DNA of 34,628 bases, taken from an uncultured Eubacteriales bacterium (GTDB lineage: Bacteria > Bacillota > Clostridia > Oscillospirales > Oscillospiraceae). The stretch is taken from the NCBI GenBank assembly GCA_949289455.1, contig CASEOA010000021.1, forward strand, positions 69,282 through 103,909, in the 5' to 3' direction. The notes beneath the pieces were generated by a model, which was not told where the DNA came from, made no database searches, and saw only the letters and a list, made by a program, of their open reading frames with translations. A program made the position numbers and the translations under genes. Positions 1 through 34,628 of this stretch are shown piece after piece. The first letter of the stretch is position 1. Each line of letters starts with the position of its first letter.

Positions 1-2
1 GC

Positions 3-605
3 GTGATGACGGTGGGCATGAACCTGATTCTCCCCTATTTCACCCCCTTCGGGGTGTTCATCCTGGGGGCGTACTACAAGATTCAATCCTTTATCTTTAT
101 GCCCCTCTACGGCATGACCAACGCGTTGGTGCCCATCATCAGCTTCAACTTTGGCGCCAAGCAAAAGGGACGGATCACTGGGACGGTGCGCTTTGCTTTA
201 ACGCTGACGGTGGTGCTCATGGCGGTGGGTACCATCTTCCTGCTGACCCTGGCCGGTCCGCTGCTCACCCTCTTTGAGGCGGAGGGGGAGCTGATGGCGG
301 CGGGCGTGGCTGCCCTGCGGCTCATCGCCCTGTCCTTTCTGTTTGCCGGGGTGTCCCTGGTGCTGTGCTCTGTTCTCCAGGCCCTGGGTTCGGCCAACGC
401 CAGCCTGGCTATCTCCCTGCTGCGGCAGGTGGTGGTGCTGTTGCCGGCGGCCTGCTTGCTGGGGGCGCTGGCTGGGGACCTGGTATGGCTGGCCTTTCTG
501 GCGGCAGAGACCGTTTCCTGCGGGGTAGGCTTGTTGCTCTACCGCCGGGCTTACCACAACAAAATTGTTTTGCTGCCCGATGAAAAAACCGGCCCTCTGC
601 TGTGA
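3..605 (+). CDS. MATE family efflux transporter, C-terminal part
   Basis: This is the last 200 residues of a multidrug/toxin extrusion (MATE) Na+- or H+-coupled exporter in the cytoplasmic membrane; the start lies before the window. Hydrophobic segments alternate with short loops, and the stretch MTNALVPIISFNFGAKQKGRI matches the conserved MATE motif that opens the second repeat half. About five membrane segments follow, ending in a short charged tail, which fits a normal MATE C-terminus of a roughly 450-residue protein. The stop codon lies inside the left part of a terminator hairpin. Substrate cannot be told from sequence. Family call is firm; the true start is unseen. Confidence 0.88.
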   Translation: MMTVGMNLILPYFTPFGVFILGAYYKIQSFIFMPLYGMTNALVPIISFNFGAKQKGRITGTVRFALTLTVVLMAVGTIFLLTLAGPLLTLFEAEGELMAAGVAALRLIALSFLFAGVSLVLCSVLQALGSANASLAISLLRQVVVLLPAACLLGALAGDLVWLAFLAAETVSCGVGLLLYRRAYHNKIVLLPDEKTGPLL

Positions 606-616
606 GGGCCGGTTTT
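585..616. terminator. Bidirectional terminator between MATE gene and lysC
   Basis: A 13-bp perfect stem (585-597 with 604-616) has a 6-nt loop and is flanked by A-runs on the left and T-runs on the right. It overlaps the MATE stop codon and lies 10 bp beyond the aspartokinase stop, so it can end both convergent transcripts. Confidence 0.85.
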
Positions 617-626
617 GCTATGGAAT

Positions 627-1850
627 TCAGTTGCCGCCGAACTCGTGGAAGAAGCGGTCGTGGATGACCTGGACGGAGCGGTCGGCCTCGGCCAGATCCA
701 CCAGAACGGAGACCTTGATCTCGCTGGTGGAGATCATGTTGATGTTGATACCGGCGTTGTACAGAGCCTCAAACATCTTGGCGGCCACGCCGGGGTTGTG
801 GATCATGCCGGCGCCCACGATGGACACCTTGGCAATGGAGTCATTCACGTCGATGTGGTCAAAGCCCAGAGCAGCCTTGTTGGCCTCCAGAATCTCCTTG
901 GAGCGCTCCATATCCTGCTTACCCACGGTGAAGCTGATGTCCTTGGTGTCATTGCGGCCGATAGACTGGAGGATGATGTCCACGTTGACCTTTTCCTTGG
1001 CCAGCAGAGAGAAGATCTTAAAGGCGATGCCGGGCTGGTCGGCCAGACCCACCACAGCCAGACGGGCCACATTTTTATCGCAGGCAACCCCGCTGATGTG
1101 CATTTTTTCCATGGTTTTCGCAACCTCCTTGACTTTGGTGCCGGGCTTGCCGGTGAAGCTGGAGAGTACCTCCAGATTGACGTTGTAGCGTTTGGCCATT
1201 TCCACGGAGCGATTGTGGAGCACCTGGGCGCCCAGGGTGGCCAGCTCCAGCATCTCGTCATAGGTGATCTCATCCAGCTGGAAGGCGCCGGTCACATGGC
1301 GGGGATCGGCGGTGAACACGCCGTCCACGTCGGTGAAGATCTGGCACAGGTCGGCCCGGAGGGCGGCGGCCAGCGCCACGGCGGAGGTATCGGAGCCGCC
1401 CCGGCCCAGGGTGGTGATGTCCTCGTACTTGTTCAGGCCCTGGAAGCCGGTGACGATGACGATGGTCTTTTTGTCCAGCTCGGCCAGTACCCGCTCGGTG
1501 TTCAGCCGCTTGATGCGGGCGTCGCCGTAGACGGAGTTGGTGCGGAACCCGGCCTGCCAGCCCGTCAGGGAGATGACAGGATAGCCCATGGCCTCGATGG
1601 CCATGGCGCACAGGGAGCAGGAAATCTGCTCGCCGGTGGAGAGCAGCATATCCATCTCCCGCTTGGAGCCGTTAGGGTTGATCTCAGCGGCCTTGGCGAT
1701 CAGGTCGTCGGTGGTGTCCCCCTGAGCGGAGAGCACCGCCACCACGCTGTGGCCCCGGCGGTAGGTTTCGGTGATGATGCGGGCCACGTTGCGGATGCGG
1801 TCGGCGTCAGCCACAGAGCTGCCGCCAAATTTTTGTACGATGAGTCCCAT
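627..1850 (-). CDS. lysC: Aspartate kinase
   Basis: Aspartokinase phosphorylates L-aspartate, the first step toward lysine, threonine, methionine and diaminopimelate. The protein has 407 residues, usual for the monofunctional class. The N-terminus carries the KFGGSSVAD nucleotide-binding motif, GRGGSDTSAVALAAAL lies near residue 200, and two ACT domains fill the C-terminal third (around VVGLADQPGIAFKIFSLLA and VSIVGAGMIHNPGVAAKMFE), the site where lysine and/or threonine would inhibit. An AGGGGGT ribosome site lies about 10 bp before the ATG. It is the last gene of the ACT-hom-lysC operon, 53 bp after hom. I see no lysine riboswitch before it. Confidence 0.96.
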   Translation of the reverse strand: MGLIVQKFGGSSVADADRIRNVARIITETYRRGHSVVAVLSAQGDTTDDLIAKAAEINPNGSKREMDMLLSTGEQISCSLCAMAIEAMGYPVISLTGWQAGFRTNSVYGDARIKRLNTERVLAELDKKTIVIVTGFQGLNKYEDITTLGRGGSDTSAVALAAALRADLCQIFTDVDGVFTADPRHVTGAFQLDEITYDEMLELATLGAQVLHNRSVEMAKRYNVNLEVLSSFTGKPGTKVKEVAKTMEKMHISGVACDKNVARLAVVGLADQPGIAFKIFSLLAKEKVNVDIILQSIGRNDTKDISFTVGKQDMERSKEILEANKAALGFDHIDVNDSIAKVSIVGAGMIHNPGVAAKMFEALYNAGININMISTSEIKVSVLVDLAEADRSVQVIHDRFFHEFGGN

Positions 1851-1903
1851 TGGCGTTTGTACCCCCTAAATCAGGTAAAATCTCTTTGCGATATCCTATG
1901 CGC

Positions 1904-3115
1904 TCAGTCCAGTACCCGGAACACGGAGCAGGGCGCCATGGTGGTCAGCTTGCTGTCCAGCTGGGCCCGGGTCATGGGCGGCGTGAGGAAGGCAAATTCA
2001 TTGACCGGCGCTCCTGCCCGGGGCAGCAGCGGACAGTCGGGGAAGGCGGCCTTCACATATTCCAGCCGGCCTTCGGTGCGGACGTACCAGGCGCTCACCA
2101 GGTCGGTGGGGGGGACGGTCACGTCCTCGCCGCCCTCGGCCCAAAACACCTTCTTTTTGGCGTCCTTGTGGCGGGCGGCGTCAATCACGTCGGCCACCAC
2201 GGCGGAGGCGGTAGGCAGCTTGCCCGCCCCTCGGCCGTAGAACATCACATCGCCGATGGCGTTGCCCCGGACGGAGATGGCGTTGAACACGTCCTCCACC
2301 CCGCTGAGGGGGTCCTCCCCGTCCACCAGGTGGGGGGCCACAAAGGCGCACACCTTGCCGTCCTCCCGATGGATGGCCCGGCCCAGCAGCTTGATCTTTT
2401 TGCCGCAGGAGTCGGCGTAGGCCACATCGGCCAGGGTGACGCCGGTGATGCCCTCGGTGGGTACCTGCCGGGGATAGACATGGCGGCCAAAGGCCAGAGA
2501 GGCCAGGATACAGATCTTGCGGCAGGCGTCGTGGCCTTCGATGTCGGCGGTGGGGTCCTGCTCGGCGTAGCCGTTCTGCTGAGCCTCCTTCAGCGCCGCC
2601 TCAAAGCTGAGTCCCCCCCGGATCATCCGGGTGAGGATATAGTTGGTGGTGCCGTTGAGGATGCCGGAGATCTCCTCGATCTCGTTGGCGGCCAGGCACT
2701 GGTTCAGGGGGCGGATGATGGGGATGCCGCCCCCCACGCTGGCCTCGAACAGGTAGCTCACCCCGTGCTCCTGTGCCAGCTGGAGCAGCTCGCAGCCGTG
2801 TTCGGCCACCAGCTCCTTGTTGGAGGTGACCACGCTCTTGCCCGCCTTCAGGGCCCGGCGGGTAAAGTCCAGGGCCACCTTGGCCCCGCCGATGGTTTCC
2901 ACCACGATGTTGACCTCGGGGTCGTTCTCAATGATGCTGAAATCGTGGACCACCTTGTCCCCAAAGGGGCTGTCGGGGAAGTCCCGTACGTCCAGGATAT
3001 ATTTCAGGCGGATCAGATCGTCCACTTTGGAATCAATATGATGGCCGTTGGTGGCCAGAACCTCGGCTACGCCGGAGCCAACCACGCCGAAACCCAGGAT
3101 CGCTACGTTCACCAT
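1904..3115 (-). CDS. hom: Homoserine dehydrogenase
   Basis: Reduces aspartate semialdehyde to homoserine with NAD(P)H, committing carbon to threonine and methionine. The Rossmann motif GFGVVGSGV is at the N-terminus, with NGTTNYIL and EGHDACRKICILASLAFG further on, as expected for the family. I start at ATG 3115 because an AAGGAGGT ribosome site sits about 6 bp upstream; a longer frame exists but has no such site. The protein has 403 residues. The C-terminal 60-70 residues, where most Bacillota homologues have a clear ACT domain, are short and poorly ACT-like. A separate ACT protein is encoded directly upstream, and aspartokinase directly downstream. Confidence 0.95.
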   Translation of the reverse strand: MVNVAILGFGVVGSGVAEVLATNGHHIDSKVDDLIRLKYILDVRDFPDSPFGDKVVHDFSIIENDPEVNIVVETIGGAKVALDFTRRALKAGKSVVTSNKELVAEHGCELLQLAQEHGVSYLFEASVGGGIPIIRPLNQCLAANEIEEISGILNGTTNYILTRMIRGGLSFEAALKEAQQNGYAEQDPTADIEGHDACRKICILASLAFGRHVYPRQVPTEGITGVTLADVAYADSCGKKIKLLGRAIHREDGKVCAFVAPHLVDGEDPLSGVEDVFNAISVRGNAIGDVMFYGRGAGKLPTASAVVADVIDAARHKDAKKKVFWAEGGEDVTVPPTDLVSAWYVRTEGRLEYVKAAFPDCPLLPRAGAPVNEFAFLTPPMTRAQLDSKLTTMAPCSVFRVLD

Positions 3116-3142
3116 TTCTATACCTCCTTTGCCCATTGGGCG

Positions 3143-3583
3143 TTAGCCTGATATCACTTCTCTGCGCAGCACACCGTCCACCTGGAGCAGCCGGTCCAGC
3201 AGTTCCTCCACAGGAACCTGGAGACCGGAGGTCTCGGCCCCGATGGTGACCGCCGCGCAGCCGTTCACCGGAATGGTCTGGTTGATGGTCAGAATATTCC
3301 CGCCGGAGGCGGCAAAAATATTCAGGACAGAGGACAGCAGCCCCGGCTCATCCTTCAGCACGATCTGGAAGGTGACGATCCGGCCGTGGAGCATGTCATT
3401 GAAGGGGCGGACCGCATCCTTGTATTTATAGAAGGCGCTGCGGCTGATGCCCACCCGGCGCACCGCTTGATTGACGGCGGCGGCCTCACCGGTCTCCAGC
3501 AGCCGCTTGGCCTCCGCCACCTTGAGAAAGACCTCCGGCAGTGCGCTTGCCTCCACGATAAAATAGCCCGGTGCCTTGCCCAT
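3143..3583 (-). CDS. ACT domain protein, PheB/UPF0735 type
   Basis: A 146-residue protein with an N-terminal helical segment that resembles a small helix-turn-helix (AVRRVGISRSAFYKYKDAV) and a C-terminal ACT domain (ILKDEP-type sequence IVLKDEPGLLSSVLNIFAASGGNI). The size and order match PheB/UPF0735 proteins, which sit next to prephenate dehydratase or homoserine dehydrogenase genes in Bacillota. Start chosen at ATG 3583 because AGGAGG lies about 8 bp upstream. It is the first gene of the operon, 27 bp before hom. A role in amino-acid sensing for the pathway is inferred; the ligand is unknown. Confidence 0.88.
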   Translation of the reverse strand: MGKAPGYFIVEASALPEVFLKVAEAKRLLETGEAAAVNQAVRRVGISRSAFYKYKDAVRPFNDMLHGRIVTFQIVLKDEPGLLSSVLNIFAASGGNILTINQTIPVNGCAAVTIGAETSGLQVPVEELLDRLLQVDGVLRREVISG

Positions 3584-3639
3584 TCTATGGACCTCCTCTT
3601 GTCCGTGACAGAAAAGCATTTGTTTTTGTGCTGCGGTCT

Positions 3640-3668
3640 ATTTTAGCACAATAAAGTCCCGGCCGCAA
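3640..3668 (-). promoter_or_regulatory. Promoter of ACT-hom-lysC operon
   Basis: On the minus strand TTGCGG (3663-3668) and TAAAAT (3640-3645) are 17 bp apart, about 55 bp before the first start codon. The spacing and sequence fit a housekeeping promoter. Confidence 0.6.
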
Positions 3669-3752
3669 GGGTAAACTGTTCATCAGATGCCGATTTCTAC
3701 CTGAATACACCAGATGAATTTCGTCGATATGTACATAAATGGAGGTGAGCCT

Positions 3753-4856
3753 GTGGAGGAAGGGCGGGAGAGAAGGTGGATGGTCCGGCTGTTGGGGCTG
3801 GTTCTGGGGGCTACCGGGGCGTGGATCGTGGCCCGATGGGTGCTGCCGCTGACCCTGCCCTTTCTGGTGGGAGCGGTGGGGGCCTGGCTCATGGAGCCGG
3901 TGGTGAGGCTGTTGTGTAAGCGGTTCCGTCTGCCTCGGCGGTGGGCGGCGGGGGTGTGCACCCTGGGGCTGGCCGCAGGGGCGGCTGCCGTGGTAGGTCT
4001 GGTGCTGTGGCGGCTGTGGTATGAGGCTGTCCGGCTGGTCTCCGGCTTGCCCGCCCTGCTGGAGGAGATGGAATGGCTGCTGGACTGGGGAGAGGAATGG
4101 CTCACCCGGGGCCTGATCGCCTTACCGCCGGAGCTGCGGCAGGGAATACTCCAGGCGGCGGAGGGGGGAGGAGGGGCCCTGCTGGCCCTGCCCGGGCAGG
4201 TGGGAAGCTGGCTGGCCGGGGCGGCAGCCGGGCTGCCTGGGGCTGGGCTCTTTCTGTTTGCGGCCCTGTTGGCCACCTATTATCTCAGTGCCGGGCGACC
4301 GGGACTGTCCGCAGCTCTGGACTGCCTGCCGCTGGAGCTGAAGGAGAGGGTTTTAGGCTGGCTGGGGGCGGCGGGACAGGCCCTGCGGGGGTGGCTGAAA
4401 GCCCAGGGCATTCTGGCCCTGACTTCCTTTGGACTGTCCGCCCTGGGGCTGCTGGTGCTGGGGGTGGAGCCCGCCCTGCTGGCCGCTGGGGGGATCGCCC
4501 TGGTGGACGCCCTGCCGGTGCTGGGCAGCGGAGCGGTGCTGGTGCCCTGGGCGCTGGTGGTGCTGCTGCTGGGGGACCTTCCCCTGGGCCTGGGGCTGCT
4601 GGTGCTGTACGCCGGGCTCACCGTCACCCGCAGCCTGCTGGAGCCCAGGCTGGTGGGCCGTCAGGCCGGCCTGCCGCCGCTGCTGGCCTTGGTCAGCATG
4701 TATGCGGGATTTCGGCTGCTGGGGGTGGGAGGGCTGATCCTGGCGCCCCTGGGCGCCATGGTGGCCTGGCAGCTGTGGATGGGGGAGCGGACGCAGAAAA
4801 GAGGGGCGGCGCAACCGCCGCCCCCCACTGGGGATAGGTCCAATGGTCATGACTGA
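3753..4856 (+). CDS. AI-2E family membrane protein, YtvI-like
   Basis: A 367-residue polytopic membrane protein, very rich in Leu/Gly/Ala. Membrane segments occur at both ends, with an amphipathic region between (about residues 90-150) and the motif LVDALPVLGSGAVLVPWAL, typical of the AI-2E/YtvI family (sporulation integral membrane protein YtvI in Bacillus). The function of YtvI is not established; other members move small molecules or ions. I start at GTG 3753 because GGAGGTGA precedes it by about 7 bp; the upstream in-frame ATGs lack a site. Its last 10 bp overlap the end of the convergent thioesterase gene. Confidence 0.8.
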   Translation: MEEGRERRWMVRLLGLVLGATGAWIVARWVLPLTLPFLVGAVGAWLMEPVVRLLCKRFRLPRRWAAGVCTLGLAAGAAAVVGLVLWRLWYEAVRLVSGLPALLEEMEWLLDWGEEWLTRGLIALPPELRQGILQAAEGGGGALLALPGQVGSWLAGAAAGLPGAGLFLFAALLATYYLSAGRPGLSAALDCLPLELKERVLGWLGAAGQALRGWLKAQGILALTSFGLSALGLLVLGVEPALLAAGGIALVDALPVLGSGAVLVPWALVVLLLGDLPLGLGLLVLYAGLTVTRSLLEPRLVGRQAGLPPLLALVSMYAGFRLLGVGGLILAPLGAMVAWQLWMGERTQKRGAAQPPPPTGDRSNGHD

Positions 4857-5236
4857 GTGACGCAGAAGAAGGTATAGTTGCCGGTAGCCAGCAGGGCGCC
4901 CGCCTGGTCGGTGATCTCTACCGTGACCATGCAGGTGGATCGGCCCCGGTGATGGACTACGGCGGTGGCGATGACGGTGCCGCTTTTGGCGCTGTGGAGA
5001 AAATCAAGGCCGCCGTGGAGGGTGACATATTTCCTGCCGTCGTTCCGGCAGGCGGCGCCGCAGGCGCAGTCGGCCAGGGTGTAGTAGGCGCCTCCGTGGA
5101 GGAGACCGTAGGGATTCAGACTGTTTGGGCCGATCTCCAACACCGCCTGGGCGGTGTTCTCGCCGGTGGCCTGTACCTCAATGCCGTTGAAGTCGGCAAA
5201 GGCATTGGACTGAAGAGGCTCTGAAGGGTCGATCAT
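4847..5236 (-). CDS. PaaI-type hotdog thioesterase
   Basis: A 129-residue single hotdog-fold protein. The motif LNPYGLLHGGAYYTLADCA matches the PaaI/YbgC-like HGG signature with the acidic catalytic residue in the following helix, so it should hydrolyse an acyl-CoA thioester in the cytoplasm; the acyl group is unknown. Start at ATG 5236 is supported by GAGGT about 8 bp upstream; the longer reading frame runs in the wrong frame through xpt. It follows xpt by 13 bp and is probably cotranscribed. Confidence 0.85.
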   Translation of the reverse strand: MIDPSEPLQSNAFADFNGIEVQATGENTAQAVLEIGPNSLNPYGLLHGGAYYTLADCACGAACRNDGRKYVTLHGGLDFLHSAKSGTVIATAVVHHRGRSTCMVTVEITDQAGALLATGNYTFFCVTQS

Positions 5237-5249
5237 AGAGATTACCTCG

Positions 5250-5819
5250 TTATGCCAGAATAATTTGGCCGTTTTCAATGGCCTGGACAGTGGCCAGGGA
5301 CTCCACCCGGATGTGCATGCTGCGCAGCACCCGGCCGCCGTCCCGCATGGCTTTTTCGATGGCGATGCCCACGCCCACCACTTCGCCTCTGGACTTGGAG
5401 ACCAGCTCCAGCAGGCTGAGGATGGTCTGGCCGTTGGATAGGATGTCGTCCACCAACAGCACCCGATCATTTTCGGTCAAATATTTTTTGGAGACCCGGA
5501 GGGTGTACGACTTGTCCATGGAGAACGAATGGGTCTCGGCGGAGTATACGTTGGGGTCAATGTATCCGGTCTGGAATTTTTTTGCGTAGATCACCGGCAC
5601 ACCCAAGGCCCGGGCGGTAAAACAAGCCAGGGCAATGCCGGAGCTCTCGGCGGTGAGAACCTTGGTGATCTTCTCCCCCCGGAAGCGTTTGGCCAGGGTA
5701 CTGCCCATGCGCTCCATCAGTTCCATGTCCATGCAGTGGTTGAGGAACATGTCCACATGGATGATGTCGCCCTCGCCCACAACTGCTTCGTTTAGGATCC
5801 GTCGCTTTAATTCTTCCAT
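5250..5819 (-). CDS. xpt: Xanthine phosphoribosyltransferase
   Basis: Converts xanthine and PRPP to XMP in purine salvage. The 189-residue length is that of Bacillus Xpt. The PRPP-binding motif VLLVDDILSNGQTI is complete, and the N-terminal MEELKRRILNEAV plus VDMFLNHCMD are characteristic of Xpt rather than hypoxanthine-guanine enzymes. A GGGAG site precedes the ATG. A strong promoter lies about 45 bp upstream, leaving a leader too short for the guanine riboswitch that controls xpt in many Bacillota; control here must differ. Confidence 0.95.
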   Translation of the reverse strand: MEELKRRILNEAVVGEGDIIHVDMFLNHCMDMELMERMGSTLAKRFRGEKITKVLTAESSGIALACFTARALGVPVIYAKKFQTGYIDPNVYSAETHSFSMDKSYTLRVSKKYLTENDRVLLVDDILSNGQTILSLLELVSKSRGEVVGVGIAIEKAMRDGGRVLRSMHIRVESLATVQAIENGQIILA

Positions 5820-5861
5820 AGCGCTCCCTTTCCGTACAGACCGAAAATTGGTTTCTTATGG

Positions 5862-5890
5862 ATTATACCCTATTTTGTCCCGGTCTGCAA
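5862..5890 (-). promoter_or_regulatory. Promoter of xpt
   Basis: Minus-strand TTGCAG (5885-5890) and TATAAT (5862-5867) are 17 bp apart. It lies back to back with the tRNA-Ser promoter, with the two -35 boxes only 2 bp apart. Confidence 0.75.
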
Positions 5891-5892
5891 TA

Positions 5893-5921
5893 TTGACAAG
5901 TGGGTAAAAATAAGGTATCCT
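5893..5921 (+). promoter_or_regulatory. Promoter of tRNA-Ser
   Basis: TTGACA (5893-5898) and TATCCT (5916-5921) are 17 bp apart and end 19 bp before the mature tRNA 5' end. Confidence 0.78.
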
Positions 5922-5940
5922 AGCAAAGTGGTGTTTACTT

Positions 5941-6032
5941 GGAGGTGTACCCAAGTGGTTGAAGGGTCCGGATTCGAAATCCGGTAGGTCGGCTTTGCCG
6001 GCGCAAGAGTTCGAATCTCTTCACCTCCGCCA
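5941..6032 (+). tRNA. tRNA-Ser (anticodon CGA)
   Basis: The acceptor stem pairs GGAGGTG (5941-5947) with CACCTCC (6022-6028), followed by G and an encoded CCA. The anticodon stem CCGGA/TCCGG encloses TTCGAAA, giving anticodon CGA (5975-5977) that reads UCG serine codons. A long variable arm (class II, about 5985-6004) and a GTTCGAA T-loop confirm a serine tRNA. It has its own promoter and a terminator 2 bp after CCA. Confidence 0.96.
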
Positions 6033-6034
6033 GG

Positions 6035-6072
6035 TCGGAGCAGGCGCATTGCCGTCTGCTCCGATTTTTTTT
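6035..6072 (+). terminator. Terminator of tRNA-Ser
   Basis: Stem TCGGAGCAGGCG with CGTCTGCTCCGA (one G-U pair) followed by a run of eight T. Confidence 0.88.
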
Positions 6073-6098
6073 ATTCTGGTGCCACTGTCAGCGGCAAA

Positions 6099-6141
6099 AA
6101 GGCCCGCGGCGGAACGGGAGGTTCTGCCGCGGGCTCTTTTA
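6099..6141 (-). terminator. Terminator of glgA
   Basis: A 14-bp stem (6102-6115 with 6121-6134, one mismatch) with A-rich left and T-rich right flanks. In the minus direction it is followed by CCTTTTTG, 30 bp after the glgA stop. Confidence 0.8.
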
Positions 6142-6165
6142 AACAGATGAGAAAAACGGGGAGGC

Positions 6166-8097
6166 TCACCAGGGAGTCAGTTCCAGATAGAGGTCCTTGT
6201 ACTGCCTGGCAGACTGCTCCCAGGACACGTCCTTGGCCATATCCCGCTGGACCACCTCGTCCCAGTGATAGCGGTTGTTGAAGTAGAGGGTTTTGGCCCG
6301 GTTAATGGCGTCCAGCAGCAGGCCGGACTCGTAGCGGTCGAAGGTAAAGCCGTTGCCGTCGCCGGTAAACTCGTTGTAGGGCTCCACCGTGTCCTTCAGA
6401 CCGCCGGTCTCCCGGACGATGGGCAGGGTGCCGTAGTGCATGGCGTTGAGCTGAGTCAGGCCGCAGGGCTCAAACCGGGAGGGCACCAGCAGCACGTCGG
6501 CGCCGGCGTAGATGCGGTGGGCCCGGGATTCGTCATACTGGATGCAGGCGCTGAAGGTACCCTTGTAGGCCCCCTCGTAGTAGCGGAAGGCGTCCTCATA
6601 CTCCTTGTCTCCGGTGCCCAGCACCACCACCTGGGTATTGCCGTCCAGCACCTGGGTCATGATGGCGTTGACCAGATCCAGGCCCTTCTGGTTGGTGAGG
6701 CGGGAGATGAGGCCGATGACGAACTTGCCGGTGTCCTCTTCCAGCCCCAGCTCCTTCTGGAGGGCCAGTTTGTTTTCCATCTTGTGGTCCAGCACATTGC
6801 CCAGGCCGTAGTTCACCGCCAGGGCGGGATCGGTCTCCGGGTTCCACATGCCGTAGTCGATGCCGTTGACGATGCCCCGCAGCTTGCCGCTGTGATAGCG
6901 CAGGTGGTCCTCCAGGCCCTCGCCGTATTCGCTGGTCTGAATCTCCCAGGCATAGGTGCCGCTGACGGTGGTGATGCGGTCGGCATAGGCCAGGCCGCCC
7001 TTGAGCATGTTGGCGTCCACCCAGTTCTGCTTCAGGGCGCCCATTTCAAAGACCTCCTTGGGCAGGCCGGACCAATACTGAATGGTGGGGATGTTGTACA
7101 CACCCTGGAAGCGGAGGTTGTGGATGGTGATGACCGACTTGGCCCGGCCCACCGGGGAGTCCTTGAACAGGGTGCGCAGATACACCGGCACCAGCCCTGC
7201 CTGCCAGTCGTGGCAGTGGATGATGTCGGGAATCCAGTCCATGTAGTTCAGGGCGGCCAGGGCGGCCTTGCCGAAGAAGCAGTATTTGGGAATGTCGTCC
7301 ACCAGATTGGTGTAGGGCTTGCCCACGGAGAAGAACTCCTGGTTGTCGATAAAATCGTACACCACGCCGTCGTTGATGTACTCCATGATCCCCACATAAT
7401 ACTCCCGGCCGGTTTTGCCCAGGTCCATGTAGAACTCGCCCCGGTAGATCATCTTGTCCTGGAATTCCTGGGGGATGCAGGCGTAACGGGGCAGGATGAC
7501 CCGCACGTCGCAGTTCAGCCGGGCCAGCTCCCGGGGCAGGGCGTACATCACGTCGCCCAGGCCGCCGGTTTTCACAAAGGGGTGGCACTCCGAGCCGATA
7601 AAGGCGATGCTCCTGCGGGGCAGATGGGACATTTCATCCATAGGCGCAGCCTCCTCTACAACAGGTACAGTCTCTTCCGGAACAGGCGCGGGTGCTTCCA
7701 TAACGGGCGGAGCCTCTTCCGCCGGGGCAGGGGCCTTTTTCCGGGTGGAAGCGGCTTTCTTCTTGGGGGTGGAAGGGGCCTTCTTCCCGGCAGCCGCAGT
7801 TTTCTTCTCGGCCGGGGCCTTCTTCTCCGCCGGCTCGGCCTTCTCCTCGGCGGCTGCGGGGGCCGCTTTCTCTGCCGCCGCTTTTTTAGACGGGGAGGCG
7901 GCCTTCTTCGTGGTGGATGCGGACTTCTTCCGGGTCGATGTCTTTTTCGGGGCGGGTGGAGCCGCTTCAGGGGCGGGGGCGGTTTCTGCCGCCGGGGTAG
8001 TGTCTACCGCGGGGGCGGCGTCCACCTGAGTGGGGACTTCCTGCTCCGTGGCCGGGGCAGCTGCTTCCTTTGCGGGGTCCGCTTTTTTCCGTGCCAT
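6166..8097 (-). CDS. glgA: Glycogen synthase with low-complexity N-terminal extension
   Basis: GT5 glycogen synthase, adding ADP-glucose units to alpha-1,4-glucan. The catalytic part starts near residue 162 (RRSIAFIGSECHPFVKTGGL); KTGGL at 176-180 binds ADP-glucose, and CHDWQAGLVPVYL and RFEPCGLTQLNAMHYGTLPI are complete. Before it lie about 155 residues made almost only of Ala, Lys, Pro, Glu, Thr and Ser with repeated KKAAS/KKAP blocks, like a histone H1-type tail; bacterial GlgA normally lacks this. ATG 8097 has a GGAGAAGG site. A second in-frame ATG at 7641 (residue 153) has GAGGAGG 8 bp upstream and would give a standard 491-residue enzyme, so both a long and a short form are possible. 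No other glg genes are in view. Confidence 0.93.
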   Translation of the reverse strand: MARKKADPAKEAAAPATEQEVPTQVDAAPAVDTTPAAETAPAPEAAPPAPKKTSTRKKSASTTKKAASPSKKAAAEKAAPAAAEEKAEPAEKKAPAEKKTAAAGKKAPSTPKKKAASTRKKAPAPAEEAPPVMEAPAPVPEETVPVVEEAAPMDEMSHLPRRSIAFIGSECHPFVKTGGLGDVMYALPRELARLNCDVRVILPRYACIPQEFQDKMIYRGEFYMDLGKTGREYYVGIMEYINDGVVYDFIDNQEFFSVGKPYTNLVDDIPKYCFFGKAALAALNYMDWIPDIIHCHDWQAGLVPVYLRTLFKDSPVGRAKSVITIHNLRFQGVYNIPTIQYWSGLPKEVFEMGALKQNWVDANMLKGGLAYADRITTVSGTYAWEIQTSEYGEGLEDHLRYHSGKLRGIVNGIDYGMWNPETDPALAVNYGLGNVLDHKMENKLALQKELGLEEDTGKFVIGLISRLTNQKGLDLVNAIMTQVLDGNTQVVVLGTGDKEYEDAFRYYEGAYKGTFSACIQYDESRAHRIYAGADVLLVPSRFEPCGLTQLNAMHYGTLPIVRETGGLKDTVEPYNEFTGDGNGFTFDRYESGLLLDAINRAKTLYFNNRYHWDEVVQRDMAKDVSWEQSARQYKDLYLELTPW

Positions 8098-8200
8098 AAT
8101 GAACCTTCTCCTTTCTCGCATCTCTTCCTCATGGGGGCTGAGCCTCTGCCGCGCTGCCGCCTGTGGAACGGCGTGGGTGCGGCGCATTGGTATTGGCAAA

Positions 8201-8230
8201 AGTATACCGCATTTGCGCCCATTTTGACAG
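8201..8230 (-). promoter_or_regulatory. Probable promoter of glgA
   Basis: Minus-strand CTGTCA (8225-8230) and TATACT (8201-8206) are 18 bp apart, in the 193-bp gap after the radical SAM gene. It suggests glgA is transcribed separately. Confidence 0.5.
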
Positions 8231-8290
8231 CCCTTTTTGGGAAAAATCAGGGAAAATCCAAAAGGTTCCCCTGGGCAGGAGGGAGAAAGC

Positions 8291-9697
8291 TCAGGGATGC
8301 TGGGGCCAGAAGGCCTCCACGGCCTGTTCCGCCGTCTGGCGGATGCGGTCGGTATAGCCGTTTTTCCAAGCGAAACACATCTGCCGGTCGCAGCCCATGA
8401 GCTGGCAGTCCCCATCGATGAGTGCGGTGGCCCGGCAGCCGCCGCCGCAGTGATAGCGGTATTTGCAGGCGGCGCACTCCTGATTCGCTGTCATCAGATC
8501 TCGTACCCGGCCATTGACGAACTGCATATAGTAGCTGTCGCTGAGCCCCTGACGGAGCCCGATGTCCTGGACTTTGGGGAACCGCTCCTGCTGGGGGCTG
8601 GAGGTCATGGGCATACAGGGCAGCAGCCGCCCCTCTGGGGTGATATAGCAGGACCAGCGGGCGGCGCCGCACAGATGGCGGTCCAGACAGTGCTCCGTTC
8701 CATCGTAAGGAGAGGGAACGATATGATAAGGGAGCTCCTGGTTCAGCACAATGATCCCGCCCAAGGTGAGCTGGCGGATCGGCCGGCCCGTCCGGTAGTA
8801 CCAGTCGATATAGGGGAGCATCCCCTCCATATATTCCTGCTGGGTCAGGACGTTGCCCTGGCTGTTGCATTGCCAGAGCGGCGTCATGGAGACGTTGGAT
8901 ACTTTCAGCACTTCCACGCCTGCCGATTTGAGGGCGTCCACAGTCTGGGGCAGGCTGTTGATGTTCCCGCGGTGGATACACATCTCTGCGTCCGTTTTCA
9001 GACCGTGATCACGGCACAGGCGAAAAGCCCGCAAAGCGGCGTTTTCCGCACCGTTGACTCCCCGCATCCAGTCATGCCAGCCTATCCCGTCAAAACTGAT
9101 GGAGATATCCGGGTGAAGGCCCCGGCGCTTCAGTTGGTCGATAATGGAATCATCCAACAGCCAGCCGTTGGTATAAATTTTTCCGATGGTCATGTGATAG
9201 GACAACATACGGTCGATCAGTTCCCACAGGTCCTTGCGCACAAAGGGCTCGCCGCCGGTGAGATCCACCTGAAGAACGCCGCACTGGGCCATCTGGTCAA
9301 TGAGATCCAGAGCCTCGGCGGTGGACAACTCACCCAGCTTAGCGTCGGGGGCGTCCATGAAGCAGTGCCTGCACCGATAATTGCACCGCCCGGTGACAGA
9401 CCAAAATACGCTCTGAACAAAGCGGTTATGATAATACCGGTAATATTGATCTGGGTCCAGCGGAGTTGGTTGGGCACAGGGCGCAATAATTCCGTCAGCT
9501 TCATATGTATGGAGCGTGGTTTCCATTTCCGGCGTCAAGGGGATGCCATTCAGTTCGGTTTCCCCATCGCAAAGCAGAAGTGTTTGAAATTCATGTGCTG
9601 TCAACGGACGGATCTGATGATCCTGCCTGTTGACCAGCGCCTGTGTGAGCTTTTCCCAGCCCCGGAGCCAATAGTTGGGTGCGAGTCTGTAAAACAT
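8291..9697 (-). CDS. Radical SAM/SPASM peptide-modifying enzyme
   Basis: A 468-residue radical SAM enzyme. Cys105, Cys109 and Cys112 form the CxxxCxxC site (GRCNYRCRHC) for the SAM-cleaving 4Fe-4S cluster, followed by the LTGGEPFVRKDLWE motif. A C-terminal SPASM region has Cys near 350-365 and a series at about 408, 411, 417, 421, 431, 436 and 441 (CX2CX5CX3C), which bind auxiliary clusters as in enzymes that crosslink peptides. Residues 1-95 precede the barrel and may be a leader-binding domain (inferred). ATG 9697 is preceded by GGAGG. It follows the 53-residue precursor gene, separated by a hairpin, so the likely job is thioether or C-C crosslinking of that peptide. The product is unknown. 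Confidence 0.9.
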   Translation of the reverse strand: MFYRLAPNYWLRGWEKLTQALVNRQDHQIRPLTAHEFQTLLLCDGETELNGIPLTPEMETTLHTYEADGIIAPCAQPTPLDPDQYYRYYHNRFVQSVFWSVTGRCNYRCRHCFMDAPDAKLGELSTAEALDLIDQMAQCGVLQVDLTGGEPFVRKDLWELIDRMLSYHMTIGKIYTNGWLLDDSIIDQLKRRGLHPDISISFDGIGWHDWMRGVNGAENAALRAFRLCRDHGLKTDAEMCIHRGNINSLPQTVDALKSAGVEVLKVSNVSMTPLWQCNSQGNVLTQQEYMEGMLPYIDWYYRTGRPIRQLTLGGIIVLNQELPYHIVPSPYDGTEHCLDRHLCGAARWSCYITPEGRLLPCMPMTSSPQQERFPKVQDIGLRQGLSDSYYMQFVNGRVRDLMTANQECAACKYRYHCGGGCRATALIDGDCQLMGCDRQMCFAWKNGYTDRIRQTAEQAVEAFWPQHP

Positions 9698-9751
9698 AGC
9701 AAGGAGCCTCCGTTCCTTTCCTTCTGATACAAGATAGAGTGGGAAAGAAGA

Positions 9752-9792
9752 AAGCCGGCAAACACGACAAATCAAGTCGTGTTTGCCGGCTT
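9752..9792 (-). terminator. Strong hairpin between precursor and radical SAM gene
   Basis: A perfect 17-bp stem (9752-9768 with 9776-9792) with a 7-nt loop, 15 bp after the precursor stop codon. In the minus direction it is followed by CTTTCTTCTTTCCC, a loose pyrimidine tract. It would end most transcripts after the precursor and let some read through into the enzyme gene, and it could also protect the precursor mRNA 3' end. Confidence 0.75.
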
Positions 9793-9806
9793 CTTGGTTT
9801 TGCAGC

Positions 9807-9968
9807 TTAGTAGACGGCGGTAAGATTGTACGAACACGAAACGCCATTCTGGTTGGCCCAAGCGGGGCATCCGCCTCCACCGCCAGCGCCGGAAGTGGTG
9901 ATCACGTCGCTGTTGTCAAACAGGATCACCTCGGCCTCGGCGGACACATAGGCTTTTTTCTCAGTCAT
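9807..9968 (-). CDS. Putative RiPP precursor peptide, 53 residues
   Basis: A short gene not previously sized as an ORF here. ATG 9966-9968 is preceded by AAAGGAG at about 10 bp and ends at TAA 9807-9809. The N-terminal half (MTEKKAYVSAEAEVILFDNS, then DVITTS) looks like a leader; the C-terminal half begins with GAGGGGGC and has two cysteines at residues 34 and 45, several Asn/Ser, a Trp and two Tyr, ending NLTAVY. It has no membrane segment and no Sec signal. Its own promoter lies upstream and a 17-bp hairpin follows. Position between a PqqD/HPr-kinase/peptidase trio and a SPASM enzyme points to a ribosomally made, modified peptide. Cleavage site and modification are not known. Confidence 0.82.
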   Translation of the reverse strand: MTEKKAYVSAEAEVILFDNSDVITTSGAGGGGGCPAWANQNGVSCSYNLTAVY

Positions 9969-9996
9969 ATTGTGACAACTCCTTTCAGAAACTATA

Positions 9997-10024
9997 TTTA
10001 TAATTAAAATACTCAGGGAAACAA
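9997..10024 (-). promoter_or_regulatory. Internal promoter of the precursor gene
   Basis: Minus-strand TTGTTT (10019-10024) and TATAAA (9997-10002) are 16 bp apart in an AT-rich patch at the end of the peptidase gene, about 30 bp before the precursor ATG. The patch stands out from the GC-rich surroundings. Confidence 0.55.
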
Positions 10025-10444
10025 CTTGTTGCGGACCCGTCCGGGCAGGGCCCGGAGCCAGAGGCGGCGGTACCGCCGGTTCAGGGCACGCAGGTAGGCC
10101 TGATACATGGCGCTGTCACAGGAGACATACGCGCCGTCAGGGGAGGGATAGAAACCCGCCATCACGCCGATCACCCAATCGGCGGGCACCCGCTCCCGGT
10201 GGAGCCGGTTGTCCCCCCGGGTCAGGTAGGCCCCGTCCAGCACCTTCACCACCCGGTGGAGCACATAGGCTCCGGTGGGCCGGCGGTAGAGGGCCACGTC
10301 GTAGCGGCTCAGAGGGCCATTGGCAGCTTCGATCACCACGATGCTGCTCTGGTGATGGAGCAGGGGCTCCATGCTGTCCCCCTCGGTGCGGAACAGCCCT
10401 TTGCCATACTGGGCCAGCGCCTGTTCAATGGTCTGCCGGGTCAT
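10013..10444 (-). CDS. S24/S26-type serine peptidase, soluble
   Basis: A 143-residue protein with the signal-peptidase-like core. TEGDSMEPLL carries the serine nucleophile (GDSMxP), and YDVALYRRPTGAYVLHRVV places His before Arg where Lys is usual in bacterial type I enzymes, as in SipW/ER-type Ser-His peptidases; TRGDNR is the conserved following box. There is no membrane segment, unlike true signal peptidases, so it should act in the cytoplasm. Start ATG 10444 overlaps the end of the PqqD gene by 20 bp, suggesting coupled translation. A role in removing the precursor leader is inferred; regulation (LexA-like) is the alternative. Confidence 0.82.
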   Translation of the reverse strand: MTRQTIEQALAQYGKGLFRTEGDSMEPLLHHQSSIVVIEAANGPLSRYDVALYRRPTGAYVLHRVVKVLDGAYLTRGDNRLHRERVPADWVIGVMAGFYPSPDGAYVSCDSAMYQAYLRALNRRYRRLWLRALPGRVRNKLFP

Positions 10445-10706
10445 GGTCCAGGGCAAAGGAGAGGGCGTCCAGGAAAGCCTCCACATCCCGGCGGGCGGTT
10501 TCCTCGTCTACGCCGTCGTAGACCTCCAAAGTCCTGGCCACCAGCGCCTGGGGGGTGGTCCCTCCCTCTATCATATTCCAATAGAGAGCGCCGGTCTCAT
10601 TGAGCCGTACCATCCCGTTGAACTGCTGGCAGGCCTCGCCGATGGCCACTACCATGTGGTCATTGCCCAGCCTGCGCATCAGAAATCCCGGCTTTGCATG
10701 GATCAT
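10425..10706 (-). CDS. PqqD-like peptide-binding protein (RRE)
   Basis: A 93-residue PqqD-family protein: an N-terminal beta hairpin (GFLMRRLGNDHMVVAIG), then FNGMVRLNETGALYWNMIEGG and a C-terminal helical part (TARRDVEAFLDAL). This winged-helix fold is the RiPP recognition element that binds a precursor leader and presents it to the modifying enzyme. ATG 10706 is preceded by GAGGAGGG about 7 bp upstream. It overlaps the HPr-kinase-like gene by 47 bp at its start and the peptidase gene at its end, so all are cotranscribed. Confidence 0.9.
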   Translation of the reverse strand: MIHAKPGFLMRRLGNDHMVVAIGEACQQFNGMVRLNETGALYWNMIEGGTTPQALVARTLEVYDGVDEETARRDVEAFLDALSFALDHDPADH

Positions 10707-11406
10707 AGGCAACCCTCCTCATCATATTATATGCTGTCAGAGCGGCGTCCGGTTCTGGCTTGCATCGCAGCAGGTAAAAGGGAACCGCATCCAGCATCCG
10801 CTCCAAAAGGGCCCAGAACCGGTCGAACACATCCAACTCCGTGGGGAGCAGCACCTGGTGGAACAGGCGGCTGTTTACCTCCGACAGGGAAAGGGGGCGG
10901 ATCTCATTGACCTGTCCCCGCTCCAGAAAGCAGATCCCATCCACCGGACAGGTCAAATTGCTGCCCAGGCGCTCCTTGCCCATCCAGGGGGTGCCGCAGG
11001 CATACAGCACTCCGTCTATAAAGCGGAAGATGGGCTTGTCGCCGTTGACAACCTGAACCCGGGGACCAAACACATCCAGCCACTGTTTCAGGTGGGTGGT
11101 TTTGCCCACACCGCTGGGGGCGGAGAACACATAGGCCCTGCCATCCACGGCTACCACGGCGGCGTGCATCAGAAATGCGTCGTACCGGGGCAGCTCCAAG
11201 CAGATCCGCCGGTAGATACAGATGCTCTCCCGATACCACAGGTGGGAATTCGGACTGACAGCTTCTTCCGCCCGGAGATCTTCTTCGGTAGCACGTACCG
11301 TAAATGCAGGGGGCTGATCGGTGAGATAGGGGTAACAGAGATCCAATACAAAGGGATATTGATTGTCAATCCCGATGGAAATGCCGGCCAGCTTGATACA
11401 AAACAC
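10660..11406 (-). CDS. HPr kinase-like / PEPCK-fold protein
   Basis: About 248 residues. A Walker A-type loop (SAPSGVGKTTH, about residues 95-105) follows a conserved FLMHAAVVAVDGRAYVF strand, and VNGDKP then YACGTPWMGKER follow, as in HprK-like proteins of peptide-modification cassettes. It lacks the N-terminal domain of true HPr kinase and has no nearby PTS genes. Relatives phosphorylate lasso peptides or have unknown roles. I prefer GTG 11406, preceded by GAGGAGA; ATG 11478 would lie almost at the predicted transcription start. It opens the cassette, so it may phosphorylate the peptide or use nucleotide in its handling (inference). Confidence 0.83.
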   Translation of the reverse strand: MFCIKLAGISIGIDNQYPFVLDLCYPYLTDQPPAFTVRATEEDLRAEEAVSPNSHLWYRESICIYRRICLELPRYDAFLMHAAVVAVDGRAYVFSAPSGVGKTTHLKQWLDVFGPRVQVVNGDKPIFRFIDGVLYACGTPWMGKERLGSNLTCPVDGICFLERGQVNEIRPLSLSEVNSRLFHQVLLPTELDVFDRFWALLERMLDAVPFYLLRCKPEPDAALTAYNMMRRVAYDPCKAGISDAQAGQ

Positions 11407-11494
11407 AGGGGACCGTCTCCTCGCAGCGGAAAACTGAGGGCAGGAATAAATTGGAAGATAAAGCGGATTTATTCCCATGTTCTAGGTCAACTAT

Positions 11495-11522
11495 ATTCTA
11501 CCATCAGTATTGAAATTGTCAA
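11495..11522 (-). promoter_or_regulatory. Promoter of the peptide cassette
   Basis: Minus-strand TTGACA (11517-11522) and TAGAAT (11495-11500) are 16 bp apart, about 90 bp before the GTG start of the HPr-kinase-like gene. Confidence 0.68.
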
Positions 11523-11611
11523 GGGGAGAAGATGGCTTTGACAGAAATGAAAGGGTTCTGAGTAAAATTGGCGGAGGCACAGGGACGCGGCAGTGCAGTC
11601 TGGTGTGTATA

Positions 11612-11627
11612 GATATGGTATCATATC
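11612..11627. promoter_or_regulatory. Inverted repeat upstream of the peptide cassette
   Basis: GATATG (11612-11617) and CATATC (11622-11627) form 6-bp arms around a 4-bp centre, about 90 bp upstream of the cassette promoter. It may be a regulator site; no cognate regulator is in the cassette. The rest of 11523-11696 shows no convincing gene. Confidence 0.3.
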
Positions 11628-11689
11628 GCTGTAGCCGGCTGTGTATGCCCCCCAATATACGCCGTAGCAAGGGGGACGTCTGCCCGGAC

Positions 11690-11739
11690 GGGAAAACATG
11701 ACCTGGGCCCGGAGCTAGACACTCCGGGCCCAGGTCATG
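11690..11739 (-). terminator. Terminator of the GarR-garK operon
   Basis: A perfect 18-bp stem (11697-11714 with 11722-11739) with a 7-nt loop, followed in the minus direction by GTTTTCCC. It lies about 50 bp after the glycerate kinase stop. Confidence 0.85.
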
Positions 11740-11788
11740 TTAAGAAAGAGAGGGGAAGTAGGCAATATTAAGAAGGGAAGTGATCAGG

Positions 11789-13015
11789 TTATTCCACCAG
11801 CGCCACGGCGACATCGTTGACATTGGTACCGGTGGCGCCAGTCATAATCAGTCCGCCCACCGCCTGAAGGGCGTGGTAGGCGTCGTTGTCGGCCAGAGTG
11901 CGGAACACGTCCCCGCCGGCTTGTTTCAAAGCCTCGCAGGTCTGGCCGTCCACATAGCCGCCGGCGGCGTCGGTGGGGCCGTCGGTGCCGTCGCTGCCCA
12001 CGGAGAACACGCAGCAGCCGGAGAGCCCAGCCAATGCCGGGGCGGCGGCCAGGGCGAGCTCCTGGTTGCGGCCGCCCAGACCTTTGCCGGTCAAATGGAC
12101 CACTGTCTCGCCGCCGGCGATAAAGGCCCGCTTTTGACCGGCGCCGGCGTGGGCCTGGGCGATGGTCCCCAGGAAGCTGCCCGCCTCACGGGCCTCACAG
12201 CACAGCCGGTCGGTGAGGATGATGGGCTGGTAGCCCAGGGCCTGACAGGCTCTGGCGGCCGCCGTGCACAGCTCCCGCACGCTGCCGGTGATCTGGGTCT
12301 CCACGTTGTCCAGGGTTTTGGGGGTCTCCTGGTCCAGCAGAGCCTCAGCCTGAGGGGAGAGGCGCAGGTGGTACTTGTCCGCGATGGCTCTGGCCTGGGC
12401 GCAGGTGCTGCTGTCCGGGCAGGCCGGGCCGCTGGCGATCATGTCCAGGGGGTCCCCCAGGATGTCGCTCAGCACGATGCTGAATACCCGGGCGGGGGCG
12501 CAGGCCTGGGCGAACCGGCCGCCCTTCACCCCGGAGAGCCGCTTGCGGATGGTGTTCATTTCCACAATGTCCGCCCCGCTGGCCAGCAGCTGACCGGTGA
12601 TATCCTGAAGCTCTTCGCCAGGGATCAGGGGCTGCTCAAACAGGGCACTGCCGCCGCCGGACAGGAGAAAGAGCACGGTGTCCTCCGGCTTCAGGTCACG
12701 GACCAGCTCCAGCGTCTTGTTGGTGGCGTCAAAGCTGTTCTGGTCGGGCACCGGATGCCCCGTCTCATAGCAGGTCACCCCGGGGATGGGATTTTTGACG
12801 TGGTGGTACTTGGTCACCACCACGCCGCCGTCCACCTGGCCCAGTACCGTCACGGCGGCGTGGGCCATCTGCCAGGCGGCCTTACCCGCGGCTACCAGCA
12901 GGGTTTTTCCCCGGGACTGGAACCCGTCCAGGGCTCTGCGCACCGCCTGGTCGGGCAGGACGGCGGCGATGCTGGCGGAGATAATCTGATTGGCAGACTC
13001 ACGCAAGGTGTTCAT
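11789..13015 (-). CDS. Glycerate 2-kinase, MOFRL family
   Basis: Phosphorylates D-glycerate to 2-phosphoglycerate, the last step that sends hexarate carbon into glycolysis. The 408-residue protein has the two-domain GckA/TtuD layout: the N-terminal DUF4147 part with LFLLSGGGSALFE, then the C-terminal MOFRL part with KGLGGRNQELALAAA and SVGSDGTDGPTDAAGG. This is a different family from Escherichia GarK, which does the same job. It is the last gene of the garR operon, 17 bp after gudD. Confidence 0.93.
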   Translation of the reverse strand: MNTLRESANQIISASIAAVLPDQAVRRALDGFQSRGKTLLVAAGKAAWQMAHAAVTVLGQVDGGVVVTKYHHVKNPIPGVTCYETGHPVPDQNSFDATNKTLELVRDLKPEDTVLFLLSGGGSALFEQPLIPGEELQDITGQLLASGADIVEMNTIRKRLSGVKGGRFAQACAPARVFSIVLSDILGDPLDMIASGPACPDSSTCAQARAIADKYHLRLSPQAEALLDQETPKTLDNVETQITGSVRELCTAAARACQALGYQPIILTDRLCCEAREAGSFLGTIAQAHAGAGQKRAFIAGGETVVHLTGKGLGGRNQELALAAAPALAGLSGCCVFSVGSDGTDGPTDAAGGYVDGQTCEALKQAGGDVFRTLADNDAYHALQAVGGLIMTGATGTNVNDVAVALVE

Positions 13016-13032
13016 GGCACGCTCCTTATCGG

Positions 13033-14370
13033 TCAGCGGACCAGGCAGGGCTTCTTGTTGTCAAAGGTCCAGCCGGGGATGAGGTACTGCATCCCAACGG
13101 CGTCGTTGCGGGCGCCCTTGCCGTAGCACTTGTCCATGTAGAGCTGGTGGGCCTTCATGACCTGATCCCGGTCCACCTCAATGCCCAGGCCGCCCTTCTC
13201 GGGCAGGTCGATGCAGCCGTCCACGATCTGCATGGGCTGCTTGGTGAGCCGCTCCCGGCCCTCCTGCCAGATCCAGTGGGTGTCGATGCCGTTCATTCTG
13301 CCGGGGATGGCGGCGGCGCACTGCACCACCATGGCCAGGGAGATGTCAAAGTGGTTGTTGGAGTGGCAGCCCCACATCATGCCAAAGTCGTTGCACATCT
13401 GACCTACCCGGACAGAGCCGTTCATAGTCCAGAAATGGGGGTCGGCCAGGGGAATGTCCACGCTTTTGAGGGCCAGGCAGTGGCACATCTGCCGCCAGTC
13501 GGTGTTGATCATGTTGGTGGCGGTGGGCATACCGGTGGCCTGGCGGAACTCGGCCATGATCTCACGGCCGGAGAAGCCGCCCTCGGCGCCGCAGGGGTCC
13601 TCGCAGTAGGCCAGGCACTCCTTCAGCTGGGGAGCGATTTCCAGGGCCTCGGCCAGGCTCCAGCAGCCGTTGGGGTCCAGATCCACCCGGGCGTCGGGGA
13701 AGGCGGCCTTGATGGCCTGGACGGCCTTCAGCTCCTCTTTGGGGGCCAGCACGCCGCCCTTGAGCTTGAAGTCCACAAAGCCGTACTTCTCATGGGTGGC
13801 CTTGGCCAGGGCCACAATGGCCTCGGGGGTCAGGGCCTCCTCATGGCGCAGGCGGTACCAGTCGCAGTCGGAATCGGGCTCTTCCTCGTACTCCAGGTCG
13901 GTCTTTTTGCGGTCGCCCACATAGAACAGGTAGCTCAAAAACTGAACCCGGCGGCGCTGGATGCCGTCCCCCATAAGGGCGGCGGCGGGCACGTTGAGGA
14001 ACTTGCCCAGCAGGTCCAGCAGGGGAGCCTCAATGGCGGTGACCACGTGGACGCCGGTACGCAGGTCGAAGGTCTGCAAGCCGCGCACGTCGTCCTTGAT
14101 GTTGGCGTTGAGCCAGTCGCGTACCTTGTTCAGGGTCTGCTTGTAGTCGGCGATGCTGGTGCCCAGCACCAGGTCCTTCACGTCCTCCAGGGCCTTGGTG
14201 ATCTTTTCGCCGCCGGGCACCTCGCCCACGCCCTCCACGCCGTTGGAGTCGGTGAGGATGACAATGTTGCGGGTGAAGTAGGGGGCGTGGGCGCCGGAGA
14301 GATTGAGCTCCATGCAGTCGTGACCGGCAACGGGGTAAATCTCCATTTTAGCGACAGTAGGAATTCCCAT
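13033..14370 (-). CDS. gudD: Glucarate dehydratase
   Basis: Enolase-superfamily enzyme that removes water from D-glucarate (and L-idarate) to give 5-keto-4-deoxy-D-glucarate. Length 445 matches Escherichia GudD. Visible catalytic parts are the KxK motif in DFKLKGG, Mg2+ ligands in VDLDPNGCW and YCEDPCG, the following NMINTDWRQ segment, and the general base His in [13 protein letters not shown]. It lies 20 bp after the aldolase gene and 17 bp before glycerate kinase in the same operon. Confidence 0.95.
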
Positions 14371-14390
14371 GTTTCACAGTCCTTTCTGTT

Positions 14391-15290
14391 TTACAGCAGA
14401 CCGGCTTCGGTCATCGTTTTGACAAAACCATCTTTGGCGGCGCCTGCCGGCGTGGGCAGGGTAGGCAGATAGGGTGCGCCCACGTCCCGGCCCCGCAGGT
14501 TGGCCATGTCCTTGGCGGCCACAGGGAAGCTGGCAGCGTCCATGGACAGGCGGACGGGGTTGAGCTTGAACTGGGCCTCCAGGCTGCCGGCCATGTCCCC
14601 TGCCACAAATTTGTTGTACACGTCGGTAATGAGCTCGGGCATGAAGTTGGCGGCGGTGCACACCCCGCCTACCGCTCCGTGGCAGAGGCTGGCGTACAGC
14701 AGGGTGTCCTTGCCGCCGAAGACCTTGAAGCCAACATCCCGGGTACGGCGGATGAACTCGGAGGTGAGGGTAATGTCGCCGCTGGTGTCCTTCATGCCCA
14801 CGATGTTGGGCACCTGGTGGGCCAGCTGGTCCACCAGCTGGGCGGTGAGGGTGTAGCCCACCCGGCCGGGATTGTTGTACAGCAGCACCGGGGTCTCGGG
14901 CACGCTCCGGGCGATGGTCTGGAAGTGCTGGAGCAGCTCGGTATAGGTGGGCTTGAGGAACATGGGCTGGAGCACGCTGACAGCGGCGGCTCCGTTCTTC
15001 ACGGCCATCTGGGCCAGGCGGCAGCACTTTTTGGTGTTGATGGCGCCGATGCCGAAGTATACCGGCACCCGGCCCGCCGCCTGATCCACCATGATTTTCA
15101 GGCCCCGCTCCATTTCGTCCTCTTCCACCATGTAGAACTCGCCGTTGGAGCCGAAGGCCAGCACGCCGGACACGCCGCCCTGGATGACGTAATCCACCTG
15201 ATCCCGCAGCTTGGCTTCGTCGATACGCTCCTCGCCGTCAATGGGGGTGAGAATGGGGACCACAACGCCTTTGATAAAGTCAGTATTCAT
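14391..15290 (-). CDS. DapA-family aldolase, likely 5-keto-4-deoxyglucarate aldolase
   Basis: A 299-residue class I aldolase/lyase of the dihydrodipicolinate synthase family. Lys167 in GMKDTSGD is the Schiff-base lysine, Tyr138 in LLYNNPG the proton-relay residue, and GSNGEF (48-53) replaces the usual GTTGE loop. True DapA is unlikely because the gene sits between gudD and garR. The operon needs an enzyme that cleaves 5-keto-4-deoxyglucarate to pyruvate and tartronate semialdehyde, and no HpaI-type GarL is present, so I infer this protein does it. The alternative, 5-dehydro-4-deoxyglucarate dehydratase (KdgD), would not need GarR or glycerate kinase. Confidence 0.85.
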   Translation of the reverse strand: MNTDFIKGVVVPILTPIDGEERIDEAKLRDQVDYVIQGGVSGVLAFGSNGEFYMVEEDEMERGLKIMVDQAAGRVPVYFGIGAINTKKCCRLAQMAVKNGAAAVSVLQPMFLKPTYTELLQHFQTIARSVPETPVLLYNNPGRVGYTLTAQLVDQLAHQVPNIVGMKDTSGDITLTSEFIRRTRDVGFKVFGGKDTLLYASLCHGAVGGVCTAANFMPELITDVYNKFVAGDMAGSLEAQFKLNPVRLSMDAASFPVAAKDMANLRGRDVGAPYLPTLPTPAGAAKDGFVKTMTEAGLL

Positions 15291-15322
15291 AGCAGGTCAC
15301 CTTATACTCCTCCGGGCGTGGG

Positions 15323-16201
15323 TCACAGGGACTCGATGCCGGTGAGCTTCTTGTAGTACTTAATGATGGAGCTGTGGTCGTCCTGGCCGCAGCCGTTGTT
15401 GTGCAGCCACTGGAAGATCTCCTGGACGGCGGCGGTCATGGGCAGGGGGGAGCCCACAGTGTGGGCGCAGTCCAGAGCGTTGTTCAGGTCCTTGATGTGC
15501 AGGTCGATCTTGAAGCCGGGCTTGTCGTTGCCCTCAATCATCATGGGGGCCTTGGCGTTCATGACGGTGGAACCGGCCAGGCCGCCCTTGATGGCCTCAA
15601 ATACCAGCTGGGGCTCCACCCCGGCCATCTTGGCCAGGGTCAGGGCCTCGGACAGGGCCTGGATGTTGCAGGCCACGATGATCTGGTTGGCCAGCTTGGT
15701 GGTGTTGCCGGCGCCCACCTCGCCGCAGCGGACCACGGAAGCGCCCATGGCGCCCAGGAGCTCCTTATACTGGTCAAAGACCTCCTGCTTGCCGCCCACC
15801 ATGAAGGACAGGGTGCCGTCGATGGCCTTGGGCTCGCCGCCGGAGACGGGGGCGTCCAGCATCTCAATGCCCTTCTTGGCCAGCTCCGCGGCGATCTCCT
15901 TGGAGGCCACAGGGTTGATGGAGCTCATATCAATAAACACGGAACCGGGCTTCATGTGGGCGGCCACGCCGTCCTCGCCCAGCATAACGGCCTTCACCTG
16001 GGGGCTGTTGGGCACCATGGTGAGCACCACGTCGCAGGTCTCGCCGATCTGGGCGTTGGTGGCGGCCTTGGCGCCGGCGGCCACCACCTCGTCCACGCTG
16101 GCCTGGTTCAGGTCGCTGACGGTAAGGTCGTAGCCGGCCTTCAGCAGGTTCTTGGCCATGGGCTTGCCCATGATTCCCAGTCCGATCAGTCCGATTTTCA
16201 T
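15323..16201 (-). CDS. garR: Tartronate semialdehyde reductase
   Basis: Beta-hydroxyacid dehydrogenase that reduces tartronate semialdehyde (2-hydroxy-3-oxopropionate) to D-glycerate with NAD(P)H. The 292-residue protein begins MKIGLIGLGIMGKPMAKNL (Rossmann motif), has the substrate loop DAPVSGGEPKAIDGTLSFMVGG and the catalytic Lys in NTTKLANQI. It is the first gene of the minus-strand operon and faces the divergent control region. Spacing to the aldolase is 32 bp. Confidence 0.93.
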   Translation of the reverse strand: MKIGLIGLGIMGKPMAKNLLKAGYDLTVSDLNQASVDEVVAAGAKAATNAQIGETCDVVLTMVPNSPQVKAVMLGEDGVAAHMKPGSVFIDMSSINPVASKEIAAELAKKGIEMLDAPVSGGEPKAIDGTLSFMVGGKQEVFDQYKELLGAMGASVVRCGEVGAGNTTKLANQIIVACNIQALSEALTLAKMAGVEPQLVFEAIKGGLAGSTVMNAKAPMMIEGNDKPGFKIDLHIKDLNNALDCAHTVGSPLPMTAAVQEIFQWLHNNGCGQDDHSSIIKYYKKLTGIESL

Positions 16202-16696
16202 AAGTCAAATACTCCCTTTCTTATCAATGCGCTTGTTTCTACATTCTAAATGTGGCTTTGAGGTTGTGCTGTCAGATCGTACCGGCGGGTCTCGGGAGGG
16301 GCCGGTACGCTCGCTGGCGCGGAGCTCTTGAAGTCGCTCTCAGTATACGGGACAATTCGCCCGTGGACAATCGGCAGATGCGCCAAAGGAAACCGGCCAT
16401 TTCAGTCGCAGGAGTCGATTTTTCAAAATCTGAATGAATGCCATTTCACAGATTGCAAATTATGGGCGGCGGCCAGCGATGAAACGGGTTGAAATTTAGT
16501 GAAATGGAGATTTCATATTCTGAGAAAATAGGAATATCGTCTGATTTTGTCGGTTCCGGTTGTTCTACCTTGCATATTGTCAATCTGGAATCCAATTTGA
16601 TACAATCGAGCCACCAGCAGGCAGCGAAGCTCTTGAAGTCGGAGTGTATTCGCGAAAGCGGTAAAGATTTGAGAACGAGAAAAGAGGTTTCAGGTT
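16202..16696. promoter_or_regulatory. Divergent control region of the hexarate island
   Basis: No gene in these 495 bp, which are less GC-rich than their surroundings. CCATTTCA occurs at 16397-16404 and CCATTTCAC at 16441-16449, and the exact reverse complement GTGAAATGG at 16499-16507. The last site is part of a palindrome, TGAAAT-GGAG-ATTTCA (16500-16515). GATTTT-TC-AAAATC (16417-16430) is another inverted repeat. A near-identical 18-bp direct repeat, GCG(G/A)AGCTCTTGAAGTCG, occurs at 16319-16336 and 16624-16641. These look like activator or operator sites for the island's regulator; which site serves which arm is not clear. I find no clear housekeeping promoter for garR and no GG-N10-GC sigma-54 promoter. 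Confidence 0.6.
16577..16606 (+). promoter_or_regulatory. Promoter of permease-garD arm
   Basis: TTGTCA (16577-16582) and TACAAT (16601-16606) are 18 bp apart, about 90 bp before the permease ATG and 70 bp after the nearest CCATTTCAC-type box. Confidence 0.55.
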
Positions 16697-18093
16697 ATGG
16701 ATGAATCTACCCGCATGCTGCTGGGCCTGGCAATCGGCATCATCCTGATGATCGTCCTTGTCAGCAAGACCAAAGTACATACCTTTATTGCATTGCTCCT
16801 GGCTGCCATTGTTACCGGCCTGATCGGCGGGATGCCTGTCAACGATGTGGTGACGGCGGACGGCACCACAGTTACCGGCATCATCAATTCCATTCAAAAC
16901 GGTTTTGGCAACACGTTGAAAAGCACCGGCATCATCATCGGCCTGGGCGTGATGATGGGCGGCATCCTGGAGGCGTCTGGCGGCGCCGAGCGGATGGCCT
17001 ATTCCTTTATCAAGGCCGTCGGCAAGAAGAAGGAGGAGTGGGCTCTGGCCATCACCGGCTGGTTTATCTCCATCCCCGTGTTTGCCGACTCCGCCATCGT
17101 CATCTTTGCCCCTCTGTGTAAGGCCATGTCCCGGGTGACCGGCAAGTCTGTGGTGGGCCTGGCCCTGTCTCTGGCCTGCGGCCTTCAGCTGACCCACTGC
17201 CTGGTGCCCCCTACCCCCGGCCCCCTGACTGCGGCTTCCCCCTGGGTGTGGATGTGGGCCAGATGATCATTGCCGGCGCTCTCATCAGCATCCCCATGCT
17301 CATCGTGGTGATTTTCTACACCAAGTGGATCGGCAAGAAGATCTACCAGATCCCCAACGATCACGGCGGCTTTGACCGCATGGACTACAAGGCCGAGTAC
17401 ATCAAGTCCATGGAGGATCTGGACAAGATGATCGGGCAGAAGGATCTGCCCCCCCTGCTCCCCTCCGTGGCTCCCATCGTGGTGCCCATCCTCCTCATCC
17501 TGGTGAATACCGTCCTGGATTTTGCGGGCATCAGCAACGACGTGATCAGCCTGGTGGGCTCCCCCATTGTGGCCCTGGGCATCGGCACTCTGCTGGCCAT
17601 CTACGGCCTGGTGTGGAAGCGGCCCAACGCCGAAGTCCTCAAGTATATGGATGACGCCATCAAGACCACCGGTATCATCATGCTCATCACCGGCGCCGGC
17701 GGCTCTCTGGGCCAGATCATCAAGGACTCCGGCATCGGCAACGCTCTGGGCGAGATCGTCACCCAGACCCCCCTGCCCGCCGTGCTCATCCCCTTCATCA
17801 TCGCCGCTCTCATGCGCATCGCGCTGGGCTCCGCCACGGTGGCTATCACCACAGCCGCCAACCTGTCCGCGCCTCTGCTGGCCGTGCTCAACGTCAGCCC
17901 CCTGCTGATGGCCGTGTCCTGCTGTGTGGGCGCTATCTCCTTCTCCTACTTCAACGACTCCGGCTTCTGGGTCTTTAACGGCATGTTTGGCCTGACCGAG
18001 ATGAAGGATCAGCTCCGCTGTAAGACTGCGGTGTCCATGATCATGTCTGTGGTCGGTATTGTGGAACTGCTCATTTGCAGCATGTTCATGTAA
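16697..18093 (+). pseudogene. GntP-family permease interrupted by a frameshift
   Basis: A gluconate-permease-family (GntP) symporter, presumably importing glucarate/galactarate here. Residues 1-180 are read in one frame (MDESTRMLLGLAIGIILMI to HCLVPPTPGPLTAAS), and the remainder in another from about 17243 (GVDVGQMIIAGALIS to LLICSMFM). Adding one C to the five-C run at 17238-17242 joins the two into a 465-residue protein of normal family length, reading TAASPLGVDVGQ. Both halves keep the codon use of their neighbours, so the lesion is recent, a sequencing error or a switchable homopolymer. The stop after the first half lies at 17264-17266. It is the first gene of the garD arm. Confidence 0.85.
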
Positions 18094-18121
18094 GCCTGCC
18101 GGCGGTTTGACCTGACAGCCC

Positions 18122-18160
18122 GCGGGGGCGGGACGGTCCTTCCGGCCGGCCCGCCCCCGC
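18122..18160 (+). terminator. GC-rich hairpin between permease and garD
   Basis: An 11-bp perfect stem, GCGGGGGCGGG (18122-18132) with CCCGCCCCCGC (18150-18160), followed by TCCGTTTTG. It may partly terminate or stabilise mRNA between the two genes. Confidence 0.5.
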
Positions 18161-18187
18161 TCCGTTTTGATAAGGGAGACGACGAAC

Positions 18188-19720
18188 ATGACCCGAGAGA
18201 AGGAAACCCGTTTGACCATTCAGATCAAGGATATTGATAATGTGGCGGTGGCCGTGCGCGACCTGCCCGCCGGTACCCGGGTGGAGGGGGGCGTCATCAC
18301 CCTGGACGATATCCCCCAGGCCCACAAGATCGCCCTGACGGACATTCCCCAGGGCGGCGACATCATCCGGCACGGGGTGACGCTGGGCTACGCCAAGGCC
18401 CCCATCCCGGTCGGCAGCTGGATCAACGAGCACATGCTGGATTTGCCGGAGAGCCCCAGTGTGGAAAACCTGCCCTATGGAACCAATATTGTCCCCACGG
18501 AGGACCTGCCCGCCCCGGACCGCACCACCTGGCTGGGCTACCGCAACAAAGTGGGGCCTGCGGGCACCCGGAACCTGCTGGGCATCGTGACCACGGTGCA
18601 GTGTGCCGCCGGTGTGGTGAAGGTGGCGGTGGAGCGCATCAAGCGGGAGCTGCTGCCCAAGTATCCCAACGTGGACGGCGTGGTGGCGGTGACCCACCCT
18701 TACGGCTGCGGCGTGGCCATCAACGCCCCCATGGCCCCCATTCCCATCCGGGCCATCACCAACGTGATCCGTCATCCCAATTTCGGCGGGGAGATCATGG
18801 TGGTGGGGCTGGGCTGCGAAAAGCTGACCTACGACCGCATCCTGCCGCCGGAGGACATCACCCCGGACAACTGCCTGACCCTCCAGGACTGGAAGGGCCA
18901 TGACGCCATGATGGACGCCATCCTGGCCATGGCGGACAAGAAGCTGCAAAACCTGAACCGGCGCCGCCGGGAGGAGCTGCCTCTGAGCGAACTGCTCATC
19001 GGGATGCAGTGCGGCGGCTCGGACGCCTTTTCCGGTATCACCGCCAACCCCAGCGCGGGCTACGCTGCGGACATGCTGGTGCGGGGCGGCGGTACGGTGC
19101 TGTTCAGCGAGGTCACGGAGGTGCGGGACGGCGTACAGATGCTGGCCGCCCGCTGCCCCGACGCCCACACCCGGGACCGGCTGGCCCAGGAGATGAAGTG
19201 GTACGACGACTACCTGGAGGCCGGCGGCGTGGATCGGGACGCCAACCCCACCCCCGGCAACAAGAAGGGCGGTCTGGCCAATATTGTGGAGAAGGCCATG
19301 GGCTCCATCGCCAAGAGCGGCACCAGCCCCATTGTGGAGGTGCTCAGCCCCGCCCAGCAGCCCACCAGACACGGCCTGATCTATGCGGCCACCCCGGCCT
19401 CCGACATCGTCTGCGGCCCCTCCCAGGTGGCCTCCGGCATCGGGCTCCAGGTCTTTATGACCGGCCGGGGCACCCCCTATGGCCTGGACATCGCCCCGGT
19501 CATCAAGGTATGCAGCCGGGACGAGATGAAGGAGCACTGGTTTGACATGATCGACATCTCCGCCGGCGGCGTGGCCACCGGCCGGGCCACCATCGCCCAG
19601 GTGGGAACGGAGATCTTTCACATGATTTTGGACGTGGCCAGCGGGCTCAAGCAGCCCTACAGCGACCAGTATGGCTTCCAAAACGACATGTGCATCTTCA
19701 ACCCGGCCCCCATCACCTGA
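18188..19720 (+). CDS. garD: Galactarate dehydratase
   Basis: UxaA/GarD-family enzyme that dehydrates galactarate (mucate) to 5-keto-4-deoxyglucarate, the same intermediate made by GudD. The 510-residue protein aligns by eye with Escherichia GarD along its whole length: GYRN..G..GTRNLLGIVTTVQC, PYGCGVAINAP, NPNFGGEIMVVGLGCEKL-type sequence, GMQCGGSDAFSGITANP, NPTPGNKKGGLANIVEKA and the C-terminal VFNPAP-like IFNPAPIT. The start is ATG 18188 because AAGGGAG lies 9 bp upstream; an earlier in-frame TTG has no site. Confidence 0.96.
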   Translation: MTREKETRLTIQIKDIDNVAVAVRDLPAGTRVEGGVITLDDIPQAHKIALTDIPQGGDIIRHGVTLGYAKAPIPVGSWINEHMLDLPESPSVENLPYGTNIVPTEDLPAPDRTTWLGYRNKVGPAGTRNLLGIVTTVQCAAGVVKVAVERIKRELLPKYPNVDGVVAVTHPYGCGVAINAPMAPIPIRAITNVIRHPNFGGEIMVVGLGCEKLTYDRILPPEDITPDNCLTLQDWKGHDAMMDAILAMADKKLQNLNRRRREELPLSELLIGMQCGGSDAFSGITANPSAGYAADMLVRGGGTVLFSEVTEVRDGVQMLAARCPDAHTRDRLAQEMKWYDDYLEAGGVDRDANPTPGNKKGGLANIVEKAMGSIAKSGTSPIVEVLSPAQQPTRHGLIYAATPASDIVCGPSQVASGIGLQVFMTGRGTPYGLDIAPVIKVCSRDEMKEHWFDMIDISAGGVATGRATIAQVGTEIFHMILDVASGLKQPYSDQYGFQNDMCIFNPAPIT

Positions 19721-19726
19721 ACAAAA

Positions 19727-19758
19727 GGAAAGGGACAGACCCGCGTCTGTCCCTTTCC
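19727..19758. terminator. Shared terminator of garD and regulator
   Basis: A perfect 14-bp stem (19727-19740 with 19745-19758) and 4-nt loop between two convergent genes. The minus direction has a following TTTTG. Confidence 0.8.
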
Positions 19759-19762
19759 CGGT

Positions 19763-21682
19763 TCAATAGGAAAAATCCTGCCCAACGCCGTATTTTTTCA
19801 TGTAACGCCACAGAGTGGTCTTGCTGATGCCCAGTTCGTCGGCCACCTTCTGCCGGTTGCCGCCGTGGCGCTGGAGCAGCTCGGCCAGCTGAACGGCCTT
19901 GGGGTCCTTCACCAGCACCACCTGCTGGGTGGCCGGTTCCATATGGGGCGCCAGCTGCTCCACCTGACGGCGGAGGAATACCTCGTCGATCCTGTGCCGC
20001 TCCGCGGTGAGCACCGTGCGCTCACAGACATTGCGCAGTTGGTCCAAATTGCCGGGCCAGTCGTAGTTCCGCAGATATTCCCGGGCGCCCTGGGTTAGGG
20101 TCACATACCGCTTGTATTTTTCCTGGGCTTCTTTCAAATAGTAATCCACCCAGGGCAGGATATCGTCTCTGCGCTGGCGGAGCGGCGGCAATGCAATGGA
20201 GAGCACGTTGAGGGCGTAGTACAGGTCGCTGCGGAAGGTCCCCTGTTCCACGCAGGCCATCAGGTTCGCATGGGTGGAGGCGATGATACGCACTTCGGAA
20301 GTGATGGGGCGGTTGGTCCCGTTGCGCAGCAGTCTGCCCCGCAGAAGCTGAAAGACCTTGAACTGGATCTCGGGAGGAAGCGTATCAATGTGGGTTAAAA
20401 ACAGCGTGCCGTTCTGGGCCGCCTCGGCAAGGCCGGCGGGACTGTCCGTGCGGGTGTAATAATTGCCAAACAGCATGGTGTCCAGCGCCTCCGCGTTATA
20501 GGCGGCGCAGTCCACGTTGATAAAGGTGTTGGCGCAGGAGAGACTCTCGTTGTGGAGACACTGGGCCATCATGGTGGCCCATGTGCCCGGCTCTCCTGAG
20601 ATCAGGATGGGCGCGGAGAAGCGGGCAAGCTGCCGGGCCCGGCTGACCAGCTTTTTCATCTGAGGGTCCTCCACCGGCAGATGGTCGAACCGGTAGCGTG
20701 CCACAAAGCCCCGCTGGTACAGCTCCCGCCGCAGTTCGCTGCTGATCTCGGTGATGCGCTGGCCCTCCTGGAAGGTGAGGATGGCTCCTCGGATCTGGTC
20801 CTCAATCAGGATGGGCGCGGCGTTGACCATGACCGCCCTGTTTTCAATGGGCACCAGCAGGGCGTAGCTCTCCTTGCCCTCCTCCAGGGCCCTCCGCAGG
20901 ACCTCGCCTCCCAGTTGGGGCAGCACGGCCTCCACCGGGCGGTCCAAAAGCTGGGCGGGCAGGAGATTCAGCAGGTTATACACCACCCGGTTGCTCCGCC
21001 GGATGATCCCCTGGGCGTCCACCTGCAAAATACCGCTGAAGGTAAAATCCAGCATGGTGTTCATCTCGGCGCTGTTGCGCTTTTCCAGATCAATGGCATA
21101 GGCCACCCGCTGGGCGGTGGAGAAGGCGGTGCGCAGGCTTTCCAGCCCGAAGGAGAGAAGGCTGTGGGGCACGCCCAACTCGTCGGCCCGGGCGCTGGCA
21201 ATATCGCCGCCGATAATGGCCTGGCAGCCCTCCAGAACGGCACGGTCGGTGAGGTTGGAGAGCATCTGGGCGGTGTCTGAGGTGCTGCTGGCCGGGATTA
21301 AGTAGCGCACCATTTCCACGTCAAACAGCTCGTCAAAGCGGGAGGTATCTGTGAACATATTTTCAAAGCCGATCAGGCCGATTTTGGGGTGCATGAGTCC
21401 GGTCTCCCGCACCAACTGCCGGATCAGCAGGCCCAGCTCCTGTGCTGTAACCAGGATGCCCACCACCGGCACCTTGACGCTCTGCTTGATGAGGGCGGCG
21501 TGAAGCCCCCGGGCCACGATCAGCTCACAGCCCTGCTCCTCCAGCTCTTTTGCTCGTATACAAACGTTCTGTGTTTGGACATACTCAATGCACATGGGGT
21601 CCAGGTAGTGATAGCTGCCAATCAGTTCTTCAGAGATTGCCTGCATTTCCTGCCTGGGGAGCAGCACCGCTGTTTTGGCCAT
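19763..21682 (-). CDS. PrpR-type regulator with degenerate sigma-54 AAA+ domain
   Basis: A 639-residue regulator. An N-terminal PrpR_N-like sensor (about 1-190) is followed by a PAS domain (about 205-310), a sigma-54-activator-type AAA+ domain (about 330-560) and a Fis-type helix-turn-helix (GGNRQKVADELGISKTTLWR). The AAA+ domain has lost key parts: Walker A reads GEPGTWATMM without lysine (363-372), the GAFTGA loop is missing (FGNYYTRTDSPAG, about 405-417), Walker B reads LFLTHID instead of LFLDEI, and the finger motif reads RSDLYYALNV with Ala for Arg. It should bind DNA and a small ligand but not remodel sigma-54 polymerase. ATG 21682 has GGAGGTG 9 bp upstream. Likely control of the hexarate genes is inferred from position. 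Confidence 0.9.
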   Translation of the reverse strand: MAKTAVLLPRQEMQAISEELIGSYHYLDPMCIEYVQTQNVCIRAKELEEQGCELIVARGLHAALIKQSVKVPVVGILVTAQELGLLIRQLVRETGLMHPKIGLIGFENMFTDTSRFDELFDVEMVRYLIPASSTSDTAQMLSNLTDRAVLEGCQAIIGGDIASARADELGVPHSLLSFGLESLRTAFSTAQRVAYAIDLEKRNSAEMNTMLDFTFSGILQVDAQGIIRRSNRVVYNLLNLLPAQLLDRPVEAVLPQLGGEVLRRALEEGKESYALLVPIENRAVMVNAAPILIEDQIRGAILTFQEGQRITEISSELRRELYQRGFVARYRFDHLPVEDPQMKKLVSRARQLARFSAPILISGEPGTWATMMAQCLHNESLSCANTFINVDCAAYNAEALDTMLFGNYYTRTDSPAGLAEAAQNGTLFLTHIDTLPPEIQFKVFQLLRGRLLRNGTNRPITSEVRIIASTHANLMACVEQGTFRSDLYYALNVLSIALPPLRQRRDDILPWVDYYLKEAQEKYKRYVTLTQGAREYLRNYDWPGNLDQLRNVCERTVLTAERHRIDEVFLRRQVEQLAPHMEPATQQVVLVKDPKAVQLAELLQRHGGNRQKVADELGISKTTLWRYMKKYGVGQDFSY

Positions 21683-21700
21683 GGCGCGTTTCACCTCCGC

Positions 21701-21748
21701 ATTTCATCTTTTGAAATCAATGTAACATATCTTGTAGAATCCTGTCAA
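21701..21748. promoter_or_regulatory. Divergent promoters with an ATTTCA/TGAAAT palindrome
   Basis: Plus strand: TTGAAA (21711-21716) and TAGAAT (21735-21740), 18 bp apart, for the PPC gene. Minus strand: TTGACA (21743-21748) and TTACAT (21720-21725), 17 bp apart, for the regulator. ATTTCA-N5-TGAAAT (21701-21717) covers the plus -35 box and the start of the regulator transcript; its half-site also occurs in the 16397-16515 control region. Confidence 0.5.
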
Positions 21749-21770
21749 TCCGGAAAGGGGACATGTAACG

Positions 21771-22247
21771 ATGGAATATCGTGTGTATGGAAATGACCTT
21801 GTGATCCGCATCGAGCGGGGCGAGGAGATCCTGGAGAGCCTTCAGACCGTTTGCAGGCGGGAGGGCATCACCCTGGGCTCGGTCAGCGGCCTGGGAGCTG
21901 TAGGGGAGGCCACTCTGGGGGTGTTCAACCGGGATACCTTTGCCTATGAGCAGCAGACCTTTACCGGCGACCTGGAGATCGCCGCCTGCGGCGGCAGTGT
22001 CTCCACCATGGAGGGGAAAATCTACCTGCATCTGCACATGGTGGTGAGCAACGTGACAAAGGGGATTTGCCACGGCGGGCACCTCAGCCGAGGGGTGGTC
22101 AGCCTCACCGGTGAGTTCCTCCTCCACAAAATCGACGGCCAGGTGGAGCGAGCCTACTCGCCGGAAGTGGGTCTGAATCTGTTCCGGTTTTTAGAGGACG
22201 GCGAAGATAGAGACAGCCAGGCGGCGGAACAGGAGGAGAGAGCATGA
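21771..22247 (+). CDS. PPC/DUF296 domain protein
   Basis: A 158-residue stand-alone PPC (DUF296) protein. The features visible are LGSVSGLGAVGEATLGVFN, LEIAACGGSVSTMEG and the metal-type histidines in LHLHMVV and GGHL, typical of the bacterial trimeric PPC fold. In plants this domain joins AT-hooks; bacterial single-domain proteins have no settled function, and DNA binding is uncertain. It overlaps the aldo/keto reductase start by 4 bp (ATGA), so the pair is cotranslated. It is transcribed divergently from the hexarate regulator. Confidence 0.86.
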   Translation: MEYRVYGNDLVIRIERGEEILESLQTVCRREGITLGSVSGLGAVGEATLGVFNRDTFAYEQQTFTGDLEIAACGGSVSTMEGKIYLHLHMVVSNVTKGICHGGHLSRGVVSLTGEFLLHKIDGQVERAYSPEVGLNLFRFLEDGEDRDSQAAEQEERA

Positions 22248-23095
22248 AAACCATTCGTTTGCCTGATGGAACTCAACTGCCCGGCGTGGGGCAGGGAACC
22301 TGGTACCTGGGAGAGCGGCCTGGCACCCGGGCCAGTGAGCTTGAGGCGCTGCGCTGGGGTATCCAGAACGGGCTGACCCTGATTGACACCGCTGAAATGT
22401 ACGGGGACGGGGCCGCGGAGGAGCTGGTGGGGGAGGCCATTGCCCCCTTCCCACGGGAGAACCTGTTCCTGGTGAGCAAGGTCTACCCGTGGAATGCGGG
22501 CAGAGGCGGTATTTTCCGGGCCTGTCAGGCCAGTCTGAACCGCCTGGGTACCGATTATCTGGATCTGTATCTGCTCCATTGGCGGGGCGGCGTCCCTCTG
22601 GGGGAGACGGTGGCCTGCATGGAGGAACTGAAGAAAGAGGGAAAGATCCGCCGCTGGGGCGTGTCCAACTTTGATCTGGAGGATATGCGGGAGCTGTTCC
22701 GGGCGGAGCAGGGGAAGAACTGCGCCGTGGTTCAGGACCTGTACCATCTGGGCAGCCGAGGGGTGGATTACGACCTGCTCCCCTTCCTGCGGGAGCGGGG
22801 CATTCCCCTGATGGCCTATAGCCCTCTGGCCCAGGCCGGGCGGCTGCGGCGGAGCCTGCTGGAAAGCGAGACGGTCCAGACGGTAGCCCGGCGGCACGGC
22901 GTTACGTCGGTGCAGGTTTTACTGGCCTTTGTGCTGGCCCAGGAGGGGGTGTTCGCCATCCCCCGGACCGGCAGGGTGGGCCATGTCCGGGAAAATCGGG
23001 CTGCTGCGGACATCTGCCTTTCCCCGGAGGATCTGGCGCTGCTGAATGGGGCTTTTCCAGCACCTGCCCACAAAGTCCGGCTGGATATGATCTGA
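22244..23095 (+). CDS. Aldo/keto reductase
   Basis: A 283-residue NADPH-dependent AKR-superfamily (beta/alpha)8 barrel. The catalytic tetrad is visible: Asp in DTAEMYGDG, Tyr in the same motif, Lys in LVSKVYPW and His in LLHWRGG; AIPRTGRVGHVREN near the C-terminus is the cofactor phosphate loop. The size and sequence fit bacterial 2,5-didehydrogluconate reductase-like proteins. The substrate is unknown; proximity to sugar-acid genes could mean a sugar-related carbonyl, but it is in a separate transcription unit. Confidence 0.93.
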   Translation: MKTIRLPDGTQLPGVGQGTWYLGERPGTRASELEALRWGIQNGLTLIDTAEMYGDGAAEELVGEAIAPFPRENLFLVSKVYPWNAGRGGIFRACQASLNRLGTDYLDLYLLHWRGGVPLGETVACMEELKKEGKIRRWGVSNFDLEDMRELFRAEQGKNCAVVQDLYHLGSRGVDYDLLPFLRERGIPLMAYSPLAQAGRLRRSLLESETVQTVARRHGVTSVQVLLAFVLAQEGVFAIPRTGRVGHVRENRAAADICLSPEDLALLNGAFPAPAHKVRLDMI

Positions 23096-23265
23096 CGGCC
23101 TGCATGGAAGGAAACGCTTGTGGAAGAAGGGCTGATTTTTGCATGGTCTGACAGGAGAAATGAGCGTCTCCTGGGGCAGAACCTGGTACATCGTGTCTGA
23201 CGGCGGCTTTATCCTGGAGCCGTAAGCCCGCCGGCTCGGCTCTGTGAGCCTTTCCGGGCAAAAGC

Positions 23266-23293
23266 TTGACGCTGTGCGGTTTGTGGGTATAAA
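23266..23293 (+). promoter_or_regulatory. Promoter of PNPOx-like gene
   Basis: TTGACG (23266-23271) and TATAAA (23288-23293) are 16 bp apart, 26 bp before the ATG. The 170 bp before it, after the aldo/keto reductase, show no convincing gene. Confidence 0.6.
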
Positions 23294-23319
23294 ATGGAGA
23301 AAAATGAGGAGGGGTTTCC

Positions 23320-23712
23320 ATGGAAGAAGTCTATCGGTTCTTGAAAGCCTGCGGCACCTATTATCTGGCCACTATGGACGGAGACCAGCCCAGGGTGCGT
23401 CCCTTTGGCACCGTGGATCTCTACAACGGTCAGCTCACCATCCAGACCGGCCGAAAGAAGGATGTGGCCCGGCAGATGCTGGCCGACCCCAAGGTGGAGC
23501 TCTGCGCCTTTGACGGGGAGCGCTGGCTGCGGGTGGCAGCCAAAGCTGTGGAGGTGCCGGAAGTGGCGGCCCAGGCTCACATGCTGGAGGCATATCCCAA
23601 TCTCCGGAACGCATACGCCCCTGGCGATGGCAATACCATGATCTTTGCTCTTACCCAGGTCACCGCCACCTTCTCCTCCTTCACCGAGCCCAGCCGCACT
23701 GTCACATTCTGA
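23320..23712 (+). CDS. PNPOx-like FMN-binding split-barrel protein
   Basis: A 130-residue pyridoxamine-5'-phosphate-oxidase-fold protein. YYLATMDGDQPRVRPFGTVDLYNGQLTIQTGRKKDVARQM shows the FMN phosphate-binding pattern of the small stand-alone family common in Clostridia. It likely binds FMN or F420-like cofactor as a dimer in the cytoplasm. It is too short to be true PdxH. GAGGAGGGG precedes the ATG. It is monocistronic, with its own promoter and terminator. Confidence 0.88.
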   Translation: MEEVYRFLKACGTYYLATMDGDQPRVRPFGTVDLYNGQLTIQTGRKKDVARQMLADPKVELCAFDGERWLRVAAKAVEVPEVAAQAHMLEAYPNLRNAYAPGDGNTMIFALTQVTATFSSFTEPSRTVTF

Positions 23713-23724
23713 GCTGCTCTGACG

Positions 23725-23760
23725 AAGGGCCTGTTGCAAAATAACGCAGCAGGCCCTTTT
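23725..23760 (+). terminator. Terminator of PNPOx-like gene
   Basis: Stem AAGGGCCTGTTGC (23725-23737) with GCAGCAGGCCCTT (23746-23758), one G-U pair, continuing into TTTTC. Confidence 0.82.
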
Positions 23761-23790
23761 CATCTGTCTGTCGGGGCGCATGCCTTTCGG

Positions 23791-23819
23791 TTGCCAGGGG
23801 CAGAGGGGTATGGTATGAT
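23791..23819 (+). promoter_or_regulatory. Promoter of DUF2200-editing protein operon
   Basis: TTGCCA (23791-23796) and TATGAT (23814-23819) are 17 bp apart, 29 bp before the DUF2200 ATG. Confidence 0.65.
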
Positions 23820-23848
23820 GAAGCTATCTAGTTCCGGGAGGTGTCCCT

Positions 23849-24199
23849 ATGCCACGCGCCGATGTAAGTCAGATGCCCTTTGCAAAACTTTACCCTCTTC
23901 TGGTGAGCAAGGCGGAGAAAAAAGGCCGCAGCAGGGAGGAGGTGGACCAGGTCACAGCCTGGCTCACCGGATACACGGCGGAGGAAATCGCCCGGTTGGA
24001 GCAGTCCCAGATTAGCTACGGCGACTTTTTCAGGGAGGCCCCCGCCATGAACCCCAACCGCATGCGCATCACCGGAAAGGTGTGCGGCGTCAGGGTGGAA
24101 GAGATTGAAGACCCCCTTATGCGGGAATTCCGGTATCTGGATAAGCTGGTGGACGAATTGGCCAAGGGGAAGGCCATGGAGCGGATTCTGAGAAAGTAG
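23849..24199 (+). CDS. DUF2200 family protein
   Basis: A 116-residue soluble protein matching DUF2200 in pattern: [39 protein letters not shown], then [41 protein letters not shown] (read as separate conserved blocks). The family is of unknown function. GGGAGGTG lies 7 bp upstream of the ATG. It is 9 bp upstream of the tRNA editing gene and probably cotranscribed. Confidence 0.85.
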
Positions 24200-24208
24200 G
24201 GGAAGGCC

Positions 24209-24697
24209 ATGAATAAACAGGAGATCTACGCCCTTTTGGAGAGCGGCCGGATCTGGCACGAGGTGACGGAGCACCCGGCGGTTTACAATATGGCGGAGGT
24301 GGCCCAGATCCCACTGCCTTACCCCCAGGCCGACGCAAAAAATCTCTTTGTCCGGGACGACAAGAAGCGGAGCTACTACCTCATCACGGTCAAAGGGGAC
24401 AAGCGGGTGGACCTGAAGGCATTCCGGCAGCAAAACCATACCCGCCCCTTGAGCTTTGCTTCAGCGGATGATTTGATGAAACACCTGGGCCTGATCCCTG
24501 GGGCGGTAACCCCTCTGGGGCTGCTGAACGACAAAGAGGGTCGGGTGATGTTTTGGCTGGACCGGGCCTTCCTGAATCCCCCCGGCCTCATCGGGGTGCA
24601 CCCCAATGATAATACCGCCACTGTGTGGCTCAAGACGGAGGACCTGCTCCAGATTCTGCGGGGGAACGGGATTCAGATTACACTGTTTAACGCCTAG
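24209..24697 (+). CDS. Prolyl-tRNA editing protein, ProXp/YbaK family
   Basis: A 162-residue INS-like trans-editing domain. The motifs are TEHPAVYNMAEVAQI, AKNLFVRDDKKRSYYLITVKGD (with the conserved Lys), GAVTPLGLLND and IGVHPNDNTATVWL, matching the prolyl-tRNA-synthetase-associated ProXp-ala (PrdX) group that hydrolyses Ala-tRNA(Pro). That group corrects mischarging when the main synthetase lacks an editing domain. Ala specificity is inferred from the sequence pattern, not tested. alaS lies 2.5 kb downstream. Confidence 0.9.
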   Translation: MNKQEIYALLESGRIWHEVTEHPAVYNMAEVAQIPLPYPQADAKNLFVRDDKKRSYYLITVKGDKRVDLKAFRQQNHTRPLSFASADDLMKHLGLIPGAVTPLGLLNDKEGRVMFWLDRAFLNPPGLIGVHPNDNTATVWLKTEDLLQILRGNGIQITLFNA

Positions 24698-25083
24698 GAA
24701 AACGGCGGTCAACGCCGTCTGATAGAGGCTGCTGCGGTTCTGTGCCGCACAGTCTGCCTTGCCATCTGGCAGTGTGGGAGAAAATTGCAGAAATAACCGG
24801 GGGCCGCAAATGGACGCAGCGGCCGGATGGGGGTGCTGCCTTGTTTTGCGGCACTCCCTTTTTTTGGATATGAGGAGGCTTTTGCGTAATCTGTGCGGTT
24901 TACCGCAGACCCATCTGCATCCTGATGAACCAAATTCTGCGCATGAGCGGACTAATCCAACGCACAGCCTCCGAAACGCTGGCTGGTCTGTTAAAATAGA
25001 AACGAATCTGGAAAGGTTCGGCCTGATTCTTACGGTGCTGCCGGGGGAATGGGCCATCTTGATGCATACGGGAGGGACACTGG
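24698..25083 (+). other. Structured leader/intergenic region before the PAS-CPBP gene
   Basis: No gene is convincing in these 386 bp. A short stem, ACGGCG-N5-CGCCGT, follows the editing gene stop and may end that transcript weakly. Further stems are TGCGG/CCGCA and CTGCC/GGCAG, then CCGG..GGCCGC/GCGGCCGG. A terminator-like hairpin (about 24828-24858) is followed by seven T at 24859-24865. This arrangement could be an attenuator, but I recognise no riboswitch class in it. The T-run terminator is about 220 bp before the ATG. Confidence 0.45.
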
Positions 25084-26127
25084 ATGACCCAATCTGTGTC
25101 CGAAATCACGCCGCGCATTCTGAGGGACATGCGGGACGGGGTGCTGGTGCTGGACATGCGGGGCCGCATTTTGTACCTCAATGAACAGGGAAGGGCTCTG
25201 CTGGGCGAGCCCCAGGATCTGACCGGCCAACGGTATACGGAGGCCTTTCTTGGCCGGGAGGGGGCAGAGGAGAACGACGCCTTCCATCAGCTTATTCTGG
25301 ACGCGATCTATGACAAGGAGCGAACCCACAGCGGCGAGGCCCCCTACCGCACCCCAGGGGGTGAGATCTGCCGTTTCCGGCTGACCACCTCCTTTCTCCG
25401 CAGCGAGGATGGCGGGGAGAAAATCGGCATAGTTGCTCTCTTTTCCGATGTCACCGAAGTTGCCCGCCTCAATCAGCAGCGGCGGGAGTCGTCCATCGTT
25501 TTTGCTGTGCTGATGATCTGTGTGTGCCTGTACCTGTTCTTCTGGAGCCTGCTGCGCTATCTGGCCATTGAGCCGCCCGGCTGGGTACTGTCCAAAATGA
25601 TCGAGGCCATCTCTGTGGTCATGCTGATCATCATTCTGAAAACCACCAGCTTCTCCATCCGGGACATCGGCCTGCGCATTACCAACGCCAGGGCCACCTT
25701 CGTGCCAGACCTGTTGATCACCGCAGGCGGTCTGATGGTGCTGGTGCTGGGCAAGGTGGTGCTGTTGCAGGTGGCGCCCGGCTTTTTTCCGGAGGGCGCG
25801 CCCTTTTGGGACTGGAGCGTGGGCACCTTTGCCGACGTGATCTATCCGCTGACGGTGATCCTCCAGGAGTTTTTGGCCCGGGGCGTCATGCAGGAGAACC
25901 TGCGGCGCATCTTTACCGGCAGGCACGCCGGGGCGCTGTCTATCTTTGTGTCCGCCCTGGTGTTCGGCGTGATGCACATTGCCTACGGCCTGCCCTTTAT
26001 GGTGGGCGCCACCCTGCTGTTGGGAGTGCTGGGAGTGCTCTATCACCGGCAGGGCAATATCTGGGGACTGTGTATCATTCATTACGTGTTAGGGGAGGCG
26101 GCGACATTTTTGCGTTACATCATCTGA
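25084..26127 (+). CDS. PAS domain fused to CPBP intramembrane protease
   Basis: A 347-residue protein with a cytoplasmic N-terminal PAS domain (about 1-125: GVLVLDMRGRILYLNEQGRALLG, then VALFSDVTEVARLN) and a C-terminal CPBP/CAAX-protease membrane domain of about seven segments (137-347). The three CPBP motifs are present: QEFLAR (261-266; the first residue is Gln instead of Glu), FGVMH (294-298) and HYVLGE (333-338). GGAGGG lies 7 bp before ATG 25084. PAS and CPBP in one chain suggests an intramembrane protease gated by a ligand or redox signal (inference). The loss of the first Glu could lower activity. A YwaF-like gene follows at once. Confidence 0.87.
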   Translation: MTQSVSEITPRILRDMRDGVLVLDMRGRILYLNEQGRALLGEPQDLTGQRYTEAFLGREGAEENDAFHQLILDAIYDKERTHSGEAPYRTPGGEICRFRLTTSFLRSEDGGEKIGIVALFSDVTEVARLNQQRRESSIVFAVLMICVCLYLFFWSLLRYLAIEPPGWVLSKMIEAISVVMLIIILKTTSFSIRDIGLRITNARATFVPDLLITAGGLMVLVLGKVVLLQVAPGFFPEGAPFWDWSVGTFADVIYPLTVILQEFLARGVMQENLRRIFTGRHAGALSIFVSALVFGVMHIAYGLPFMVGATLLLGVLGVLYHRQGNIWGLCIIHYVLGEAATFLRYII

Positions 26128-26900
26128 CGGTCACCATAGGCGGCGGGGTATGGTGGGCCCTTTTGCTGGTTTCTGCCGCTCTGGCTGTGGTCATCCGGGT
26201 GGTTCGGACGCCGCTGGAGCGGCGGTGGGGAGGTGCATCTCCCTGTCGGTTCCGGCGGCGTTTTCTGGCCGCGCTGGCCCTGCTTTCGGTGGTTTGGCTG
26301 TGCGTTTACAAGGGCCTGCTGTGGGCGGTGACGGACTATCCCTTTTACTTTTGGAATGAGCTGCCCCTGCAGCCATGCAATGTGGTCGCCCTGCTCTCCA
26401 TTCCAGCCGCCTTGCTCCAGGGCAGGGCGGCCCGGCCTCTGCGGGCCTTCTGCTTCTATGGCGGCATTGTCTTTTCCTTGGCGGCGATGGCCCTGCCGGT
26501 GGACGGCTTTCATGATATCCCCCTGCTGTCGGTCAATGCCATAGGCTTTTACGGCTTTCATGGACTGGTGCTGGCGACTGCCATCAGCTTTGCCTCCTGG
26601 GAGCTCTACCGCCCCTCATATTGGGATACCCCGGCGGTATTGCTGCTGCTTACCCTGTTGGGCGGAGCGGTACACCTGATCAACCTGTTGCTGCGGGCCA
26701 CGGTTTACCCCCAGGCCAGTTATTTCTATACCTGCGGGCTGGAGGGCAATCCGGTGCTGGAGGGGCTGCTGGAGATAATCCCGGTGTATTTCCTCTTTGA
26801 ATTGCCCCTGCTCCTGCTCATGACCCTTTTCTGCGGGTGCATCACGCTCCTCTTCCAGCTGGGCCGGAGGCTGCTGTCCGCCAGAGCTCCTGCCCTGTAG
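26124..26900 (+). CDS. YwaF/TIGR02206-like integral membrane protein
   Basis: About 258 residues with seven membrane segments. ELPLQPCNVVALLSIPAALL and YGGIVFSLAAM, with FYGFHGLVLATAI later, match the YwaF (TIGR02206) pattern. Function is unknown. The start is unclear: the open frame runs through the end of the PAS-CPBP gene, and no ATG with a good site lies at the beginning of the recognisable protein. I mark the CTG at 26124 that overlaps the upstream stop (AGGGGAGG lies about 25 bp earlier), but a nearby non-ATG start or coupling is equally possible. Confidence 0.65.
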   Translation: MTVTIGGGVWWALLLVSAALAVVIRVVRTPLERRWGGASPCRFRRRFLAALALLSVVWLCVYKGLLWAVTDYPFYFWNELPLQPCNVVALLSIPAALLQGRAARPLRAFCFYGGIVFSLAAMALPVDGFHDIPLLSVNAIGFYGFHGLVLATAISFASWELYRPSYWDTPAVLLLLTLLGGAVHLINLLLRATVYPQASYFYTCGLEGNPVLEGLLEIIPVYFLFELPLLLLMTLFCGCITLLFQLGRRLLSARAPAL

Positions 26901-26950
26901 CGGCTGGGATGGGAACTGCGCCGCCAAGGGGTTCAGCCCCAGGAAAATGA

Positions 26951-26978
26951 TTGACAACCACAAAAATTGTGATAGAAT
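26951..26978 (+). promoter_or_regulatory. Promoter of alaS
   Basis: TTGACA (26951-26956) and TAGAAT (26973-26978) are 16 bp apart just before the T-box leader. Confidence 0.75.
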
Positions 26979-26984
26979 AGTACA

Positions 26985-27215
26985 GCATAATCGCGATGAC
27001 GAAGCCAAGCAGGCCACGCCGCGCCAAGCGAGAGGGGATCGGTGAAAGCCCTCCGCGACACGGGCCCGCAAGCCACTTCTGAGCCGCCCGGGAGGACCGG
27101 GACGCCCCATCCCCGTTATCGGATGCAATGAGATGCGCCTTTCGGCGCAGATCAGGGTGGTACCGTGGAGTAAGCATTGCTCCGCCCCTGACGTGGGGGC
27201 GGGGCTTATTTTTTT
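26985..27215 (+). ncRNA. Alanine T-box riboswitch with terminator
   Basis: A T-box leader that reads tRNA-Ala charging. The Stem I landmarks GCGAGAGGGGATCGGTGAAAG are followed by CAAGCCACTTCTGAGCC, where GCC (27072-27074) is the specifier codon for alanine (pairs with anticodon GGC). The T-box sequence AGGGTGGTACCGTGG is at 27154-27168. The terminator stem (27179-27188 with 27196-27205) ends in TTATTTTTTT (27206-27215). Uncharged tRNA-Ala should favour the antiterminator and alaS expression. Confidence 0.93.
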
Positions 27216-27233
27216 ACAGAGGAGATTATATTC

Positions 27234-29912
<2,679 letters not shown>

Positions 29913-29949
29913 GCCCCGCTGCTCTAAATAAGTAAAGGAGGCGCAGCCT

Positions 29950-30129
29950 ATGCTGCCCCAGGACCCTTATCTTCTGCTCAGCGTGGTAAACACCAGACTG
30001 AGAGACCAATTTGCAAATCTGGACGACCTGTGCGACGATCTCCAGGCCGACCCTGCCGACCTGCGGGACCGCCTGGCTCAACTTGGCTATCAATACGCAC
30101 CGGAGTTGAATCAATTCGTTGCCAGCTGA
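29950..30129 (+). CDS. DUF4250 family small protein
   Basis: A 59-residue gene below usual size cut-offs. ATG 29950 follows AAAGGAGG at 8 bp. The sequence starts MLPQDPYLLLSVVNTRLRDQ, has LDDLCDDLQADPADLRDRLAQLGYQY, and ends ELNQFVAS, matching the DUF4250 pattern, a helical family common in Bacillota and of unknown function. It follows alaS by 37 bp and shares its terminator, so it is likely cotranscribed. Confidence 0.88.
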   Translation: MLPQDPYLLLSVVNTRLRDQFANLDDLCDDLQADPADLRDRLAQLGYQYAPELNQFVAS

Positions 30130-30159
30130 AAGTGTATAACTTAATGTTCACGGAATAGA

Positions 30160-30200
30160 CAGAGCCTGCTTCCCAATGGTAGTTTGGGAAGCAGGCTCTG
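30160..30200 (+). terminator. Terminator of alaS-DUF4250
   Basis: A perfect 17-bp stem (30160-30176 with 30184-30200) and 7-nt loop. The following TGCTTGTG is a weak T-tract. Confidence 0.75.
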
Positions 30201-30342
30201 TGCTTGTGCGGCCGGCAGAGTCAATGATCGGATAGGGCCCAATTTTTGCGCATATCCGGTGGTGAAATGGGTATACTGAACCCCGTAGGTAAATTGTACA
30301 GAAGGTGTAATATAATATTAAAGATTATATTATCTTTTGACG

Positions 30343-30372
30343 TTGACAATATATTGAGGTGAGACGTATACT
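30343..30372 (+). promoter_or_regulatory. Promoter of hemolysin III gene
   Basis: TTGACA (30343-30348) and TATACT (30367-30372) are 18 bp apart, 54 bp before the ATG. The 140 bp before it (30201-30342) are AT-rich with no gene seen. Confidence 0.68.
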
Positions 30373-30425
30373 ATAGTCAAGAACCAACCAGTGAACCATC
30401 TTATTACGGAACGGAGGGTGAGGTT

Positions 30426-31187
30426 ATGAACCAAGGAAGCGCAATGGGAAGAGAGCTGGGCGCGTTCTGTTACCCCAAGGTGGCGACGCAGCGTGCAAAG
30501 CCGGTGCGGAAGAAGAAGGAACGGGACCCCTATGACGGCCTGCGGCCCTGGTCGGCCATCACCCACGGGGTGGGGGCGGTGTTGGCTGCTGTTGGAACCA
30601 TAGTTTTGACGGCCCGCTGCCTGCTGGAGGGGCTGAGCACCTGGCATCTGGTGTCCTTTTTGATTTACGGACTCAGCATGGTGGGGCTATATACTGCCAG
30701 CACGCTCTATCACAGTATCAATACCAGCGTGGCCGGCCGTATCGCTCTGCGGAAGTACGACCATACCTCTATTTATTTCCTGATCGCCGGCAGCTATACC
30801 CCGGTGTGCCTGGTAGGCCTGCGGAACGTAGGCGCAGTGGGCTGGGGCCTGTTTGGGGTGATCTGGGGCTTGGCGCTGGCTGGTTTGGTGCTCACGCTGG
30901 TGTGGCTTTCCGCCCCTCGGTGGCTCACCTCCAGTATCTATATCGCTATGGGCTGGCTGGCGATCATCGCCTTGGTACCCCTGGTTCAGGTGGTGGGACT
31001 TACCGGCCTGTTCTGGGTGCTGGGCGGCGGCATTCTGTATACCATCGGCGGCGTGCTCTATGCCGTGAAGTGGCCTGGACGGAACAATCCCCGGTTTGGC
31101 TGTCACGAAATCTTTCACGTGTTTATTCTGTTGGGTTCCGTCTTTCACTTCCAGCTCATGTACCAGGTCATCACCCAACTGCCCTGA
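30426..31187 (+). CDS. Hemolysin III (TrhA/PAQR) family membrane protein
   Basis: A 253-residue protein with seven membrane segments. Conserved family parts are DGLRPWSAITHGVGAVLAAVG, STLYHSI with the metal His, YDHTSIYFLIAGSYTP with the Asp-His pair, and HEIFHVFILLGSVFHF with two further histidines, as in PAQR proteins that coordinate zinc. The bacterial family is linked to membrane fluidity/energetics rather than true hemolysis. An extra basic N-terminal 40 residues precede the core. GGAGGGTGAGG lies before ATG 30426. It is monocistronic. Confidence 0.92.
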   Translation: MNQGSAMGRELGAFCYPKVATQRAKPVRKKKERDPYDGLRPWSAITHGVGAVLAAVGTIVLTARCLLEGLSTWHLVSFLIYGLSMVGLYTASTLYHSINTSVAGRIALRKYDHTSIYFLIAGSYTPVCLVGLRNVGAVGWGLFGVIWGLALAGLVLTLVWLSAPRWLTSSIYIAMGWLAIIALVPLVQVVGLTGLFWVLGGGILYTIGGVLYAVKWPGRNNPRFGCHEIFHVFILLGSVFHFQLMYQVITQLP

Positions 31188-31245
31188 AGCGGACGGTTAT
31201 TTTGAGGAAATGGCCGCTAATGAACCAATATGGTTAAATTGTGAG

Positions 31246-31290
31246 AAAAGCCTTCTCGGCTGTAGAAATGCAGCGGAGAAGGCTTTTTTT
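31246..31290 (+). terminator. Terminator of hemolysin III gene
   Basis: Stem AAAAGCCTTCTC (31246-31257) with GAGAAGGCTTTT (31276-31287) and a T-run. Confidence 0.88.
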
Positions 31291-32258
31291 AGCAATCAGC
31301 AGAAAATGATAATAGGTACTTGACAATTCCAGATAAATCGGGCAAGCTATTTTAATGGTATTTGAGCTTTAACTGGTCTGTGAAAGGATTCCATAAGTAT
31401 GGAGGATCCACTCGAACTGACCTATCGGATGGTGAGTTTACCCTGTCATTCAAATCCGAGGTTACTTTGGAGGCAGCTGCCGCCACAGGAAAGGCGCCGC
31501 CTCCGTCCGGGTGACAATGGGCAGAGGGGAAGATGTTGTTTCCGGTGCCGGTGTTGCCTGTGATAGGGAATGTTCTGCATTCCTAAGTTTATATTCGATT
31601 CTGCCTATTTCTGTTTCCATAAATGGATAATATTGATTTATTATTTTGTTTTCTTTTTGTGCTCAATATGGTATACTATAAGCAATCTGAAATCTGCCCT
31701 ATGGGCACAGGGAGACAGGAATTTTTCCCGATCAGGAATTGGGCCGTCTTGGATCTGTTGCCTAATGTGGCTGGATGGATGGTGGATGGACGCGAAAAAG
31801 GAAGGGATAGCTTGGTTACCCGCGGATAAGAGATTGACCCGCGAGTGCCGTCTGGGCCAGTTGGCCAGTTGTGGACTATACTGTTGTGAGAGGACAGTAT
31901 AATTAGGACAATTCAAGATAAGTATTGTTTTGCAAGCGCTTTTCTGGTGTAGTCGAATCTTGTTATAACATTTTTATGGTTGTGTTGATTAAGAGCGGAA
32001 ACCGGAACTGAAAACCGGTTTCCTGAATGCTCATTTGGTCCCACACTATAAGTAAAACAATTTGGGGGTTCGACTTAGCCTGCGGGTGTTCTTTGTTAGA
32101 ACATTCACAGGCTAATTGCTGTCTTGGAAGCCTCAAGGTGTGAGGAGAGGGATAAGTGACTTGAAAATGGAATCTGTACAGCGGATGAAAAAGATATGCC
32201 GCTGTTTTTGGGTGATTTTAAGCTTTGGGCTAAAGGTATAAGACACGCGTGAAGAGGT
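31291..32258 (+). other. Long AT-rich leader of the polysaccharide locus
   Basis: Nearly 1 kb without a convincing gene. The composition falls sharply from that of the upstream genes. An 8-bp inverted repeat TATACTGT-N9-ACAGTATA (31877-31884, 31894-31901) covers a TATAAT box at 31898-31903 that lacks a clear -35. Stem GGAAACCGG/CCGGTTTCC is at 31997-32005 and 32015-32023. A larger stem-loop pairs 32075-32092 with 32098-32115 (18 positions, three imperfect) without a T-run. This looks like a regulated 5' leader such as those that precede capsule operons; a transcription elongation control is possible but not shown. Confidence 0.45.
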
Positions 32259-32285
32259 TTGACATCTGTGAGTGGAGAAGTGGGA

Positions 32286-34256
32286 ATGAAAGGTAAGAGA
32301 TACAAGGCACACAATATTCGTTGGATGCTGGTGCTGTATGATTTGTTAATTTATGGACTATCGGCTCTGTTACTGTTGGGGTTTTATGAAGGGTATGATA
32401 GGCTCTCTGCCCTGGGTATGTCGCAGCAAATGATGCTTGCGTTTATTTGTATATTTTCAATTCGGCTGGCTGGGAATATATATGGACAAATTTGGAGATA
32501 CGGCGGTATTCAGTGCTATATCCGATTGCTGTACACCGATGCGATTGCGTTTCTGGTTTATCTGATTTTGGAATGGATTCTCCCAGTGGAGAAGATTACA
32601 TTTGCCAGGATGCTGTGTTTGAGCAGCATCAATCTCTTGGGCGCATTGGCAATGAGAATGATGTACAGATATGCGTATAAGTGCAGTAATTTGGAAACCA
32701 GGAAAGGGAGAATCTTAGCCTCCTTATTACATATTTTCGGAAGAACAAGCAAGGGAAACGACAAAGAAGTTCAGAAGATTAAAATTGCGATCATTGGGGC
32801 TGGGCGTGTCGGTGTAAGCTTTGCGGAAGATCTTCTGAGCAGTGATGAACCCGCGTATATTCCAAGATGCTTTGTTGATATTAGCAAAGATAAAGTGGGA
32901 CGTGAGATTCAAGGCTTGCCGGTATTTTTGGAAGATGAGGCGACATTCAGAAAGTTAGATGAACATGAGGTACAGGAAATCGTATTTGCGATTCCGTCAA
33001 TGGATGTTGATAAGAAGAAAGCGCTATATGAGCACTATAAAAATGCCGGATATAAGATAAAAGTATATGATTATCCTACTGTTTATGTGGCGGGAGGAAA
33101 ACGGCATCTAAGAGAGTTCGATGTGGATGAATTGCTTTTCAGAAAGCCATTGGCCATATCGGATGAGCATACAAACGAATATTACAACAATAAGATTATT
33201 TTGATTACCGGTGGCGGAGGTTCCATCGGGTCAGAATTGTGTCGTCAGTTGGCAAAAATGCAGCCAAAGCAGATTATCATTTTGGATATCTATGAAAATG
33301 GCGCATACGATGTGCAGCAGGAATTAAAAATCGCATATGGTGATGCGTTGAATTTGCAGATCGAAATCTGTTCTATTACGCACAGAAGTGCGCTTGAGCG
33401 TGTGTTTTCTACGTATCATCCCCAGATTGTAATTAATGCGGCAGCACATAAGCATGTGCCGTTGATGGAGCATAACTGCATTGAGGCGATTTATAACAAT
33501 ATATTTGGCACACAGAATTTGGTAGAATTCTGTGAAAAATATGGTGCGGAACGTTTTATGATGGTATCCACAGACAAAGCTGTGAATCCGACCAATGTAA
33601 TGGGCGCTACCAAACGAATGTGCGAGATGATTGTACAGAGTGCAAGCATGTATGGCAACGTGAAATACAGCGCAACCCGCTTTGGAAACGTACTGGGCAG
33701 TGCAGGCTCGGTTATTCCATTGTTTAAGCGTCAGATCGCAAACGGAGGCCCGGTTACCGTTACGGATAAGAGAATTATTCGCTATTTTATGACCATCCCA
33801 GAGGCGTCACAGCTTGTTCTTCAGAGCGGCGCCATGGCAAAGAATGGTGAATTGTTTGTGTTGGATATGGGACAACCCGTCAGAATCATGGACTTGGCAG
33901 AGAATATGATTCGCTTGTCTGGCGTCCAGGGAATTGAAATTATTGAAACGGGATTGCGGCCGGGAGAAAAATTATACGAGGAACTGCTTGTTAAGACAGA
34001 AGAACTGGATAAAACAAGTAACAGTATGATTTTTATTGAACGAGATTCCGCGTTGAGCGCAGAGGAAATCAAGGCTCGGCTGCATATGCTGAAAGAGGCA
34101 TGCGAGACGGGAGACGAGGCCCAGGCGCGAGAGATGTTAAGAAAAGTCGTGCCGACCTTTAGAAGGCCAGAAGAAGTGAACCAGCTTGCTGAGCTTGCCG
34201 TACATCAGGAAGAGGAAGAGCCTGTGCCCGAACAAAAGAAGGCGGCAGCCATATAA
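32286..34256 (+). CDS. Nucleotide-sugar 4,6-dehydratase, CapD/WbpM/PglF type
   Basis: A 656-residue membrane-bound enzyme, probably making the 4-keto-6-deoxy form of UDP-GlcNAc for surface glycans. Four membrane segments (about 15-140) are followed by a first Rossmann domain with GAGRVGVSFAEDLL and a C-terminal SDR domain with ITGGGGSIGSELCRQ. The catalytic part reads STDKAVNPTNVMGATKR, where Met replaces the usual SDR Tyr, a mark of large WbpM/PglF/CapD enzymes. A Glu-rich tail follows. ATG 32286 has GGAG 8 bp upstream; GTG 32268 with GAGG is possible. Codon use is AT-rich, unlike the genes before 31,200, suggesting horizontal transfer. Confidence 0.92.
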   Translation: MKGKRYKAHNIRWMLVLYDLLIYGLSALLLLGFYEGYDRLSALGMSQQMMLAFICIFSIRLAGNIYGQIWRYGGIQCYIRLLYTDAIAFLVYLILEWILPVEKITFARMLCLSSINLLGALAMRMMYRYAYKCSNLETRKGRILASLLHIFGRTSKGNDKEVQKIKIAIIGAGRVGVSFAEDLLSSDEPAYIPRCFVDISKDKVGREIQGLPVFLEDEATFRKLDEHEVQEIVFAIPSMDVDKKKALYEHYKNAGYKIKVYDYPTVYVAGGKRHLREFDVDELLFRKPLAISDEHTNEYYNNKIILITGGGGSIGSELCRQLAKMQPKQIIILDIYENGAYDVQQELKIAYGDALNLQIEICSITHRSALERVFSTYHPQIVINAAAHKHVPLMEHNCIEAIYNNIFGTQNLVEFCEKYGAERFMMVSTDKAVNPTNVMGATKRMCEMIVQSASMYGNVKYSATRFGNVLGSAGSVIPLFKRQIANGGPVTVTDKRIIRYFMTIPEASQLVLQSGAMAKNGELFVLDMGQPVRIMDLAENMIRLSGVQGIEIIETGLRPGEKLYEELLVKTEELDKTSNSMIFIERDSALSAEEIKARLHMLKEACETGDEAQAREMLRKVVPTFRRPEEVNQLAELAVHQEEEEPVPEQKKAAAI

Positions 34257-34376
34257 ATTGGGTAAATTCCAAATTTATTATAAACTCTATCTGAGGTGAG
34301 ATTTGCTTTCTTAACAGCTTGAGCCTGGCTTTCTGGCAGCTTAGGCAGCGTGGACAAGCATACCACAAAGAAAAAT

Positions 34377-34420
34377 AGCAGACTGGGCAACCCCTTTGGG
34401 GCTGCCCAGTCTGCTTTTTT
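34377..34420 (+). terminator. Terminator after the dehydratase gene
   Basis: Stem AGCAGACTGGGCA (34377-34389) with TGCCCAGTCTGCT (34403-34415), extended inside by CCCC-TTT-GGGG, followed by TTTTTT. The 34257-34376 stretch shows no gene. Confidence 0.88.
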
Positions 34421-34518
34421 ACGGGCCTAATTCGCAGCGTCTTTTTCTTATGCGCCGGGACTTGTCATGTGGCCAGCATGACAGGTCAGGTAGAATAAGT
34501 TTCGCAAAAACAAAAAGA

Positions 34519-34589
34519 GACATGGTTTGCAGATCTCTGGTAGAATGAAGTCGCGACACACCATTCGAAAGGAGACAGCAAACCATGTC
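34519..34589 (+). repeat. Inverted repeat enclosing transposase start codon
   Basis: GACATGGTTTGC (34519-34530) is the exact reverse complement of GCAAACCATGTC (34578-34589). The right arm contains the ATG (34585-34587), and the ribosome site lies in the loop just before it. Confidence 0.75.
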
Positions 34590-34628
34590 CGAGAAAATTG
34601 TACAGCTAAACGAAGAAGTTATCAAGGG
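34585..34628 (+). CDS. IS256-family transposase, N-terminal fragment
   Basis: Only the first 14 complete codons are in the window: MSEKIVQLNEEVIK, with the next codon starting Gly. This is the standard beginning of IS256-family transposases of gut Clostridia, DDE-type enzymes. AAAGGAGA lies about 8 bp upstream. The call rests on recognition of the short N-terminus, so it is strong but not proven. Confidence 0.8.
   Translation, partial: MSEKIVQLNEEVIK

What the first reader, a model, noticed from the sequence alone, without database searches (positions are those of the whole stretch)
8291..11522. Compact RiPP-like cassette with a hidden 53-residue precursor
Seen: gene order HPr-kinase-like, PqqD-like, soluble S24/S26-type peptidase, a 53-residue peptide, radical SAM/SPASM enzyme, all minus strand with overlaps in the first three. 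The peptide has a charged leader-like half ending DVITTS and a tail with a Gly run, Cys34 and Cys45. Known: PqqD-like proteins bind precursor leaders and SPASM enzymes crosslink peptides. Inferred: the enzyme makes a crosslink in the tail, the peptidase trims the leader, and the kinase-like protein adds phosphate or plays another nucleotide-dependent role. I cannot name a characterised product with this gene set, and no exporter is in the cassette.
Basis: partly seen in the sequence, partly recalled or inferred. Interest (0 to 1): 0.88.

Follow-up and report, generated by a model that had tools for sequence, protein, structure and literature searches.

The report
Phosphopeptide cassette with radical crosslinking enzyme
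A gut bacterium carries a small gene cassette that looks set to make a short peptide, probably tagged with phosphate and crosslinked at its cysteines; it joins a peptide-making gene set first described in 2026 to a radical enzyme.

Summary
The cassette and its 53-residue peptide are real. In six cassettes (window, P. phocaeensis, Blautia, two Faecalibacterium, one Eubacteriales MAG) the peptide's leader is conserved directly upstream of 8 of 8 close radical SAM genes, with the same kinase, PqqD-like and peptidase genes (6 of 6). Between the two Pseudoflavonifractor copies 12 of 27 leader codons differ, 11 silently.

The accessory genes match the core of linear polyphosphorylated peptides (LPP; Nat Commun, May 2026): an HprK-like kinase that phosphorylates a core Ser, a discrete recognition element, a SipW-type Ser/His leader peptidase. 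The LPP-type exporter and nucleotidyltransferase, absent from the cassette, occur in all six genomes; in the window's genome they lie on another contig beside a second, Cys-free LPP-like precursor, while kinase and peptidase were found only here.

New: a radical SAM/SPASM-like enzyme plus multi-Cys cores on an LPP core. Precursors with two or more Cys: 8 of 8 with the enzyme, 1 of 14 without. Best reading: Ser26 phosphorylation plus a radical-made, probably Cys-thioether, crosslink. The crosslink is untested. The LPP leader motif YxxP reads YxxA in all 8, so I call it a new variant, not a strict member.

The parts
10660..11406 (-). HprK-like kinase gene (LppK-like), 248 aa from GTG; P-loop SAPSGVGKTTH, NGDKP motif
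   Evidence: Alignment A1 of six cassettes; model resembles PEPCK/HprK; P-loop and DKP motif in the other family members read
10425..10706 (-). PqqD-like discrete RiPP recognition element (LppB-like), 93 aa
   Evidence: Pfam PqqD E 7.7e-16; aligns with LppB crystal chain 9x8z, weakly (E 0.016), keeping N33, D70 and F74 of LppB
10013..10444 (-). Soluble SipW/SEC11-type Ser/His peptidase (LppS-like), 143 aa
   Evidence: Invariant Ser and His 39 residues apart in six cassettes, as S29/H68 of LppS; profile hits SEC11A E 0.0018
9807..9968 (-). Precursor peptide, 53 aa; leader to about residue 22-25, invariant Ser26, Cys34 and Cys45
   Evidence: Conserved in homologous cassettes; purifying selection on leader
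9748..9795 (-). Terminator-like hairpin between precursor and radical SAM gene
   Evidence: RNA fold -34 kcal/mol, z -8.0; hairpins in the same gap in the five other cassettes
8291..9697 (-). Radical SAM/SPASM-like peptide maturase, 468 aa, CNYRCRHC motif, N-terminal domain that may be a fused recognition element
   Evidence: Pfam Radical_SAM E 5.9e-18; nearest solved relatives SkfB, PqqE and by fold SkfB, PqqE, SuiB

Best explanation
An LPP-type RiPP pathway that has gained a radical SAM/SPASM-like enzyme. The PqqD-like protein binds the leader through Tyr7 and presents it. The HprK-like kinase phosphorylates the invariant Ser26, once or more. The radical SAM enzyme forms a crosslink in the Cys-bearing tail; I favour a Cys thioether of sacti- or ranthipeptide type. 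The SipW-like peptidase cuts shortly before Ser26 (between residues 22 and 25), releasing a peptide of about 28-31 residues. The exporter and the NTP_transf_5 enzyme, which may decorate the phosphate, act in trans from a second locus that holds a second, Cys-free precursor; the kinase and peptidase of this cassette probably serve both. Shown by sequence: gene set, conservation, one clade of kinases, Cys association, split loci. Inferred from LPP experiments: binding, phosphorylation, cleavage. Inferred from association only: crosslink, its chemistry and site, order of steps, shared use of the enzymes.
For: Six cassettes with all three accessory genes and 8 of 8 enzymes with the peptide upstream. 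Leader under purifying selection, tail freer. LPP: kinase deletion abolished phosphorylation, peptidase deletion abolished cleavage, cleavage needs the RRE. Ser26 invariant in 9 of 9 aligned precursors. Exporter-type ABC and NTP_transf_5 genes in all six genomes. Kinases of the six cassettes form one clade of 49 (99/93). Two or more Cys in 8 of 8 precursors with the enzyme, 1 of 14 without. Nearest solved relatives of the enzyme include the sactipeptide maturase SkfB.
Against: The LPP motif YxxP reads YxxA in all 8; in LPP the P-13A change weakened leader binding. LPP Ser lies 18 residues after Tyr, here 19, so the cut site is not fixed by homology. The third catalytic residue of the peptidase (LppS D93) is unclear here. 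The enzyme matches no named maturase family above cut-off (best 25 families shown). Class A tails hold W-x-N, which could be a C-C crosslink site. Rows in the Cys comparison are related and three are weak hits. The window genome is 84% complete, so a second kinase or peptidase there could be missed.
Confidence: 0.6

Rival explanations
1. Same pathway, but the radical SAM enzyme makes a C-C or C-O crosslink (cyclophane type), for example at Trp37-Ala38-Asn39, while the Cys residues form a disulfide or stay free.
For: W-[AS]-N is conserved in the four class A tails. SuiB, a C-C crosslinking enzyme (chemistry recalled), is among the best fold matches. That W-x-N resembles three-residue cyclophane sites is recalled, not tested.
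Against: Class B and the two single-form tails lack W-x-N, whereas two or more Cys occur in all 8.
Confidence: 0.2
2. The radical SAM enzyme alters the peptide without a crosslink (for example epimerisation) on an otherwise LPP-like pathway.
For: The epimerase EpeE appears among the fold matches at lower rank; no crosslink has been measured.
Against: Better matches are SkfB, PqqE and SuiB; the tie with Cys-rich cores is unexplained.
Confidence: 0.1
3. The kinase, PqqD-like and peptidase genes mainly serve the unlinked Cys-free precursor (a plain LPP), and the peptide-enzyme pair is an independent RiPP that merely sits beside them; its peptide is not phosphorylated.
For: The unlinked precursor keeps YxxP, this one does not; the enzyme may have its own recognition domain.
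Against: In six taxa the pair stays with the triad; leaders of both precursors share the EDI/DVITTSG end; kinases of the six form one clade; no orphan precursor was found in the other four genomes at the profile threshold used.
Confidence: 0.07
4. Remnant or variant of a lasso peptide cluster.
For: HprK-like kinases, PqqD and nucleotidyltransferases accompany paeninodin-type lasso peptides (PMC7533575, PMC8498205, passages).
Against: No cyclase or cysteine leader peptidase gene among the cassette ORFs; a SipW-type peptidase instead; leader under selection.
Confidence: 0.03

Closest known systems
Linear polyphosphorylated peptides (LPP; lppAKBSDN of Paenibacillus alginolyticus; PMC13381572, 2026)
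   Same: HprK-like kinase, discrete PqqD-like recognition element, SipW-type Ser/His leader peptidase, variable core behind a conserved leader with Tyr and a Ser near the core start, NTP transferase and ABC exporter in the genome, frequent polysaccharide-locus neighbours
   Different: Radical SAM enzyme and multi-Cys cores; leader YxxA instead of YxxP; exporter and NTP transferase outside the cassette here. 'Radical SAM' and 'rSAM' occur 0 times in that paper's main text; its supplements were not read
Sactipeptides and ranthipeptides (SkfB, PapB, StsB maturases)
   Same: Radical SAM/SPASM-type enzyme beside a Cys-bearing precursor
   Different: No maturase family over its cut-off; kinase and SipW-type peptidase added; thioether not shown
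Paeninodin-type phosphorylated lasso peptides
   Same: HprK-like kinase, NTP transferase, PqqD-like recognition element
   Different: No macrolactam cyclase and no cysteine leader peptidase in the cassette
SynChlorMet cassette (NCBIfam TIGR04249-04251)
   Same: HprK-like protein and radical SAM/SPASM enzymes; PqqD-like partner recalled
   Different: ScmC, ScmE and ScmF models hit far below cut-off (20.5 of 125, 105 of 400, 73 of 400 bits); that it lacks a SipW-type peptidase is recalled

Membership tests
LPP | Discrete PqqD-like recognition element | tested here: met
   Pfam PqqD; LppB N33, D70, F74 kept
LPP | SipW/archaeal-type leader peptidase with Ser, His (and Asp) | tested here: met
   Ser and His at LppS spacing, profile hits SEC11A; the third residue is unclear
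LPP | HprK-like kinase | tested here: met
   P-loop and fold
LPP | NTP transferase and MsbA-like exporter | tested here: met
   In all six genomes; in the window genome and G271 on another contig, in F. gallinarum 27 kb away, in three others at the same locus
LPP | Leader motif YxxPx[V/L]...FETxxS | tested here: not met
   Tyr and Ser kept, Pro replaced by Ala in 8 of 8; the unlinked precursors in L126 and L127 do have YxxP
LPP | Multiple phosphates on one core Ser | not testable with these tools
   Needs mass spectrometry
LPP | Linear core without a crosslinking enzyme | tested here: not met
   Radical SAM enzyme gene adjacent
Sactipeptide/ranthipeptide | Radical SAM/SPASM maturase beside Cys-bearing precursor | tested here: met
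   SPASM itself below Pfam cut-off
Sactipeptide/ranthipeptide | Maturase matches a named family over its cut-off | tested here: not met
   Best 25 NCBIfam hits shown for each of three enzymes all below cut-off
Sactipeptide/ranthipeptide | Thioether bond | not testable with these tools
   Needs mass spectrometry
Lasso peptide | Macrolactam cyclase and B2 peptidase | tested here: not met
   None among the cassette ORFs; the rest of the genome was not searched for them
SynChlorMet | ScmC and ScmE/ScmF models over cut-off | tested here: not met

The most novel reading that the evidence does not exclude
A hybrid RiPP class in which one peptide is both phosphorylated (perhaps then glycosylated) and radically crosslinked, built by a kinase/recognition/peptidase core that also matures a second, linear, Cys-free peptide encoded elsewhere in the genome: one shared machine, two differently finished products.
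Probability: 0.4. Interest if true: 0.8.

Novelty: new variant of a known kind. Interest (0 to 1): 0.66.

Why it matters
If true, it puts phosphate chemistry and radical crosslinking on one small peptide, and shows how a recently published RiPP core recruits a new tailoring enzyme while the core gains cysteines and one leader residue changes. It offers a compact five-gene test system from gut bacteria, natural enzyme-core pairs (class A and class B tails, each with its own enzyme), and a pathway split between two loci, which software that looks for one cluster could miss.

Tried and rejected
Rejected: (1) the radical SAM frame starting at 9880 and the kinase start at 11478, because homologues start at 9697 and 11406. 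(2) A chance peptide. (3) The same peptide type for every relative of the enzyme: of 12 named loci, 5 have the triad and the peptide; the other 7 (up to 46% identity) showed no triad hit, though L034, L036 and L040 are cut by contig ends. L036 has a similar leader; others, from the family search, sit by peptides of other types. (4) A plasmid search with the peptide found nothing.

Weak points. The 14 comparison precursors are 12 profile hits in 44 loci plus the two unlinked ones; 5 of the 12 and the two unlinked ones had seeded the profile, and three are weak (L085, L106, L152; E 0.09-0.7). L106, with 3 Cys, is the one exception and lies on a 4.6 kb contig. Rows beyond these (E 5.9 or more, including repeats of two loci) were dropped. 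L036 was left out of the 8. The Pro count (11 of 13) leaves out L150, whose leader is cut. Rows are related, so the Fisher values are not strict. Other genomes of the genus have NTP_transf_5 genes of their own (G182 two, G695 one); '2 of 20' concerns close relatives of the L126 gene (E up to 1e-30). Kinase and peptidase profiles match 5 of 20 genus genomes. PqqD copy number was not searched genome-wide.

Papers. PMC13381572: abstract, sections 6, 7, 8, 9, 11, 12 and passages; not its supplements. PMC7533575, PMC8498205, PMC8326336, PMC12257519: passages. PMC10885120 and PMC12710340: term search without a hit. All others: listings. I found no report of this gene combination in searches (open-licence PMC only, no bioRxiv library; titles and abstract starts seen).
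Full report
What is there. The five genes lie on the minus strand as described. Homologue alignments set the likely starts: kinase-like 11406, PqqD-like 10706, peptidase 10444, peptide 9968, radical SAM 9697. Between the peptide and radical SAM genes lies a strong hairpin followed by a T-rich run (z -8.0). I folded one peptide-enzyme gap in each of the six cassettes (6 of 8 gaps); each has a hairpin (z -3.3 to -8.0). This would let more peptide than enzyme be made (inference).

Source. The window lies in a 2.25 Mb assembly of 111 contigs, 84% complete. The same-genus genome G271 carries the cassette on a contig of the same length (88,921) as that of named locus L029, Pseudoflavonifractor phocaeensis An507. 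The enzyme was found in 2 of 20 genus genomes at E up to 1e-100, any relative at E up to 1e-60 in 11 of 300 family genomes, and only the window's own among 398 phylum genomes at E up to 1e-90. It is patchy and rare in these samples.

Conservation. A scan of named genomes gave 12 loci. Five of them, those with enzymes 53-82% identical, carry kinase, PqqD-like and peptidase genes and a peptide with a leader of the form Y-E/V-K/S-A-x-A-E-V/I...F-x-N-x-D-V-I-T-x-S-G. With the window that makes six cassettes and eight radical SAM genes; Blautia (L030) and F. gallinarum (L037) have two peptide-enzyme pairs each. In L032 the order differs: kinase, peptide, enzyme, PqqD-like, peptidase. All eight enzymes have a precursor 30-182 nt upstream. 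Tails fall into class A, C-x-x-W-[AS]-N-Q-[NS]-x-V-[AS]-C (4), class B with three Cys (2), and two single forms. On the enzyme tree one change separates class A from class B enzymes, but some nodes are open or weakly supported and 73 of 500 shuffles do as well. Between the window and L029, 12 of 27 leader codons differ, 11 silently (dN 0.024, dS 1.32); 11 of 18 tail codons differ, 7 with replacement (dN 0.27, dS 1.21).

The accessory genes are those of LPP. PMC13381572 (2026) describes linear polyphosphorylated peptides: precursor, HprK-like kinase, discrete recognition element, SipW-type peptidase, exporter, NTP transferase. There, deleting the kinase abolished phosphorylation of core Ser3, deleting the peptidase abolished cleavage, and cleavage needed the recognition element. 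Here the peptidase keeps Ser and His at the LppS spacing of 39 and its profile matches SEC11A; the PqqD-like protein keeps the Asn, Asp and Phe that hold the leader in LppB; the kinase model matches PEPCK and HprK/P, with low TM-scores. Ser26 is invariant in 9 of 9 aligned precursors.

The missing exporter. A precursor profile found a second LPP-like precursor on another contig of the window's genome and of G271, with YxxP, the same EDI[VI]TTSG end and no Cys. Beside it lie an exporter-type ABC gene, a sugar transferase (PF02397) and NTP_transf_5 (PF14907, E 9e-44) (Pfam run on the window's genome only). Kinase and peptidase gave one match each in both genomes at E up to 1e-5. A close relative of this nucleotidyltransferase occurs in 2 of 20 genus genomes, the same two that have the cassette (Fisher p 0.005 without correction for relatedness); two other genus genomes have more distant NTP_transf_5 genes. 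All four other cassette genomes have NTP_transf_5 and an ABC gene similar to that of L126. Blautia, L031 and L032 hold the whole set at one locus. Polysaccharide genes lie beside it in Blautia (flippase, glycosyltransferase, UDP-sugar dehydrogenase) and L032 (Wzz, LytR_cpsA_psr, sugar transferase), and a sugar transferase in L031.

What is new. The kinase profile matches 109 of 391 class genomes at E up to 1e-15, many only in part. I fetched 40 loci from among the higher-scoring hits: 19 of 40 show both PqqD and peptidase hits, 0 of 40 this radical SAM family, some on short contigs. The kinases of the six cassettes form one clade among 49 (99/93). Precursors with two or more Cys: 8 of 8 with the enzyme, 1 of 14 without (p 2.8e-5). 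The fourth leader position is Pro in 11 of 13 without the enzyme and Ala in 8 of 8 with it. So the enzyme goes together with Cys in the core and a change in the leader motif.

Chemistry. The enzyme's best solved relatives are SkfB and PqqE by sequence and SkfB, PqqE and SuiB by fold; the model is of moderate confidence (mean pLDDT 76). Its first 80 residues (pLDDT about 79-95) have strands and helices compatible with a fused recognition domain, but no Pfam family matches there. The NCBIfam maturase hits shown are all far below cut-off. A Cys thioether is favoured because Cys is the core feature shared by all eight; a C-C link at W-x-N in class A is not excluded.

Verdict. The cassette is real and best explained as an LPP-type pathway with an added radical SAM step. 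It is a new variant, since the YxxP leader test and the linear-core feature fail. Phosphorylation and cleavage are inferred from close functional precedent; the crosslink from gene association only.

Noticed in passing
L126:7176-11475 and L127:7740-12052 (other contigs of G000 and G271): Second, unlinked LPP-like precursor without Cys (Asn/Gly/Trp tail) beside an ABC exporter, a sugar transferase and NTP_transf_5; a split pathway.
   Followed up: yes
L075, L091, L093, L105, L107, L152: Kinase-containing loci in other Clostridia sit next to very large proteins, several with signal-peptide-like starts (about 740-2440 aa); possible targets or cargo of LPP-like peptides.
   Followed up: no
L019, L021, L023, L027, L028: More distant relatives of the radical SAM enzyme sit beside peptides with a double-glycine-type leader end (type name recalled), so the enzyme family serves other leader types too.
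   Followed up: no
L022:7623-7763: A 46-residue peptide beginning MFEKPILNLVKFDMKDICTAS directly upstream of a 33%-identical radical SAM gene, with no kinase, PqqD-like or peptidase hit in the 18 kb held.
   Followed up: no
Phage-collection records MT835590.1 and MT835698.1: Kinase-like relatives (32-34% identity) in two unannotated records called bacteriophage from human faeces.
   Followed up: no
window 5941-6032: tRNA-Ser (cga) on the plus strand, overlapped by spurious ORFs of the mechanical list.
   Followed up: no
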